Shown here in pieces: positions 1-64,000 of a stretch of 64,000 bases of DNA. The notes under the pieces were generated by a model, which saw only the letters and a program-made list of their open reading frames with translations, was not told where the DNA came from and made no database searches. Origin of the DNA: Pseudomonas tritici (GTDB taxonomy: Bacteria > Pseudomonadota > Gammaproteobacteria > Pseudomonadales > Pseudomonadaceae); the NCBI RefSeq assembly GCF_014268275.3, contig NZ_CP077084.1:558001-622000 (forward strand), in the 5' to 3' direction. Numbering within the stretch: the first letter of the stretch is position 1; the number at the start of each line of letters is the position of its first letter. Position numbers and translations under genes: made by a program.

Positions 1-62
1 AAACCGGCAGACAGCAGAACGGAAAGCCCAAGGGTGATGGGCGTCAGGCGAAGGGCAGGCAT
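1..62 (-). CDS. Start of a leftward gene with signal-peptide-like N-terminus (partial)
   Basis: Reading leftward from an ATG at 62, the first 20 codons encode a short, hydrophobic, leader-like peptide beginning MPALRLTPITLGLSVLLSAG, which resembles a signal peptide. The rest lies outside the window. A Fur-box-like sequence sits about 45 bases upstream, so a TonB-dependent siderophore receptor or another iron-uptake protein is a reasonable guess, but nothing beyond the leader is visible. The start is not certain. Confidence 0.4.
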   Translation of the reverse strand, partial: MPALRLTPITLGLSVLLSAG

Positions 63-107
63 GAAGGCATGTATCCGAATTGTTTGGGAGGAAAACTGCA
101 CGTTAAT

Positions 108-126
108 GGTAATGCTTTGCATTTGC
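108..126 (-). promoter_or_regulatory. Fur-box-like sequence
   Basis: The 19 bases match the Fur consensus GATAATGATAATCATTATC at about 12 of 19 positions (core GGTAATGCTTTGCATTTGC). It lies upstream of the leftward gene that begins at 62. Functional assignment is inference. Confidence 0.3.
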
Positions 127-274
127 GCGCGTTATCTATTACCAAACGTATCGACTTCTAAATATGTTACGAGATGTGTTTCAAGGGCATTTGAAGGTGT
201 TTTTTTGTCGTTTTCAGAACAGCAATAGGCCTTTGCTTAGAATTATTTCGCCTAAATACAGACGATTCACGAAA

Positions 275-304
275 TTGACACATAGTTCAACGCGCGACTA
301 GGAT
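275..304 (+). promoter_or_regulatory. Candidate sigma-70 promoter upstream of the porin gene
   Basis: TTGACA at 275-280 is followed after 18 bases by TAGGAT at 299-304. Transcription would begin near 311, giving either a leader of about 160 bases before the porin or a short RNA ending at the hairpin at 351-392. Confidence 0.4.
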
Positions 305-350
305 TGCGCCCAACGCCTGTGGCTCACCGCCATGACTCATCCAATAAAAA

Positions 351-392
351 AAGGCTCGCGGCCTGTTAAGGCGTCCGCGGGCCTTCTTTTTT
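351..392 (+). terminator. Terminator-like hairpin in the porin leader
   Basis: An 11-bp stem (AAGGCTCGCGG with CCGCGGGCCTT, one G-U pair) encloses 13 bases and is followed by TTCTTTTTT. It lies between the candidate promoter at 275-304 and the porin start at 474, so it may end a small RNA or act as an attenuator. The upstream A-run means it could also stop leftward transcripts. Confidence 0.55.
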
Positions 393-473
393 CAGGACGC
401 AGTCGATACCAGAAAGCGACATGGGGCCTGGTGTCATAGCGCGTACTCAACCAGAAATAAGGAATACAAAAAA

Positions 474-1790
474 ATGTTGAAGCAACGGATGAGTCTGATC
501 GCTCTGGGGATTTTGAGCGCATCGACAGCAATGGCCAACGACCAGGACCAATCCAAGGGTTTTGTTGAAGACAGCCACCTGAATATCGCCGCACGTAATG
601 CCTACATCAGCCGTGACTACAAAAACGGCAAGCAAGACAAAGCCGAATGGGGCCAAGGCTTCATCGGTAAGTTCGAGTCCGGTTTCACCCAAGGCACCGT
701 GGGTGTGGGTGTGGACGTGATCGGCCAATACGCTATCCGTCTGGACGGTGGTCAAGGTCGCGCTGGCGCGGGCGGCATCGACTTCTTCAAACAGGGCAAC
801 GGCACTACCAACCCTGATGGCTCGAACAACCCTGGCTCGGCACCCCACGACCTGGCCAAGGGCGGCGCTGCCGTGAAGTTCCGCGTTTCCAACACGGTGC
901 TCAAGTACGGTGATCAGTTCCCGGCTGTGCCTGTGCTTCAGTACGACAACTCCCGTCTGTTGTCGGAAACCTACACCGGTACTTCGATCGTCTCCAAAGA
1001 GATCGCCGGTCTGCAACTGGACGCGGGTCACTTCACCAAAGAAGCGCGCAAGAGCATGGAAGGCACCGACAGCGGTCGCCTGAAAAGCATCGACTATATC
1101 GGTGGTAGCTACAAATTCACCGAAAGCCTGTCGGCCGCGCTGTATGCCTCCGACATGCAGGACGTGCTGAAGAAGCAATACGTCAACGTCAACTACGTGC
1201 TGGCCCTGCCAGAGAAGCAGTCGCTGACATTTGACTTCAACGGCTACAAAACCAAGCTGGACCGCAGCTTCGCCCTGGAAAACCAGAAAGATGCTGACGC
1301 CCGCGACAACAAAATCTGGAGCCTGGGCGCCACGTGGGCTGTTGGCCCGCACAGCTTCACCGTCGCTCACCAGCGCAGCACCGGCGACACCGGCTACCTG
1401 TATGGCGGCTACCGCAACGCTGGCGGCATCGGCGACGGTGGCAACACCATCCTGCTGGCCAACTCCTACTGGTCTGACTTCAATGGCAAGGATGAGCGTT
1501 CGTGGCAACTTGGCTACGGCATCGACTTCGCCACCTTCGGCGTACCGGGCCTGACCTACAACGTGGCCTACGTGCGCGGTACCAATATCGACGACGGCAC
1601 CAACCGTGGCGATGGCACTGAGCGCGAAATCTGGAACCAGTTCAAGTACGTGGTCCAGAGCGGTCCAGCCAAAGACCTGAGCCTGCGTGCTCGCGCCTCG
1701 TGGCTGCGCGTTTCCAACAACGTTGACCAGTACAACGTAGGCGGTAACGAAATCCGTCTGTTCGCCGACTACCCGATCAACGTTTTCTAA
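474..1790 (+). CDS. OprD-family outer-membrane porin
   Basis: Encodes 438 residues: a signal peptide (cleavage expected after AMA, about residue 21) and then the OprD pattern beginning 'GFVEDSHLNIAARNAYISRDY'-like, ending in a C-terminal phenylalanine as outer-membrane barrels do. The family forms 18-stranded monomeric channels for small carboxylates, amino acids or dipeptides; the substrate cannot be read from sequence. The start has an AAGGA ribosome site about 10 bases upstream. It stands alone, with a terminator at 1823-1852. Confidence 0.9.
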   Translation: MLKQRMSLIALGILSASTAMANDQDQSKGFVEDSHLNIAARNAYISRDYKNGKQDKAEWGQGFIGKFESGFTQGTVGVGVDVIGQYAIRLDGGQGRAGAGGIDFFKQGNGTTNPDGSNNPGSAPHDLAKGGAAVKFRVSNTVLKYGDQFPAVPVLQYDNSRLLSETYTGTSIVSKEIAGLQLDAGHFTKEARKSMEGTDSGRLKSIDYIGGSYKFTESLSAALYASDMQDVLKKQYVNVNYVLALPEKQSLTFDFNGYKTKLDRSFALENQKDADARDNKIWSLGATWAVGPHSFTVAHQRSTGDTGYLYGGYRNAGGIGDGGNTILLANSYWSDFNGKDERSWQLGYGIDFATFGVPGLTYNVAYVRGTNIDDGTNRGDGTEREIWNQFKYVVQSGPAKDLSLRARASWLRVSNNVDQYNVGGNEIRLFADYPINVF

Positions 1791-1822
1791 TTGATCCGGC
1801 GTCGCGCCTGATGCCAGGCGAT

Positions 1823-1852
1823 AAAAAGCCCCGACCTGTTCGGGGTTTTTTT
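1823..1852 (+). terminator. Rho-independent terminator after the porin gene
   Basis: The stem AGCCCCGA/TCGGGGTT with loop CCTGT is followed by a T-run and preceded by an A-run. It separates the porin from the pel operon. Confidence 0.85.
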
Positions 1853-2054
1853 ATGTGCGCCCGGCAGTCCTTTTGCGCCTCAGGCACAAGCTTTATGCCC
1901 ACAAACGTTGCGCAGATCCCTTTTCAGGAGCGCTGTACACCATTTTTTAAAAGCACTGACAAGGCGGGACGTCTGAAAAAACGGATAGCAGGTAAGTGGC
2001 AAAAATTTCGCCTAACCCAATCGACGTTAACCGCGTTTAAACACCCGAATATGA

Positions 2055-2068
2055 GTCAATTAAATGAC
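2055..2068 (+). promoter_or_regulatory. FleQ-box-like operator 1 of the pel operon
   Basis: GTCAATTAAATGAC matches the published FleQ box (GTCaNTAAAtTGAC) at 12 of 14 positions. In P. aeruginosa two FleQ boxes at pel mediate c-di-GMP-dependent repression and activation. Its position, about 60 bases upstream of a candidate promoter, fits. Confidence 0.6.
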
Positions 2069-2114
2069 GGTGATTTAAAGTCGCCTACCGTCTGGCGGCA
2101 TAAAAGACGATATG

Positions 2115-2143
2115 TTGACAGTTTCTCCCGGATCTAACATGAT
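2115..2143 (+). promoter_or_regulatory. Candidate pel operon promoter
   Basis: TTGACA at 2115-2120, 17-base spacer, CATGAT at 2138-2143. It lies between the two FleQ-like boxes, leaving a leader of about 145 bases before pelX. Confidence 0.5.
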
Positions 2144-2166
2144 CGGCGGCGTTTTGATGGCTTCAA

Positions 2167-2180
2167 GCCATTAAACTGAC
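2167..2180 (+). promoter_or_regulatory. FleQ-box-like operator 2 of the pel operon
   Basis: GCCATTAAACTGAC matches the FleQ box at 12 of 14 positions. It lies just downstream of the expected transcription start, where binding could block the promoter. Apart from these sites and the promoter, 1853-2294 holds nothing I recognise. Confidence 0.5.
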
Positions 2181-2294
2181 ATCATTGCACCAAGCGGGCT
2201 GAGGGATTTGTCAGTCTGTGCTGGGCCTTAATCGTGCCACCGTTAGCGGACTGCCTATATGAAATCTCCGCTTGAGTCGTCAGGAAGAACCTCC

Positions 2295-3227
2295 ATGGAT
2301 GTTAAGCGAGTTTTGATTACCGGTGGTGCAGGCTTTATTGGCTCGCATTTGGTAGAGGCCTTGCTGGGCAAGGGTTACAGCATTCGTGTGCTGGATAACC
2401 TGTCGACCGGCAAGACGAGCAATTTGCCTATCGGGAATCCGCATTTGGATGTCGTCGTGGGTGACGTTGCAGACACGGCGGTGGTCGAGCAAGCCATGCA
2501 GGGATGCCATGCTGTGGTTCACCTGGCAGCAGTGGCATCGGTGCAGGCGTCGGTGGACGATCCTGTCGCTACCCACCAGAGCAATTTCGTCGGCACGCTC
2601 AATGTGTGCCAAGCCATGCTGAAGGCGGGTGTGAAGCGTGTGGTATTCGCTTCCAGCGCTGCAGTCTATGGCAACAACGGCGAAGGCACGGCCATTGAAG
2701 AAGACACCCCCAAGTCTCCCCTGACGCCTTACGCGTGCGACAAGCTGGCCAGTGAGTATTACCTGGACTTCTATCGTCGTGAACATGGCCTGGAGCCGGT
2801 GATCTTTCGCTTCTTCAATATCTTTGGCCCACGCCAGGACCCGTCCTCTCCGTACTCGGGTGTGATCAGTATCTTCAGCCAGCGGGCAATCGCCAAGCAG
2901 CCGATTACCGTATTCGGTGACGGTGGGCAAACGCGCGATTTTGTCTACGTGCAAGATCTGGTGAGCATTCTCGTGCAGGCCGTGGAGGCCCGCGAGGCAG
3001 CCTCTGGTGCGGTCAATGTCGGGTTCAGCCGCGCGACCAGTTTGAACGACCTGATCAGCGAGCTGGGTGGTGCGACCGGTACGGCGCTGACGGTGACGCA
3101 TCAGGCGCAACGCCAAGGCGATATTCGTCATTCCCGCGCGGATAACACGCGCTTGCTGCAACGCTACGTGCTCTCGGAACCGACGTCCGTGGGCCAGGGG
3201 TTGGCACAGCTGCTTCGCAGTTTGTAA
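2295..3227 (+). CDS. pelX: PelX, UDP-GlcNAc/UDP-GalNAc C4-epimerase
   Basis: A 310-residue extended short-chain dehydrogenase with the NAD-binding GGAGFIGSHL near the N-terminus, the SSAAVYG strand and the catalytic Y-x3-K (YACDK). The ATG at 2295 is chosen over one 36 bases earlier because AGGAAG precedes it at about 10 bases. It sits directly upstream of pelA, as pelX does in P. protegens and relatives, where it makes the UDP-GalNAc precursor of Pel. Other UDP-hexose epimerases look alike, so the specific substrate rests on context. Confidence 0.85.
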   Translation: MDVKRVLITGGAGFIGSHLVEALLGKGYSIRVLDNLSTGKTSNLPIGNPHLDVVVGDVADTAVVEQAMQGCHAVVHLAAVASVQASVDDPVATHQSNFVGTLNVCQAMLKAGVKRVVFASSAAVYGNNGEGTAIEEDTPKSPLTPYACDKLASEYYLDFYRREHGLEPVIFRFFNIFGPRQDPSSPYSGVISIFSQRAIAKQPITVFGDGGQTRDFVYVQDLVSILVQAVEAREAASGAVNVGFSRATSLNDLISELGGATGTALTVTHQAQRQGDIRHSRADNTRLLQRYVLSEPTSVGQGLAQLLRSL

Positions 3228-3288
3228 CCCTCCGGTCACCTGTTTGACCTTAGCGCCGTCCCAGTTTCAATCATTTCAAGAGTGCATT

Positions 3289-6102
3289 ATGGAAATCGTT
3301 TTTCGCAGGACGCGTGTCCGCGCAATAGCCGAGCGGCTGCTGGCCGCGTTTGCGTTGTTCGTTGGCGGGGCCCCTGTGCAGGCCGCTACTGTGCCGCAGC
3401 CGGCCAGCGTGGCCTTTTGGTATGCCGATCAGCCGCCCCTGGCGGAGTTGGCGCAGTTCGACTGGGCTGTGGTCGAGCCCGGCCACATGACGCCCGCCGA
3501 CGTCAAAACCTTGCGCACGCTGGGCAGCGAACCCTTTGCTTATTTGTCCGTGGGCGAATTCGACGGTAATAAGGCAGAGCTCGACAAAGCCGGCTTGAGC
3601 AAAGCGGTTTCCCCGGTGCGTAACGATGCCTGGGACAGCCAGGTCATGGACCTCACTTCGCAAGCCTGGCGTGAGCATTTATTTGCTCGCGCCAAAGCCT
3701 TGCAAGCCCAAGGTTATGGCGGTGTATTTCTGGACACCCTCGACAGTTTCCAGTTGCTGCCTCAAGCCCAGCGTGAAGCTCAGCGCGTGGGCCTGGCCAA
3801 CCTGCTGCGTGAAATGCACAAGCGTCAGCCAACATTGAAGTTGTTCTTCAATCGCGGTTTCGAAGTATTGCCCGAGCTGGATGGCGTCGCCGCCGCCGTG
3901 GCAGTCGAGTCGATTCACGCGGGCTGGGACGCCTCCGCCAAGCGTTATCGCCCGGTCTCGGAGTCCGACCGCGAATGGCTTGAAACGCATTTGAAACCGC
4001 TGCGTGCCAAAGGCATCCCGCTGGTAGCGATCGATTACTTGCCGCCTGAGCGCCGTGAAGAAGCGCGCAAGCTCGCAAAGCGCCTGCGCGAAGAAGGCTA
4101 CATCCCGTATATCAGCACGCCTGACCTCAACACCCTGGGCATCAGCAGCATCGAGGTTCAGCCACGCCGTATCGCGCTGATCTTCGACCCGCGCGAAGGT
4201 GCGCTGGAAGATGCTGCCGGTCATAGCGACCTCGGCGGCTTGCTGGAGTACCTGGGCTATCGCGTCGATTATTTTCCGGCCGACAGCAAGCTTCCGCTGT
4301 ACAGCTTCAGTGGCCTGTACGCCGGCGTTGTCACATGGATGACCAGCGGCCCGCCCCAGGACCCGGCTGCGTTTAATCGCTTCATCAATGCGCGCCTGGA
4401 CGAACAGGTGCCTGTGGCGTTTTTCAGTGGTTTGCCGATTGAGGACAAGCTGTTGCTCAAGCGCCTTGGCCTCAAGCGTGATGCGCCGCCCGCCACGCAG
4501 GTGCTGACCGTTACTCACCAGGACAAAGCCCTGGTGGGCGCATTTGAAGCGCCGGTGGTGCCGCGCTCGCGTGACCTCGCCGCCGTTTCCGTGATGCCCA
4601 ATGGCCCGACAGCGGCGCTGTCGTTGAAGGGGCCCGGCGGTGACGTGTTCACGCCGGTGGTGGTCGGCAAATGGGGTGGCTTGGCACTTGCGCCCTATCT
4701 GCTTGAAACCAACAACGAGCGCAGCCGCTGGATCCTCGATCCCTTTGCGTTTCTCCAGGCCAGCCTGCACCTGCCAAGCCAGCCGCGCCCGGACAGCACT
4801 ACCGAAAATGGCCGGCGCATTGCGACCGTGCACATCGATGGCGATGGCTTCCCTTCCCGCGCCGAAGTGCGTGGCACGCCTTACGCGGGTCGCCACACGC
4901 TGGACGACTACATCAAGCCCAACCCGTTCCTGACGTCGGTGTCGATCATCGAAGCCGAGATTTCGCCGCGCGGCGCGTTCCCCTTCCTGGCCCGTGAGCT
5001 GGAGCCGATTGCACGCGAGATCTTTGCCAACCCTAAAGTTGAAGTGGCCACGCATACCTACAGCCACCCATTTTTCATGCAGCCGGATAAAGCCAAGAAA
5101 CGCGAGAACTTCAATCCGGAATACGGCATGAACATGAAGGTGCCTGGCTACGACAAAATTGATTTTCGCCGCGAAATCTTTGGCTCGCGCGACTACATCA
5201 ACCAGAACCTGACCACCCCGCAGAAGCCGGTGAAATTGGTGTTCTGGCCAGGTGATGCACTGCCATCGGCGAGCACCATCCAATTGGCGTATGACGCTGG
5301 CCTGAAAAACGTCAACGGTGCCGAAACCATCATGACCAAGGCCAATCCGTCGCTGACCGGCCTTAACCCGCTGCTGCGCCCGACCGCAGGCGGCTTGCAG
5401 TACTACGCGCCGATCATCAACGAGAACCTCTACACCAACTTGTGGAAGGGCCCGTATTACGGTTTCCGCGAGTTGATCGAGACCTTCCAGCTCACCGACA
5501 GCCCACGCCGTCTGCGTGGCCTGCACCTCTATTACCACTTCTATTCCAGCACCAAGCAGGCGTCGATCAAAGCCATGCACGAGATCTATGGCTACATGCG
5601 CGAGCAGCAGCCGATGTCGTTGTGGATGAGCGACTACCTCGACCGTCTGCACGGTTTGTATCAGGCGAGCCTGGCACGCACCGCGGATGGCGCCTGGCAG
5701 ATTCGCGGGATGGACGCACTGCGTACCGTGCGCCTGGACGCGCAAATGGGCTGGCCGGACCTGTTGCAATCGCAGGGTATCGCCGGCGTGCGCGATTTGC
5801 CGCAAGGGCGCTACGTGGCCCTGAGCAGCGACAAGGCGTTGCTGGTGCTGCGCCCGGATCGAGACCCGAGACCGGCGCTGGAAGAAGCTAATTTGCCTCT
5901 GCTGGACTGGCGTTACCTGGATGAGCGCCGCGTGAGCTTTGCGTTCGCCGGCCAATTCGACCTGACCTTCTCCGTACGTTCGGCTACTGCCTGCCGCGTG
6001 GAAGTGGATGGTCAACGATTTGCGGGCAAGGCTTCCGCCGGCCTGTGGACTTTTCAATTACCTATGAAGCAGGTGAGTAATGGTCAGCTCCTCTGCAACT
6101 AA
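3289..6102 (+). CDS. pelA: PelA, periplasmic Pel deacetylase and glycoside hydrolase
   Basis: 937 residues with an N-terminal signal sequence (about 1-36). The N-terminal half is the GH114/GH166-type hydrolase domain; E207 in VAVES corresponds to catalytic E218 of P. aeruginosa PelA. The C-terminal half is a polysaccharide deacetylase: D517 and D519 (HIDGDGF) and H589/H593 (THTYSHP) correspond to D528, D530, H600 and H604, all with the same offset of 11. Both activities therefore look intact. PelA partially deacetylates Pel during export and can release free polymer. The ATG at 3289 is chosen because it directly precedes the leader; an earlier ATG would add 15 residues before the signal. Confidence 0.96.
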   Translation: MEIVFRRTRVRAIAERLLAAFALFVGGAPVQAATVPQPASVAFWYADQPPLAELAQFDWAVVEPGHMTPADVKTLRTLGSEPFAYLSVGEFDGNKAELDKAGLSKAVSPVRNDAWDSQVMDLTSQAWREHLFARAKALQAQGYGGVFLDTLDSFQLLPQAQREAQRVGLANLLREMHKRQPTLKLFFNRGFEVLPELDGVAAAVAVESIHAGWDASAKRYRPVSESDREWLETHLKPLRAKGIPLVAIDYLPPERREEARKLAKRLREEGYIPYISTPDLNTLGISSIEVQPRRIALIFDPREGALEDAAGHSDLGGLLEYLGYRVDYFPADSKLPLYSFSGLYAGVVTWMTSGPPQDPAAFNRFINARLDEQVPVAFFSGLPIEDKLLLKRLGLKRDAPPATQVLTVTHQDKALVGAFEAPVVPRSRDLAAVSVMPNGPTAALSLKGPGGDVFTPVVVGKWGGLALAPYLLETNNERSRWILDPFAFLQASLHLPSQPRPDSTTENGRRIATVHIDGDGFPSRAEVRGTPYAGRHTLDDYIKPNPFLTSVSIIEAEISPRGAFPFLARELEPIAREIFANPKVEVATHTYSHPFFMQPDKAKKRENFNPEYGMNMKVPGYDKIDFRREIFGSRDYINQNLTTPQKPVKLVFWPGDALPSASTIQLAYDAGLKNVNGAETIMTKANPSLTGLNPLLRPTAGGLQYYAPIINENLYTNLWKGPYYGFRELIETFQLTDSPRRLRGLHLYYHFYSSTKQASIKAMHEIYGYMREQQPMSLWMSDYLDRLHGLYQASLARTADGAWQIRGMDALRTVRLDAQMGWPDLLQSQGIAGVRDLPQGRYVALSSDKALLVLRPDRDPRPALEEANLPLLDWRYLDERRVSFAFAGQFDLTFSVRSATACRVEVDGQRFAGKASAGLWTFQLPMKQVSNGQLLCN

Positions 6103-9100
6103 AAACAGCCGCCTGCTCAATCCTTGGGCATTGGCGGTGGTGGCGGTTGCCGTAGGTGGCCTGTTGTGGGCGACCTTCCAGCGTGAAGAAGTGTTCCAGC
6201 CTGACGGTCGCCAGCCGGATGCGGTCTCGGCCAACTATGCCGAGCTGCTGCTGACGGCGCACCCGGACGACGATCACCTGCGTCTGCAACTGGTCGATTT
6301 GTTGATTCGCCTCGGTGACTACACCAAAGCGCGCCAGCACCTGGAAGCGTGGCCCAAGCCACAGCCGGAAACCCAGGCTTATTACCGCCTGGAACTGGAT
6401 GCCCTGGTCGCCGACAGCAGCAACGACCTGATCGCGCAACGGGCCCTGGCCGAGCGCCTGGGTAGCTTCGACTACCGCAAGTTGCCGATGCCGCAGTTGC
6501 AAAACCTGGCCAAGCGCGCGTTGACGTTGCAGGCGCCTGAGTTCGCGGCCAACGTGTATGAAGAAATCGCCGCGCGCGATCCGGCGCAACGTGCCGACTC
6601 GCTCAAAGCCGCCGCGCAGTGGTACATGGCCGCCGGCCAACCGCAGCATGCCGCGGACATCTACTTGCAACTGCGTCGCGACGCCCAGCTACCGGCCGAG
6701 CGCCGTGATTATGCGCAGTTGGCGTTCAACAGCTTGCTGTCGGCGGGCCACGACGAACAGGCCGCGCAGGTGCTGTCCGACGAATTGCCCCAGCTCACCC
6801 AGTCCTCGGCCGATGTGGCGTGGTTGGAGCAGGGCGTCGATGTGGCCGTGGCGACCAAGCGCTTTGACCTGGCGCAGCGCGTGCTCAAGCAGTGGCGCGA
6901 GGTGCAGCCGGACAACCCGAAAATTGCCCTGAAAGAATTCCACGTGCGCCTGGCCATCAACGACCTGGCCGGTGCGTGGGAAACCGGCCAGCAATTGACG
7001 GTCGACTACCCTGATGACCCCGTATTGCTCGAGCAAATGGCGCTCCTGGGCGAATGGCGCGGCGATAACGCAGCGGCCGTGGGTTATTGGATTCGCTTGC
7101 TCAAACTCAAGGAAGACCCGAAAACCCGCGAGCACGCTTGGCGCCTGGCGAGCCAGCTGTTCGATTTCGACCGTTCGATCCCATTGCTCGCCGAAATCAT
7201 GCAGCAGCGCGCGCTCACCGATATCGAGCTGGACGCCTTGGTCTACGGCCACGAATCGCGCGGCACGCCCGCCGAGGCCGAAGCCTGGTTGCGCACCTAT
7301 CTGCGCAAATACCCAGGGCACCGCCTGGCGTGGACACGCTTGCTGCAAAACCTGGACAACACAGGGCAGTTCGCCGCGCGCAGCAAGGTCTACAACGACT
7401 ACGCCAAACGTTTCACGCTGACCCCGGCCGAGCGAGTGGACTGGGTTGGCACCGAGATGAAGCTGTTTGACGAGCAGGCTGCATGGGACGTCGTGAAGTT
7501 GGATGACCCTTCGATCGAGGATCCTGAGTATTGGCACGCCCGCGCTAGCCTGGCGTGGGACCTGGAGCGTGATGAAGACCTGCGCGTTTCGTTGGAACGC
7601 CTGCTGGCGATCAACGGCAAGCTGGTCAGCGGCGACGAGAGCCAGCTCATCACTCTTTATCGCACCCGAGACCCACAGCGCGCCCTGGCCCTGATGGTCG
7701 CCAGTTGGAAACGCGCCCAAGACCCGCAACGCTTGGTCGAGGCCTTGCAGCTCGCCCAGGAATTGCAGGAGTGGGACCAAGTGGTCGCGTTGCTCGAAGA
7801 CGCTAAACAGTACCCGGAGGCCTACGAGCAAGCCCAGGTCCTGGCCGTGCGGGGGGCATTGGCGATTGAGCAGGGCGACAGCGCCGAAGCCGAGCGTTTG
7901 TACCTGCTGGGCCTGTCACGTTATCCCAACGACAACCTGTTCCGCGAACGCATGATCTGGATGTATGTCGACCAGGGCAACACCGAGAAACTCAAGCCAT
8001 TGCTGGCCAAATGGCGTGCCTATGCGCGTGAAGACCGTCTGCTCTGGCTGCCATTTGCCAGCGCCAGTCAGTTGTTGAATCGTGATACCGACGCCTTGGC
8101 CTGGTACCGCATGTACCTCAAGCTCACCCCGAACGACTGGCTGGTGCAGGCGGCATACGCCGACGCACTGGACACCGCCGGCTATCAGGATGCGGCGCAG
8201 CGGCTGCGTTTGAAACTGCTGCGCAACCCCGAGGCTGAAGGGCTGCAACCTTCGTCCCAGCGCTACGCAATCTGGTTGCGACTGATGTCCAGCAGCTACT
8301 CGCCACGCAAGGCGCAGCAGGAACTGTTGAAGTGGAAAGACGGTTCGCCGTCGATGAAGCAGATGTGGTTCGAGCGCTTGCTGGCACGGCTGGATGCGAC
8401 CAATCAGGAGTCGCAGAAAGACCAATGGCTGGAATGGGCACGTAGCCAAGGCCTCAAGGTCGACCGTTACGAGCAGATTCAGGAAGCGCTGCGCAGTCGC
8501 AACAAGGCCCAGGTTGAAACCCTGTTGGCCAGCAGCGACCTGAACCCGGCGCAACGTGCGCAGGCACTCAGCCGCCTGGGTCGCACCAACGAAGCGCTGG
8601 ACGTCAGCTTGACCGCACTGGGTGACGACCAGCCGGAGTCGGTGCGCGAGCAACTGCGCCGTCAAGCCGTGGAGATCCACGAAAGCACCCCGCAAGGCGC
8701 GCTACTGTCCTACCAGAAGCAAGACTTCGGTGGCCTCTCGTTTGATGCGCCGCGCCTGGAAATCGCCCACAACCTGGGTGACAACTGGTACGCCGACCTC
8801 GAGATGGAGCATGGCAACTACAAGGGCGACGACATCATCTCATCGAGGATCGGTGACGAAAGCAACGCAGCCCTGACCTTGATTCGTTCGGTGGAAAACG
8901 GCAGCTGGAAGGTGTTCGCCGACACCAGCCAGCGCAAGGACGACGACCGCAATGGCCTGGGCCTGTCGCGCATGTGGCAGCTGGGTTCCAGCCACCAACT
9001 CGAGACCGGCCTGGACTGGCATCGCAAGAGTGACGACAGCGGCTTGATGCGCGCCTTCGGCCAGCAGGACCGAGCCTGGGTCGGTGGGCGTCATGGCCTG

Positions 9101-9688
9101 ACCGCCCGGGACCAGTTGAGCTGGGAAGTGGCGCAGCGTTCGTTCTCTACCCGTGCCGGCGACTCGCTGGGTACCGGGCATGCGCTGAAGGTTGAGCTTA
9201 ACCACACGCTGGAATTTGCCGGGCCTAACTGGACGGTGCGCGGCGGTGCGGATTATCAGAAGAACAGCGTGAAGGACCGGGAGCTTGACTACCTGTCGAG
9301 CCGCAACGGCGGCGCCGTCAAGGTGACGCCTCAGTCGATAGATACCGACACGGGTCTGCCTGATCCTCTCGATGTAGACCCGGTCACCGCCGACAACCTG
9401 CTGCAAAGCCGCTACGGCCAACTCTACGTCGGTACCACCTGGCGTCGCGGCATCCCTGGCGCGCTGGTGCGCACCAAGCCGCAATACACCTGGTTGGTGG
9501 ACGTGACGGCAGGCTGGCAGTGGACAGACCAAACCTTTAACTACGGCATGAACACCGGCATCGGCTTTGAAGTGCTGGGTGACGACGAACTGGCCCTGAC
9601 CGTCGGTTACCAATCTGCGCCACAAGGCGGGGATGGTAAATCCGGCGGAACACTGGGCATGAGCTACGGCGTGCGTTTCGGGCGCTGA
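6080..9688 (+). CDS. pelB: PelB, outer-membrane Pel export porin with TPR scaffold
   Basis: 1202 residues. One membrane anchor near residues 13-31 is followed by a long alpha-helical TPR region (to about 880) that binds PelA in the periplasm, and then a C-terminal beta-barrel that forms the exit channel. The gene overlaps the end of pelA by 23 bases, with AGGTGAG as ribosome site inside pelA, which suggests translational coupling. Confidence 0.95.
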   Translation: MVSSSATKNSRLLNPWALAVVAVAVGGLLWATFQREEVFQPDGRQPDAVSANYAELLLTAHPDDDHLRLQLVDLLIRLGDYTKARQHLEAWPKPQPETQAYYRLELDALVADSSNDLIAQRALAERLGSFDYRKLPMPQLQNLAKRALTLQAPEFAANVYEEIAARDPAQRADSLKAAAQWYMAAGQPQHAADIYLQLRRDAQLPAERRDYAQLAFNSLLSAGHDEQAAQVLSDELPQLTQSSADVAWLEQGVDVAVATKRFDLAQRVLKQWREVQPDNPKIALKEFHVRLAINDLAGAWETGQQLTVDYPDDPVLLEQMALLGEWRGDNAAAVGYWIRLLKLKEDPKTREHAWRLASQLFDFDRSIPLLAEIMQQRALTDIELDALVYGHESRGTPAEAEAWLRTYLRKYPGHRLAWTRLLQNLDNTGQFAARSKVYNDYAKRFTLTPAERVDWVGTEMKLFDEQAAWDVVKLDDPSIEDPEYWHARASLAWDLERDEDLRVSLERLLAINGKLVSGDESQLITLYRTRDPQRALALMVASWKRAQDPQRLVEALQLAQELQEWDQVVALLEDAKQYPEAYEQAQVLAVRGALAIEQGDSAEAERLYLLGLSRYPNDNLFRERMIWMYVDQGNTEKLKPLLAKWRAYAREDRLLWLPFASASQLLNRDTDALAWYRMYLKLTPNDWLVQAAYADALDTAGYQDAAQRLRLKLLRNPEAEGLQPSSQRYAIWLRLMSSSYSPRKAQQELLKWKDGSPSMKQMWFERLLARLDATNQESQKDQWLEWARSQGLKVDRYEQIQEALRSRNKAQVETLLASSDLNPAQRAQALSRLGRTNEALDVSLTALGDDQPESVREQLRRQAVEIHESTPQGALLSYQKQDFGGLSFDAPRLEIAHNLGDNWYADLEMEHGNYKGDDIISSRIGDESNAALTLIRSVENGSWKVFADTSQRKDDDRNGLGLSRMWQLGSSHQLETGLDWHRKSDDSGLMRAFGQQDRAWVGGRHGLTARDQLSWEVAQRSFSTRAGDSLGTGHALKVELNHTLEFAGPNWTVRGGADYQKNSVKDRELDYLSSRNGGAVKVTPQSIDTDTGLPDPLDVDPVTADNLLQSRYGQLYVGTTWRRGIPGALVRTKPQYTWLVDVTAGWQWTDQTFNYGMNTGIGFEVLGDDELALTVGYQSAPQGGDGKSGGTLGMSYGVRFGR

Positions 9689-9715
9689 TTACAGAATCTC
9701 TACGGGAGAAAACCT

Positions 9716-10234
9716 ATGCAAGTAATTCGTAAACTGAGCCTGGCGCTGACAGTCCTGTTCGTTGCCGGCTGCTCAAGCTTCACCAGTGAGACCAGCCCGA
9801 ACCTGCCGCGCAATGCGCAGTGGGGCATCGTGCCGATGGTCAACTATTCGCAGACCCCGCAAGCCGGTGAGCGCAGCGAGCAGATCCTGCTCAGTGTGCT
9901 CAGCAGCCATGGTCTGCAACCACGGGTTTACCCTGTCACCACCCAGGGCGAACAAGCCTTGATGGACGACAATGAGCGTCTGGCCGGTGCCCTCGATTGG
10001 GCCCGTGAGCAGAAACTCGATTACGTGGTCGCGGGCAGCGTGGAAGAGTGGCAGTACAAGAACGGCCTGGACGGTGAACCGGCGGTGGGCATCAGCCTGC
10101 GCGTGCTGGAAGCCAGCAGCGGCCGTGTGCTGTGGAGCAAAAGTGGCGCCCGCGCCGGCTGGTCCCGTGAAAGCCTGGCGGGCAATGCTCAAACAGTCAT
10201 CGACAAACTTGTTGGCGCCCTTCGGTTCGAGTGA
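9716..10234 (+). CDS. pelC: PelC, outer-membrane lipoprotein of Pel secretion
   Basis: 172 residues with a lipobox VAGC (lipidated C19). The family forms a dodecameric electronegative ring on the inner face of the outer membrane around PelB, guiding the cationic polymer. The ribosome site ACGGGAG lies upstream. The gene sits between pelB and pelD in conserved order. Confidence 0.95.
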   Translation: MQVIRKLSLALTVLFVAGCSSFTSETSPNLPRNAQWGIVPMVNYSQTPQAGERSEQILLSVLSSHGLQPRVYPVTTQGEQALMDDNERLAGALDWAREQKLDYVVAGSVEEWQYKNGLDGEPAVGISLRVLEASSGRVLWSKSGARAGWSRESLAGNAQTVIDKLVGALRFE

Positions 10235-10239
10235 ACGTA

Positions 10240-11607
10240 ATGAATTCTCCACACATGGATTACAGCCTGGCGCCTCGCGCCAGCGGGCCGGTGTCTTGGC
10301 TGGAAACGATACTGGTGACGGGCCTGGCGATCGGCCTCGGCTTCTGGCTCACGCCTGAAGACCCGTTGCAGATGCATGCCGGTTTCCCTTGGCCGATCCT
10401 GGCACCGCTGCTGTTAGGTGTACGTTATGGCTTCGTGCGCGGCTTGTTCAGCGCGGTTCTGGTGGTGGCGGCGCTGTTTGCGCTGCGCAGCAGCGGGCAC
10501 GAAGGTTACACCCAGCTTGATCCGTCGTTTATCGTCGGCGTGCTGGTGTGCGGGATGCTCGTCGGTGAAGTGCGGGACCTGTGGGTGCGTCGCCTTGAGC
10601 GTCTGCAGATGGCCAACGAATACCGTCAGTACCGTCTCGACGAATTCACCCGCGCCCACCAGATTCTGCGGGTCTCCCATGACCTGCTCGAGCAGCGTGT
10701 GGCGGGCAGCGACCAGAGCCTGCGCAGTTCCTTGCTGGGCTTGCGGGAAAAGCTGCGCGGCATGCCGGTCGAAGGCGATGCCCTGATCGCGCTGGCTGAG
10801 CCCATCGTAGCGATGCTCGGCCAGTACGGCGCCTTGCGCGTGGCTGGGTTGTACCGCGTCGACGACAGCGAAAAAAACATACTGCCGCAAGCCCTGGCGA
10901 TGATCGGTGTGATGGGCCCGTTGGACGCGGGTGATGACCTGATCAAGCTGTGCCTTGAGCGCGGTGAACTGGTCAGCGTGCGCCAGGAATTGATTGATTC
11001 CGGCAACTCCTCGCAGTTTTCGTCGCTGCAAGCGTGCATCCCGCTGATCGATGCCGAAGGCAACCTGATGGCCATCCTGGCGGTTCGGCAAATGCCGTTC
11101 TTTGCGTTCCAGGACCGCACCTTGAGCCTGTTGTCGCTGCTGGCCGGCCACATCGCCGACCTGCTGCGTCGCGACCCGCAAGTGCTGCAACTGCCGGACG
11201 CCGACGCCCAGCAGTTCACGTTGCAACTCAAGCGCTCGCTGGTGGACATCGAGCAGCACACCTTGCCGGCCGGGTTGTTCGCGTTTGAGATGACGCGCCC
11301 CAACGACGAGCTGACGCGCCTGATGGAGCGCAGCCAGCGCGGCCTGGACCTTCACTTGCCGGTGCGCAACAACCGCGACCACGCGCTGCTGTTGGTGTTG
11401 TTGCCGTTGACCAGCCCGCAAGGCACCGAGGGCTACCTGGCCCGTATCAGTCTGCTGTTGCATGAGCACTTTGGTATCGACAGCGACTTCGAAAGCCTGG
11501 GCGTACGGGTGATGCCTTTCAACCTGGAGCCTGGCTGTGATCGCAACGGGCTGCGTAACTTCCTTTACAACGAGTGTGGCTTGAATGATCAGCAAGTGGC
11601 TGTTTAG
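10240..11607 (+). CDS. pelD: PelD, inner-membrane c-di-GMP receptor for Pel synthesis
   Basis: 455 residues from the ATG at 10240, the same length as P. aeruginosa PelD. Four membrane segments (about 15-110) are followed by a coiled coil, a GAF domain and a degenerate GGDEF domain. The c-di-GMP inhibitory site is present: R367 and D370 (RGLD) and R402 fall at exactly the P. aeruginosa positions. Post-translational activation of Pel synthesis by c-di-GMP is therefore expected to work. An in-frame GTG at 10231 is the alternative start; the numbering match favours 10240. Confidence 0.96.
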   Translation: MNSPHMDYSLAPRASGPVSWLETILVTGLAIGLGFWLTPEDPLQMHAGFPWPILAPLLLGVRYGFVRGLFSAVLVVAALFALRSSGHEGYTQLDPSFIVGVLVCGMLVGEVRDLWVRRLERLQMANEYRQYRLDEFTRAHQILRVSHDLLEQRVAGSDQSLRSSLLGLREKLRGMPVEGDALIALAEPIVAMLGQYGALRVAGLYRVDDSEKNILPQALAMIGVMGPLDAGDDLIKLCLERGELVSVRQELIDSGNSSQFSSLQACIPLIDAEGNLMAILAVRQMPFFAFQDRTLSLLSLLAGHIADLLRRDPQVLQLPDADAQQFTLQLKRSLVDIEQHTLPAGLFAFEMTRPNDELTRLMERSQRGLDLHLPVRNNRDHALLLVLLPLTSPQGTEGYLARISLLLHEHFGIDSDFESLGVRVMPFNLEPGCDRNGLRNFLYNECGLNDQQVAV

Positions 11608-12577
11608 CGGAGCCTTGTTGTTAGAGGCGGGCAGTTGGGCCAGTTTGTGGCTCGATTCGCCTCAATTGCACCAATTGCTGGTCTTCTCCTTCAGCCACGG
11701 GCTCGCCTGCCTGATGCTATGCGCGGCCGTGTGGCTGTTGCTGCCGGCGCGCTACCGCAAGCCGTTGCCGTGGAGCCCGCTGTTCATCTTCAGCCTGGCG
11801 TTCTTTGTGCCGGTCATCGGCACCTTGGGTGTGGTGGCTGCGATCTTCCCGGCGCTGTACTTGCCGCGCAAACGCGACAAACAAGCCTGGCAGGCCGTTG
11901 GTATTCCAAGCTTGCCGTACCGCGCGCAGGCGCAATTGCACAAGCCGGTTTTCGCCGATGGCGGCTTACAAGATGTGCTGCGTCACGCGCCCGATCCGGA
12001 CCAGCGTTTGTCGGCCTTGTTGGCCACGCGACGGATGCCCGGCAAGGAAGCGGTGCCCATTCTCAAGTTGGCGCTGGCAGACCCCAGCGACGACGTGCGC
12101 CTGCTCGCCTACTCGATGCTCGACAAGCAGGAAAGCGATATCAACCTGCATATCCAGATGGCCCTCGAGCAACTGGTGGATGTCAGTACGCGCACCGCAG
12201 GCCCGGTCCACAGCATGCTGGCGCGCTGGTACTGGGAACTGGCCTACCTCGGCCTGGCGCAAGGCAGCGTGCTGGAGCACGTACTCAACCAGGCCAGCGA
12301 GCATGCCGAGCAGGGCTTGGCGGCGGGCGAGGGCGGTGAGCTGTTCCTGCTGGCCGGCCGTATCGCCCTTGAGCGCGGCGAGAACGAGCGCGCCGAAGTC
12401 CTGCTGCGCCTGGCGGAAGAAAACGGCATGGGTTCGGCCCAGGTCTTGCCGTTTCGCGCAGAGCTGGCGTTCGAGGCCGGTCGTTATCACGAAATTCCCG
12501 GGTTGCTCGCCAGCCTTCCCGAGAAAACCCGCCAGCGGCCACCGTTCGCTGAGTTGGTGAGGAGCTGGAATGAGTAA
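11585..12577 (+). CDS. pelE: PelE, inner-membrane TPR subunit of the Pel synthase
   Basis: 330 residues, with two hydrophobic segments within the first ~85 residues followed by a cytoplasmic helical TPR-like region. PelE joins PelD, PelF and PelG in the synthase complex. It starts inside the last codons of pelD (23-base overlap), consistent with coupled translation. Confidence 0.93.
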   Translation: MISKWLFSGALLLEAGSWASLWLDSPQLHQLLVFSFSHGLACLMLCAAVWLLLPARYRKPLPWSPLFIFSLAFFVPVIGTLGVVAAIFPALYLPRKRDKQAWQAVGIPSLPYRAQAQLHKPVFADGGLQDVLRHAPDPDQRLSALLATRRMPGKEAVPILKLALADPSDDVRLLAYSMLDKQESDINLHIQMALEQLVDVSTRTAGPVHSMLARWYWELAYLGLAQGSVLEHVLNQASEHAEQGLAAGEGGELFLLAGRIALERGENERAEVLLRLAEENGMGSAQVLPFRAELAFEAGRYHEIPGLLASLPEKTRQRPPFAELVRSWNE

Positions 12578-14084
12578 CAAGCAAGAGGCACCGATTGCAG
12601 ACATCTGCCTGCTGCTCGAAGGCACCTGGCCTTACGTGCGCGGCGGCGTGTCGAGCTGGATTCACCAGATGATCCTCGGCCTGCCGGAGTTGACCTTTTC
12701 GGTGATGTTCATCGGCGGCCAGCGCTCAGCGTATGAGAAACGCCGTTACGAAGTGCCGGCCAACGTGCTGCACATCGAAGAGATGTTTCTCGAAGACGCG
12801 ACCCATCCCACCCATTTGCGCGGCACACCGCGCGAAGCCGACCCACAGCACCTGGCCGACCTGTATCGCTTTTTGCATCACCCGGATCAGCCTGAACGTG
12901 AGCTGGGTGAGAAGCTGCTCGATTGCATCGCCAACGGCGACATGACCCTCGACGACGTCCTGCGCAGCCGCGCCAGTTGGGAGACGCTCAGCGAAGGTTA
13001 TCGCCTGCATTGCGCCGACCCGTCCTTCGTCAATTATTTCTGGACCCTGCGCTCGCTGCAGTCGCCTTTGCTGATGCTGGCCGAAGCCTCACGCAAAATG
13101 CCGCGGGCGCGCATGCTGCATTCGATTTCCACCGGTTACGCCGGGCTTTTGGGCTGCATTCTCAAGCAACGCTGGAACTGCGCCTACTTGCTCAGCGAGC
13201 ACGGCATTTACACCAAAGAACGCAAGATCGACCTGGCCCAGGCCTCGTGGATCGCCGAGACCTCCGGCCAGGCGCTGAACCGCAGCCTCGACGGCGGCTC
13301 GGGTTACATCCGTACACTGTGGGTGCGCTACTTCGAGCGGATCGGCCAATTGGCCTACAACAGCGCCGACAACATCATCGCCTTGTATGACGGTAACCGT
13401 CAGCGCCAGATCAAGGACGGCGCCGAGCCTGCGCGCACGCAATTGATTGCCAACGGCATCGACCTGTCGCAGTGGAATCGTGTGCTTGAAACACGCGCGC
13501 CGGGCATTGCCCCGCGGGTGGGCCTGATCGGGCGTGTGGTGCCGATCAAGGACGTGAAAACCTTCCTGCGGGCCATGCGCGGTGTGATCAGTGCCATGCC
13601 TGAGGTTGAAGGCTGGATCGTCGGGCCGGAAGAGGAAGACCCGGAGTACGTCAGCGAATGCCGCAGCCTGATGGCCAGCTTGGGCCTGGAGGGCAAGGTG
13701 CACTTCCTCGGCTTCCAGCGCATCCAGGACATCCTGCCGCAGCTCGGCCTGATGGTGTTGACCTCGATCAGTGAGGCGCAACCCCTGGTGATCCTCGAAG
13801 CCTGGGCCGCCGGCACGCCGGTGGTCAGCAGCGACGTGGGCTCGTGCCGCGAACTGATCGAAGGCGGCAGCGCCGAAGACCGTGACCTTGGTATTGCGGG
13901 CAAGGTTGTCGCGATCGCCGACCCACAGGCCACCTCCGTCGCCATCCTGGAACTGCTGCGCAGCCCGGAACGCTGGCAAGCCGCACAGGCCAGCGGCCTG
14001 GCGCGGGTCAACCGTTATTACACCGAAGCCTTGATGTTGCAGCGCTACCGCGACCTGTACCAGGCAGCCATGGAGAACAGCTAA
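12570..14084 (+). CDS. pelF: PelF, cytoplasmic GT4 glycosyltransferase (Pel polymerase)
   Basis: 504 residues of a GT-B fold, family GT4. The E-x7-E signature is visible (E402 to E410 in EAQPLVILE), preceded by the donor-site GRVVPIKD loop near residue 320. PelF polymerises UDP-sugar; PelX is the likely source of UDP-GalNAc. The gene overlaps pelE by 8 bases (ATGAGTAA). Confidence 0.96.
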   Translation: MSNKQEAPIADICLLLEGTWPYVRGGVSSWIHQMILGLPELTFSVMFIGGQRSAYEKRRYEVPANVLHIEEMFLEDATHPTHLRGTPREADPQHLADLYRFLHHPDQPERELGEKLLDCIANGDMTLDDVLRSRASWETLSEGYRLHCADPSFVNYFWTLRSLQSPLLMLAEASRKMPRARMLHSISTGYAGLLGCILKQRWNCAYLLSEHGIYTKERKIDLAQASWIAETSGQALNRSLDGGSGYIRTLWVRYFERIGQLAYNSADNIIALYDGNRQRQIKDGAEPARTQLIANGIDLSQWNRVLETRAPGIAPRVGLIGRVVPIKDVKTFLRAMRGVISAMPEVEGWIVGPEEEDPEYVSECRSLMASLGLEGKVHFLGFQRIQDILPQLGLMVLTSISEAQPLVILEAWAAGTPVVSSDVGSCRELIEGGSAEDRDLGIAGKVVAIADPQATSVAILELLRSPERWQAAQASGLARVNRYYTEALMLQRYRDLYQAAMENS

Positions 14085-15455
14085 ATGGCCGGTATTGGCT
14101 TTGAACTGCGCAAGATCCTCTCGCGCGACTCTTACACCGCCACCCTGCATGCCTACGTCTATGCCGGGCTGATCAGCTCCGGGCCGTGGGTGTTGTCGAT
14201 CATCAGCGTGATGCTGGTGGGCATCATCAGCCTGGGCTTGATGTTGCCCAACTCGCTGGTCGGGCAGTTTCTGGTGACGGTGACGTACCTGATGGCCAGC
14301 TCGTTGATCCTGACGGGCGGCCTGCAACTGTTCTTTACCCGGTTTGTGTCCGACCAACTGTTCCAGCGCAACTACGAGCAAATCCTGCCCAACCTGCTGG
14401 GCATATTGCTGATGGTTACCGTGGGCGCTGGCGTACTCGGCATCATCCTGCTGGCGGTGCTGTTCGATCAGCCGCTGATCTACCGCGTGCTGGTGCTCTC
14501 GAACTTCGTGGTGCTGTGCAACCTGTGGCTGGTGATCATTTTCCTGTCGGGGATGAAAAAATATAACCGCATCCTGCTGGTGATGCTGGTGGGCTACTCG
14601 CTGATGGTTGCGAGCGCCTACCTGCTGAGCTTCCTGCAGATGCCAGGCTTGCTGCTGGCGCTGTTGATCGGGCACAGCACGTTGCTGTTCCTGTACCTCT
14701 ACGACATCCTGCGCGAATACCGGGCTGAGAAGCTCATCGCCTTCGACTTCCTCGATCGCCGCAACGTGTTCCTCAGCCTGCTGGTGACCGGGTTCTTCTA
14801 CAACTTCGGCATCTGGGTGGACAAGATCATGTTCTGGTTCAACCCGGCCACCTCCAACACCGTCATCGGCCCGCTGCGCGCCTCGATCCTCTACGACATG
14901 CCGATCTTCATCGCCTACCTCGCGATCATCCCCGGCATGGCCGTGTTCCTAGTGCGCATCGAAACCGACTTTGCCGAATGGTACGACCGCCTGTTCCGGG
15001 CCATCCGCGACGGCGAAACCCTGCAGCATATCGGCTCCCTGAAGACCGAAATGACCCTGTCCATCCGCCAGGGTCTGCTCGAAATCTGCAAAGTCCAAGG
15101 CCTCACCGTGGTGCTGCTGTTCCTCTTCGCACCACGCCTGCTGGACTGGCTGGGCATCTCCAGTTACTACCTGCCACTGTTCTACATCGACCTGATCGGC
15201 GTGAGCATCCAGGTCGTCTTCATGGCGCTGCTCAACGTGTTCTTCTACCTCGACAAACGCCGCGTGGTGTTGGAATTGTGCGTCCTGTTCGCCGTCCTAA
15301 ACGCCGGCTTGACGCTGCTGAGCATGCACCTGGGGCCGAGCTTCTTCGGGTATGGGTTTACGCTGTCGCTGCTGGCGTGCGTACTGCTGGGGCTGGCGCG
15401 GTTGTCGACGGCGTTGGAGGATCTGGAGTACGAGACGTTTATGTTGTCGCGCTGA
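14085..15455 (+). CDS. pelG: PelG, inner-membrane polysaccharide transporter (Wzx/PST-like)
   Basis: 456 residues with about 12 membrane helices, a polysaccharide-transporter family protein thought to scaffold PelD/E/F and carry the polymer across the inner membrane. Its ATG directly follows the pelF stop (TAAATG). It is the last gene of the operon. Confidence 0.96.
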   Translation: MAGIGFELRKILSRDSYTATLHAYVYAGLISSGPWVLSIISVMLVGIISLGLMLPNSLVGQFLVTVTYLMASSLILTGGLQLFFTRFVSDQLFQRNYEQILPNLLGILLMVTVGAGVLGIILLAVLFDQPLIYRVLVLSNFVVLCNLWLVIIFLSGMKKYNRILLVMLVGYSLMVASAYLLSFLQMPGLLLALLIGHSTLLFLYLYDILREYRAEKLIAFDFLDRRNVFLSLLVTGFFYNFGIWVDKIMFWFNPATSNTVIGPLRASILYDMPIFIAYLAIIPGMAVFLVRIETDFAEWYDRLFRAIRDGETLQHIGSLKTEMTLSIRQGLLEICKVQGLTVVLLFLFAPRLLDWLGISSYYLPLFYIDLIGVSIQVVFMALLNVFFYLDKRRVVLELCVLFAVLNAGLTLLSMHLGPSFFGYGFTLSLLACVLLGLARLSTALEDLEYETFMLSR

Positions 15456-15473
15456 TCGCGGTGGCTGGCGAAT

Positions 15474-15512
15474 AAAAAAGGCACTTGTCGGTTAGCGGCA
15501 AGTGCCTTTTTT
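15474..15512 (+). terminator. Rho-independent terminator of the pel operon
   Basis: The arms AAAAAAGGCACTTG and CAAGTGCCTTTTTT flank an 11-base loop 18 bases after pelG. The symmetry means it could work in both directions. Confidence 0.92.
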
Positions 15513-15828
15513 GTTGCTGACGGCGGGTTATTGCCCGGTGTTTCAAGGAGACTCCAGCACCTTCAGGACTGTTTTTACGTACGCTCTTAACATGATCCCT
15601 ATCCCTGAATGACGGCAAAAGGATACTGCCGCGCTGAGTGTAGGTCAGTCGTAGTTTTTTGCTCGAGCGGGAGAATCAAGTCGCTGTTTGTTTGTAGAGC
15701 AGAAGCTTTTTATGCGTCTAACTTACGCCGCGAGGGGGAGGGAGGCTCATTTCGCGAGGACTTTGAGAAGCCGCGGCGCAAGCTCAAACGGGGCGAGGCA
15801 ACTCGCAATAACACCAAAGTGTAGAAAC
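15513..15828. other. Intergenic stretch with no recognisable gene
   Basis: About 315 bases between the pel terminator and the tRNA-Thr terminator. An open frame of 71 codons (15609-15824) lacks a ribosome site and composition like its neighbours. I recognise no gene, repeat or IS end here. Confidence 0.5.
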
Positions 15829-15862
15829 AACAAAGGCCCGCATTTCTGCGAGCCTTCGTTTT
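15829..15862 (-). terminator. Terminator of the tRNA-Thr transcript
   Basis: Leftward, the arms AAGGCTCGCA and TGCGGGCCTT with loop GAAA are followed by TTGTTG. It sits just beyond the 3' end of tRNA-Thr. Confidence 0.7.
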
Positions 15863-15865
15863 GTT

Positions 15866-15941
<76 letters not shown>

Positions 15942-15955
15942 GTGTTAGGGCGACG

Positions 15956-15983
15956 ATTATAGCGATTGCCAAGCTTCTGTAAA
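15956..15983 (-). promoter_or_regulatory. Promoter of tRNA-Thr
   Basis: Leftward TTTACA, 16-base spacer, TATAAT ending 15 bases before the tRNA 5' end. Confidence 0.65.
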
Positions 15984-16138
15984 CCCCTGAATTCTGACTA
16001 TTTTTGCAGAAGCCAAGGTTTTCTCGCAATGATCCCTTTTTCCTCGCAACGAGGTAGGATTCATCCCTCGTCATCTAGCGGTCTACTCGGCCTTGATCGA
16101 GGCAGCCTCCGCACCATTTCTACCAAAGGAAGCCCTAC

Positions 16139-16549
16139 ATGAAACGGACTCTTTCACTGTCCCTCATCCTTCTCGTCACGGCCCTCAGCGCGTGTTCCAC
16201 CCATAAGCCTGGCAACGATCCAGCTTTGGTCGGCACCTGGAAGGGTTTGCGCACGGAGACCAGCAAGTGCCAGTTCCTGTCGTGGACCAATAACCTCAAG
16301 CCGGACGGCCGTTTCACTATTACCTTCTTCCGTGATGCGCAGCAGACTCAGGTGATTCAGACCGAGCAGGGCACGTGGGCAGCGGCCAATGGCAAGAATG
16401 AATTGCGCACGGATGGCGTGCCTTCGCCGGATATCTACACGTATAAACTGGTGGACCCGGATACCGTGCATTACGTAAGTGTGGCGGCGGATCCTTCCAG
16501 TGATTGCCAGGGTGATTACGAGTTCACCGAGCGCCGCATTCGCCCTTAA
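16139..16549 (+). CDS. Small lipoprotein of unknown function
   Basis: 136 residues. The leader MKRTLSLSLILLVTALSAC ends in the lipobox LSAC, so the product should be lipidated at C19. The mature part is compact and beta-rich-looking (GTWKGLRTET...), with cysteines in SKCQF and SSDCQG that could pair. The start is supported by AAAGGA upstream. I do not recognise the family. It lies between tRNA-Thr and the bcsQ-like gene, with no partner gene. Confidence 0.8.
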   Translation: MKRTLSLSLILLVTALSACSTHKPGNDPALVGTWKGLRTETSKCQFLSWTNNLKPDGRFTITFFRDAQQTQVIQTEQGTWAAANGKNELRTDGVPSPDIYTYKLVDPDTVHYVSVAADPSSDCQGDYEFTERRIRP

Positions 16550-16630
16550 GTCGATTGGTGTGCCAGAACCGGGCAGTCGGGTGCCCGGTTCGTTCATGTG
16601 TACAAATACTTTGGGGCCAATGCTGGCGTG

Positions 16631-16644
16631 GTCATTAATTTGAC
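16631..16644 (+). promoter_or_regulatory. FleQ-box-like operator upstream of the bcsQ-like gene
   Basis: GTCATTAATTTGAC matches the FleQ box GTCaNTAAAtTGAC at 13 of 14 positions. FleQ controls the wss/bcs cellulose operon in fluorescent pseudomonads in a c-di-GMP-dependent way. A TATATA element follows near 16736. The rest of 16550-16813 holds no other site I recognise. Confidence 0.6.
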
Positions 16645-16813
16645 TACTTGCCGCCGGTCTAAAAATTCAGCGTTAACTTCATCAAAATAATGACACTTTG
16701 TTGTCGGTGTCAGAGAATGCGGTAGCAGAGCCGCCTATATAAAAAGACCTGCGGTAAGCCTTCTTCTTGCCGACCCTTCACGTCTTTAGGCAGCGTCGTG
16801 TGGGAGTTTGGTC

Positions 16814-17749
16814 ATGAGCCTTACTGACGAGATTTTTGTGTTGCTCGGCAAACATGTCACTCGAGATGTGCGCGGGCTGAGCGCGCGGTTGCATTTCTTC
16901 GGCAGTGTTCCGGTCGACGATGGCGCCCCCTTTCCTTCTTCAGGCCCGAGCGCCAATGAACCACCTCAACAGGAAGATGTTGCCGTGGCACGGCCAACTG
17001 TAGTCGCGTTGGTATCGGCCAATGGAGGCGTGGGCCGCAGCACGCTGGTCACTGCCTTGAGCAGCGGCATGCAGCGGTTGGGTGAGTCGGTGGTGGCCTT
17101 GGACTTGGACCCGCAGAACGCATTGCGTCATCACTTCGGCGTCAGCGCGAGCTTGCCTGGCATCGGTCGCACCAGCTTGTTGAATACGCCCTGGGCTCAG
17201 ATCCAGCAACCGGGCTTCGCCGGGTGCCGGGTCATCCCCTTTGGCGATATCGATGCCCAGCAGCAGGAAAACCTTCACGGTTGGCTCAAGCGCGAACCGG
17301 GTTGGCTGGCGCAGCAGTTGTCGGGGTTGCACCTGAGCGCGCGGCAAACGGTGATCATCGATACCCCCGCCGGTAATAATGTCTACTTTCATCAAGCCTT
17401 GAGCGTGGCCGATGTGGTGTTGGTGATTGCCAAGGCTGACGCCGCGTCCTTGGGCACCCTGGACCAACTCGATAGGCTGCTGGCGCCACATCTTGCGCGC
17501 GAGGGCCCGCCGCAGGTTCGCTATGTGCTTAACCAACTGGATGAGGACGATGCCTTCACCCTGGACATGCTTGAGGCGTTCAAGCAGCGCCTGGGTGGAC
17601 AGCCGCCGTTGGAGGTGCACCGCGACAAGGCAATCAGTGAAGCGCTGGCGTTTGGTATCGACCCCTTGGACAGCCAGGCATTGACCTTGGCCGGAGACGA
17701 TATCGACGAGCTTTGCCGGTTATTGATTGCGCGCAAAAAATCGCTATAA
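16814..17749 (+). CDS. BcsQ/WssA-like ParA/MinD-family ATPase, solitary
   Basis: 311 residues. An N-terminal stretch of about 55 residues is followed by a ParA/MinD domain with a deviant Walker A (NGGVGRST, arginine where lysine is usual at the second position), DLDPQN and DTPAG. This pattern is that of the cellulose-synthesis ATPase BcsQ (WssA in P. fluorescens), which places the cellulose machine in the cell. Start at ATG 16814 rather than an earlier TTG. No cellulose synthase (bcsA/wssB) or other bcs gene follows; the next gene is a convergent methyltransferase. Confidence 0.8.
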   Translation: MSLTDEIFVLLGKHVTRDVRGLSARLHFFGSVPVDDGAPFPSSGPSANEPPQQEDVAVARPTVVALVSANGGVGRSTLVTALSSGMQRLGESVVALDLDPQNALRHHFGVSASLPGIGRTSLLNTPWAQIQQPGFAGCRVIPFGDIDAQQQENLHGWLKREPGWLAQQLSGLHLSARQTVIIDTPAGNNVYFHQALSVADVVLVIAKADAASLGTLDQLDRLLAPHLAREGPPQVRYVLNQLDEDDAFTLDMLEAFKQRLGGQPPLEVHRDKAISEALAFGIDPLDSQALTLAGDDIDELCRLLIARKKSL

Positions 17750-17990
17750 GTCGCGGTTTATACGCTTAACGCCAGATGCTTATGCACAATCGGTTGGTTG
17801 AGGGGGTCACGTAACAGCCATTTTGTGGAGCGGTTCTCATCCCGCCGCAACTGCCTGTTTTGCGGGTGTTTTATTTTGTGAACAAAAAATGATCAGCTTG
17901 GTTTTTGACCTGTAGCGTAGATGGCTACAGGCTCTGTAAAGAATCCATCAACAGAGTTATCCACAGGCTGTGGTGCGACAATTCTGCCCC

Positions 17991-19178
17991 TTAATCGCGC
18001 TCGGCAAGCACCATCAAGTTGCGCGGCGTCAATGCGGGTTCGCAGAAGCTGCCCACTTCGACCTTGTAGCCGGTTTCGCTTAGAAACAATGCCCGATCCA
18101 GTACCAGCCATAACTCCAGCGGGCGCCGAAATAGGCCACGCACCAATTCCAGGTTTCTGACCTCGGCCAAGCGGCTCCAGCCGTACGCCTCTAATGTCGC
18201 CCACTTCTGTTCACCTGTGGATAACCCTTTAAGGCGTGCCAGTTCCCGGCAGTAGTCGGCGAAAGGCTTGTCCAGCCAACTCGTGGGCAGCGAAGGCGCG
18301 GGCAGGTATTCGTCGCAGCCACGCAGCTCGCGTTGCAGTTGATCGAAACCCAGGCGCCGCGCCATGGATGTGTCGCGCTGCAAGCGCACCCGCTTGCCGG
18401 CGGTGACGGTTTCGCTCAGGGGCAGGCCAAGGTCATCGATCGACAGTTGCAAGGTTGAGGCGCGGCCTGCGTTGGACAGTGCCTGGTAGGTGTCGGCGGT
18501 GATGCGGTTATAGCAGCAGGGCGCCAGCGCGAGCTGTTGGCAACCGACCGCGTTGGCCAGTTTTAGCAGGCGCACGTGCAGGTCGCCACAGGCGTGCAGG
18601 GCGACGGGCGTGTGTTCACGGCTGAGCGCCACATCGGCCATCACATCTTGCAGGCGATGGATAACGGGCAGGCCATGGTGATCGCTCAACGCCTGGCCTG
18701 CGGCGATCAACGCCGGATCATATTCCAGGCAGGTCAGCGCTTGATCGGCTTGCAACAGGCGACGGCCAAGGTAGCCCTTGCCCGCACACCAGTCGAGCCA
18801 GTGCGTGGGTGTTTGCGCAAACTGCAGGGCAGCGCCGAACGCTTCGATTTGCTGCCATTTGCGGCCGGGGACGTCGACGTTCAGGCGATGGCGAGCGGGT
18901 GCCAGCGGCTGCGTTGGTAATTGATCCACAGCGCTGAGGTGTCGGGCTTGCGCGGCAAGTTGTGGAAACGGAGCAGGTGCCGCCAGATCATGCGGCTGGT
19001 TGTGACTGGTTTCCGCATCGGCCAACGAACGTTGACGCAGCCAGGCGGCGAGGTCGGGATGTTCGGTTTCCCAGGGTAGATGCCGATGCGTAAAGGGCCG
19101 TGGTTTCCACAGCCCTTGGTGCTCGATCAGAAACGCATCCAGCGCCTGGAAGCGTGCCTCAACGTCCCTGGCATTCAT
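17991..19178 (-). CDS. SAM-dependent methyltransferase (Methyltransf_32 type)
   Basis: 395 residues. The SAM-binding motif WLDWCAGKGYLG lies mid-protein, followed by LALAPCCYNRI, as in the PF13679 group of methyltransferases of unknown substrate. The start overlaps the end of the permease gene upstream by 20 bases, so it is probably the last gene of the ABC transporter transcript, though no functional link is evident. Confidence 0.8.
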   Translation of the reverse strand: MNARDVEARFQALDAFLIEHQGLWKPRPFTHRHLPWETEHPDLAAWLRQRSLADAETSHNQPHDLAAPAPFPQLAAQARHLSAVDQLPTQPLAPARHRLNVDVPGRKWQQIEAFGAALQFAQTPTHWLDWCAGKGYLGRRLLQADQALTCLEYDPALIAAGQALSDHHGLPVIHRLQDVMADVALSREHTPVALHACGDLHVRLLKLANAVGCQQLALAPCCYNRITADTYQALSNAGRASTLQLSIDDLGLPLSETVTAGKRVRLQRDTSMARRLGFDQLQRELRGCDEYLPAPSLPTSWLDKPFADYCRELARLKGLSTGEQKWATLEAYGWSRLAEVRNLELVRGLFRRPLELWLVLDRALFLSETGYKVEVGSFCEPALTPRNLMVLAERD

Positions 19179-19848
19179 CGACGCGCAGCCAGCGTTCCAG
19201 CAGTTTGAAACCGCGTACCAGCAGGTACGACATCAGCAGGTAGAACACGCCGGCGGTGAAGAACATATCCACCGTCAGATAGTTGCGCGCGATGATCGTC
19301 CTGGCCATGCCGGTCAGCTCCAGCAGTGTCACCGTGCTCGCCAGCGAACTGGCCTTGAGCATCAGGATCACTTCGTTGCTGTAGGCGGGCAGGCCGATGC
19401 GCGCGGCACGGGGCAGGATGATGTAGAACAACGTCTTGGGCCTGGACATGCCCAGTGCCCGGGCCGCTTCGATTTCACCCGGTGGAATCGCCTGGATCGC
19501 GCCGCGCAGGATCTCGGCGATGTAGGCGGCGGTGTGCAGGGTCATGGTGGCCGTGGCGCACCAGAACGGATCACGCAAATACGGCCACATGAAGCTGGTT
19601 TTCACCGCATCGAATTGAGCCAGGCCGTAGTACACCAGGAACAATTGCACCAGCAGCGGTGTGCCACGGAAAAAGAAGATGTAGGCGTAGGGCAGCGAGC
19701 GCACATACCAACGCTTGGACGCCCGGGCGACGCCTAGGGGAATCGCGAGTAGCAACCCGAGAATCACGGCAATGCCCACCAGCTCCAGGGTCAGGATGGC
19801 GCCCTGGATAAATTTCGGCAGCCACTTGAGGATGACTTCCCATTCCAT
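19159..19848 (-). CDS. hisM: Polar amino-acid ABC transporter permease, HisM type
   Basis: 229 residues with about five membrane helices and the cytoplasmic EAA loop (EIEAARALGMSRPKTLFYIILP) that docks on the ATPase. With HisQ it forms the heterodimeric channel of a lysine/arginine/ornithine/histidine-type importer. It abuts hisQ, sharing the last base of its stop region. Substrate range is inferred from family only. Confidence 0.85.
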   Translation of the reverse strand: MEWEVILKWLPKFIQGAILTLELVGIAVILGLLLAIPLGVARASKRWYVRSLPYAYIFFFRGTPLLVQLFLVYYGLAQFDAVKTSFMWPYLRDPFWCATATMTLHTAAYIAEILRGAIQAIPPGEIEAARALGMSRPKTLFYIILPRAARIGLPAYSNEVILMLKASSLASTVTLLELTGMARTIIARNYLTVDMFFTAGVFYLLMSYLLVRGFKLLERWLRVDECQGR

Positions 19849-20540
19849 TACGTCGTCCTCACGAAGCCGCGCGCGGCGCGTTGTTCCAGCAAGTGCATGC
19901 CGATCATCGACAGCGAAGTAAGGCCCAGATAGATGAAGGCCGCCACCAGATAAAAGGTGAAGGGCTGCCGGGTGACGGTGACCGCGATCTGCGCGTGACG
20001 CATGATTTCTTCAAGGCCGATGACGGTGACCAGCGCGGTATCCTTCATCAGGATCATGAACAGGTTGCCCAGGCCCGGTAGGGCGATGCGCCACATCTGC
20101 GGCATGATCAGGCGCGTGAAGATGCGGGTTTTCGACAGCCCCAGCGCCAAACCGGCTTCGCGGTGGCCCTTGGGGATGGCGATGATTGCGCCGCGCAGGA
20201 CTTCCGTGGCGTAGGCGCCATAGCACAAGCCCAAGGCGATGACCCCGGCGGCGAAGGCACTGAGTGACAGGTCGGGAATGCCGAACACCTCGCCCAGTTC
20301 ACGCATCAGATTGATCGTGCCGAAGTAAATGAGCAGCACCCACAACAGTTCCGGCACGCCGCGCACGATGGTCGAATACGCGCCACCCACCCATTGCAGC
20401 GGCTTGTACGGTGAAGTCTTGGCCAAGGCCCCGGCAAGGCCGAGCACCAGCCCCAGGCACAAAGCCGTGAGCGCCAGTTTGACGGTCATCAGCGCGCCAG
20501 CGGCAAGCGCCGGGCCGAATCCGTAGAGATCGAAATTCAT
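19848..20540 (-). CDS. hisQ: Polar amino-acid ABC transporter permease, HisQ type
   Basis: 230 residues from the ATG at 20540, chosen because the next upstream codons form an unlikely charged extension. It has several membrane helices and the EAA loop (GHREAGLALGLSKTRIFTRLI). It partners HisM and lies between the binding-protein gene and hisM. Confidence 0.85.
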   Translation of the reverse strand: MNFDLYGFGPALAAGALMTVKLALTALCLGLVLGLAGALAKTSPYKPLQWVGGAYSTIVRGVPELLWVLLIYFGTINLMRELGEVFGIPDLSLSAFAAGVIALGLCYGAYATEVLRGAIIAIPKGHREAGLALGLSKTRIFTRLIMPQMWRIALPGLGNLFMILMKDTALVTVIGLEEIMRHAQIAVTVTRQPFTFYLVAAFIYLGLTSLSMIGMHLLEQRAARGFVRTT

Positions 20541-20614
20541 GGTGTTTTCATATCGCGGCAGGCATTGCAAAAAGCCGACGCGCTCACATGAGCGCGTCGG
20601 GCATACCGTTCAGA

Positions 20615-21367
20615 TCATTCGATGCTGAAAGGGAAGTACTTGTCGTTGATCTTCTTGTAGGTGCCGTCTGCCTTGATCTCCGCCAGGGCTTTGTTCAGGC
20701 GTTCGCGCAGCGGGTCGCCTTTACGTACGGCGATACCGATCTTGTCGCTTTCTACCACCGGGTCGCCTTTGAACTCGTAGGCGGAACCGTCTTTGCTCTT
20801 GAGCCATTCGTACTGCACGTACTTGTCGGCCAGGATGCCGTCCAGGCGACCGGACGTCAGGTCGAGGTAGGCGTTTTCCTGGGTGTCGTAGAGCTTGGCT
20901 TCGGTATCAGGCAGCTTGTCTTCCAGGTAAGTACCGGCCAACGTCGCGCGTTGTGCACCGATGACTTTTCCTTTCAGGTAAGCGGCGTCGGTCTTGAAGT
21001 CGGCGGTGGCTTTAGGTGCGATGAACTGCAGTTTGTTGGAGTAGTACGGGTCGGTGAAGTCGACGGCCTGCTTGCGTTCATCGGTGATGGACAGCGAGGA
21101 CACCAGGAAGTCGAACTTCTTGGCGTTCAGGGCCGGGATGATGCCGTCCCAGTCGGACACATACACTTCGCACTTCTCGACTTTCATCTTGGCGCACAGG
21201 GCGTCACCGATGTCTTTGTCGAAGCCGACGACGTTGCCGCTGGCGTCCTTGTTGTTGAACGGCGGATAGGCCGCTTCGATCCCCATTTTCAAGGTTTCTG
21301 CCATGGCCGTGGCGCTGAACGCCATCGAGACGGCCGCGGCCAGAAGGAATTTTTTATAGTTCTGCAT
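20615..21367 (-). CDS. Periplasmic binding protein for basic amino acids (HisJ/ArgT type)
   Basis: 250 residues, SBP_bac_3 family. Signal peptide MQNYKKFLLAAAVSMAFSAT ending AMA, then the typical TLKMGIEAAYPPFNNKDASG opening and FDKDIGDAL motif. It captures the ligand for HisQMP. The ATG at 21367 with an upstream GGAGCAAC ribosome site fits the leader. Confidence 0.88.
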   Translation of the reverse strand: MQNYKKFLLAAAVSMAFSATAMAETLKMGIEAAYPPFNNKDASGNVVGFDKDIGDALCAKMKVEKCEVYVSDWDGIIPALNAKKFDFLVSSLSITDERKQAVDFTDPYYSNKLQFIAPKATADFKTDAAYLKGKVIGAQRATLAGTYLEDKLPDTEAKLYDTQENAYLDLTSGRLDGILADKYVQYEWLKSKDGSAYEFKGDPVVESDKIGIAVRKGDPLRERLNKALAEIKADGTYKKINDKYFPFSIE

Positions 21368-21380
21368 GCATGTTGCTCCG

Positions 21381-22154
21381 TTAGCGGTTGCTGGACATGA
21401 ATTGTTTGCAGCGCGCCGAAAGCGGGTTTTCAAACACCTGCTGTGGCGATCCTTGCTCTTCGACCAGGCCCTGGTGGAGGAACACCACTTCACTGGACAC
21501 TTGGCGGGCGAAGCCCATTTCATGGGTGACCAGCAGCATGGTGCGGCCTTCTTCGGCCAGCGCGCGGATCACATTAAGTACTTCCTGAACCATTTCCGGG
21601 TCAAGCGCCGAAGTGGGCTCGTCGAACAGGATGACCTTGGGTTGCATCGCCAGGGTGCGCGCGATGGCCGCCCGTTGTTGCTGGCCGCCGGACAATTGCG
21701 CGGGGTAGGCGTGGCGCTTGTCGGCAATCCCGACCTTGGCCAGCAGGGCTTCAGCCACTTCAATGGCTTCGGCTTTACTTTGGCCGAGCACACGGCGGGG
21801 GGCCTCGATGATGTTGTCGAGGATGCTCATGTGCGGCCACAGGTTAAAGTTTTGAAACACAAAACCGATTTCGCTGCGCAGGCGGTTGATCTGCTTGCCG
21901 TCGGCGGCCATCAGCTCGCCGTTTTTCGCGGCCTTGAGCTTGAGTTCTTCGCCGGCCACCAGGATCTGGCCCTCGTGCGGGTTTTCCAGCAGGTTGATGC
22001 AGCGCAGGAAGGTGGACTTGCCGGAACCGGAGGAACCCAGGATCGAGATCACATCGCCGTCGCGAGCGGTCAGCGAAATACCTTTAAGTACCTCCAGCTC
22101 ACCATAGCGTTTATGCAAGTTGCGGATTTCAAGCGCGGGCGTGGCCTCGGCCAT
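21381..22154 (-). CDS. hisP: Amino-acid ABC transporter ATPase, HisP type
   Basis: 257 residues. Walker A GSSGSGKST, signature LSGGQQQR, Walker B VILFDEPTSALD and the switch histidine in LLVTHEM are all present. It powers HisQM. It is the first gene of the leftward operon hisP-SBP-hisQ-hisM-methyltransferase. The start at 22154 (MAEATPALEIRN) matches family length. Confidence 0.92.
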   Translation of the reverse strand: MAEATPALEIRNLHKRYGELEVLKGISLTARDGDVISILGSSGSGKSTFLRCINLLENPHEGQILVAGEELKLKAAKNGELMAADGKQINRLRSEIGFVFQNFNLWPHMSILDNIIEAPRRVLGQSKAEAIEVAEALLAKVGIADKRHAYPAQLSGGQQQRAAIARTLAMQPKVILFDEPTSALDPEMVQEVLNVIRALAEEGRTMLLVTHEMGFARQVSSEVVFLHQGLVEEQGSPQQVFENPLSARCKQFMSSNR

Positions 22155-22601
22155 GTGCGGTCCTCGTTGTGTTCGTTGCGATCTTCGCTGTTGGTCCGCC
22201 TTCCTGGCGAGGCGCCAAGCTAGCATAGCGTCTTGATGGCAGCCAACAGCGCGGCCGGCGGTAAACAGGTGGTGTGCGGCAGGGTGTCGCATCGGCACAG
22301 CAGCGTGTCGCGCCATCAACAACCGAACAACCGTTTGAACCCGAAAAGCCGCAGGCTTCGCGTAAAAAAGGGCGCGATGGTGCCAGCTTTGGCCGGGGGT
22401 TGGAAGGGTTAACCGGGCAAACGGTGCTTATCAGCCCTTTTGTAGGGCGTCACGTACTTTTTGTGTGTGTTTATGGTGCGTTTATTCGTCTTGAAAGTGA
22501 GTCGCACGGTAACGGTATAGCGGAATGCCATTGTTCTCAATGACTTGCGATGACTGCTCAATCTTCCTACAACCCGCGTCAATCGCGACGCCGTAACATT
22601 T
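22155..22601. other. Divergent intergenic region between hisP and gabP
   Basis: About 450 bases without a credible gene. It must hold the hisP promoter, which I could not place. A GC-rich stretch to about 22440 is followed by an AT-richer one. Confidence 0.4.
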
Positions 22602-22617
22602 TGGCGCAAATCTTGCG
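22602..22617 (+). promoter_or_regulatory. Candidate sigma-54 promoter of gabP
   Basis: TGGCGCAAATCTTGCG carries the invariant GG and GC at -24/-12 spacing and matches TGGCACGNNNNTTGCW at 9 of 12 defined positions. It lies about 90 bases before gabP. I found no clear NtrC or other enhancer site upstream. Confidence 0.55.
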
Positions 22618-22709
22618 TAAAAAATAAAGAACGCCCTGTTGGTTTCTTTTCACGAGAAAGATCGCAGGCCGGGCGGACCGTTTTCGCAATTCCTCGTAAA
22701 GGTGTGTCA

Positions 22710-24101
22710 ATGAGTAGTACGCAAAGCTCCAATGACCTCGAACAGGGGCTCAAACCGCGTCACGTCACCATGCTGTCGATTGCCGGCGTCATCGGTGCCG
22801 GTTTGTTTGTTGGCTCCGGCCACGCGATTGCTGCCGCTGGCCCGGCCGTACTGTTGGCTTACGCCGCTGCGGGTACGCTGGTGGTGTTGGTGATGCGCAT
22901 GCTGGCCGAAATGGCCGTCGCGTCGCCGGACACCGGTTCGTTCTCCACCTATGCCGACCGGGCGATCGGCCACTGGGCCGGTTTTACCATCGGCTGGCTC
23001 TATTGGTGGTTCTGGGTGCTAGTGATTCCGTTGGAGGCCAACGCCGCCGCGACCATCCTGCATGCCTGGTTCCCGGATGTGGCCATCTGGGCCTTTACGC
23101 TGATCATCACCTTGCTGCTGACCGCGACCAACCTGTTCAGCGTGAAGAACTACGGCGAGTTCGAGTTCTGGTTTGCGCTGATCAAGGTCGTGGCGATTGT
23201 GGGCTTCGTGATCCTCGGCCTGGCGGCGATTTTCGGTTTCCTGCCAACCAGCCAGGTCAGCGGCGTTTCGCACTTGTTCGACACCCAAGGCTTCATGCCG
23301 AATGGCATGGGCGCGGTATTGGCGGCGATCCTGACCACCATGTTCTCCTTCATGGGCACCGAGATCGTCACCATCGCGGCGGCTGAATCGAAGAACCCAG
23401 GCCAGCAAATCACCAAGGCCACCAACTCGGTGATCTGGCGGATTGGTCTGTTCTACCTGCTGTCGATCTTCATCGTGGTGTCCCTGGTGCCATGGAACGA
23501 TCCGACCCTGGCAGCGGTGGGTTCGTATCAGACCGTACTGGAACGCATGGGCATCCCGAATGCCAAGCTGATTGTCGACCTGGTGGTACTGGTCGCCGTG
23601 ACCAGCTGCCTGAACTCGGCGCTTTACACCGCCTCACGCATGCTGTTCTCCCTGGGCCGTCGCGGTGATGCACCGGCCGTGGCCAAGCGCACCAACAAGA
23701 GTGGCACGCCTTACTGGGCTGTTCTGCTGTCTACTGGCGCAGCGTTCCTGGCAGTGTTCGCCAACTACGTGGCCCCGGCGGCAGTGTTCGAATTCCTGCT
23801 CGCCAGCTCGGGCGCCATTGCATTGCTGGTCTATCTGGTGATCGCGGTGTCGCAACTGCGCATGCGCCAGAAACGCGCCGCGGCGGGTGAGAAGATCGTC
23901 TTCAAGATGTGGCTGTTCCCGGGCCTGACCTACGCGGTGATGGTGTTCATCGTGGGCACGCTGACCATCATGCTGTTCCAGGAAGCGCATCGGGTCGAGA
24001 TTATCGCGACTGGGGTGCTGAGCTTGCTGGTGGTGCTGGCGGGATTGTTTGTATCCAGCCGGCGCAAGGCGCAGAGAGCGGGTGCTGCGGTGCTGAACTA
24101 A
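22710..24101 (+). CDS. gabP: GABA permease-type amino-acid transporter
   Basis: 463 residues, APC superfamily, 12 membrane helices; the N-terminal GVIGAGLFVGSG motif and SPDTGSFSTYA are typical of the AAT family, and overall resemblance is to GabP. It would import gamma-aminobutyrate or a related amino acid by proton symport. ATG 22710 is preferred over a GTG two codons earlier. A sigma-54-like promoter upstream fits nitrogen-source control. Confidence 0.82.
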   Translation: MSSTQSSNDLEQGLKPRHVTMLSIAGVIGAGLFVGSGHAIAAAGPAVLLAYAAAGTLVVLVMRMLAEMAVASPDTGSFSTYADRAIGHWAGFTIGWLYWWFWVLVIPLEANAAATILHAWFPDVAIWAFTLIITLLLTATNLFSVKNYGEFEFWFALIKVVAIVGFVILGLAAIFGFLPTSQVSGVSHLFDTQGFMPNGMGAVLAAILTTMFSFMGTEIVTIAAAESKNPGQQITKATNSVIWRIGLFYLLSIFIVVSLVPWNDPTLAAVGSYQTVLERMGIPNAKLIVDLVVLVAVTSCLNSALYTASRMLFSLGRRGDAPAVAKRTNKSGTPYWAVLLSTGAAFLAVFANYVAPAAVFEFLLASSGAIALLVYLVIAVSQLRMRQKRAAAGEKIVFKMWLFPGLTYAVMVFIVGTLTIMLFQEAHRVEIIATGVLSLLVVLAGLFVSSRRKAQRAGAAVLN

Positions 24102-24107
24102 ACATTG

Positions 24108-24197
24108 TGGGAGCCGGGCTTGCCCGCGATGACGGACTGATAGTCGATATCTTCGTCGGCTGACACACCGCCATCGCGGGCAAGCCCGGCTCCCACA
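24108..24197. repeat. REP doublet (REPIN)
   Basis: Arms TGTGGGAGCCGGGCTTGCCC... and its inverse ending GGCTCCCACA enclose about 35 bases. This variant has CCGGG and GCCCGCGATG. Confidence 0.9.
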
Positions 24198-24209
24198 TTT
24201 TGTCCGGTG

Positions 24210-24623
24210 TCAGTCTTGCGAGCTGGTCAGCACCTGGGATGCCGCCACGTAATCCGCCTGGAACTCTGGCGACTCAATCCACGCCAGTGCTGCTGCTTCA
24301 TCATCAGTGTCCGTGGCCCACTGCCGATACTCGATCAGCGCCGCCAGGATAAAGTCGGTGGCTTCTTCTTCGCCTTCCTGCTCAAGCACCAGCGCCAGCA
24401 ACGGGTGGGCCAGGAACACGGCGCAGAGGGCTTGCTGGCTGGTTTCTCCTGCAGCGCGCATTTCTACGAACAGCTCGGTCAAATCCACTGACTCAAGGTC
24501 AATGCGGCTGTCATCACCGGCAAACGCATCCGGCTTGGTCGCGACAGCGCGCTGGGTACGGTTTTGCTTGGCCTTGGCCTTTGCCCGTTGGGCACGTTTT
24601 TGCTGCTTGTCTGGCGAGGCCAT
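24210..24623 (-). CDS. Conserved hypothetical, charged helical protein
   Basis: 137 residues. The first 25 are lysine/arginine-rich (KQQKRAQRAKAKAKQ), the remainder acidic and helical. No signal or membrane segment. It follows the alpha/beta hydrolase gene with a 12-base gap and is probably co-transcribed. I recognise no domain with a known function. Confidence 0.7.
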   Translation of the reverse strand: MASPDKQQKRAQRAKAKAKQNRTQRAVATKPDAFAGDDSRIDLESVDLTELFVEMRAAGETSQQALCAVFLAHPLLALVLEQEGEEEATDFILAALIEYRQWATDTDDEAAALAWIESPEFQADYVAASQVLTSSQD

Positions 24624-24635
24624 GGGCTTAGCGTC

Positions 24636-25580
24636 CTAGGGTTCTGAAACTGGGGGGGTATTGAAGCGCAGGTTGGGGGAAATCCCAAGGGGATCCGCAG
24701 CTAATTGGCCGTTTTGCAGCCACACCAATGCAATCGGCCACAGCCTCTCCTGATGCTCGCTGCGAAAAAATGCGAAATGTCCGACTGCCTTTTCGCCAAT
24801 ATCTGCAGGCGCGATCCGCAGATGAGTGCGCTCACTGCCGTCGAAGTAACCCAGTAGTCGCTCGATGGCTGCGACGGTCCCGAATGGATCATCGGTGATG
24901 CTGATGGCCAGTATCTGCGCCTTCACGCGACTGAATGGCAACTCACCCAAGGTTCGCCCGCTGGGTCGCGTTTCAAACCTGGGCGTTAGCGTGCTCCAGT
25001 CCCGCACCACGCCCGCTGGCGTGTCCTCCAGCCAGCCCAAGCGTTTGCCGGGGAAGTACCCGCATAGTGCCGTCGCCAGCGGCATCACTACATGCCATTT
25101 GGCAAACATCCGCCAACGCTCATTTGCTGCGTAATCGCGCCAGTACGCAAACTGCGCCCCTACGGTCACGACCCGCCGGATGATCGCGCCCGACGCCCCG
25201 AGCCCGGCTGCACAGCCACCGAAGCTGTGGCCGACGACATCAATCGGCTGCCCTGGAAATTCCCGTTGCGCTCGCTGCAGCATCGCCTCGAAATCCAGCA
25301 CGCCCCAATCCGACCATGAGGCTTTGAAGCCACGCAGTGAGCCGCTGCGGGATTCGCCGATGCCACGGTAGTCGTAGGTGATGACGTCAAGGCCGTTGGT
25401 GAACAGGTAGTCGGCGAAGCGGGCGTAGTGGCGGCAGCGTACGGAGGTGGCGGCGTTGATGACGACGACGGGGCGTTCGAGGGCGGTGCGCAGGTGGCGC
25501 CAGGTGAAGCCGCCGATGGGGTAGCCGTCAGCGGCGGGCTCACGGAACGCTTCGGGGGCGGGACGGGTTGGCAGGTGCAT
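24636..25580 (-). CDS. Alpha/beta-hydrolase family protein
   Basis: 314 residues. The nucleophile elbow GHSFGG and upstream YRGIGES place it in the alpha/beta-hydrolase fold; a catalytic Asp is likely in SITDDPFG and a His in AVGHFAFF. No signal peptide, so cytoplasmic. Similar Pseudomonas proteins are annotated only as hydrolases. Substrate unknown. Confidence 0.78.
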   Translation of the reverse strand: MHLPTRPAPEAFREPAADGYPIGGFTWRHLRTALERPVVVINAATSVRCRHYARFADYLFTNGLDVITYDYRGIGESRSGSLRGFKASWSDWGVLDFEAMLQRAQREFPGQPIDVVGHSFGGCAAGLGASGAIIRRVVTVGAQFAYWRDYAANERWRMFAKWHVVMPLATALCGYFPGKRLGWLEDTPAGVVRDWSTLTPRFETRPSGRTLGELPFSRVKAQILAISITDDPFGTVAAIERLLGYFDGSERTHLRIAPADIGEKAVGHFAFFRSEHQERLWPIALVWLQNGQLAADPLGISPNLRFNTPPVSEP

Positions 25581-25752
25581 AGGGCGACTCTTTCCTTGCG
25601 CTTTTCTATGAGGGCTTGGTAGCTCACGCGCTTTTTATAAAGAATTGAAACTAACAAATTTCGCTCCCCTGGGCGCGGAGACTGTCACGATGCTCGACGT
25701 GATCCGTTTGGGTGCATAGGCTGACGAACTTTCGATCGATCTGAGTCAGGCC

Positions 25753-26718
25753 ATGACCCGCGACACCCTCGAACACAACCAGATCCCGGTCTACTTCGTA
25801 GCTGTGCTGCTGGCCGCCGCTTTTGGCCTGCTCGCACCCTCACTTGCCCACGGCCTCAGCGCGCTGGTCACGCCCGCCATTGCGGTGCTGATGTACGCAA
25901 TGTTCCTCCAAATTCCTTTTTTGGATCTGCGCCAGAGCTTGAGTAACAAGCGTTTCCTGTCGGCACTACTGCTCGCCAACTTCATCCTGGTGCCCCTGCT
26001 GGTGTGGGCATTGACCCAGAGTCTGGTCGGGCGTCCGGCATTGCTGGTAGGGGCGTTGCTGGTGTTGCTGACCCCGTGCATCGACTACGTGGTGGTGTTT
26101 ACCCATATTGGCAAGGGCGATTCGCGGTTGATGCTGGCGGCCACGCCGGTGCTGTTGCTGCTGCAATTGGCGCTGTTACCGATCTATCTGAGTGTGATGC
26201 TCGGCGCCCAATCCGAGGTGGTGGTGGAGGCAAGGCCGTTTTTCGAGGCGTTTCTCTTGTTGATCGTGGTGCCGATGATTCTGGCGGTGGTGACGACTTC
26301 CCTGGCACGGCGATCGTCGGTCGTCAGTGTTTGGAACAGTGGCTGGGCGTGGTTGCCGGTGCCTGCGATGGCGGTGGTGTTGTTTGTGGTGATCGGCTCG
26401 CAAATCACATCGGTGGTACGGGATATCAACCTGTTGCTGCCGGTGATCCCGGTGTATGTCGGTTTTCTGGTGCTGGCGCCGCTGATGGGCGTGTTGGCCT
26501 CGCGGTTGTTTGCACTCCCGGCGGCGACGGCCAGGGCGGTGACATTCAGCGCGTCGACACGCAACTCGCTGGTGGTATTGCCTCTGGCGCTGGCCTTGCC
26601 CGAGGATGTGCGCGGGTTGGCGGCGACGGCGGTGATCCTGCAAACCCTGATCGAGCTGGTGGGCGAGTTGATTTACGTTCGGTTGATCCCTAAGTGGGTG
26701 TGGCCCGCAGGTCGGTAA
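25753..26718 (+). CDS. BASS/arsenical-type membrane transporter
   Basis: 321 residues with about ten hydrophobic segments, similar to the bile acid:sodium symporter superfamily (including ACR3-like proteins; often annotated 'arsenic resistance protein'). No arsR or arsC lies nearby, so an arsenic role is unsupported. Confidence 0.7.
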   Translation: MTRDTLEHNQIPVYFVAVLLAAAFGLLAPSLAHGLSALVTPAIAVLMYAMFLQIPFLDLRQSLSNKRFLSALLLANFILVPLLVWALTQSLVGRPALLVGALLVLLTPCIDYVVVFTHIGKGDSRLMLAATPVLLLLQLALLPIYLSVMLGAQSEVVVEARPFFEAFLLLIVVPMILAVVTTSLARRSSVVSVWNSGWAWLPVPAMAVVLFVVIGSQITSVVRDINLLLPVIPVYVGFLVLAPLMGVLASRLFALPAATARAVTFSASTRNSLVVLPLALALPEDVRGLAATAVILQTLIELVGELIYVRLIPKWVWPAGR

Positions 26719-26805
26719 GCGCGGGAATGTTCAGGTCTGTTCAGGCGTTATTCAGCAGGGCAGTCGGCACCATAAGTCGGCGCCCCTTACCTGACAGGTC
26801 AACCG

Positions 26806-28398
26806 ATGGATCACCGCAACCGTTTTCGCCTGGAATCCCTGGGCATTTTCCTGTTTGCCCTGTTGCTGTTCACCTTGGGTATATGGGATCAGCAACCCCA
26901 AGGGTTTGACGGACGCTGGGCGCTGTTCCTACAAGAAATGTTTCGCCATGGTGCGAGCCTTTTCCCGACTACCTATGGCCAGCCCTACGCGGATTACCCC
27001 GGCACCGCGACCTTTTTCAGCTTCGTGTTCGCACGGCTGTTTGGTGCGCCCAACCATCTGGCGAATGTGCTGCCCACCGCCCTGGCGTCCGCTGGGGTGG
27101 TTGCCTTGATCTATCGCTTGCTCGTCCCGGCGAATCGCCAGTGGGCGCTGCTCACCGTGCTGCTGACGTTGCTCACCACCCAACTGCTCGAAAAATCCCG
27201 CTCGGTCTGCCTGGACCAGATGGTAGCGTTGCTCTGTGTAGGCAGTTTTTACCTGCTGCACAGTGGTGGGCGCTGGAGGCGGCTGGCGGTGTTTGCGTTG
27301 TTCATTCTGGGCTTTGCCATACGCGGGCCACTGGGGTTGATCGAAGTCTGTGGCGTGGTGTGCGTGTATTGGGCGCTGGGCAAGCCTGGCGAGCGCGTGA
27401 AGCAAGTGCTCATTCATGGCCTCGTCGGCCTGGTGTTGTTGGCAGCCTGTTGGTGGCTGTTGGTGAAACTGGCGCGCCTCAGCGGTGGAGACGCATTTGC
27501 CGATGAAGTGTTCAAGATGCAGGTGGGCGGACGCCTCGATGAAACCGGTGAGCCGTTCTATTTTTACTTCCAGCTGAGCTTGTATCGCTACTTCCCGGTG
27601 GTGCCGTTGGCGCTGGCCACCATGATTGCGCTGCGTCATCGCTGGGCCGAGCGGTTCGAGGGCGATATGCAATTGGTGGTGCGGCTCGGTGCCTGCGGCA
27701 TGATGATCTTGCTCGGGCTGTCGGTGCCGCACTTCAAGCGCGCTTACTACATCCTGCCCATGGTGCCGATGTTTGCGGCTGTCGCGGCCTATGGGCTGCT
27801 TCAGTCGCAAGGTTGGCTCGCTGGCGTGCGCCGATGTTACGAAGGGCTTGTCGCGGCGCTACCGGCGTTGTGCGTGGTGGCAGTGTTTGTCTGTCGGCAT
27901 GGCTGGCAGAAGCATGGTGACTGGCCAGATGTTTCGCTGCCGCTGCTGATCAGCGCGTTGGCGCTGCTACAGGTGGCGACGTTGATCGCCTGGCGGCGGG
28001 TGGGGCGGTTGGTGTGGCTCAGCCTGATCGCTTTGTTGGCGCAATGGTTGTTGTTGGTGATGGTGGTAGAACCGGCCAAGGACCTGCAGTTCGATACGCG
28101 GCAGTTTGTCGGCCAGGTGGAAGCACTGCGCGTTACGCAGCCGGGGCCTTTGGTGTTTATCAACCTTGGCCGGGATACCTGGGCAGTGCGCTACATGATG
28201 AACCTGGATCACGATGAGCGGCCGGTGTTTGTGGGGGCTCATGAGCTTGACCGATTAGGTACTTTGCCACGGCCGGCGTGGGTGATTGTGGCGCGCAAGG
28301 AAGTGGCGTTGCTGCAAGGGACATCCCTGGAGGACGTCGCTCCAAGTTTTGAAGGGCGGTTGAACGATAATCCGCTGATGGTGTTTTTGCTGAAGTGA
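26806..28398 (+). CDS. ArnT-like membrane glycosyltransferase (GT39/GT83 type)
   Basis: 530 residues with about 12 membrane helices. The first periplasmic loop has the DGRWALFLQEM pattern with acidic residues typical of ArnT/PMT-2 family lipid-linked-sugar transferases. The acceptor is unknown; no arn genes are adjacent. It stands alone, with a terminator at 28453-28473. Confidence 0.78.
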   Translation: MDHRNRFRLESLGIFLFALLLFTLGIWDQQPQGFDGRWALFLQEMFRHGASLFPTTYGQPYADYPGTATFFSFVFARLFGAPNHLANVLPTALASAGVVALIYRLLVPANRQWALLTVLLTLLTTQLLEKSRSVCLDQMVALLCVGSFYLLHSGGRWRRLAVFALFILGFAIRGPLGLIEVCGVVCVYWALGKPGERVKQVLIHGLVGLVLLAACWWLLVKLARLSGGDAFADEVFKMQVGGRLDETGEPFYFYFQLSLYRYFPVVPLALATMIALRHRWAERFEGDMQLVVRLGACGMMILLGLSVPHFKRAYYILPMVPMFAAVAAYGLLQSQGWLAGVRRCYEGLVAALPALCVVAVFVCRHGWQKHGDWPDVSLPLLISALALLQVATLIAWRRVGRLVWLSLIALLAQWLLLVMVVEPAKDLQFDTRQFVGQVEALRVTQPGPLVFINLGRDTWAVRYMMNLDHDERPVFVGAHELDRLGTLPRPAWVIVARKEVALLQGTSLEDVAPSFEGRLNDNPLMVFLLK

Positions 28399-28452
28399 GC
28401 GAAGCACCCAATCAAAATCGCCACTGGGTTAAGTCAAATTCCAGGCAACAAA

Positions 28453-28473
28453 AAACCCGCACTAGGCGGGTTT
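28453..28473. terminator. Terminator between the glycosyltransferase and tRNA-Phe
   Basis: AAACCCGC and GCGGGTTT flank a 5-base loop, with A- and T-runs outside, so it can serve the convergent genes on both sides. Confidence 0.8.
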
Positions 28474-28517
28474 CTTGTGTGTTTCAGATGACGTTAGCAC
28501 CACCTGAAACTAATTAG

Positions 28518-28593
28518 TGGTGCCCAGAGACGGAATCGAACCGCCGACACGGGGATTTTCAATCCCCTGCTCTACCGACTGAGCTATCTGGGC
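28518..28593 (-). tRNA. tRNA-Phe (GAA)
   Basis: Leftward 76 bases with acceptor GCCCAGA/TCTGGGC, anticodon loop TTGAAAA giving GAA, T-arm GGTTCGATTCC and encoded CCA. Confidence 0.97.
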
Positions 28594-28603
28594 AACGGGG
28601 CGC

Positions 28604-28632
28604 ATTAAACGGGTTTTTCAGGGGGTCGTCAA
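28604..28632 (-). promoter_or_regulatory. Promoter of tRNA-Phe
   Basis: Leftward TTGACG, 17-base spacer, TTTAAT, 10 bases before the tRNA. Confidence 0.7.
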
Positions 28633-28696
28633 GCAAGTTTTCAAAAAATATTTAATTATTACCGTCGCTTACGTGCCGACCCCGGTTTTTGATCAA

Positions 28697-28969
28697 TTAT
28701 TGAGCAGGCGGCACGTAGCCGTCGGCCTTGGCGTATTCCTCGCCGGAAAAGAACTTGTCCATCTCGCCCGCCAGGTATTTACGGTCTTCGGCGTTCATCA
28801 TGTTCAGGCGTTTTTCGTTGATCAGTAGAGTCTGGTGTTTCAGCCAGTCGGCCCAGGCTTTGGCGGAGACGTGCTCGAAAATGTCCTGGCCCTTGGCACC
28901 TGGGTACGGAGGGCGTTCGAGGCCTGGCAATTCTTCTTTGTACTTGCGGCACATGATGGTGCGGGTCAT
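28697..28969 (-). CDS. yggX: YggX, Fe(II)-trafficking / oxidative damage protection protein
   Basis: 90 residues, full length for the family, with the single conserved cysteine in TIMCRKY and the [11 protein letters not shown] and EKRLNMM motifs. It protects iron-sulfur proteins from oxidative damage. It overlaps mutY by 4 bases (ATGA), an arrangement shared with many gamma-proteobacteria and logical because MutY carries an iron-sulfur cluster. Confidence 0.95.
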
Positions 28970-30033
28970 GACGAAACTCCTGCATTCAATACGTCGGCCG
29001 CGCGCTTCAGCAGTTTTTTCACCGGGGCGGCAAGGCCCAGGCGCGGCGGGGTGGCGAGGTTATACCAGAGCCAGTCGGCCTCGGCCACGTGATGGGCGGA
29101 TTCCTCGACCTGGACCAGCCAGGGTTCGATAGCCAACTGAAAGTGGCTGAAGGTGTGAATCAGGCTCGGCAGTTCCTGTTGCTTGCCCAGTGCCAGCGCG
29201 TGCTGGTTGGCCAGGTGCTCCAGGTCTTGCAGGTCATCCAGCTCCGGCAAGCTCCACAGGCCGCCCCACAGACCCGTCGAGGGGCGACGGTAAAGCAGGA
29301 TCGCGCCTTCGGCATTTGCCAGCAGCGGCATCAGCGTGCGCTTCTGCGGGATGGTCTTGCGCGGCTTGGGGATCGGGTAGCGCGTCTCCAGGCCGAGCAT
29401 GTGCGCTTCGCAGCCTTTTTCCAGCGGGCACAACAGGCAGCTGGGTTTGCTGCGGGTGCAGAGGGTGGCGCCCATATCCATCATCGCCTGGGTGTAGGCG
29501 TTGACGCGATCATGCGGCGTGAAGCGTTCTGCGGTGGCCCACAGTTGCTTGGCCACCTTGGGTTCGCCCGGGTAGCCCTCCTGCGCGGTGAAACGTGCCA
29601 GCACGCGTTTGACGTTGCCGTCGAGGATCGGCGCACGCAGGCCCATGCTCAGGCTGGCGATCGCTCCGGCGGTGGACAAGCCTATGCCGGGCAACTCGGT
29701 GAGCTTCTCGACATCCTTGGGAAATTCGCCGCCGTATTCGGCCACGATAATCTTCGCCGTCTTTTGCAGGTTGCGCGCCCGGGTGTAGTACCCCAGCCCG
29801 GTCCACAAGTGCAGCACTTCATCTTCCGGCGCAGCCGCCAGGGCCTCGACCGTTGGCAGCGACGCCATGAAGCGGTCGAAATAATTGAGCACGGTGCTCA
29901 CCTGGGTCTGCTGCAGCATGATCTCCGAGACCCACACCCGATAAGGCGTTATGCCCTGTTGCCAGGGCAGGTCGTGGCGACCGTGGCGGTCGTACCAGTT
30001 CAGCACCGCCTCTGAAAATTGCTCGTTTCTCAT
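28966..30033 (-). CDS. mutY: MutY, A/G-specific adenine glycosylase
   Basis: 355 residues. Contains the catalytic Glu in SEIMLQQTQ, the helix-hairpin-helix [14 protein letters not shown], the Asp in LDGNVKR, a 4Fe-4S ligand set ([17 protein letters not shown]) and the C-terminal NUDIX-like domain. It removes adenine opposite 8-oxoguanine. It overlaps asmA upstream by 4 bases and yggX downstream by 4. Confidence 0.97.
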
Positions 30034-32240
30034 CGATTGAACAGGCCTTTCAGTGCGTCTTTGAGCTTCGGGTTAACCTTGTCGAGCTTCTCTTCAAGCT
30101 TCTCGTTGAGGCGGTTGCCCGCCGCCTTGATCGCGACTTGGCCAAGGCCGTCCTTGTCCAGGCGGCACGCCTTGGCGCCCAGCTCCAGCGGGCCACGGCA
30201 GCGCAGCGGCACTTCGATGCCCTGGAAGTTGGAGCCCACCTGGCAGGCCGGGTCCGGCGTTTCGCGCTGGTCACCTTCGACAATGATGCCGACGCGGTAG
30301 TCCATGCCCAGGACGCGCAGATCGACATCGCCATTACCGTTGACCGTCAGGCCCGGGATGCGCACTTTCAGGTCCGGGTTGCTGGCGACACCGTTACGGA
30401 AGGTCAGGTTGCCCTTCAGTTCCTGGAACGGCGTGTCCTTGCCTTGCGGTGTGCTGCTCAAGGTTTTGCGGTTGAGCAAGGCGATGCCGGTGCACAGTTG
30501 CTGTTCAAGGTTGGCGTTGAGCAGCACGCCGTTGTTGATCACGAAACTGGCGGTGCCGTTGAGGCTGTCGATCAGCGCTTTCTGGCTATTGCCGCGGCCA
30601 GTGAGGTTGCTGTCGAGGGTGATCTGGCCCTTCACCGGCGGGGTTTGCCCCTGGGCTTGCAGGATGCGTTCGACCGGTACCTGCTTGATCCGGCTTTGCA
30701 GCGCGAGCACCGGGATATCCTGGCGCACATCGAGGTTGCCGTTGGCCTGGAAGGTGCCGTTGTAGAGACCGCCGCTCAGGGTGTCGAGCTTGAGTTGGCC
30801 ATCGATGCCGGACGCTTTGAGCACGGCATTCTGGATCGGCAACTTGCTCAGGGTCAGTTGGCCAAACGCGAGGTCGGCGTCCACATCCAGCGTGCGCAGG
30901 CGGGTCAATGGCAACAGTTTGTCGGTGCTCCAGGCGCCTTTGGTCGGCGCTTCGGGCAGCGGTGTGGTGCCGCCGGCAGCCATGGCACCGGCTTCGCTGT
31001 TCTGCACTTCGGCCTGGCGGGCAGTGGCTGCGCCCTTGGCGGATTCGGACTTGGCCGGCAGATAGTTGTCGGCATTGAACGTGTCGGCCTTGAGCTGAAC
31101 GCGCAGGGATTGCTTGGCGAAATCCTCCACGGCGACGCGACCGGTGAAGGTGCTGCCGTCGAGTTTCAGGTTCAGGTCTTCCAGGGCGATGCTGCTTGGC
31201 GTGCCCTTGAGGCGGCTGACCAGTTCGACCTTGCTCAGGCTGCCCTCGGCCATTGGCGGCAGCGGGTGGCCGACGCTGTCGAGGAACTTGGCCAGGTCGA
31301 ATTGGGCGATGGACAGGGCGCCGCTGAGCTGCGGGGTCTTGTCGAGGTCGTTGACCTTCAGCTCGCCCAACGCGCGCAGTTGGTTGGCCGAGAGCTTCAT
31401 GTTGGTCCATTCGGCGATATTCGCCGCCTGGTCCACCAACAGTTGGCCCTGGGTCGAGAAGGTCACGGTCTTGCCTTGCAGTGGCTCGCCCGTGGCTTCG
31501 CCGGTGATCTTCATGTCTTCAAGCTGGTAGCGCTTGAGCGCACGCTGGATGCGCAGGTTGCCGTTGAGTTCGGTCTTGACGCGCATCACCGGCTGATTGC
31601 TGCCGAAGAAGGCGGTGAGTTTCACCGGGATGCTGGCGCCTTCATGCACGGCGCCAGCGCTCAATTGGATGCTTTCGGCGCTGAACTGCTTGCCGGTCTG
31701 CTCATCGTTGTATTCGATGCGGGCGTTGTTGACCGTCAGGCTGTCGATATCCAGGCGGATGGGTTTTGCCGGCTTGTCCGATTCGGGTTCGGCCGGTTGT
31801 TCAACCGAGCCAGGGCTGCCGACGCTCGTCTCTGTCACGTTCTTGCCGATGTCTTCCCAGTTGCCGTGCCCTTCCTTGTTGCGGTTGAGGCGCAGGTTGA
31901 GACCTTCGACACGCACGTCACTCATCTGCACTTCGCGGCGCAGCAGCGGCAGCACGCGTACCGACAGGCCGAGCATCTGCAGGTCGGCGAAGGGCTGGGT
32001 CGGTGCGGTCAGGGTTGCCACGCTGGCTTCGTGCAGTTCCAGGCCAAGCCAGGGGAACAGGCTCCAGCCGATGTCGCCATTGAGCGTCAGCTCGATGTGG
32101 GCCTTGTCGCGGGCAATCTGGCGAATCTCGTCTTTATAGTCGTTGGGATCGAAGAGATGGGTCAGGGCAAAGCCTAGAGCCACAATGATCAGCAACAGCC
32201 CGAGAAGTACCAGACCCAGGATTTTGCCGAACGCTTTCAT
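30030..32240 (-). CDS. asmA: AsmA-family protein
   Basis: 736 residues. One N-terminal membrane anchor (about 6-26) is followed by a long periplasmic region with the AsmA N- and C-terminal domains; a low-complexity Ala/Gly segment lies near residues 380-410. AsmA-like proteins form bridge-like structures for lipid movement to the outer membrane. ATG 32240 starts the anchor directly. First gene of asmA-mutY-yggX. Confidence 0.88.
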   Translation of the reverse strand: MKAFGKILGLVLLGLLLIIVALGFALTHLFDPNDYKDEIRQIARDKAHIELTLNGDIGWSLFPWLGLELHEASVATLTAPTQPFADLQMLGLSVRVLPLLRREVQMSDVRVEGLNLRLNRNKEGHGNWEDIGKNVTETSVGSPGSVEQPAEPESDKPAKPIRLDIDSLTVNNARIEYNDEQTGKQFSAESIQLSAGAVHEGASIPVKLTAFFGSNQPVMRVKTELNGNLRIQRALKRYQLEDMKITGEATGEPLQGKTVTFSTQGQLLVDQAANIAEWTNMKLSANQLRALGELKVNDLDKTPQLSGALSIAQFDLAKFLDSVGHPLPPMAEGSLSKVELVSRLKGTPSSIALEDLNLKLDGSTFTGRVAVEDFAKQSLRVQLKADTFNADNYLPAKSESAKGAATARQAEVQNSEAGAMAAGGTTPLPEAPTKGAWSTDKLLPLTRLRTLDVDADLAFGQLTLSKLPIQNAVLKASGIDGQLKLDTLSGGLYNGTFQANGNLDVRQDIPVLALQSRIKQVPVERILQAQGQTPPVKGQITLDSNLTGRGNSQKALIDSLNGTASFVINNGVLLNANLEQQLCTGIALLNRKTLSSTPQGKDTPFQELKGNLTFRNGVASNPDLKVRIPGLTVNGNGDVDLRVLGMDYRVGIIVEGDQRETPDPACQVGSNFQGIEVPLRCRGPLELGAKACRLDKDGLGQVAIKAAGNRLNEKLEEKLDKVNPKLKDALKGLFNR

Positions 32241-32564
32241 GGGCGAGTCCTTGTATGTCGATTTCAAAATTTAGCCGCAGAGTATAACGCCCGACGGCCT
32301 GCGTCAGTGCTCCGATCGTTACATTGTATCCAGCGGTGGGGGAACGGGTTTTTGGCGTCAAATAAACAAATTTCCTGAAAAAGGTGATGTCACTTTGGTT
32401 TTTCTGTCATCGACAGGTGCTAATCTCTGCACGTTCGTCCGCCTTCTGCGACCTAAGGTCGCGCCTAAAATGGAGCTTCACTCAACAAAACGGCCACGCT
32501 TTGCGTGCAAGGCCGAGGGAGAGAGCGCCTGACGGACACATACTAACAACTGGGGGAAACACCA
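32241..32564. other. Divergent intergenic region with a 15-base palindrome
   Basis: Contains GCGACCTAAGGTCGC at 32448-32462, a perfect palindrome around one base, about 100 bases before the MFS gene; it could be an operator. AACTGGGGG before the ATG is the ribosome site of the MFS gene. No gene seen. Confidence 0.5.
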
Positions 32565-34226
32565 ATGAGCACTAGCACTGCGGCAGGTTCATCTGCTGCA
32601 AAGCCAGCGTTCCTGTCCAAGGAACGCATCATCGCCAAGCCCGGCTTCAACCGCTGGCTGGTTCCACCGGCCGCCCTGGCTATTCACCTTTGCATCGGCA
32701 TGGCCTACGGGTTCTCGGTGTTCTGGCTGCCATTGTCCAAGGCGCTGGGTATCACCAAGCCGGTTGGTTGTGCGCCGGACATGAGCTTCATCGCCCAAGT
32801 CTTCTCGTCCCAATGCGACTGGCCCATCTCCATGCTGGGCTGGATCTACACCCTGTTCTTCATCTTCCTGGGCTGCTCGGCAGCCATCTGGGGCGGCTGG
32901 CTGGAACATGCCGGGCCACGTAAGGCCGGTGTTGTATCGGCGTTGTGCTGGTGTGGCGGCCTGTTGATCTCGGCGCTGGGTATCTATACCCACCAGATCT
33001 GGCTGATGTGGATCGGCTCCGGGGTCATCGGCGGTATCGGCCTGGGCCTGGGCTATATCTCGCCTGTATCGACCCTGATCAAGTGGTTCCCGGACAAGCG
33101 TGGCATGGCCACCGGTATGGCGATCATGGGCTTCGGCGGTGGTGCGATGGTTGGCGCCCCGTTGGCAGCCGCATTGATGGGGCACTTCGCAACGCCAGAC
33201 AGCGTGGGTGTATGGCAGAGCTTCCTGGTGATGGCCGCGATCTATTTCGTGTTCATGATCGGCGGCGCCTTGTCCTACCGCGTTCCGCCAACCGGCTGGA
33301 AACCTGAGGGCTGGACCGCACCGGCGAAAAAAGCCAGCAACGCGATGATCACCCACCGCCACGTGCACGTGAACGTGGCGTGGAAAACCCCGCAGTTCCG
33401 TCTGGTTTGGCTGGTGCTGTGCCTGAACGTATCCGCCGGTATCGGCATCCTCGGCATGGCGTCGCCACTGCTGCAGGAAGTGTTCGGCGGCAAGCTGCTG
33501 GGTGTGGATGTACCGTTTGGTCAGCTGGATGCCGGTCAACTGGCTTCCATCGCAGCCATCGCCGCAGGTTTTACGGGGCTGTTGAGCCTGTTCAACATCG
33601 GTGGCCGGTTCTTCTGGGCGTCGTTCTCCGACTACCTGGGGCGTAAAAATACCTACTTCGTGTTCTTCGCCCTGGGCTTTGCCCTGTACGCGTTGATCCC
33701 GAACCTGGGGCATTTGGGCAACGTGGCGCTGTTTGTGGCGGCGTTCTGCATCATCCTGTCGATGTACGGCGGTGGTTTTGCGACCGTTCCGGCCTACCTG
33801 GCTGACCTGTTCGGCACGCAAATGGTCGGCGCGATCCACGGTCGCCTGCTGACTGCCTGGGCCGCTGCGGGCGTATTGGGCCCGGTGTTGGTGAACTACC
33901 TGCGTGAGTATCAGCTGAGCATTGGCGTTGAACGCGCGGCGGCCTACGACATCACCTTGTACATTCTCGCCGGCCTGCTGGTGCTGGGTTTCATCTGCAA
34001 CCTGCTGGTGCGTCCGGTGGCCGACAAGTACTTCATGACCGACGCCGAATTGGCCGCCGAACAGGCGCTGGGCCATGACAAAGGCGCGGATGCGACCACT
34101 TCCCTGGAGTGGAAAGCGGCTTCCGGCACTGTGCCATTGGCGATTGCCGCCTGGCTGGTGGTGGGTATTCCGTTGGCGTGGGGTGTGTGGGTGACCCTGC
34201 AGAAGACGGCGGTACTGTTCCGCTAG
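32565..34226 (+). CDS. OFA-family MFS transporter (oxalate/formate antiporter-like)
   Basis: 553 residues with 12 membrane helices plus extra segments. The motif GFGGGAMVGAPLAA and the extended loop before helix 3 (CAPDMSFIAQVFSSQCDWPISML) match the OFA family. Substrates of this family are monocarboxylates such as oxalate, formate, lactate or pyruvate; which one is not readable. No adjacent enzyme genes. Confidence 0.85.
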   Translation: MSTSTAAGSSAAKPAFLSKERIIAKPGFNRWLVPPAALAIHLCIGMAYGFSVFWLPLSKALGITKPVGCAPDMSFIAQVFSSQCDWPISMLGWIYTLFFIFLGCSAAIWGGWLEHAGPRKAGVVSALCWCGGLLISALGIYTHQIWLMWIGSGVIGGIGLGLGYISPVSTLIKWFPDKRGMATGMAIMGFGGGAMVGAPLAAALMGHFATPDSVGVWQSFLVMAAIYFVFMIGGALSYRVPPTGWKPEGWTAPAKKASNAMITHRHVHVNVAWKTPQFRLVWLVLCLNVSAGIGILGMASPLLQEVFGGKLLGVDVPFGQLDAGQLASIAAIAAGFTGLLSLFNIGGRFFWASFSDYLGRKNTYFVFFALGFALYALIPNLGHLGNVALFVAAFCIILSMYGGGFATVPAYLADLFGTQMVGAIHGRLLTAWAAAGVLGPVLVNYLREYQLSIGVERAAAYDITLYILAGLLVLGFICNLLVRPVADKYFMTDAELAAEQALGHDKGADATTSLEWKAASGTVPLAIAAWLVVGIPLAWGVWVTLQKTAVLFR

Positions 34227-34235
34227 CACCAAACC

Positions 34236-34369
34236 TGTAGTGAGCGGGCTTGCCCCGCGCTGGGTGGCGCAGCCGCCCCCAAAACCGGACACCGCGTTTT
34301 AACTGGAGAATTCGGTGTCTGGGTTGGGGCGGCTGCGCCACCCAGCGCGGGGCAAGCCCGCTCACTACA
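34236..34369. repeat. Long palindromic REP-type element (134 bases)
   Basis: A 44-base arm from TGTAGTGAGCGGGCTTGCCC to GCAGCCGCCCC is repeated exactly in inverse orientation, and the pairing continues inward (AACC..ACACCG with CGGTGT..GGTT), leaving about 18 unpaired bases. Transcribed, this would be one near-continuous hairpin. It is a different REP variant from the others here (TAGTGAGC instead of GGGAGC). Confidence 0.9.
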
Positions 34370-34470
34370 CGACTGGCTCTCACATGTATGCACATGTCTA
34401 TCCCCGACATCTCTCGCTTCAACTCGTCAGTCTTATCCCCTTCGATGTTTCTGTTTAGCGCCCGCGCCCC

Positions 34471-34476
34471 TATAAT
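34471..34476 (+). promoter_or_regulatory. -10 element of the his operon
   Basis: TATAAT 38 bases before hisB; the -35 region (TTTCTG at 34448) is weak. Confidence 0.5.
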
Positions 34477-34514
34477 GGCTGCCTTTTTCGCCCAATGATT
34501 TTGCGGAGCTGGTG

Positions 34515-35108
34515 ATGGCCGAACGTAAGGCGTCCGTCGAGCGCGACACTCTGGAAACCCAGATCAAAGCCTCGATCAACCTGGATGGCACCGGAAAGGC
34601 CCGATTTGATATCGGTGTCCCTTTTCTTGAGCACATGCTGGACCAGATCGCCCGTCACGGGCTGATCGACCTGGATATCGTCAGCAAGGGCGACCTGCAT
34701 ATCGACGACCACCACACGGTGGAAGACGTTGGCATCACCCTCGGCCAGGCGTTCGCCAAGGCTATCGGCGACAAAAAAGGCATCCGTCGCTACGGTCACG
34801 CCTATGTCCCGCTGGACGAAGCGCTGTCGCGCGTAGTCATCGACTTCTCCGGCCGCCCAGGCCTGCAGATGCACGTGCCCTACACCCGCGCCACCGTGGG
34901 CGGCTTTGACGTCGACCTGTTCCAGGAATTTTTCCAGGGTTTCGTCAACCACGCACTTGTCAGCCTGCACATCGACAACCTGCGCGGCACCAACACCCAC
35001 CACCAGATCGAAACCGTGTTCAAGGCTTTCGGCCGCGCGCTGCGCATGGCCGTCGAGCTGGATGACCGCATGGCCGGGCAAATGCCGTCGACCAAGGGCG
35101 TCCTGTAA
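34515..35108 (+). CDS. hisB: HisB, imidazoleglycerol-phosphate dehydratase
   Basis: 197 residues, the monofunctional form. The metal-binding motifs DDHHTVED and THHQIE are present. Sixth step of histidine synthesis. ATG 34515 chosen over a GTG one codon earlier. Its stop overlaps the hisH start (TAATG). Confidence 0.97.
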
Positions 35109-35746
35109 TGCAGACGGTCGCGGTTATCGATTACGGCATGGGTAACCTGCACTCGGTGGCCAAGGCCCTCGAGCACGTCGGTGCCGGCAAGGTGCTGATC
35201 ACCAGCGATGCCAACGTGATTCGCGAGGCCGACCGCGTGGTGTTCCCTGGTGTTGGCGCGATTCGCGATTGCATGGCCGAGATCCGCCGCCTGGGCTTTG
35301 ACAGCCTGGTGCGCGAAGTCAGCCAGGACCGTCCGTTCCTCGGCATCTGCGTGGGCATGCAAGCCTTGCTCGACAGCAGTGAAGAGAACGACGGCGTCGA
35401 CTGCATCGGTTTGTTCCCGGGCCAGGTGAAGTTCTTTGGCAAAGACCTGCATGAAGACGGCGAACACCTGAAAGTCCCGCACATGGGCTGGAACGAGGTC
35501 CGCCAGACCGTGGATCACCCGCTGTGGCACGAAGTGCCGGACATGGCGCGCTTCTACTTCGTGCACAGCTACTACATCGCCGCCGGTCAACCGGCCCAGG
35601 TGGTGGGTGGCGGACACTACGGCGTCGACTTCGCCGCAGCGCTGGCCGAAGGTTCGCGCTTTGCCGTGCAGTTCCACCCGGAGAAGAGCCATACCCACGG
35701 CCTGCAATTGCTGCAGAACTTCGCCGCCTGGGATGGTCGCTGGTAA
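35108..35746 (+). CDS. hisH: HisH, glutaminase subunit of IGP synthase
   Basis: 212 residues, class I glutamine amidotransferase: nucleophile C81 in GICVGMQ and the His-Glu pair in FHPEKSH. Delivers ammonia to HisF. TAATG overlaps link it to hisB and to the DUF2164 gene. Confidence 0.97.
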
Positions 35747-36003
35747 TGGCCAGGAAGCCGAAGCAGCCGATCTTGAACCTCACCCCCGAGCAGGAGAGTG
35801 AGGCTACCCTCAAGATCAAGCGCTTCATGGAAGACCGCTTCGAGCTCAAGCTGGGCTCGTTCGAGGTCGCCGAGATTCTTGAGCTGTTCACCACCGAAGT
35901 GGCTCCGCATTATTACAACAGAGCGATTTTCGATACGCAGACGCTCCTTAAAGAAAGGTTCGAAAGCATCGAAAGCGACCTGTGGTCGCTTGAGAAACCC
36001 TGA
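35746..36003 (+). CDS. DUF2164 protein within the his operon
   Basis: 85 residues, starting [16 protein letters not shown], from an ATG overlapping the hisH stop. It has the DUF2164 pattern (RFMEDRFELKLGSFEVAEILELF, split here across helices; YYNRAIFD). Function unknown. The overlap implies translational coupling with hisH, and hisA follows 39 bases later, so it is expressed with histidine genes. Confidence 0.88.
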   Translation: MARKPKQPILNLTPEQESEATLKIKRFMEDRFELKLGSFEVAEILELFTTEVAPHYYNRAIFDTQTLLKERFESIESDLWSLEKP

Positions 36004-36042
36004 TTTCCCAAGCATTGCTGAATATCGAATAAGGTTTGCCAG

Positions 36043-36780
36043 ATGCTGATTATCCCCGCTATCGATCTCAAGGACGGCGCCTGCGTCCGTCTGCGCCAAG
36101 GCCGCATGGAAGACTCCACCGTGTTCTCCGATGACCCGGTGAGCATGGCTGCCAAATGGGTGGAAGGGGGCTGCCGTCGTCTGCATCTGGTGGACCTGAA
36201 CGGCGCCTTCGAAGGCCAACCGGTCAACGGCGAGGTGGTCACTGCGATCGCCAAACGCTACCCGAACCTGCCGATTCAGATCGGCGGCGGTATCCGCTCC
36301 CTGGAAACCATCGAGCACTACGTCAAGGCTGGCGTGAGCTACGTGATCATTGGCACCAAGGCCGTGAAAGACCCAGCCTTCGTCGCCGAAGCCTGCCGCG
36401 CATTCCCAGGCAAAGTCATCGTGGGCCTGGACGCCAAGGATGGTTTCGTCGCCACCGACGGCTGGGCTGAAATCAGCACCATCCAAGTGATTGACCTGGC
36501 CAAGCAGTTCGAAGCCGACGGCGTGTCCGCCATCGTTTATACCGACATCGCCAAAGACGGCATGATGCAGGGCTGCAACGTGCCGTTCACCGCTGCGCTG
36601 GCCGCTGCGACAAAGATTCCGGTGATCGCCTCCGGCGGCATTCACAACCTGGGCGACATCAAGTCGCTGCTGGACGCCAAGGCCCCCGGCATCATCGGCG
36701 CCATCACCGGCCGCGCGATCTACGAAGGTACCCTGGACGTCGCCGAAGCCCAGGCTTACTGCGACGCCTACAACGGCTGA
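36043..36780 (+). CDS. hisA: HisA, ProFAR isomerase
   Basis: 245 residues, beta/alpha barrel with the catalytic Asp pair in IPAIDLKDG and [12 protein letters not shown]. Opens the ring of ProFAR to PRFAR, the substrate of HisF. Followed by hisF after 9 bases. Confidence 0.97.
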
Positions 36781-36789
36781 GGACTGACC

Positions 36790-37560
36790 ATGGCGCTGGC
36801 CAAACGCATCATCCCTTGCCTGGACGTCGACAACGGTCGCGTGGTCAAGGGCGTCAAGTTCGAGAACATCCGTGATGCCGGCGACCCGGTGGAAATCGCG
36901 CGTCGCTACGATGAGCAAGGTGCCGACGAGATTACCTTTCTCGACATCACTGCCAGCGTCGACGGCCGCGACACCACATTGCATACCGTCGAACGCATGG
37001 CCAGCCAGGTATTCATCCCGCTGACCGTGGGCGGTGGTGTGCGCACCGTGCAGGACATCCGCAACTTGCTCAATGCCGGCGCGGACAAGGTGTCGATCAA
37101 CACGGCAGCGGTGTTCAACCCGGAGTTCGTCGGCGAAGCAGCGCAGCACTTCGGCTCGCAATGCATCGTCGTTGCCATCGACGCCAAAAAAGTCTCCGGC
37201 CCGGGCGAAACCCCGCGCTGGGAGATCTTCACCCACGGCGGTCGCAAGCCGACCGGCCTGGACGCGGTGGAGTGGGCAATGAAGATGGAAGCCCTCGGCG
37301 CCGGTGAAATCCTGCTGACCAGCATGGACCAGGACGGCATGAAAAACGGCTTCGACCTGGGCGTGACCCGCGCCATCAGCGATGCGCTGGGCATTCCAGT
37401 GATCGCTTCCGGCGGCGTCGGCAACCTGCAGCATTTAGCCGATGGTGTGATCGAAGGCCACGCCAGCGCGGTGCTGGCGGCGAGTATTTTCCACTTTGGC
37501 GAGTACACCGTTCCCGAGGCCAAGGCCTACATGGCGGCGCGCGGTATCGTCGTTCGCTAA
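36790..37560 (+). CDS. hisF: HisF, cyclase subunit of IGP synthase
   Basis: 256 residues, beta/alpha barrel paralogous to HisA; catalytic Asp residues in [14 protein letters not shown] and TSMDQDG. With HisH it makes IGP and AICAR. Last histidine gene in this cluster. Confidence 0.97.
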
Positions 37561-37626
37561 ACGCTGCTGGACACCATGGCAAGTGCGCGGCACTCTCTGC
37601 GCTTGCCATGGATTCCGGTAGCCTTC

Positions 37627-38382
37627 ATGTTCAAGACCCTGCTGCTCGCCCTCGCCAGTACTTCCCTCCTGCTGGCAGGTTCGGCCAACGCCGAAGAACC
37701 GTCTGACGCCTCCCTGGTGTTGCTGACGGAAAACTTCCCGCCCTACAACATGGCGAAAAACGGCAAGAACTTCGCCAAGGACGAGAACATCGAAGGCATC
37801 GCCGTGGACATCGTGCGCGAGACCTTCAAGCGTGCCGGCATTTCCTACAACCTCACCCTGCGTTTTCCTTGGGAGCGCATCTACAAGCTCGCCCTGGAAA
37901 AACCTGGCTATGGCGTATTCGTGATGGCCCGTTTGCCGGATCGCGAGGCGTTATTCAAATGGGTCGGCCCTATCGGTCCGGACGATTGGGTGCTACTGGC
38001 CAAGGCCGACAGCAAGATCCAACTGACCGACCTTGAGCACGCGCGCCGCTACAAGATCGGCGCCTACAAGGGCGACGCCATTGCTGAAACGCTGGAAAAG
38101 CAGGGCCTTAACCCGGTCGTTGCACTGCGTGACCAAGACAATGCGCAAAAGCTGGTGGAAGGCCAGATTGATCTGTGGGCGACCGGTGACCCGGCGGGTC
38201 GTTACCTAGCCCGCCAGGTCGGGGTGACCCAGCTTAAAACCGTCTTGCGCTTCAACAGTGCCCAGCTTTACCTGGCGTTGAATAAAGACGTGCCGGATGA
38301 AGTGGTGAGCAAGCTGCAGGCGGCGCTTGATCAGTTACGGGATGAGGGCGTTATCGATCAAATCATGGCCCGTTACCTCTAG
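37627..38382 (+). CDS. Periplasmic solute-binding protein, SBP_bac_3-like
   Basis: 251 residues. Signal peptide MFKTLLLALASTSLLLAGSA ending ANA; the mature part has FPPYN and GIAVDIVRETFKRAG typical of family-3 binding proteins. No permease or ATPase is nearby, so it may serve a distant transporter or be a stand-alone sensor. The ATG at 37627 fits the leader. Its last 48 bases overlap the end of the convergent Vps62-like gene. Confidence 0.82.
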   Translation: MFKTLLLALASTSLLLAGSANAEEPSDASLVLLTENFPPYNMAKNGKNFAKDENIEGIAVDIVRETFKRAGISYNLTLRFPWERIYKLALEKPGYGVFVMARLPDREALFKWVGPIGPDDWVLLAKADSKIQLTDLEHARRYKIGAYKGDAIAETLEKQGLNPVVALRDQDNAQKLVEGQIDLWATGDPAGRYLARQVGVTQLKTVLRFNSAQLYLALNKDVPDEVVSKLQAALDQLRDEGVIDQIMARYL

Positions 38383-39627
38383 GTTCGGCTCTGCTTGAGG
38401 GGCTTCTGATGCTGGAGGCGCTTCATCCGGCAATGGCGCGGCCTCGGAAGACTCGCTCATATAAATGTGATCACCATTGGTGTAGCTGACGGTACCTGAA
38501 ACCTGGCTGCCGTCCTGACGCAGCAGGCAATACTCACTGCGCACAAGGTAAGCCGCGACGGCTTTGTTTGGCGGGACGTAAGTGATGATTTCCAGCGGCG
38601 AGGCGTGGCTCCAGCCTTTCGCCGAGCGTTGGGTGTGCGTGAAGTCTCGGTCCAGATGCGCCGAAAAATTCAACTCAAAGGCATGTGGGTACACGGGCCA
38701 CTCGTTGCTCAGGTCGATGCTGGTGTTGGCTGCCAGGGCCTTGGCATTTCCTCCCAGTTCGCCCTTGGTGGCCGTCCACATGAACGGCTGACTGGTCGCC
38801 TCGGTGTTGTGCCCGAAGCCGGCGATAAGGTGGCGGTCCGTGCGCTCCAGGCGATAGGTGGGCGACGACTGAGACTGTTCGACTGCAGTCAGCTCCGGGT
38901 CTTTTACACAGAACCACGGCAGCTCGCACACCTGAAGCGTTGAGGTGGTGTCATCCGCAGCAGGGCTTTCATGCCCGATGAGGGCGGGAGGTGCCGGCAG
39001 GTCGCTGAGTTGCGCGGTCAGCGCCAGCCGCAGCGCGTAGGTCTCTACGCTTGGCCTGGCATAACTGTCACTGCCAAGGAAGGTGCCAGGTGCCAGGTAG
39101 GCTTCGCCGGGAGATGCACCGGGAGGGATGACCGACCAGGCGCTGAAATCGTTGGCGGAGCCGCTGCCTTTATCATTCCAGATCAGTTCGCCCGCTTGAG
39201 CTGTTACGACCAGGTCTGCTCGTACGCAGCGTACGGCATGGCGCGAAGGTTTGTCGTAGCCGACACCGCACACCAGTCCCATCGTGACGTAACCCTCCGG
39301 GGGCAGCGGGCGCCAGATTGAAAAATTGGCGTGAGCGCCAGTCCCTTCATCGTGCCACACCAATTGATAGTCAACGGGCGCACGCAGGGCCGTGCCGTCG
39401 ACCTTATTCGCGTCGCTCACGACGGCGACGATCTTGCTGTGGTTGATATTGCGATAGTGACCCACCGCAATATCACCCAGGGCGTAAAACGGGTTCAGCG
39501 CGTCGGATGTCATGCTGGGCCGCCAGAGGCCGACGGCTTCGTGCGCGCTGGACCCCTTGTCGTTCCACAGGGGCAGGAATTCGCTGGTAAAGCTGATGAG
39601 CAGGTCGTTGAATTGCAGAGGCTTCAT
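38335..39627 (-). CDS. Vps62/DUF946-related protein
   Basis: 430 residues, no signal peptide. Three copies of a WNDKGSGA...SxWRP-type motif occur (LWNDKGSSAH.., VWHDEGTGAH.., IWNDKGSGSA..), each tied to a G-Y/D-x-G strand, as in Vps62-related (DUF946) proteins known from fungi, plants and scattered bacteria. Function unknown. ATG 39627 is preceded by GGAGA. The last 16 residues are encoded inside the convergent binding-protein gene, suggesting loss of an earlier stop or recent arrival. Confidence 0.75.
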   Translation of the reverse strand: MKPLQFNDLLISFTSEFLPLWNDKGSSAHEAVGLWRPSMTSDALNPFYALGDIAVGHYRNINHSKIVAVVSDANKVDGTALRAPVDYQLVWHDEGTGAHANFSIWRPLPPEGYVTMGLVCGVGYDKPSRHAVRCVRADLVVTAQAGELIWNDKGSGSANDFSAWSVIPPGASPGEAYLAPGTFLGSDSYARPSVETYALRLALTAQLSDLPAPPALIGHESPAADDTTSTLQVCELPWFCVKDPELTAVEQSQSSPTYRLERTDRHLIAGFGHNTEATSQPFMWTATKGELGGNAKALAANTSIDLSNEWPVYPHAFELNFSAHLDRDFTHTQRSAKGWSHASPLEIITYVPPNKAVAAYLVRSEYCLLRQDGSQVSGTVSYTNGDHIYMSESSEAAPLPDEAPPASEAPQAEPNLEVTGHDLIDNALIP

Positions 39628-39690
39628 GATGGGCTCTCCAGTTGATGGGAGCATCAACTATCGAGCAGTCAGCGCATTGCCGGGCTGTAT

Positions 39691-40476
39691 CTATCTACGC
39701 GCTGGAAGGTAGGTGCCGTTTTTGCCGTGACCCGCCATCGCTTGGTTACTGCGCACGCTGATCATCAACTTGATATCGATCCAATCGACGCCCTGAGCCT
39801 TAAGTTTGGGCAGCTCGCGCTCCAGCACCGCCAGGGTTTGCGGGTAAGGGTGACCGATCATCACGACCGAACCCTGCTTGTGGGCCAGCTTGATTGCGGT
39901 CTGCAATTGCGTGGTGATCGCTGCTTCAGTGCGCTCGTCATCGAGGAATACATCCCGCGAGACATGGGCCAATCCAATCTTCTGCGCCTCGGCTGCCGCG
40001 ACGGTCTGCGCGCTGGTGCGGCTGTCGACGAAGAACTTGTTGCGCCGTTGCAGCTCGGCCATCAACCAGGCCATGGCGACCGGTTGCGCGGTCATGCGGC
40101 TGCCCATGTGGTTGTTGATGCCTGCGGTGTAGGGCACCGCCTTGAACGCAGCGTCCAGGCGCTTGGCGAGTTCTTCGATGGGCAGCTCAGGGTGCCAGGC
40201 GAAGGGGCCGGTCGCCGGGTCCATGGGCATATGCAGGATCACGATCTTGCCGGCTTTGTGTGCCTCGCGGGCAAATTCGGCGGCGTGGGGTGTGTCGGGC
40301 ATGACCGCCGTGGTGACCGGCCCAGGCAGGGCCAGCACGCGACGATCCCGGGGCAGGTTCTGCCCGAGGTCGTCGATGATGAGGGTCAGGTAGGCTTTGT
40401 GCGGCTCGCCGGCAGGCGTCGCATGGGCGACGCCTGCCAGGCTGCACAGCACCGCGATGATCAGGGCAAAACGCAT
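39691..40476 (-). CDS. Divergent polysaccharide deacetylase family protein (YibQ-like)
   Basis: 261 residues with a signal peptide ending AHA. Contains LIIDDLGQN, HMPMDP and NNHMGSRMT, the metal-site motifs of this deacetylase family. A periplasmic cell-envelope role is likely. It begins one base beyond the ctpA stop, and is probably co-transcribed with ctpA and envC. Confidence 0.88.
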   Translation of the reverse strand: MRFALIIAVLCSLAGVAHATPAGEPHKAYLTLIIDDLGQNLPRDRRVLALPGPVTTAVMPDTPHAAEFAREAHKAGKIVILHMPMDPATGPFAWHPELPIEELAKRLDAAFKAVPYTAGINNHMGSRMTAQPVAMAWLMAELQRRNKFFVDSRTSAQTVAAAEAQKIGLAHVSRDVFLDDERTEAAITTQLQTAIKLAHKQGSVVMIGHPYPQTLAVLERELPKLKAQGVDWIDIKLMISVRSNQAMAGHGKNGTYLPARR

Positions 40477-40477
40477 A

Positions 40478-41794
40478 TCAACGGCTGCGCGTGATGCTCA
40501 GGCCTTTGAGCAGGCTGAGTGCCTGAGCCAGCTGGTAGTCGTCGTCCTGCGGCATCGGCTTGGCTTTCTTGCCGCTGCCGGTCGGTTGGTCGGCGCCGCC
40601 GTTGCCATTGCCCAAATGACCTTGCAGGTCCGCTTCTTTGTAGTACTCGCTGTCGATCTCGTTGGTGATCTTGGCCTTGCGCACCTCAATGTCCGGCACG
40701 ATGCCCTGGGCCTGGATCGAGCGGCCGTTCGGCGTGTAGTACAAAGCAGTGGTGATCTTCAGCGCACGCTCGTTGTTCAGCGGCAACACGGTTTGTACCG
40801 AGCCTTTGCCGAAGCTGGTGGTGCCCATCAGCACGCCGCGTTTCTGGTCTTGCAGGGCGCCGGCGACGATTTCCGACGCCGAGGCGCTGCCGCCGTTGAT
40901 CAGCACGGCCAGCGGCACGTTTTCGCTGAGGTCGTTGCCGGTGGCCGAGAAGCGCAGTTCGGAGTTGGCAATACGGCCCTTGGTGTAGACGATCAGGCCC
41001 TTGGTGATGAAGTGATCAACCACTTCCACCGCCGATTGCAGCACGCCGCCTGGGTTGTTGCGCAGGTCGAGCACGATGCCGCTGAGTTTCTTGCCGTTGT
41101 CCTTGCGCAGCTTGGCCAGGGCCTTGGCCACTTCGTCACCGGTCTTGACCTGGAACTGGGTGATACGGATGTAACCGTAGCCCGACTCCAGCAGCTGGCT
41201 CTTCACGCTCTTGACCACAATGGTCGCGCGGGTCAGCGTTACATCGAACGGGTTGCCGCCGTCGCGTACCAGGGTCAGGGTGATTTTCTGGCCGATCTTG
41301 CCGCGCATCTTGTCGACGGCTTCGGTCATGGTCTGGCCACGGGTCGGCTGGCCGTTGATCTTGACGATGAAGTCGCCGGCCTGGATGCCGGCCTTCGACG
41401 CGGGGGTGTCATCGATCGGCGAGACCACCTTGATGTTGCCGTCTTCGGCGCCAACTTCAATGCCCAGGCCGCCGAACTCACCGCTGGTGCTTTCCTGCAG
41501 CTCGGCAAAATCTTCCGGGCCCAGGTAGGCGGAGTGCGGGTCGAGGTTGCTGAGCATGCCCTTGATGGCATTCTCCAGCAGGGTCTTGTCATCTACGGGT
41601 TCGACATAGGCTGCCTTGATCCGGTCCATGACCTCGGCAAAGGTGCGCAGCTCGTCCAGCGGCAACGGCGCCTTGGTGGTCGCGGCGGTGGCAGCAGGTG
41701 CAGCCGGGGCGGCCTGGTCGGCGAAAGCCAGGGGCGCGCCGATCACCAGGGCGATCGTCAGGGCCAGCGAAGTGAGGCGGGACAAATGCAGCAT
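40478..41794 (-). CDS. ctpA: Carboxy-terminal processing protease, S41 family
   Basis: 438 residues. Signal peptide ending AFA, then a PDZ domain (GGLGIEVGAED...) and the S41 catalytic region with the Ser in GGSASASEIV and the Lys in SFGKGSVQT. Periplasmic protease that in pseudomonads trims envelope proteins including peptidoglycan hydrolases. Start at ATG 41794. Lies just downstream of envC, a fitting partner. Confidence 0.93.
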   Translation of the reverse strand: MLHLSRLTSLALTIALVIGAPLAFADQAAPAAPAATAATTKAPLPLDELRTFAEVMDRIKAAYVEPVDDKTLLENAIKGMLSNLDPHSAYLGPEDFAELQESTSGEFGGLGIEVGAEDGNIKVVSPIDDTPASKAGIQAGDFIVKINGQPTRGQTMTEAVDKMRGKIGQKITLTLVRDGGNPFDVTLTRATIVVKSVKSQLLESGYGYIRITQFQVKTGDEVAKALAKLRKDNGKKLSGIVLDLRNNPGGVLQSAVEVVDHFITKGLIVYTKGRIANSELRFSATGNDLSENVPLAVLINGGSASASEIVAGALQDQKRGVLMGTTSFGKGSVQTVLPLNNERALKITTALYYTPNGRSIQAQGIVPDIEVRKAKITNEIDSEYYKEADLQGHLGNGNGGADQPTGSGKKAKPMPQDDDYQLAQALSLLKGLSITRSR

Positions 41795-41825
41795 GTCGAA
41801 CGAACTCCTAATGTAGATGCGACCC

Positions 41826-43121
41826 TTATCCTTGGGTTCTGCACCATTGTGCAGGATCGCTCGGGCGACCCTGCTGACGAATAGCGAAGTACAGCGCCGG
41901 AGTGTCCTGGCCACCACTGTTACCCACAGTGGAGATGGATTCACCGGCTTTTACAACATCACCTGCCGACTTGAGTAAAGTCTGATTGTGGCCGTAAAGG
42001 CTCAAATAGCCATTACCGTGGTCGAGAATCACCAACAAACCGGCGCCGCGCAGCCAATCGGCAAATACCACGCGCCCACCGTGAACAGCGTGGACCTGGC
42101 TGCCGGCAGAGGCGCTGATCATCACCCCGTCCCACTTGGCGCGGGTGTCATCGCCACGGGTTTCACCGAAGCGTGCCAGTAATCGACCATCAACCGGCCA
42201 TGGAAGTTTGCCGCGAGCTGAAGCAAAAGGGCCGCCGAACGACTCGCCGGCGCTGGAAACCAGCGGGCCAGGGGCTGCATGCGCCGGTTTGCGCGGTGCC
42301 GGGGCGTCCGAGGTGGCAGCCAGTTCGGCCTCACGCTGGCGCTTTTTTTCGGCTTCCTGCTGGGCGATCAGCGCTTTCTGCCGCGCTTCTTCGGCCTCAC
42401 GTGCCTGGCGAGCCAGGGTTTCTTCGATGGTCTTGAGCACTTTGGCCAAGTCGGCCTGGTCCTGCTCGCGGGCTTGCAGCTTGGCGTCGCGCGCCTTTAC
42501 GTCGTCATTGAGCTTGGCCAGGGCCAGCTGGCGCTCCTTGCGGACCTTGTCCAGCTCGTTGCGCTGGGTGTCGAGGGCGCTTTTCTGGTCCTGCAATTGC
42601 GATTGCTGGTTGGCGATTTCCTGTTCCACATTGACCAACTGGCGCAGAGTCTCGTTGAAGCTTTTCAATTGCTCCATGCGGGCTTTGCTCAGGTAGTCGT
42701 AGTAGGTGAGGGTGCGCGCAAATTTCTCAGGGTTCTGCTGGTTGAGCAGCAGCTTGAGGTACTCCTGGCGGCCGTTCTGGTAGGCGGCGCGGGCCTGGAT
42801 TGCGATCAGGCGTTGCTGTTCAACGCGTGCGCTCTGGAGTTTTTTTTTCTCAGCGTCGAGTCGCTCCAGTTCCGACTCGCTCTTCTTTAATTCTTTTTGT
42901 AGCTCCTGGACCTGCTTCTCCAGCTTGCCCATCTCGGTTTCCGTGCCGCGTAGGTCTTTCTGCACCCCGGACTTTTCTTCCTGGAGCTTGCCGAGCAGCT
43001 TTTTCAGCTCGGTAATGTCCTGACGCGTAGCGTCCAACTGTTGTTGGGTTTGTGCGCGCTCATCGGCAAACGCCGGTTGGAGCAGGCAGACAAGAGCAAG
43101 GGTAATCAAGGCGCGAAGCAT
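41826..43121 (-). CDS. envC: EnvC-like murein hydrolase activator (degenerate LytM)
   Basis: 431 residues: signal peptide ending AFA, a long coiled coil (about 22-270), an Ala/Pro linker and a C-terminal LytM/M23 domain. The zinc ligands are replaced (KWDGVMI where HxGxD is normal; LYFAIR where LHFEIR is normal), so it should not cut peptidoglycan itself but activate amidases at division. The ATG at 43121 is chosen; an upstream open extension runs through a REP doublet and is not coding. Confidence 0.92.
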   Translation of the reverse strand: MLRALITLALVCLLQPAFADERAQTQQQLDATRQDITELKKLLGKLQEEKSGVQKDLRGTETEMGKLEKQVQELQKELKKSESELERLDAEKKKLQSARVEQQRLIAIQARAAYQNGRQEYLKLLLNQQNPEKFARTLTYYDYLSKARMEQLKSFNETLRQLVNVEQEIANQQSQLQDQKSALDTQRNELDKVRKERQLALAKLNDDVKARDAKLQAREQDQADLAKVLKTIEETLARQAREAEEARQKALIAQQEAEKKRQREAELAATSDAPAPRKPAHAAPGPLVSSAGESFGGPFASARGKLPWPVDGRLLARFGETRGDDTRAKWDGVMISASAGSQVHAVHGGRVVFADWLRGAGLLVILDHGNGYLSLYGHNQTLLKSAGDVVKAGESISTVGNSGGQDTPALYFAIRQQGRPSDPAQWCRTQG

Positions 43122-43267
43122 AGAGGCGGGCGACACCAGGGAAATGGACGGCCTAGTATGCCCGCCAAGCGCGGCAAAAAAAACGCCCAATTGGGGCTGG
43201 AAGGCAAGATAGGTGCCGAGTGGCACAGGTATGGCGAAAAGATATCTTCCAAACAGCGCAAAACCAA

Positions 43268-43357
43268 TGTGGGAGCGGGCTTGCTCGCGAATGCGGTGCG
43301 TCAGTCGTTGAAAATGTCGACTGAACGGCCGCATTCGCGAGCAAGCCCGCTCCCACA
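43268..43357. repeat. REP doublet between gpmI and envC
   Basis: Arms TGTGGGAGCGGGCTTGCTCG and the inverse GAGCAAGCCCGCTCCCACA with about 42 bases between. Confidence 0.92.
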
Positions 43358-43381
43358 CGGGTTTTTGGGTGAGGCTGAGAA

Positions 43382-44908
43382 TCAGACCAGGATCGAGGTC
43401 CCGGTCATTTCTTGCGGCTTCTCCAGCCCCATCAACATCAACATAGTCGGCGCCACATCCGCCAGCACGCCGCCTTCACGCACTTTGAAGTCGCGCTTGC
43501 CGACGTAGATGAACGGTACCGGCTCGGTAGTGTGGGCGGTGTGGGCCTGGCCGGTGGATTCGTCGGACATTTGCTCGCAGTTGCCGTGGTCGGCAGTGAT
43601 CAGCGCTTCGCCGCCGACTTTTTCCAGGGCATCGACGATGCGGCCGACGCACAGGTCCAGGCATTCCACGGCTTTGGTGGCGGCTTCCAGGTTGCCGCTG
43701 TGGCCGACCATGTCGCCGTTGGCGTAGTTGACCACGATCACGTCGTAACGCTGGTGTTCGATGGCGTCGACGATCTTGTCGGTGACTTCCGGCGCGCTCA
43801 TTTCCGGCTGCAGGTCGTAAGTGGCGACTTTTGGCGACGGGATCAGGATGCGCTCTTCGCCCGGGAACGGCTCTTCACGGCCACCGGAGAAGAAAAACGT
43901 CACGTGGGCGTATTTTTCGGTTTCGGCGATGCGCAGCTGGGTCTTGCCGTTTTTCGCCAGGTAGTCGCCCAGCACGTTATCCAAGGTGCCTGCTGCAAAA
44001 GCGGCGGGAGCCGGGATGCTCGCGGCGTATTGGGTCAGGCCCACGTACTGCACCTTCGGCTGGCGCGCGCGCTCGAACTCCTTGAAGCCGTCTTCGACAA
44101 ACACGCGGCTCAGCTCGCGGGCGCGGTCGGCGCGGAAGTTCATGAACACCACGGCGTCGCCGTCTTCGACTTTCACCGGCTCACCGATGGTGGTGGCTTT
44201 GACAAATTCATCGCTCTCGCCACGGGCGTAGGCGGCTTCGAGGCCTTCCTGGGCGGTGGCGGCGTGGAATTCGGCCTGGCCGTCGACGATCAGGTTGTAG
44301 GCCTGGGCTACGCGGTCCCAGCGGTTGTCGCGGTCCATGGCGAAGTAACGGCCGACCAGGCTGGCGATACGGCCTTTGCCCAAGGCGGCGAAGGTGGTGT
44401 CGAGCAGTTCGATGGACGATTGCGCGCTTTTCGGCGGGGTGTCACGGCCGTCGAGGAAGGCGTGCAGGTAGATCTTGTCAGCGCCGCGCTTGAACGCCAG
44501 TTCGGCCATGGCGACCAAGTGGTCCTGGTGGCTGTGGACGCCACCATCCGACAACAAGCCCATGAAATGCACAGCTTTACCGGCAGCCACTGCTTTATCG
44601 ACCGCCGCGCAGATGGTCGGGTTCTCGAAGAACTCGCCATCGCGGATCGCTTTGGTCACACGTGTGAAGTCTTGATAGACCACTCGTCCGGCGCCGAGAT
44701 TCATATGGCCGACTTCCGAGTTGCCCATCTGGCCGTCCGGCAGGCCCACGTCCATGCCCGAGCCGGAGATCAGGCCGTTTGGCACGGTGGCGGTCAAACG
44801 ATCGAGTACCGGCTTCTTGGCCGCGTACACCGCGTTGTCGTGGTGGCTTTCACTGTGTCCGAAGCCATCGAGAATTATCAGGACCAAAGGTTTAGGCGTG
44901 GTAGTCAT
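43382..44908 (-). CDS. gpmI: GpmI, cofactor-independent phosphoglycerate mutase
   Basis: 508 residues, alkaline-phosphatase superfamily. Metal Asp in [10 protein letters not shown] and phosphorylated Ser in [10 protein letters not shown]; later metal ligands in [10 protein letters not shown]. Interconverts 3- and 2-phosphoglycerate with Mn2+. ATG 44908; ribosome site in GAGAGGATCT. Confidence 0.97.
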
Positions 44909-45059
44909 AGATCCTCTCGCGGCGGTAATAAAGGAAGACAATTGAAAAGGGAGTGGCAGTTTAAAGCGAAGTTCCGACCACGTCACCGCTTTACGGGGGT
45001 TGGCCCCCCCTGACGGCTGTGTATACTTACCGCCATTTTAACGCCCTGGAACCTCCTTG

Positions 45060-45473
45060 ATGGTTGATCACCTGATTGCATTTGCCACTGCCCACTACCT
45101 GCTTGTGGGTGCCTTCGTCATCCTGCTGGCGCTGCTGATCGCTCACGAATTGAGCCGCGGTGGCCGCAGCCTGAGCACGGCGGAGCTGACCGCGCTGGTC
45201 AACAAGGATGAGGCCGTTGTCGTGGATATCCGCCCGGCCAAGGATTTCGCCGCTGGCCATATCGTCGGCGCCCTGAACATTCCTCAGGACAAGCTGATCG
45301 CGCGCCTGGCCGAGCTGGAAAAGCACAAGGCCAAGACCATCATCCTGGTCGACGCCCAAGGCCAGCACTCCGGCACCCACGCCCGTGAGATGCTCAAGTC
45401 CGGTTTCACCGCCGCCAAACTGTCCGGCGGTATTGGCAGCTGGAAGGCCGATAACCTGCCACTGGTGAAGTGA
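45060..45473 (+). CDS. YibN-like rhodanese-fold membrane protein
   Basis: 137 residues. One N-terminal membrane segment (about 8-28), then a rhodanese domain. The usual active-site Cys loop reads DAQGQHSGTHA, with no cysteine, so sulfur transfer is unlikely. It precedes grxC and secB, as in many gamma-proteobacteria. A TATACT element at about 45024 may be its promoter. Confidence 0.88.
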   Translation: MVDHLIAFATAHYLLVGAFVILLALLIAHELSRGGRSLSTAELTALVNKDEAVVVDIRPAKDFAAGHIVGALNIPQDKLIARLAELEKHKAKTIILVDAQGQHSGTHAREMLKSGFTAAKLSGGIGSWKADNLPLVK

Positions 45474-45474
45474 T

Positions 45475-45729
45475 ATGAGCCAGGTTGTCGTGTATTCCAG
45501 CGATTGGTGCCCTTACTGCATGCGGGCCAAGGCCTTGCTGGAGAAAAAGGGCGTTGCCTTCGAAGAGATCAAGGTCGACGGCAAACCCCAGGTGCGTGCC
45601 GAAATGGCCCAGAAGGCGGGGCGCACGTCCGTGCCGCAAATCTGGATCGGCGCCAGGCACATCGGTGGCTGCGATGACCTGTTCGCCCTGGAGCGCGCCG
45701 GTAAACTCGATGCGCTGCTGCTCGTCTGA
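45475..45729 (+). CDS. grxC: GrxC, glutaredoxin 3
   Basis: 84 residues with the CPYC active site and the TSVPQIWIG cis-proline region. Reduces disulfides with glutathione. Starts 1 base after the yibN-like stop. Confidence 0.96.
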   Translation: MSQVVVYSSDWCPYCMRAKALLEKKGVAFEEIKVDGKPQVRAEMAQKAGRTSVPQIWIGARHIGGCDDLFALERAGKLDALLLV

Positions 45730-45771
45730 CTTCTAAACCCTAAAAGACCCCAAGATAGAGAAGGATCTGCG

Positions 45772-46251
45772 ATGACTGATCAACAGAACACCGAAGCAGC
45801 AGAAGCCCAAGGCCCACAGTTCTCGCTGCAGCGGATCTATGTGCGTGACCTGTCGTTCGAAGCGCCGAAAAGCCCGGCGATCTTCCGCCAGGAATGGACC
45901 CCAAGCGTTGCGCTGGACCTGAACACCCGTCAAAAAGCACTGGAAGGCGACTTCCATGAAGTGGTGCTGACCCTGTCGGTCACCGTCAAGAACGGCGAAG
46001 AAGTAGCCTTCATCGCTGAAGTGCAACAGGCCGGTATCTTCCTGATCCAGGGCCTGGACGAAGCGTCCATGAGCCACACCCTGGGTGCGTTCTGCCCGAA
46101 CATCCTGTTCCCGTATGCCCGCGAGACCCTGGACAGCCTGGTCACCCGTGGCTCGTTCCCGGCGCTGATGCTGGCACCGGTGAACTTCGATGCCCTGTAT
46201 GCGCAAGAGCTGCAGCGCATGCAAAGTGAAGGTTCGTCGACCGTTCAATAA
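45772..46251 (+). CDS. secB: SecB, protein-export chaperone
   Basis: 159 residues, typical length, with [16 protein letters not shown] and the C-terminal PVNFDALY motifs. Tetrameric holdase that hands preproteins to SecA. Third gene of yibN-grxC-secB. Confidence 0.97.
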
Positions 46252-46268
46252 GCTGCGGATGTAAAAAA

Positions 46269-46358
46269 TGTGGGAGCGGGCTTGCTCGCGAAGGCGGTAC
46301 TTCAGTCGATACCTTCATTGACTGGCACACTGCTTTCGCGAGCAAGCCCGCTCCCACA
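46269..46358. repeat. REP doublet between secB and trmL
   Basis: Arms TGTGGGAGCGGGCTTGCTCG and inverse, about 42 bases apart, lying between the convergent 3' ends. Confidence 0.92.
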
Positions 46359-46371
46359 TTCGTTAGGGGTG

Positions 46372-46827
46372 TTATTTAAAGCCGAGTTGGCGCCAGCCTT
46401 CGTAGACAGCGACGGCCACGGTGTTGGACAGGTTCAAGCTGCGGCACCCCTCGCGCATCGGCAAACGCAGACGATGACCGTCTGGCAGTGCGTCCAGCAC
46501 CTCCGGCGGCAGGCCCCGGCTCTCCGGACCGAACAGGAACGCGTCGCCCTCGGCAAAGCTGGCATCGTGGAACGGTCGCGAACCCTTGGTGGTGAACGCG
46601 AACAGTCGCGGGTGCCCCAGGCTTTCCAGGCAACTCGCCAGGTCGGCATGGCGCTTGAGGGTGGCGTACTCGTGGTAGTCCAGCCCGGCGCGGCGCAGGC
46701 GCTTGTCGTCCATGTCAAAGCCCAGGGGCTCGATCAAATGCAGGTGGCAGCCACTGTTGGCGCACAGCCTGATAACGTTGCCGGTATTCGGCGGAATTTC
46801 TGGTTGAAAAAGGATGACGTGAAACAT
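46372..46827 (-). CDS. trmL: TrmL, tRNA (cytidine/uridine-34-2'-O)-methyltransferase
   Basis: 151 residues, SPOUT family: FQPEIPPNTGNVIRLCAN, FGPESRGLP and SLNLSNTVAVAVYE form the knotted SAM site. Methylates the wobble base of tRNA-Leu. The start at 46827 overlaps, on the other strand, the ATG of the next gene. Confidence 0.95.
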   Translation of the reverse strand: MFHVILFQPEIPPNTGNVIRLCANSGCHLHLIEPLGFDMDDKRLRRAGLDYHEYATLKRHADLASCLESLGHPRLFAFTTKGSRPFHDASFAEGDAFLFGPESRGLPPEVLDALPDGHRLRLPMREGCRSLNLSNTVAVAVYEGWRQLGFK

Positions 46828-47266
46828 GCACGGCTCCGAAGGCAAAGATGCGCTGCATTCTACCCCCGAAGACGACCCAAGGCCGAAGCTATTGCCCAGG
46901 GTCATGGGCTCGTTGGCGATTGTCGGCTTGATGGTGGGCTTGATGATTGGCCGCCTGACCACCCCGGACCCGGTCGAACTGCAGCAGGTTGAGACCGCGG
47001 CGGATGGCGTGGTGGTGTGGTTCAACAGCGAACCCAAGCTGCACGGCGAGCATATCGACGGCACCGTGGCGCTGTTGTTTGACGCCCAAGGCAAGGGCAC
47101 CAGTGGGCAACTCAAGATCAATGAAAAGGACGTGAACTGGCGCGTGCGCAAGACCGACGGCGGCTTGCTGCTGAATCTGGTGGCGGCTCGGCCGTTGCGC
47201 GGGGATTGGAGGGGGGAAGAAGTTGATGGCCGCTGGCGGCTGGAGATCCATCTCCAAGAGCAATAA
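46826..47266 (+). CDS. Small single-span membrane protein of unknown function
   Basis: 146 residues: about 25 polar residues, one membrane helix (about 27-43), then a soluble domain of about 100 residues. Its ATG interlocks with that of trmL in the shared CATG, so the two genes diverge with no gap. AAGGA lies about 10 bases upstream. Family not recognised. Confidence 0.75.
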   Translation: MHGSEGKDALHSTPEDDPRPKLLPRVMGSLAIVGLMVGLMIGRLTTPDPVELQQVETAADGVVVWFNSEPKLHGEHIDGTVALLFDAQGKGTSGQLKINEKDVNWRVRKTDGGLLLNLVAARPLRGDWRGEEVDGRWRLEIHLQEQ

Positions 47267-47476
47267 AAGAGGGAGTTCCCGGCCTGCCTGTACCAGGGCT
47301 CCCAAAACGGGGTGAAGCCAGAGGCTTCGGTGTTAAAGAGGGAATCCCCGGCCTGCCTGTACCAAGGTTCCCCAAAGCGGTGTGGAGCGCGATGCGGTTC
47401 GCATCAAGCACCCCGGGTGTAAAGAGGGGAGTCTCGGCCTGCCTGTACCAAGGTCCCCGAAACTGGGTAGTACAGG
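47266..47476. repeat. Three direct repeats with embedded hairpins
   Basis: Copies begin near 47266, 47335 and 47421, each with AAAGAGGG followed by CGGCCTGCCTGTACC and a variant of AAGGTTCCCGAAACGGGGTG. Between them lie two different hairpins (GAAGCCAGAGGCTTC; GATGCGGTTCGCATC). The third copy has CCTGTAC/GTACAGG at its ends. No gene is evident here. Confidence 0.7.
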
Positions 47477-47538
47477 GGTTATTGCAGGGCGCGTGCCAGA
47501 GTGGCCAAGGTGTGCCAAAAAAAACTTCTAGAAAGCGC

Positions 47539-47569
47539 AAGGCCCCGGAATACGGGGCTTCGTTGTTTT
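47539..47569 (+). terminator. Terminator-like hairpin
   Basis: GCCCCG/CGGGGC with loop GAATA, followed by TTCGTTGTTTT. It follows the direct repeats; which transcript it ends is unclear. Confidence 0.55.
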
Positions 47570-47684
47570 CGGGATTCTCTATGTTCTTACTACGATGCTT
47601 GCTTGAGGCTTGGAAGGCGTGCGCGATGCTGGTACAGGGTGCATTGAAGCGGTGCACGCGCCTGGACCCTTATGGAGATCCAAA

Positions 47685-47765
47685 TGTGGGAGCGGGCTTG
47701 CTCGCGAAGGCGGTGTTTCAGTCACTGATGTGCTGAATGACACCGCCTTCGCGAGCAAGCCCGCT
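47685..47765. repeat. REP doublet split by the IS110 element (left part)
   Basis: A normal left arm (TGTGGGAGCGGGCTTGCTCG...) and most of the right arm, ending GCAAGCCCGCT. The expected CCCACA is found instead at 49014-49019, beyond the IS. Confidence 0.9.
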
Positions 47766-47790
47766 TGTGTCTTGAACCAGGCTTAAACTG

Positions 47791-47955
47791 AAGGTGAGAG
47801 CGGTGAGTGACAAGCTGAATGCCCGAAGTGCTTAAAGCACGTGTGGGAGCCCATGCTGTCACTCACCTCTCCACTCTGGTCATTGAGCCCGAACAGTTGA
47901 ACGAGCCCACCTCGAACAGTTACAAGCGTGGGCCAAGCCAGAGCGCTCTCACCTT
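47791..47955 (+). ncRNA. Bridge RNA of the IS110 element
   Basis: AAGGTGAGAGCG (47791-47802) pairs with CGCTCTCACCTT (47944-47955), closing two arms. Arm 1 (stem 47802-47812/47857-47867) carries GCCCG (47821-47825), a hairpin GTGC..GCAC, and GTGTGGGAGC (47841-47850): these match the left and right halves of the REP target around CT. Arm 2 (stem 47874-47879/47938-47943) carries ACAGTTG (47893-47899), a hairpin CGAG..CTCG, and ACAAGC (47922-47927): these match the element's right and left ends. This is the two-loop layout reported for IS621. Confidence 0.85.
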
Positions 47956-47975
47956 GAGTGTAAGAGGATTTGGCT

Positions 47976-48908
47976 ATGTTTTCCTATCCAGCAGGTATTG
48001 ATGTCTCCAGCGGTAGCCTCGAGATTCGGGTTGATCAACTGGATGTAGCGATGAGTTGTTCCAATTCGCAGAGTGATTTTCCTGGGTTAATTGGATGGCT
48101 AACCCTGCATCGCGTGGGTCGAGTGTTGCTGGAGGCCACTGGCGGTTACGAGCGCAAAGTCATGAAAGCGCTTCAAGCTGCGGGCTTTGAAGTCATACGG
48201 ATCAACCCTTGCCGAGCCAAAAGCTTTGCCCGGGCTATGGGGCAACAAGCCAAAACCGATCCGATAGATGCACGCCTTCTTGCGCAGTTCGCAGCGGTCA
48301 TCAAATCGCCCGATAGCCGGGTTACCAGCGCCGAGCAGGATGATTTGCGCGCCCTAGTCCAACAGCGAGAGCACTTTGTTCAGCAAAGAGATGACGACAA
48401 ACGGCGGCTTAAAACGGCCTCCTCTGACGTGGTCAAGCCTGCGCTGCAGAGTCATATCGACTATTTGCAAAAAGTGCTGAAGGAGCTGGAAAGCCTGATC
48501 CGCCAAAGTACAGAACGTCTGGATCGTAAAAAAGTAGCCCTTCTGTGCTCAGTCAAAGGCATAGGACTTGTTACAGCGGCCAGCTTGATGTCCTATCTTC
48601 CGGAGCTAGGCGAGGTGGGTAGACATCAGATTGCAGCATTGAGCGGCACTGCGCCCTACAACGACGATAGCGGCAAGCACAAAGGCAAGCGTCATATCAG
48701 CGGCGGCAGGTTCGCCGCGAGGCGCTCACTGTATATGGCCTGTTGGTCAGTGATCCGGTTTCAGCCTGAGTTTGCCGCGCGATATAAGGCGCTGCGCGAG
48801 AAAGGAAAATGCGCCAAAGTGGCACTCATCGCGTGTATGCGTGTTTTGCTGGTACGCCTAAACGCAATGATCCGTGATGGATCTGAATGGAAAGAGCAAG
48901 CCGCCTAA
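47976..48908 (+). CDS. IS110-family transposase/recombinase
   Basis: 310 residues. N-terminal RuvC-like DEDD domain with D9 (GIDVSSG), E53 (LEATGGYE), D95 and D98 (KTDPIDARL); a coiled coil; then the C-terminal Tnp domain with a GIGLVTAASL helix-hairpin and the serine-bearing LSGTAPYNDDSGKHKGKRHI. ATG 47976 has AAGAGGA upstream. Full length, no frameshift. Confidence 0.95.
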   Translation: MFSYPAGIDVSSGSLEIRVDQLDVAMSCSNSQSDFPGLIGWLTLHRVGRVLLEATGGYERKVMKALQAAGFEVIRINPCRAKSFARAMGQQAKTDPIDARLLAQFAAVIKSPDSRVTSAEQDDLRALVQQREHFVQQRDDDKRRLKTASSDVVKPALQSHIDYLQKVLKELESLIRQSTERLDRKKVALLCSVKGIGLVTAASLMSYLPELGEVGRHQIAALSGTAPYNDDSGKHKGKRHISGGRFAARRSLYMACWSVIRFQPEFAARYKALREKGKCAKVALIACMRVLLVRLNAMIRDGSEWKEQAA

Positions 48909-49013
48909 AATCCTGCGGTAGCTATTTCCTAAAGCAGTTACACGGAGTACAGCCGTGGGAGCGTTGCCGCCTCTGGAAAAAATGGCTTGATGAAAACCAT
49001 CAAGACAGTTGCT

Positions 49014-49019
49014 CCCACA
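49014..49019. repeat. Right remnant of the split REP
   Basis: CCCACA, the terminal bases of the REP arm interrupted by the IS. Confidence 0.75.
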
Positions 49020-49043
49020 TTAGATCTTCAGTGAGCCTGTAAG

Positions 49044-50480
49044 TCAGGCGTCGTCGCCCTCATCGTCGTCACCACCATCGACCTTCATCCCCAGCTCCTT
49101 GATCTTGCGCGTCAGGGTGTTGCGGCCCCAGCCCAGCAGCACGGCGGCATCGCGACGGCGACCTGCGGTGTGCTTCAGGGCGGTTTCGATCATGATCCGC
49201 TCAAACGCTGGTACGGCGCTGTCCAGCAGGCTCGACTGGCCGCGAGCCAGGGCCTGATCCGCCCATTGGCGCAGCGCCTGCTCCCAGTTGGTCACCGGCG
49301 CAGAGTCCTGCGGCAGGCTGAGCAGTTCCGGTGGCAGGTCGCTGATATGCACTTCGCGCCCGGACGCCATCACCGTGATCCAGCGGCAAGTGTTCTCCAG
49401 CTGGCGCACGTTACCTGGCCACGGCAGGTTCTTCAGGTATTCCTCGGTCTCGCTTTTGAGCAGCTTCGGCTCAACCGCCAGCTCTTGCGCGGCGCGGGCA
49501 AGGAAGTGGCGGGCGAGCGTCGGGATGTCTTCGCGACGGTCCGACATCCGCGGAATGTGGATACGGATCACATTGAGGCGGTGGAACAAGTCCTCACGGA
49601 ATTTGCCCGCATGCACCAGGGTTTCCAGGTTCTGGTGGGTCGCGGCGATGATACGCACGTCGACCTTGACCGGCGTGTGCCCGCCAACCCGGTAGAACTC
49701 GCCGTCCGCCAGCACGCGCAGCAGGCGGGTCTGGGTATCGGCCGGCATATCACCGATTTCATCGAGGAACAGCGTGCCGCCGTCCGCCTGTTCAAAACGC
49801 CCGCGACGCAGGTTGGCGGCGCCGGTAAACGCGCCTTTTTCATGGCCGAACAACTCGGACTCCATCAAGTCCTTCGGGATAGCCGCCATGTTCAACGCAA
49901 TAAATGGCGAAGCCGCCCGTGGGCTGTGACGGTGCAGGGCGTGGGCCACCAGTTCTTTACCGGTCCCCGATTCGCCATTGATCAGTACGGTGATGTTGGA
50001 GTGGCTCAAACGCCCGATGGCGCGAAACACTTCCTGCATCGCCGGCGCTTCGCCGATGATTTCCGGGGTGCGGGTCAGGGCGGGTGGGGCTTCTTGGTTC
50101 TGCTGTTCCTGGGCGTGCTGGTTGGCGCGTTTGACCAGCGCCACCGCCTCGTCCACGTCGAATGGCTTGGGCAGGTATTCAAAGGCGCCGCCCTGGTAGG
50201 ACGCGACAGCGCTGTCCAGGTCCGAGTGCGCGGTCATGATGATCACCGGCAAACGCGGGTGCTGCTCGCGAATCCGTGCCAACAGGTCCAGGCCACTGGC
50301 GCCGGGCATGCGGATGTCGGAAATGATCACGTCGGGCTGCTGGCGAGCCAGGCGGCTCATCACCCCGTCGGCGCTGTCGAAGCTCTGGGTGGTCATGCCT
50401 TCCTGTTGCAAGGCTTTCTCGAGGACCCAGCGGATAGAACGGTCGTCATCGACGATCCAGACAGTTTCACTACGGCTCAT
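49044..50480 (-). CDS. ntrC: NtrC, nitrogen response regulator
   Basis: 478 residues: receiver domain with phospho-acceptor D55 (IISDIRMPG), sigma-54-activating AAA+ domain (GESGTGKE, GAFTGA loop, GGTLFLDEIGD) and a Fis-type helix-turn-helix at the C-terminus (RRRDAAVLLGWGRNTLTRKI). Activates sigma-54 promoters under nitrogen limitation, such as the glnA promoter here. Overlaps ntrB by 4 bases. Confidence 0.97.
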   Translation of the reverse strand: MSRSETVWIVDDDRSIRWVLEKALQQEGMTTQSFDSADGVMSRLARQQPDVIISDIRMPGASGLDLLARIREQHPRLPVIIMTAHSDLDSAVASYQGGAFEYLPKPFDVDEAVALVKRANQHAQEQQNQEAPPALTRTPEIIGEAPAMQEVFRAIGRLSHSNITVLINGESGTGKELVAHALHRHSPRAASPFIALNMAAIPKDLMESELFGHEKGAFTGAANLRRGRFEQADGGTLFLDEIGDMPADTQTRLLRVLADGEFYRVGGHTPVKVDVRIIAATHQNLETLVHAGKFREDLFHRLNVIRIHIPRMSDRREDIPTLARHFLARAAQELAVEPKLLKSETEEYLKNLPWPGNVRQLENTCRWITVMASGREVHISDLPPELLSLPQDSAPVTNWEQALRQWADQALARGQSSLLDSAVPAFERIMIETALKHTAGRRRDAAVLLGWGRNTLTRKIKELGMKVDGGDDDEGDDA

Positions 50481-51562
50481 GTCGATGGGGCTCCTTGTTC
50501 CAGTGGCAGAAAGATCGAGAACGTGGTGTGGCCAGGATGGCTCTCACATTCGATCAGACCCTGGTGCTGGCTGATGATGTTCTGGGTAATGGCCAGGCCC
50601 AGCCCGGTACCGTCCGGGCGGCCGCTGACCATGGGAAAGAAAATGGTTTCCTGCAGTTCCGCAGGAATGCCCGGGCCGTTGTCGATGATCTCGACCTTGG
50701 TCACCAGGCGATGGCGCACATGGCCGATGGTGAACTGGCGCAGGGCACGGGTGCGCAGGCTGATGCGGCCCAGGCGCAGTTCGTTCTGGCTGCTGATGGC
50801 TTGCATGGCGTTGCGCACGATATTGAGCACTGCCTGGATCATCTGTTCGCGGTCGATCAATACGTCCGGAATGCTCGGATCATAGTCGCGCACCAAGGTA
50901 ATGCAGCCCTGGCTTTCGGCCTCGACCAGGTGGCAGACGCGCTCCAGCACTTCGTGCACGTTGGTCATCGCCAGCGACGGCAGCTTGTTGGAGCCGAGCA
51001 TGCGGTCCACCAGGTTACGCAGGCGGTCGGCTTCTTCGATGATGACGTTGGTGTAGTCCTTGAGGTGTTCCTCCGGCAGCTCGCGGGCCAGCAGTTGCGC
51101 CGCGCCGCGAATCCCGCCGAGGGGGTTCTTGATCTCATGGGCCAGGCCGCGCACCAGCATCTTGCTGGTTTCCTGCTTGGACAGCTGCGCTTCTTCCTTG
51201 GTAATGCGCAGCAGGCGGTCGCGAGGGTGCACTTCGAGCAGCAGCAGGGTCGCGCCATTGCTCAGGATCGGGGTGACGGCGTAGTCGACCGTCAGCGTCT
51301 GGCCGGTGAGGGCGGTGAGCATCGCTTCGCGTTTGGTAAACGGGTGTGCCTGCTCCACCGCCTGGCGCAATGAGCTCAAGGCTTCGGCTGACTCGGTGAA
51401 CAGCTCGCTGATGAACTGCCCATGGCTGCGCTGGCCGCTGATGGCCAGGAGCATCTCTGCTGCCGGATTCATGTACTCAAGACGCAGATCGGCGTTGAGC
51501 AGGATGGTCGCGGTGGTCAGGTTGTCGAGTAACAAACGGTGCAGTGCATCACTGATGGTCAT
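50477..51562 (-). CDS. ntrB: NtrB, nitrogen sensor kinase/phosphatase
   Basis: 361 residues: N-terminal PAS domain (about 15-110), dimerisation helix with H142 in GLAHEIKNPLGG, and ATPase motifs DNGPGIP and GTGLGLAI. Cytoplasmic; with PII it sets NtrC phosphorylation. ATG 51562 with AAGAGG upstream. Confidence 0.96.
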   Translation of the reverse strand: MTISDALHRLLLDNLTTATILLNADLRLEYMNPAAEMLLAISGQRSHGQFISELFTESAEALSSLRQAVEQAHPFTKREAMLTALTGQTLTVDYAVTPILSNGATLLLLEVHPRDRLLRITKEEAQLSKQETSKMLVRGLAHEIKNPLGGIRGAAQLLARELPEEHLKDYTNVIIEEADRLRNLVDRMLGSNKLPSLAMTNVHEVLERVCHLVEAESQGCITLVRDYDPSIPDVLIDREQMIQAVLNIVRNAMQAISSQNELRLGRISLRTRALRQFTIGHVRHRLVTKVEIIDNGPGIPAELQETIFFPMVSGRPDGTGLGLAITQNIISQHQGLIECESHPGHTTFSIFLPLEQGAPST

Positions 51563-51762
51563 CGGGACCTCTTTTGGAGCAAGGCGCGTGCTTGAGGCAC
51601 ACGCTGATACAAGGAAAATGCAAAAACCAAACCAAGGCTCCGAAAAGAAGCGTTAATCGCCTGAAATAGGCGTTTAAGGCTCGAATCTGTGGCGTTCTGC
51701 CAGCTTCATCGGGAAGATTCGAACCAAAATGGGCTGGACAGGTGGGAAGGGTGCAGTGGGTC

Positions 51763-51777
51763 GCACCAATATAGTGC
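51763..51777 (-). promoter_or_regulatory. NtrC-type site upstream of ntrBC
   Basis: GCACC-AATAT-AGTGC, matching the NtrC dyad GCACC-N5-GGTGC at 9 of 10 positions and with the same AGTGC half as the glnA site. It lies about 200 bases before ntrB and could mediate autoregulation. The remainder of 51563-51841 shows no gene. Confidence 0.5.
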
Positions 51778-51841
51778 GGTTTTGTGAAGGTTGTTCAGGA
51801 ACTAGGAAATTACGGTGAATCGCCTGGAAGGTTGCGGTGGG

Positions 51842-51913
51842 TGTGGGCGCTGGCTTGCCTGCGATAGCGGTTTTGGATGTACCGCGCTTATCGCAGGCAA
51901 GCCAGCTCCCACA
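51842..51913. repeat. REP doublet, variant
   Basis: Arms TGTGGGCGCTGGCTTGCCTG and CAGGCAAGCCAGCTCCCACA with a short centre; 72 bases in all. Confidence 0.88.
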
Positions 51914-51933
51914 TTGTGATCGGGGTTACAGCC

Positions 51934-52470
51934 TCAGTTCTTCTGGATGCACAGCTCGGCCGTGGCGCGAATCATTGCCAGTTGCCGCAAAGGATCGTTC
52001 AGCGGCTCATGCACGGCCGTGGCGAGCCATTGCGGGCACTGCGGGTCGGTGCGCTGCGGGCTGAAGTCGGCCAGTTGCTGCAGCAGGCGCTTTTGCAGTT
52101 CATCCAGCTGCGGGCGAATCTGCTTGACCAGGTCCGGGCGCGGATCATCGGGCGCCTTGCCCTGGAACTGCCAGTCGGACAGGTGCGTGTACTGCACCAG
52201 TTTGTTCGCTTCGATCTGCGCCGAGAAAAACTGCTCGGCGGCGGCAGGGTCCAGCTTGTAGCTTGGCGCCTGGGCGACAACGCTGGCGATCACCTCTTGT
52301 TCGCGTTTCTTATCTTCTACGGGTTTTTTGCTGTCCCATTTGCTCAGGGCTACCTGGTCGGCAATTTCCAGGCGCTCGGCGATGCTGTTGAGCAGCGGCT
52401 CAAGGGTAGGTGGCGCGGCGCTCGCACCGGTACTGACAAATAACAGAGCGAACACAAATCGGTATTTCAA
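51934..52470 (-). CDS. Periplasmic chorismate mutase (AroQ-gamma type)
   Basis: 178 residues with a signal peptide ending ASA, then the AroQ helical pattern (LLNSIAERLEIADQVALSKW, KKREQEV, FFSAQIEANKLVQY). The secreted gamma class converts chorismate to prephenate outside the cytoplasm; P. aeruginosa has one. Role unclear. It lies between ntrB and glnA. Confidence 0.85.
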   Translation of the reverse strand: MKYRFVFALLFVSTGASAAPPTLEPLLNSIAERLEIADQVALSKWDSKKPVEDKKREQEVIASVVAQAPSYKLDPAAAEQFFSAQIEANKLVQYTHLSDWQFQGKAPDDPRPDLVKQIRPQLDELQKRLLQQLADFSPQRTDPQCPQWLATAVHEPLNDPLRQLAMIRATAELCIQKN

Positions 52471-52481
52471 AGGTGATCTCC

Positions 52482-52570
52482 TGTGGGAGCGGGCTTGCCC
52501 GCGATGGCGGTGGGTCAGTCATACATCAGGTGGCGGGCAGTACGCTATCGCGGGCCAGCCTGCTCCCGCA
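52482..52570. repeat. REP doublet, imperfect
   Basis: Left arm TGTGGGAGCGGGCTTGCCCG; right arm GGGCCAGCCTGCTCCCGCA has diverged at several bases. Confidence 0.85.
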
Positions 52571-52589
52571 TTCTTCACAAATCGCGGGC

Positions 52590-52620
52590 AAAAAAAGACC
52601 TCCTGAAGGAGGTCTTTTTT
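52590..52620 (-). terminator. Rho-independent terminator of glnA
   Basis: AAAGACCTCC/GGAGGTCTTT around TGAA, with A- and T-runs outside, 30 bases beyond the glnA stop. Confidence 0.9.
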
Positions 52621-52650
52621 CAGCACGCCACGTTAAGCGGCGCTACCGGA

Positions 52651-54057
52651 TCAGCAGCTGTAGTACAGCTCGTATTCCAGCGGGTGTACGAAGGTGCGAA
52701 CCTTGATTTCTTCCGCGCTTTTCAGCTCGATGTAAGCGTCGATGAAGTCGTCGCTGAACACGCCGCCTTTGGTCAGGAACGCACGGCCCTTGTCCAGCTC
52801 TTCCAGGGCTTCTTTCAGGCTGCCACACACTTGTGGGATCTCTTTGGCCTCTTCAGGCGGCAGGTCGTACAAGTTTTTGTCGGCGGCGTCGCCAGGGTGG
52901 ATCTTGTTCTGGATACCGTCCAGGCCGGCCATGACCAGGGCAGCGAAGGCCAGGTATGGGTTGGCTGCTGGATCCGGGAAGCGCGCTTCGATACGGCGAG
53001 CACGAGGGCTGGACACGTAAGGAATACGGATCGACGCGGAACGGTTACGTGCCGAGTAAGCCAGCATTACCGGTGCTTCGAAACCTGGGACCAGACGCTT
53101 GTAGGAGTTGGTCGACGGGTTGGTGAAGCCGTTCAGGGCCTTACCGTGCTTGATGATACCGCCGATGAAGTACAGGGCGGTGTCGGACAGGCCGGCATAA
53201 CCTTCGCCAGCGAAGGTGTTCTTGCCATCTTTGGCGATGGACAAGTGAACGTGCATACCCGAGCCGTTATCGCCGTACAGCGGCTTAGGCATGAAGGTAG
53301 CGGTACGGCCGTAGGCAACGGCAGTGTTGTGTACGCAATACTTCAGGGTTTGAACTTCGTCAGCCTTGGCCACCAGGGTGTTGAACTTCACACCGATTTC
53401 GTTCTGGCCGGCAGTCGCCACTTCGTGGTGGTGCACTTCGATGACCAGGCCCATGTCTTCCATGGCGTTGCACATGGAGGTACGGATTTCGTGGTCATGG
53501 TCGAACGGCGGAACCGGGAAGTAGCCACCTTTGATACCTGGACGGTGGCCATGGTTGCCGCCTTCCACGTCCTGGTCGGACATCCACGAACCTTGTTCGG
53601 AGTAGATCTTGAACATCGAACCGGAGATGTCGGACTTGAACTTGACCTGGTCGAAGATGAAGAACTCTGGCTCCGGGCCTACGAATACGGTGTCGCCGAT
53701 ACCGGTGGACTTCAGGTATTCCTCGGCACGCTTGGCGATCGCACGTGGGTCGCGGTCGTAGCCTTGCATGGTCGAAGGCTCGATCACGTCGCAAACCAGG
53801 ATCAGGGTTGGCTCTTCGGTGAACGGGTCCAGCACGGCAGTGCTGTCGTCCGGCATCAGGATCATGTCGGAGGCTTCGATGCCTTTCCAGCCAGCGATGG
53901 AGGAACCGTCGAACATTTTGCCTTCTTCAAAGAAAGCATCATCCAGCGCATCGCGAGCCGGCATGGTCACGTGGTGCTGAGTGCCTTTGGTGTCCGTGAA
54001 GCGCAGATCAATCCATTTAACGTCATGATCTTTGATGAGTTGAACCGACTTCGACAT
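52651..54057 (-). CDS. glnA: GlnA, glutamine synthetase type I
   Basis: 468 residues, class I-beta. Metal and substrate motifs [17 protein letters not shown], and [13 protein letters not shown] are present, and Y397 in NLYDLPPEE is the adenylylation site. Makes glutamine from glutamate and ammonia. Its promoter is sigma-54-type with an NtrC site (54158-54292). Confidence 0.98.
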
Positions 54058-54157
54058 AGTGTCCTCCGGGTGGCTTCGGGCTGGGTAGTGGAGTAGCCCT
54101 TAGAATTTGGGTGATGCCGGCGCGGATACTCCGCCATGGCAACCTGCCTCACAAGAG

Positions 54158-54173
54158 AGCAAATTGCATGCCA
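54158..54173 (-). promoter_or_regulatory. glnA: Sigma-54 promoter of glnA
   Basis: Leftward TGGCATGCAATTTGCT matches TGGCACGNNNNTTGCW at 11 of 12 defined positions, with correct GG/GC spacing, giving a leader of about 90 bases. Confidence 0.85.
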
Positions 54174-54277
54174 GTGCGCCAACATGGGTTTTTTGATCCA
54201 AAAACGCCCCTATAAAGGTGCATTGCGACAAAAGCGTAAAATCTTCGCACCGCAATGTGGCGCAATGGAACGAAAGC

Positions 54278-54292
54278 GCACCCATTTAGTGC
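54278..54292 (-). promoter_or_regulatory. NtrC-type enhancer site of glnA
   Basis: GCACC-CATTT-AGTGC matches GCACC-N5-GGTGC at 9 of 10 positions, about 110 bases upstream of the sigma-54 promoter, the expected enhancer distance. Confidence 0.7.
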
Positions 54293-54341
54293 GTTGCGTG
54301 TGCTATGCATATTAACTGGTTAAACCGTGAGCGATTTCCGC

Positions 54342-54347
54342 TATAAT
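54342..54347 (+). promoter_or_regulatory. -10 element of thiI
   Basis: TATAAT 43 bases before the thiI ATG, with a weak -35 (TTAAAC at 54320). It faces away from the glnA promoter. Confidence 0.55.
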
Positions 54348-54389
54348 CCGCGCCCCCCTTTTTCAGCAGGCCCGGCGCGCGCTGTTTCC

Positions 54390-55844
54390 ATGAAATTAAT
54401 CGTTAAAGTCTTCCCCGAAATCACCATCAAGAGCCGACCGGTACGGATGCGTTTCATCCGTCAATTGGCCAAGAACATCCGTGCCGTGCTCCGCGATCTG
54501 GACCCGGCTGTGGTGGTGAATGGCGTGTGGGACAACCTCGAGCTGGAAACCCGTGTCACCGAGCCCAAAGCCTTGAAGGACATGACCGAGCGCCTGAGCT
54601 GCATGCCGGGCATCGCGCATTTCCTGCAGGTGGATGAGTACCCGCTTGGCGACTTCGACGACATCACCGAGAAGTGCAAACAGCACTTCGGTAATGAGCT
54701 GGAAGGAAAGATCTTTTCGGTGCGTTGCAAGCGTGCCGGCAAGCACACCTTTAGCTCCATGGATGTCGAAAAATACGTCGGCAGCAAGCTGCGTCGCGAG
54801 TGCGGCGCCGCCGGAATTTCCCTGAAAGCGCCGCAAATTGAAGTGCGCATGGAAATTCGCGACCAACGGTTGTTTGTGATCCACAGCCAGCACAACAGTA
54901 TCGGCGGCTACCCGCTGGGCGCCCTGGAACAGACCCTGGTATTGATGTCCGGCGGTTTCGATTCCACGGTGGCGGCTTACCAGATCATGCGCCGCGGCCT
55001 GATGAGCCACTTCTGCTTCTTTAACCTGGGCGGGCGTGCACACGAATTGGGCGTGATGGAAGTTGCGCACTTTATCTGGAAGAAATACGGCAGCTCCCAA
55101 CGCGTGCTATTTGTAAGCGTACCGTTCGAGGAAGTGTTGGGCGAAATTCTCGGCAAAGTCGATAACAGTCATATGGGCGTAGTTTTGAAGCGTATGATGT
55201 TGCGCGCTGCGTCGCGGATCGCCGACCAGTTGCAGATCGACGCGCTGGTGACCGGTGAGGCGATCTCCCAGGTGTCCAGTCAGACGCTGCCGAACCTGTC
55301 GCTGATCGACTGCGTGACCGAAAAGCTGGTGCTACGCCCGCTGATCGCCAGTCACAAGCAGGACATCATCGACCTGGCCGAAGAAATCGGTACCGCTGAT
55401 TTCGCCAAGCATATGCCTGAATATTGCGGGGTCATCTCGGTGAACCCCAAGACCCACGCCAAGCGAAACCGCGTGGAGTACGAAGAACAACAGTTCGACA
55501 TGGCGATTCTTGAGCGTGCGCTTGAGAACGCCAAAATGGTCCCGATCGATCGCGTAATCGACGAACTGGGCCAGGACGTAAAGATCGAAGAAGTCAGCGA
55601 AGCCCTGGCCGGCCAGATCGTCGTCGACATCCGTCACCCGGATGCCGCCGAAGATGAGCCGCTGGAAATCGCCGGCATCGACGTACAAACGCTGCCGTTT
55701 TATGCATTGAACGCGCGTTTCAAGGAACTGGATAACAGCCGTCAGTACCTGCTGTATTGCGACAAAGGCGTGATGAGTCGCCTGCATGCCCACCATTTGC
55801 TCAGTGAGGGGTATGCCAATGTGCGCGTTTATCGACCGAGCTAA
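54390..55844 (+). CDS. thiI: ThiI, tRNA 4-thiouridine synthase
   Basis: 484 residues: THUMP domain, PP-loop ATPase (LMSGGFDST) and C-terminal rhodanese domain with Cys in [10 protein letters not shown]; a second functional Cys is in EYCGV. Inserts sulfur into tRNA U8 and serves thiamine thiazole synthesis. The start at 54390 ([10 protein letters not shown]) matches family N-termini; no strong ribosome site is visible. Confidence 0.96.
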
Positions 55845-55983
55845 GAGCCCGGGGCTGTTTGCCTGTGGCCTGCGTCACCGGCCCCCCGACTCTGCCGTCA
55901 AGCTGTAACGGCAAGGCCTGACTCTACTGTAAATCGCTGCCACGACCTGTCAGCACACCGAATCCTCTGATCGAGATACACAA

Positions 55984-57804
55984 GTGATCGAAAATCTACG
56001 TAACATCGCCATCATTGCTCACGTTGACCACGGTAAAACCACCCTGGTAGACAAACTCTTGCGTCAATCCGGCACCCTGGAGCGCAACGAGCTCAACGAC
56101 GAGCGCGTGATGGACTCCAACGACCAGGAAAAAGAGCGCGGTATTACCATCCTGGCGAAAAACACCGCTATCAACTGGAACGGCTACCACATCAACATCG
56201 TGGATACCCCGGGCCACGCCGACTTCGGCGGCGAAGTAGAACGCGTAATGTCGATGGTTGACTCCGTTCTGCTGCTGGTTGACGCTCAAGACGGCCCTAT
56301 GCCGCAAACCCGTTTCGTGACCAAGAAGGCTTTCGAAGCCGGCCTGCGTCCGATCGTGTGCATCAACAAGGTTGACCGTCCAGGCGCGCGTCCGGACTGG
56401 GTTCTGGACCAGATCTTCGACCTGTTCGACAACCTGGGTGCTACCGAAGAGCAACTGGACTTCCAAGTTATCTACGCCTCGGCCCTGAACGGTATTGCCG
56501 GTCTGGAACACACCGCCATGGCGGAAGACATGACCCCGCTGTACCAGGCGATCGTTGACCACGTTCCACCACCGAAGGTTGACCGTGAAGGCCCGTTCCA
56601 GATGCAAATCTCGGCACTGGACTACAACAGCTTCCTGGGTGTTATCGGCGTTGGCCGTATCGCGCGTGGTAGCGTCAAGCCGAACACCCCGGTTGTCGCT
56701 ATCGGCGCCGACGGCAAGAAGCGTAACGGTCGTATCCTGAAGCTGATGGGGCACCACGGTCTGCACCGTATCGACGTTGAAGAAGCTTTCGCAGGCGACA
56801 TCGTGTGCGTGAGCGGTATGGACTCGCTGTTCATCTCCGACACCCTGTGCCAGCCGGACACTGTCGAGGCGATGAAGCCTCTGACCGTTGACGAGCCAAC
56901 CGTTTCCATGACCTTCCAGGTAAACGACTCGCCTTTCTGCGGTAAAGAAGGCAAGTTCGTGACGTCCCGTAACATCAAGGAACGTCTGGACAAAGAGCTG
57001 CTGTACAACGTTGCTCTGCGCGTTGAAGAAGGCGACTCGGCTGACAAGTTCAAGGTTTCCGGCCGTGGTGAGCTGCACCTCTCGGTACTGATCGAAACCA
57101 TGCGTCGCGAAGGCTTCGAAATGGGCGTTGGTCGTCCGGAAGTGATCATCCGTACCGTTGACGGCGTGAAGCAGGAACCGTTCGAAAACGTCACCATCGA
57201 CACCCCTGAAGAATCCCAGGGCAAGGTCATGGAAGAGATGGGCCTGCGTAAGGGCGACCTGACCAACATGGTGCCGGATGGCAAAGGCCGTGTACGTCTG
57301 GAATACAACATCCCTGCTCGTGGTCTGATCGGTTTCCGTAACCAGTTCCTGACCCTGACCAACGGTGCTGGCATCCTGACCTCGATCTTCGATCGCTATG
57401 ACACCATGAAGTCCGGCGACATGTCCGGCCGTCAGAACGGTGTTCTGGTATCGGTTGAAACCGGCAAGGCACTGACCTACTCCCTGGAAACCCTCCAGGC
57501 GCGTGGCAAGCTGTTCGTTGAACACGGTCAAGAGATCTACAACGGTCAGATCGTTGGTCTGAACAGCCGTGACAACGACATGGGCGTCAACCCAACCAAA
57601 GGCAAGAAGCTCGACAACATGCGTGCTTCGGGTAAAGACGAAACCATCGCCCTGGTTCCACCTGTTCGCTTCACCCTGGAACAGGCCCTGGAATTCATCC
57701 AGGACGACGAGCTGTGCGAAGTGACGCCTAAGTCGATCCGCCTGCGTAAGAAGATCCTGGACGAAGGCGAGCGTACCCGCGCTGCCAAGAAAGCCAAGAA
57801 CTGA
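55984..57804 (+). CDS. typA: TypA/BipA, ribosome-associated GTPase
   Basis: 606 residues with a GTG start. Translational GTPase motifs [23 protein letters not shown] and NKVD; C-terminal BipA domains follow. Helps ribosome assembly and stress adaptation. Ends at a strong terminator. Confidence 0.97.
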
Positions 57805-57822
57805 GTTAACTCAGGCTGAATG

Positions 57823-57860
57823 AAAAACGCCCCCGGTCGAAAGGCCGGGGGCGTTTTTTT
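57823..57860 (+). terminator. Rho-independent terminator of typA
   Basis: AACGCCCCCGG/CCGGGGGCGTT plus T-run, 18 bases after the stop. Confidence 0.93.
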
Positions 57861-57895
57861 ATGCCTGCAGTTTGTGTGGTGTTTGTGCCGACCCT

Positions 57896-57978
57896 TTCGC
57901 GAGCAAGCCCGCTCCCACATTCGACCGCGTTGTTTCAGGATGAGCGCGGTCAAGTGTGGGAGCGGGCTTGCTCGCGAA
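57896..57978. repeat. REP doublet in reversed arrangement
   Basis: TTCGCGAGCAAGCCCGCTCC is outermost and CCCACA innermost, the opposite of the other doublets here; the centre adds GACCGCG/CGCGGTC. Confidence 0.9.
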
Positions 57979-58008
57979 GAGGCCAGTCAGAACACCCCAA
58001 AATCCAGA

Positions 58009-58443
58009 TCAGAACTTATCGAGGGTCTTGAACTTGGTCTCGCGCACCACTTCCTTCGGCTTGTACGCGCAATACCCAGGCCGTGGCCCGATCTTCGGGT
58101 GATTGCGGCAAGTATCCGGGCGCTTGTCATAAATAGTGCAGAAGCGCGTCTTACGATCCAGGTACAGGCAATCGTTGTTGCTCATGCGCTGTAGAGTAAA
58201 AATTTCTGACTTGGAATTGAAACGCTCGACGATGCCTTCCTTCTGCAAGCGCTTGGCGATGTTCTTTGGCGGGTCGCCGCGCTCGAACTCATCGACGATG
58301 CCGATGCGGATCAGGTCCTTGATCTTCACTTCGACCGGCAGCGTGCAGCAGCTGGACACGCAACCACCGCACATGTGCGCGGAATATTTCTGCCACGTTT
58401 CAAGACGGTCGAGTTCCGCGGCGGCGATCAGTTGAGGCTTCAT
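58009..58443 (-). CDS. YkgJ-family cysteine-cluster protein
   Basis: 144 residues with two cysteine groups: CGGCVSSCC near the N-terminus and CLY..C..C..C in the C-terminal half, typical of UPF0153/YkgJ proteins thought to bind zinc or an iron-sulfur cluster. Function unknown. Start at ATG 58443. Confidence 0.88.
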   Translation of the reverse strand: MKPQLIAAAELDRLETWQKYSAHMCGGCVSSCCTLPVEVKIKDLIRIGIVDEFERGDPPKNIAKRLQKEGIVERFNSKSEIFTLQRMSNNDCLYLDRKTRFCTIYDKRPDTCRNHPKIGPRPGYCAYKPKEVVRETKFKTLDKF

Positions 58444-58683
58444 CAGGGTTCCAAAAGGTGGGGCTGTATCCGGGCGCGCGATGATACCGGGATTGGTGAT
58501 TTTTTGAACAATATTTTCCGGGTTTCTGCTGGAAGGCTTTTGGAACGTCAAAGCAGGCACGGCCCCTGCATCTAAATCCTGTATAGGTGAATGCGTTAAA
58601 AAACTGCCGAACCAGAGCGGCCGCCGTCTGTCAGACCGTCTAGGCTCTAGCAACTCCTTCTATCTCGCCCGAGGTCGCAATTG

Positions 58684-61134
58684 ATGTCTCAGGAACCACT
58701 TGCACGAGAAGCAGAGGTAGCCGCGTTTCGCGATGCCGTCTTGACCAAACTCACCTACGCGGTGGGCAAGGACCCGGATCACGCCTTCGACCACGACTGG
58801 TTCGAAGCCATTGCCCTGGCCGCACGCGACCAGATGGTCGACCACTGGATGGACCATACGCGGCGTATTTACCGCAAAGGTCAAAAGCGCGTTTATTACC
58901 TTTCCCTGGAATTCCTCATCGGTCGTTTGCTGTACGACAGCCTGAGCAACCTTGGCGTGCTGGAGATCGCGCGCGAGGCACTCTCGGAGCTGGGCGTCGA
59001 CCTTGAGCGCATCCGCCTGCTGGAGCCCGATGCGGCGCTCGGCAACGGTGGCCTGGGCCGCCTGGCCGCGTGCTTTATGGAAAGCATGTCGACGTTGGGC
59101 ATTGCGGGTCACGGTTATGGCATTCGTTATGAGCACGGCCTGTTCCGCCAGGCGATTGTCGATGGCTGGCAACAGGAGCAAACCGAACGCTGGCTGGATT
59201 TCGGCAACCCATGGGAATTCGAACGGGCCGAAGTGATTTACCCGATCGGGTTTGGCGGCAGCGTCGAAACCCTGCCGGATGCTTCCGGCAAGCTGATCCA
59301 AGTGTGGACGCCGAGCGAAACCGTACGCGCGGTTGCCTACGACACCCCGGTGGTCGGCTGGCGCGGCGCGAGTGTCAATACCTTGCGCCTGTGGCGTGCT
59401 CGCGCAGTGGAAGACCTGCACCTGGAACGTTTCAACGCCGGCGACCACCTGGGCGCCGTCGCCGAAGTGGCCCGCGCCGAAAGCATCTCCCGGGTGCTTT
59501 ACCCCGCGGACAGCACCGAAGCGGGGCAGGAACTGCGCCTGCGCCAGGAATACTTCTTCGTCTCGGCCTCGCTGCAGGATTTGCTGCGTCGCCACAAGAA
59601 CATGCATGGCTCGGTGCTGAGCCTGGGCGAACACGCTGCGATCCAGCTCAACGACACTCACCCGTCCATCGCCGTGGCCGAGTTGATGCGCCAATTGGTC
59701 GACTTGCACGACATTCCGTGGGAAGCGGCGTGGGACGTCACCGTCGAAACCCTTTCCTACACCAACCACACCCTGTTGCCCGAAGCGCTGGAAACCTGGC
59801 CGGTTGGCTTGATGGAGCGCATGCTGCCGCGGCACATGCAGATCATCTACCTGATCAACGCCCAGCACATCGACTCGCTGCGCGCCAAGGGCGTCCACGA
59901 TTTCGACGTATTGCGCGCCGTATCGCTGATTGAAGAAGACAACGGCCGCCGTGTGCGCATGGGCAACCTGGCATTCCTCGGCTCCCACAGCGTCAACGGT
60001 GTGTCGGGTTTGCACACCCAGTTGATGCGCAACACGGTGTTCTCTGAGCTGCACAAGCTGTACCCGGAGCGCATCAACAACAAAACCAACGGCATCACCT
60101 TCCGCCGCTGGCTGTATCAGGCCAACCCGAAACTCACGTCGATGCTCGTGGACGCACTGGGCCCGGACATTCTCGACAACATGGAAACGCGCCTGGGCGA
60201 GCTGGAAACCTTCGCCGAGAAGCAGACCTTCCGCAAAGCCTTCGCCGATCAGCGCCTGCACAGTAAGCGCGCATTGGCGGACATCATTCACGAACGGCTG
60301 GGGATCGCGATCAACCCGGCGGCGATGTTCGATGTGCAGGTCAAGCGAATTCACGAATACAAGCGCCAATTGCTGAACCTGCTGCACACGGTGGCGTTGT
60401 ACCAGGCCATCCGTGCCGAACCGGGCACCGACTGGGTGCCGCGTGTGAAGATCTTCGCGGGTAAAGCGGCGGCGAGTTATCACCAGGCCAAGTTGATCAT
60501 CAAGTTGACCAACGACATCGCGCGCACCGTTAACAACGACCCGACCGTGCGCGGTCTGCTCAAGGTGGTGTTCCTGCCCAACTACAACGTCAGCCTGGCG
60601 GAAAGCATCATCCCGGCGGCGGACTTGTCGGAGCAGATCTCCACGGCCGGCTTTGAAGCCTCGGGCACCAGCAACATGAAGTTCGGTCTCAACGGTGCGT
60701 TGACCATCGGCACCATGGACGGCGCGAACGTGGAGATGCACGAGCGCGTCGGCGCCGATCACATGTTTATCTTCGGCCTCAGCGCGCAGCAGGTGGAGGC
60801 GCGCAAACACGCCGGTGAATTCAACGCCGGGCAGGACATTGCAGCGTCCCATCGCCTCAGCGATGTGCTGCAAGCGATTCGCGGCGGGGTGTTCTCGCCG
60901 GATGATCCGGGCCGGTATGTGGGGTTGATCGACGGGCTGATCGACTACGACCGCTTCCTGGTGTGTGCCGACTTCGATTCGTACTGGGAGGCCCAGGCGC
61001 GGGTCGAGGCGCATTGGCATGATTCCAAGGCGTGGTGGCGTTCGGCGGTGCTCAATACCGCGCGGATGGGGTGGTTCTCTTCGGACCGGACGATCCGCGA
61101 ATACGCCACTGAGATCTGGAAAGCGCTCGACTAA
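58684..61134 (+). CDS. glgP: GlgP, glycogen/starch phosphorylase
   Basis: 816 residues, GT35. PLP-binding K666 in SGTSNMKFGLNGALTIGT, and N-terminal LSLEFLIGR and ALGNGGLGRLAACF motifs. Releases glucose-1-phosphate from glycogen. Start ATG 58684 rather than the TTG one codon earlier. No other glg genes are adjacent. Confidence 0.96.
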   Translation: MSQEPLAREAEVAAFRDAVLTKLTYAVGKDPDHAFDHDWFEAIALAARDQMVDHWMDHTRRIYRKGQKRVYYLSLEFLIGRLLYDSLSNLGVLEIAREALSELGVDLERIRLLEPDAALGNGGLGRLAACFMESMSTLGIAGHGYGIRYEHGLFRQAIVDGWQQEQTERWLDFGNPWEFERAEVIYPIGFGGSVETLPDASGKLIQVWTPSETVRAVAYDTPVVGWRGASVNTLRLWRARAVEDLHLERFNAGDHLGAVAEVARAESISRVLYPADSTEAGQELRLRQEYFFVSASLQDLLRRHKNMHGSVLSLGEHAAIQLNDTHPSIAVAELMRQLVDLHDIPWEAAWDVTVETLSYTNHTLLPEALETWPVGLMERMLPRHMQIIYLINAQHIDSLRAKGVHDFDVLRAVSLIEEDNGRRVRMGNLAFLGSHSVNGVSGLHTQLMRNTVFSELHKLYPERINNKTNGITFRRWLYQANPKLTSMLVDALGPDILDNMETRLGELETFAEKQTFRKAFADQRLHSKRALADIIHERLGIAINPAAMFDVQVKRIHEYKRQLLNLLHTVALYQAIRAEPGTDWVPRVKIFAGKAAASYHQAKLIIKLTNDIARTVNNDPTVRGLLKVVFLPNYNVSLAESIIPAADLSEQISTAGFEASGTSNMKFGLNGALTIGTMDGANVEMHERVGADHMFIFGLSAQQVEARKHAGEFNAGQDIAASHRLSDVLQAIRGGVFSPDDPGRYVGLIDGLIDYDRFLVCADFDSYWEAQARVEAHWHDSKAWWRSAVLNTARMGWFSSDRTIREYATEIWKALD

Positions 61135-61152
61135 ACACGGCTGATCCCAAGG

Positions 61153-61242
61153 TGTGGGAGGGGGCTTGCCCCCGATAGCAGAGTGTCAGTTTGCAGATAT
61201 GTCGACTGGTGCACCGCTATCGGGGGCAAGCCCCCTCCCACA
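61153..61242. repeat. REP doublet after glgP
   Basis: Arms TGTGGGAGGGGGCTTGCCCC and the inverse ending CCCCCTCCCACA; a GGGGG variant. Confidence 0.92.
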
Positions 61243-61293
61243 TTGGGCCCGCGTCGATATACTGAGCGCCGGTTTGCCTAGGGAATATCGACA

Positions 61294-64000
61294 ATGCAAT
61301 GGATTTTCATGCTGATTGGCCTTGCGCTCGGCTGGACGCTTGACGAGTCGTTCAGTGACGCGGGCATCGGTGCGCTGTTGGGGCTCGGCATTGGCCAGGC
61401 GATTCGCCTGGCGAAGCTGTCGGCCCAAGCGGACCAGCAGGCGCGTCAGTTGGAAACCACGCAAAAGTCGCTGATAGCGCTGGGTGAGCGCCTGCGGCAG
61501 TTGGAAGTGCCCGCGCCGACGAGCAGTGTCATCGTCGAAACACCCGTCCCTGAGCCGATAACTGTCACTAAAGCGCCCGAGCTTGTTTGGGAGCTGCCTG
61601 CCGACATCGCACCTGTTGCCATGGTCACCGAACCGAGCCAGCCGCTGCCGGCCGACGTTTGGACGCCTGCCCCAACTCCGCGCCCTCAAGCACCTGCGAT
61701 TCCTCGTGGCCCCAACTTGATCGAACGCGCCATCAGCGGCGCACGCAATTGGCTGTTTGGCGGCAATACCGTGCTGCGGGTTGGCGTGGTGTTGCTGTTT
61801 CTCGGCCTGGCCTTCCTGCTGCGTTACGCCACCGAAGGCATGGTGGTGCCGATCGAGGTGCGTTACGCCGGGGTTGCCGCTGCGGCGTTAGGCTTACTGG
61901 GCCTGGGCTGGTGGCTGCGGCTGCGTAACAGCAACTACGGCTTGATGTTGCAAGGCACCGGGATCGCAGTGTTGTACCTGACGGTGTTTGCTGCGATGCG
62001 TTTGCATCCGTTGATAGACCCGAGTGCGGCGCTGGGCTTGCTGGTGGCCGTCACGGTGTTTTCGGCGATCCTGGCAATCACCCAGGATGCCTTGGGGCTG
62101 GCCTGTGCGGCGGCGCTCGGCGGCTTTGCGGCGCCTATCCTCACGTCTACCGGTGCCGGCAACCATGTGGCGCTGTTCAGCTATTTTGCCCTGCTGAATG
62201 CAGGCATCCTCGCCATCGCCTGGTTCAAGGCCTGGCGTTTGCTCAACCTGATCGGCTTTGTCGGCACCTTTGGTATCGGCTTCGCCTGGGGTCTGCGCTC
62301 CTACACGCCGGAATTGCTGTGGAGCACCGAGCCGTTCCTGATTCTGTTTTTCCTGATGTACCTGACCATCGGCCTATTGTTCGCCCGGCGCAAACTGCTG
62401 GAGATGAGCGACGCGCCCGAGGATGACAGCCGTGGCGCGCTGCTGCGCTGGTCGGCGGCCAAGGGTGATTATGTCGACGGCAGCATGTTGTTCGGTCCGC
62501 CGCTGGTAGGTTTTGGCTTGCAGTTCGCGCTGGTGCAGCACGTGGAATTCGCCGCCGCGTTCAGCGCGTTGGGCTTGGGCGTCATCTACATGGGGTTGGC
62601 CCGGCTGCTGAGCGGCGGGCGCGCCTTGCTGTTGGCGGAGACCTGCCTGGCCCTGGGTGTGATCTTCGCCAGCCTGGCGATTCCCCTCGGGCTGGATGCA
62701 CGCTGGACGGCTGCGGCCTGGGCGGTGGAAGGCGCCGGAATCTTCTGGCTGGGCTTGCGTCAACAGCGACCACTGGCGCGAGCGTTCGGCTTGCTGCTGC
62801 AACTGGGCTCAGCGGTGGCATTCGTCAGTGAGTTGAGCGTTGGCGAGCACACCTTGCTGGACGGAGCGCCATTGGGTGCGCTGCTGCTGGGCGCGGCGTT
62901 GCTGTTCAGCTTTGATCAGTTGCGCAAGGCCTCTACCGAACAAGCGACGGATTGGGAGCGCAAAGGCCTGCCCGTGCTGGCGAGCCTTGGCTTGAGCTTT
63001 TTGTACCTGCTCGCACCCTTGCTGCTGAATACTCAAGGCACGGCTGTCAGTTGGGCAATCGCCGGTCTGGCGACGCTGTTTGTCGGCCTGCGCATTGGTT
63101 CGCGGACCTTCCTGTTCACTGCATTCGCCGTGCAGTTGCTGGGCGGCGCGTTGTTCCTGCTGCGCTTGCAGGGCGGTGACGGGGCGGCGGTATTCAATGC
63201 GGGCTGGAGTGGCTTGCTCACGGCTTCGCTGATCGGCCTGGCGTTGATTGGCGGCATGCTCCTGGCGGCGCGCGATGAGATGGTGCGCGGCGATGTACGG
63301 CTGTTACGTGGCTTGTCGGTGGTTCTGCTGGCGGGTCTTATCCTGATTAATCTCGCGGTGCTGTTCGTCTTGCCTTGGGAGAGCGCGAGCGGCGTATGGG
63401 CGGCCAGCGGTTTGTTGGTCATCTGGCTGAGCCTGTACCTGCAACAGCGCGTCAGCTTTGTGTTCGGCTTGTTGCTGCAACTGATCGGCGGCGGCTCGTT
63501 CCTGTTGGCAGTGCCGGAGTTGCTCGGCCCGTTGACCCGTGAGGGGCTGCGTCCGTTGGCCCATAGCGGTTTCTGGACGCCGATGGTGCTGGGCCTGGCG
63601 GCACTGGTCGGCGCCTGGCGCTTGCAGCGCGAACCCCACGCGCCGGTGTTTGCCGTGTTGAAATTGCAACGCCTGTCCGACTTGCTGCTGGTGTGGGGCA
63701 CGGCTTGGTGGACGCTGGCATTGGTCGGCGAAGTGTTGCGGTTTATCCCGCAAGAGCTGCAGGGCCCGTTCCTGCTCGGCACCGCAGCAGTCAGCGTGGC
63801 GATCTGGGCGTTTCTGTCCGAGCGGCTGCGCTGGGCGTCGCTGGGCATGCTCTGCACCCTGTTGATGCCGGCGGCCGGTGTGGTGTTGCTGGTGTCTGCG
63901 CATAACTATTACCACCCGGCGGCGCAGTACGGTTGGCTGGCTTGGTTGGCGGTGTTTGTGGTGCATTTCATCTCGCTGCGGCGTTTGGCGGCGGTGGTTC
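61294..64000 (+). CDS. DUF2339 polytopic membrane protein (partial)
   Basis: Opens at ATG 61294 (MQWIFMLIGLALGWTLDES) and runs without a stop to the window end, about 902 codons. An N-terminal membrane segment and coiled coil are followed by a Pro/Ala-rich linker and then a very long series of membrane helices, as in DUF2339 proteins. Role unknown. The C-terminus is outside. Confidence 0.88.
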   Translation, partial: MQWIFMLIGLALGWTLDESFSDAGIGALLGLGIGQAIRLAKLSAQADQQARQLETTQKSLIALGERLRQLEVPAPTSSVIVETPVPEPITVTKAPELVWELPADIAPVAMVTEPSQPLPADVWTPAPTPRPQAPAIPRGPNLIERAISGARNWLFGGNTVLRVGVVLLFLGLAFLLRYATEGMVVPIEVRYAGVAAAALGLLGLGWWLRLRNSNYGLMLQGTGIAVLYLTVFAAMRLHPLIDPSAALGLLVAVTVFSAILAITQDALGLACAAALGGFAAPILTSTGAGNHVALFSYFALLNAGILAIAWFKAWRLLNLIGFVGTFGIGFAWGLRSYTPELLWSTEPFLILFFLMYLTIGLLFARRKLLEMSDAPEDDSRGALLRWSAAKGDYVDGSMLFGPPLVGFGLQFALVQHVEFAAAFSALGLGVIYMGLARLLSGGRALLLAETCLALGVIFASLAIPLGLDARWTAAAWAVEGAGIFWLGLRQQRPLARAFGLLLQLGSAVAFVSELSVGEHTLLDGAPLGALLLGAALLFSFDQLRKASTEQATDWERKGLPVLASLGLSFLYLLAPLLLNTQGTAVSWAIAGLATLFVGLRIGSRTFLFTAFAVQLLGGALFLLRLQGGDGAAVFNAGWSGLLTASLIGLALIGGMLLAARDEMVRGDVRLLRGLSVVLLAGLILINLAVLFVLPWESASGVWAASGLLVIWLSLYLQQRVSFVFGLLLQLIGGGSFLLAVPELLGPLTREGLRPLAHSGFWTPMVLGLAALVGAWRLQREPHAPVFAVLKLQRLSDLLLVWGTAWWTLALVGEVLRFIPQELQGPFLLGTAAVSVAIWAFLSERLRWASLGMLCTLLMPAAGVVLLVSAHNYYHPAAQYGWLAWLAVFVVHFISLRRLAAVV

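Follow-up and report, generated by a model that had tools for sequence, protein, structure and literature searches.

The locus analysed here raises the question of why an insertion sequence of the IS110 group should lie at one exact point within a REP. It is found in a stretch of 64,000 nucleotides (the window), which corresponds to bases 558001-622000 of a 6.24-Mb single-contig genome. A first-pass annotation, made from the sequence alone, had proposed that a bridge RNA readable at the left end of the element explains the choice of site. On the evidence presented below we hold with high confidence that 47766-49013 is an IS110-group element and that the predicted bridge RNA at its left end specifies insertion into REPs. 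The mechanism is already known from IS621; the part added here is that guides follow REP variants among related elements, with data on the choice of site within single hosts.

The element and its insertion site

The element interrupts the second REP of an inverted pair, as follows (window coordinates).

47682..47708 (+): uninterrupted first member of the inverted REP pair, AAATGTGGGAGCGGGCTTGCTCGCGAA; loci L002, L003 and L005 are arranged alike
47747..47765 (+): left part of the interrupted second REP, with left target GCCCG at 47759-47763 and core CT at 47764-47765; the REP is uninterrupted elsewhere (G017, L105)
47766..49013 (+): IS110-group element of 1248 bp, counting the CT core at its right; five copies have identical length and ends, and these boundaries match the REP as it stands at the unoccupied G017 site
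49014..49020 (+): right target CCCACAT, the remainder of the interrupted REP

The element looks intact from its sequence. The genome holds five copies; relative to the window copy the others have two changed positions at most, none of which is within the RNA. The expectation that other copies would follow the site matching the guides was borne out, in that 5/5 lie at GCCCG-CT-CCCACAT, with GCCCG-CT to the left of each insertion and CCCACATT to its right. In four of the five the interrupted repeat is the second one of an inverted REP pair. L004, the fifth, lies between AATGTGGGAGCAGGCCCGCT and CCCACATT, and to the left of its GGCCCG the usual REP arm is absent. The unoccupied site is also observed directly: in the related genome G017 the REP is uninterrupted at the exact insertion point, with flanking sides that are 84% and 90% identical. 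The corresponding REP of G004 is likewise uninterrupted, but reads AAGCCCC-CT-CCACATT.

The 11 named relatives that were found are all from Pseudomonas, and a search of plasmids gave 2,420 of 2,421 records below 60% identity and one at 60-80%. One relative, in G227 (L012/L041), measures 1,357 bp between its ends rather than the usual ~1,240 and has a repeated stretch around the tnp start together with one N.

On one flank of the element is a gene on the minus strand (49044-50480) which we take, from its sequence and position, to encode an ntrC-like response regulator. On the other is nrsZ, for the nitrogen-regulated small RNA NrsZ (47254-47469, minus strand; Rfam RF02695, 131 bits). A sigma-54-like TGGCAC/TGCA sequence recognized by eye upstream of nrsZ (~47483-47499, minus strand) is intact, and the control of nrsZ is thus probably undisturbed by the insertion.

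A conserved two-armed RNA at the left end

The left end of the element contains the following features, all on the plus strand.

47791..47955 (+): predicted bridge RNA, a closing stem that encloses two arms (fold, alignment and covariance model R1)
47802..47867 (+): predicted target-binding arm (consensus fold and covariance model)
47821..47825 (+): left target guide, GCCCG, equal to 47759-47763
47841..47850 (+): right target guide, GTGTGGGAGC, pairing with GCTCCCACAT at 49011-49020 with one G-T wobble
47874..47943 (+): predicted donor-binding arm (consensus fold and covariance model)
47893..47899 (+): left donor guide, ACAGTTG, equal to the right end of the element; ACAGTT is invariant in 24/24 aligned RNAs
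47922..47927 (+): right donor guide, ACAAGC, pairing with GCTTGT at the left end; ACAAGCG is invariant in 24/24 aligned RNAs

The 12-bp closing stem described in the first-pass annotation is present, with AAGGTGAGAGCG (47791-47802) pairing with CGCTCTCACCTT (47944-47955); the consensus of 24 relatives retains 6 bp of it (TGAGAG/CTCTCA), the outer four and inner two pairs lying outside the consensus helix. Positions 47788-47956 fold at -77 kcal/mol (z -6.3), and none of 200 shuffles folds equally well. In the alignment of 24 RNAs there are 43 pairs, with 99.0% of cells paired as against 30-47% when one side is slid. Homologues were expected to conserve pairing in this region, and they do so: 12 of the 43 pairs are altered on both sides, a number that 0/500 shuffles reach. 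The count of further pair types in the alignment is not above that of shuffles (470/500 as high), and three of the 43 pairs, those between CCC of the left guide and GGG of the right guide, may merely reflect the REP.

A check by covariance model had also been proposed. Model R1, constructed from the window RNA and 23 relatives, scores 185.8 bits at 47788-47958. In this genome a covariance model finds the five left ends and no further match at E<=1 among the scored candidates, and in a sample of 398 genomes from a larger Pseudomonas set it has at least one match at E<=1e-4 in 38. No Rfam family reaches its gathering score within the element.

Distant matches to R1 (33-48 bits, with proteins 37-42% identical) were also considered, the weaker of which are not evidence alone because opposite-strand matches to true RNAs reach 36 bits. 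Short matches of 65-104 nt in several genomes were considered as RNAs having a target arm only, an idea that we rejected. Those in G095 (C3, C55), G356, G088, G264, G313 and G318 are attributed to assembly truncation because they are within about 50 bases of a contig end, and two internal ones look like deletion remnants, L179 (G284) retaining only transposase residues 243-277 and L195 (G391:C47) having no transposase. The 24-sequence alignment also reveals a second ACAGTT (47916-47921) immediately before the right donor guide, present in the window element and its close relatives and absent from more distant RNAs.

Agreement of the guides with the junctions

The four guides read in the first-pass annotation all agree with the observed junctions. 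The left target guide is identical to the bases left of the CT core, the right target guide is complementary to the ten bases that span the right junction apart from its single wobble, the left donor guide is identical to 49005-49011, and the right donor guide is the reverse complement of 47763-47768. Among 5,000 dinucleotide shuffles of 47791-47956, GCCCG is present in 871, TGTGGGAG (eight bases of the right guide) in 17, ACAGTTG in 127 and ACAAGC in 529, and all four strings are held by none.

The left match alone is weak, because in 25 of 26 genome-guide units (defined below) another position of the RNA equals the guide for the five left flank bases; GCCCG itself is present a second time in the window RNA, at 47886-47890. 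The right match is the sole one of its quality within the RNA in 22/26 units. When an offset scan is averaged over the 26 units, the claimed RNA position beats every other offset on both flanks, with identities of 0.87 against 0.70 for the next on the left and 0.86 against 0.59 on the right. The right guide pairs with the core; after the left guide comes AA, a mismatch to CT. We also considered a handshake pairing like that of IS621, in which by eye the C and G after ACAAG fit a target with G at -1 and C at -2; it lacks support beyond this common case, because C and G are unchanged where position -1 is C (G158, G161).

Guides and targets change together among relatives

Ends and guides of relatives were located by conserved end motifs and the stem, not by a match to the flank, with the register taken from the window element. 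From 200 loci, 66 were left out (second names of the same contig, loci fetched for other purposes and repeated entries for one place). Of the 134 that were kept, 21 were unparsed, being as far as seen fragments, contig-end pieces and more distant elements. The 90 end-pair rows, among which one contig appears under two names and L024 is entered two times, were merged to 75 by a coarse key, and there are 26 genome-guide units with at least five left bases. L094 was dropped (altered stem).

With wobble allowed, all five left positions are paired in 94 of 105 rows, four in 7, three in 1 and two in 3; on the right, five of five tested positions are paired in 88 of 90 rows and four in 2. The common left classes have flank GCCCG, with guide GCCCG in 28 rows and, by wobble, guide GTCCG in 37. 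Variant classes in which guide and flank are the same are GCCCC (3 rows), ATTCG (6) and ACCCG (6, one being the repeat of L024), and further wobble classes are guide GCCCG with flank ACCCG (6), GCTCG with GCCCG (6) and GTCCC with GCCCC (1). On the right, guide GTGGG with CCCAC accounts for 80 rows, GTAGG with CCTAC for 7 and TAGGA with TCCTA for 1, the last being a single insertion (L019) in a host, G161, that has one other exact site.

When guides were swapped among the 26 units with all copies scored, the observed pairing was reached in 0 (left) and 134 (right) of 100,000 trials; reducing the set to a single unit per distinct guide pair, 9 in all, gave 392 and 1,419 of 100,000. With so few distinct pairs the test has only moderate strength, and the sequences are related and non-independent, a relatedness that swapping leaves uncorrected.

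Relatives with a different guide mostly have the matching change in the target, and there are misfits, the clearest of which (G165) is described below. One mismatch each is seen in L013, L052 (guide GCCCC, flank AGCCC), L101 and L178, and L022, a degraded copy, pairs at 3/5. Three loci of G391 (L160, L181 and L194) pair at 2/5 in the common register and fit only with a one-base shift; their guide AATGCCGCAG, which is also that of L020 in G127 and similar to one in G117, fits the G391 REP flank GGCCG only when shifted in this way. In G156, L063 and L064 have a right guide mutated from GTGGG to GGGGG, yet occupy two different CCCAC sites. Five other copies in that genome carry the intact right guide, and either movement in trans or tolerance of the damaged guide is possible.

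Site choice within hosts

Five REP variants were counted in 20 genomes, in which the reversed patterns occur at most 13 times per strand. For several hosts the insertions fit both the guide and the supply of REPs. In this genome GCCCGCTCCCAC sites number 311 and GCCCCCTCCCAC sites 13; G308, G158 and G188, with guide GCCCC, have 553-1,164 GCCCC sites and 10-64 GCCCG sites; and G018, with guide ATTCG, has 139 ATTCG sites, 12 GCCCC and 0 GCCCG.

Hosts with mixed REPs (G264, G307 and G288) separate guide from supply, the choice being visible within one genome. In G264 (guide ACCCG) all five insertions examined, a tally that leaves out one further match (C13), are at ACCCG, a variant that makes up 159 of 1,260 counted sites; GCCCG, with 1,096, is seven times commoner. 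G307, where the right guide reads GTGGG, has 6/6 insertions at CCCAC with 394 CCCAC-type and 451 CCTAC-type sites. G288 has 7/7 flanks at CCCAC with 136 CCCAC and 219 CCTAC sites, although, since contigs break off at the element, these flanks may stem from as few as four separate insertions (the probability is then ~0.02, not 0.001). The commoner variant is the one used in G156, with 7/7 at CCCAC (404 sites against 209), and in G363, where the right guide is GTAGG and 6/6 are at CCTAC (576 against 303). The combined probability is 8.7e-7 over seven host tests that were picked after seeing the data and that omit G158 and G165, the latter with a result against (0/3).

The elements of G264 and G307 are 96% identical in DNA over 945 bp. 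Their readable transposases differ at few residues, and the alignment shows their RNAs to differ in one base of the left guide and in the target arm's apical loop. In G307 the guide is GCCCG, with G in place of A, and insertions are at ACCCG (3), GCCCG (2) and GGCCG (1), the pattern that would arise if G takes either G or, through wobble, A, plus one mismatch. In G165, where the guide is again GCCCG, 3/3 insertions are in GCCCC (401 GCCCC and 20 GCCCG sites), and the base next to the core thus seems to be loosely read.

The recombinase and expression of the RNA

The features relevant to expression and activity are as follows.

47784..47789 (+): TAAACT, resembling a -10 box and 17 bp away from the TTGCTT of the circle junction; TA-N3-T is at the same spacing in 90/90 end pairs
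47962..47967 (+): AAGAGG, likely ribosome-binding site, 8 bases before the ATG
47976..48908 (+): DEDD transposase/recombinase, 310 aa (PF01548 and PF02371), from Pfam, PDB sequence matches, fold match and alignment
49005..49013 (+): right end ACAGTTG and core CT, the left donor and source of TTG for the predicted circle-junction promoter, from copies and end pairs

The protein matches PF01548 with 78.5 bits (cut-off 29) and PF02371 with 56.8 bits (cut-off 21.3). A PDB sequence search at E<=0.001 gives two matches, ISCro4 and IS621, and the same two are first among the fold matches of the predicted model (mean pLDDT 71.6; below 50 for residues 210-246, which include S232). ISCro4 (PDB 9t56) is the best PDB match by both sequence and fold, and the fold alignments have 29-30% identity with ISCro4 and 28-30% with IS621. 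D9, E53, D95, D98 and S232 are invariant in 32 aligned sequences and probably correspond to D11, E60, D102, D105 and S241 of IS621. A possible loss of the catalytic serine in a 57%-identical group was dropped, since S232 aligns with IS621 S241 and is invariant; the varying residue is the one before the conserved GG at 243-244. Flags for a TGA inside the gene of relatives were checked in three loci (L015-L017), where they mark the ordinary stop codon.

Joining of the ends would create, in 90/90 rows, a promoter-like sequence before the RNA, composed of TTGCTT or TTGGCT, 17 bases and TA-N3-T; in the inserted window element the first box reads CCGCTT. The right ends in G018 (L021, L073-L077) and G363 (L090, L103) have one extra G (ACAGTTGG-CT) and the left ends are one base shorter, so that the 17-bp spacing is kept despite the extra G, which argues for selection on the junction promoter. 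Transcription from it would be predicted to start near 47795, at the foot of the conserved stem. Scanning the inserted element and its surroundings for sigma-70 promoters gave no promoter-like site, which fits a promoter formed only in the circle without proving one.

Discussion

The data show the anatomy of the element, the conserved pairing, the agreement and joint change of guide and target, and the unoccupied site. How the element would enter a REP can be outlined as follows, the steps of transcription, binding of RNA by protein, circle formation and catalysis being ones that we infer. Excision as a circle would build a promoter across the joined ends, with TTGCTT spanning the core and TAAACT 17 bp away, and transcription would start near the foot of the closing stem. 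The bridge RNA would then be bound by the 310-aa DEDD/serine recombinase, its first internal loop pairing with both REP strands about the CT core, through GCCCG to the left and CTCCCACA to the right, and its second loop with the junction formed by the element's own ends. Strands would be exchanged at CT by the recombinase, and the element would therefore enter the REP without duplication beyond the core. The preference for REPs would be encoded in the RNA; relatives with altered guides occupy correspondingly altered REP variants.

This reading has to be weighed against the possibility that the transposase alone recognizes REPs, by sequence or as a hairpin, with the left-end RNA serving to regulate tnp as its 5' leader, in the way described for ISPpu9. 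The RNA is indeed directly upstream of the tnp start, and insertion in GCCCC by an element with guide GCCCG (G165) also speaks for this view. The co-variation of guides with targets is against a leader, as is the position of the likely ribosome-binding site outside the closing stem, and the near-identical elements of G264 and G307 differ in their sites, with 5/5 of those examined at ACCCG in the former and ACCCG, GCCCG and GGCCG in the latter; we consider recognition by the transposase alone extremely unlikely. Shared descent could also produce co-variation, if clades of elements live in clades of hosts with different REPs and both change along the tree without pairing. Elements and hosts are related, and for most of the 20 counted hosts the guide fits a REP variant that is common there. 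The agreement nevertheless goes beyond correlation, being one of base complementarity at a single RNA position; it persists, if weaker, with one unit per guide pair; and within the mixed-REP genomes G264, G307 and G288 there is a choice, which in G264 falls on the rarer variant. Shared descent alone is therefore a very unlikely explanation.

The element might also be of the IS1111 type, using a seekRNA, given that DEDD transposases of both families are guided by RNA and that ISPa11, an IS1111 element, targets Pseudomonas REPs (PMC11187229). That it is such an element is almost certainly not the case: the guide-bearing RNA is upstream of tnp in the longer, left non-coding end (210 bp, as against 105 bp on the right), whereas that of ISPa11 is downstream of tnp, and the bottom-strand guide precedes the top-strand guide, an order contrasted with that of IS1111 elements in the same paper (PMC11187229). 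ISPa11 and the other seekRNA element, ISEc21, thus share with the window element an RNA-guided DEDD transposase and, for ISPa11, the REP target.

Among the closest known systems is IS621 (PMC11208160, PMC11208158; PDB 8wt6-8wt9). The two elements share a DEDD and serine recombinase, an RNA at the left end with the target loop before the donor loop, a CT core, a REP target, the arrangement of the junction promoter (PMC11208160, PMC11208158) and a natural target that wobbles against the guide, an rG:dT pair being reported for IS621 (PMC11208160). They differ in that the IS621 RNA has a 5' stem-loop before the arms, whereas here there is none in 47788-47956 and the two arms share a closing stem. 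Because bridge RNA structures are diverse across the IS110 family (PMC11208160), this separates the element from the IS621 form and not from bridge RNAs. Guide contacts are 5-6 nt on the left and 7-10 nt on the right, compared with 9 and 4 nt in the IS621 structure, and the core positions of the left guide are AA, unlike those of IS621.

Comparable elements in Pseudomonas are ISPpu10 of Pseudomonas putida, an IS110-family element that targets REPs and for which a bridge RNA has been predicted (PMC11208160, legend of Extended Data Fig. 10c), and the IS110 element ISPpu9, which has a structured RNA region upstream and is also found in REPs. The Asr9 and Ssr9 small RNAs of ISPpu9 were interpreted as regulators of tnp (PMC8450116), unlike the reading as guides adopted here. 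REP targeting is described for ISPpu9, ISPpu10 and ISPa11 (PMC1525189). Relatives in CCCG-CT-CCCACAG REPs (G288, G307) have transposases 53-54% identical to that of the window element.

The bridge-RNA interpretation of this element and its REP specificity, which the first-pass annotation had offered as its own, is thus supported by the tests, and its claim to originality is limited, because the principle, the targeting of E. coli REPs, covariation between guides and targets in thousands of pairs and the predicted bridge RNA of ISPpu10 are in PMC11208160 and REP targeting is in PMC1525189; natural re-direction of related elements has also been described (PMC11187229). Searches of the open-licence papers in PubMed Central listed, judging by titles and opening parts of abstracts, none on this element or on guides that follow REP variants within Pseudomonas.

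A further proposal, to which we would give a little less than an even chance, is that bridge RNAs are reprogrammed naturally by single bases that follow REP variants, and that guide wobbles (U where the target has C or T, G where it has G or A) act as degenerate positions accepting several variants. The element of G307 is found at ACCCG as well as GCCCG, and that of G309 at GCCCG as well as GTCCG. The data suggest that the right guide and the A/G position in G264 are strictly read and the base next to the core in G165 loosely, and they also point to the positions that use wobble.

IS110 recombinases are under development as genome-insertion tools, and in the papers cited here the data on their specificity come mainly from IS621 screens. 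The lineage described here provides about 100 natural insertion flanks with readable guides, REP variants counted for 20 hosts, and two hosts whose near-identical elements have a one-base difference in the guide. The guides offer an explanation for the location of these elements in REPs and, if the proposal of natural reprogramming is true, REP diversity and guide evolution together would constitute a natural, readable specificity experiment for bridge recombinases.
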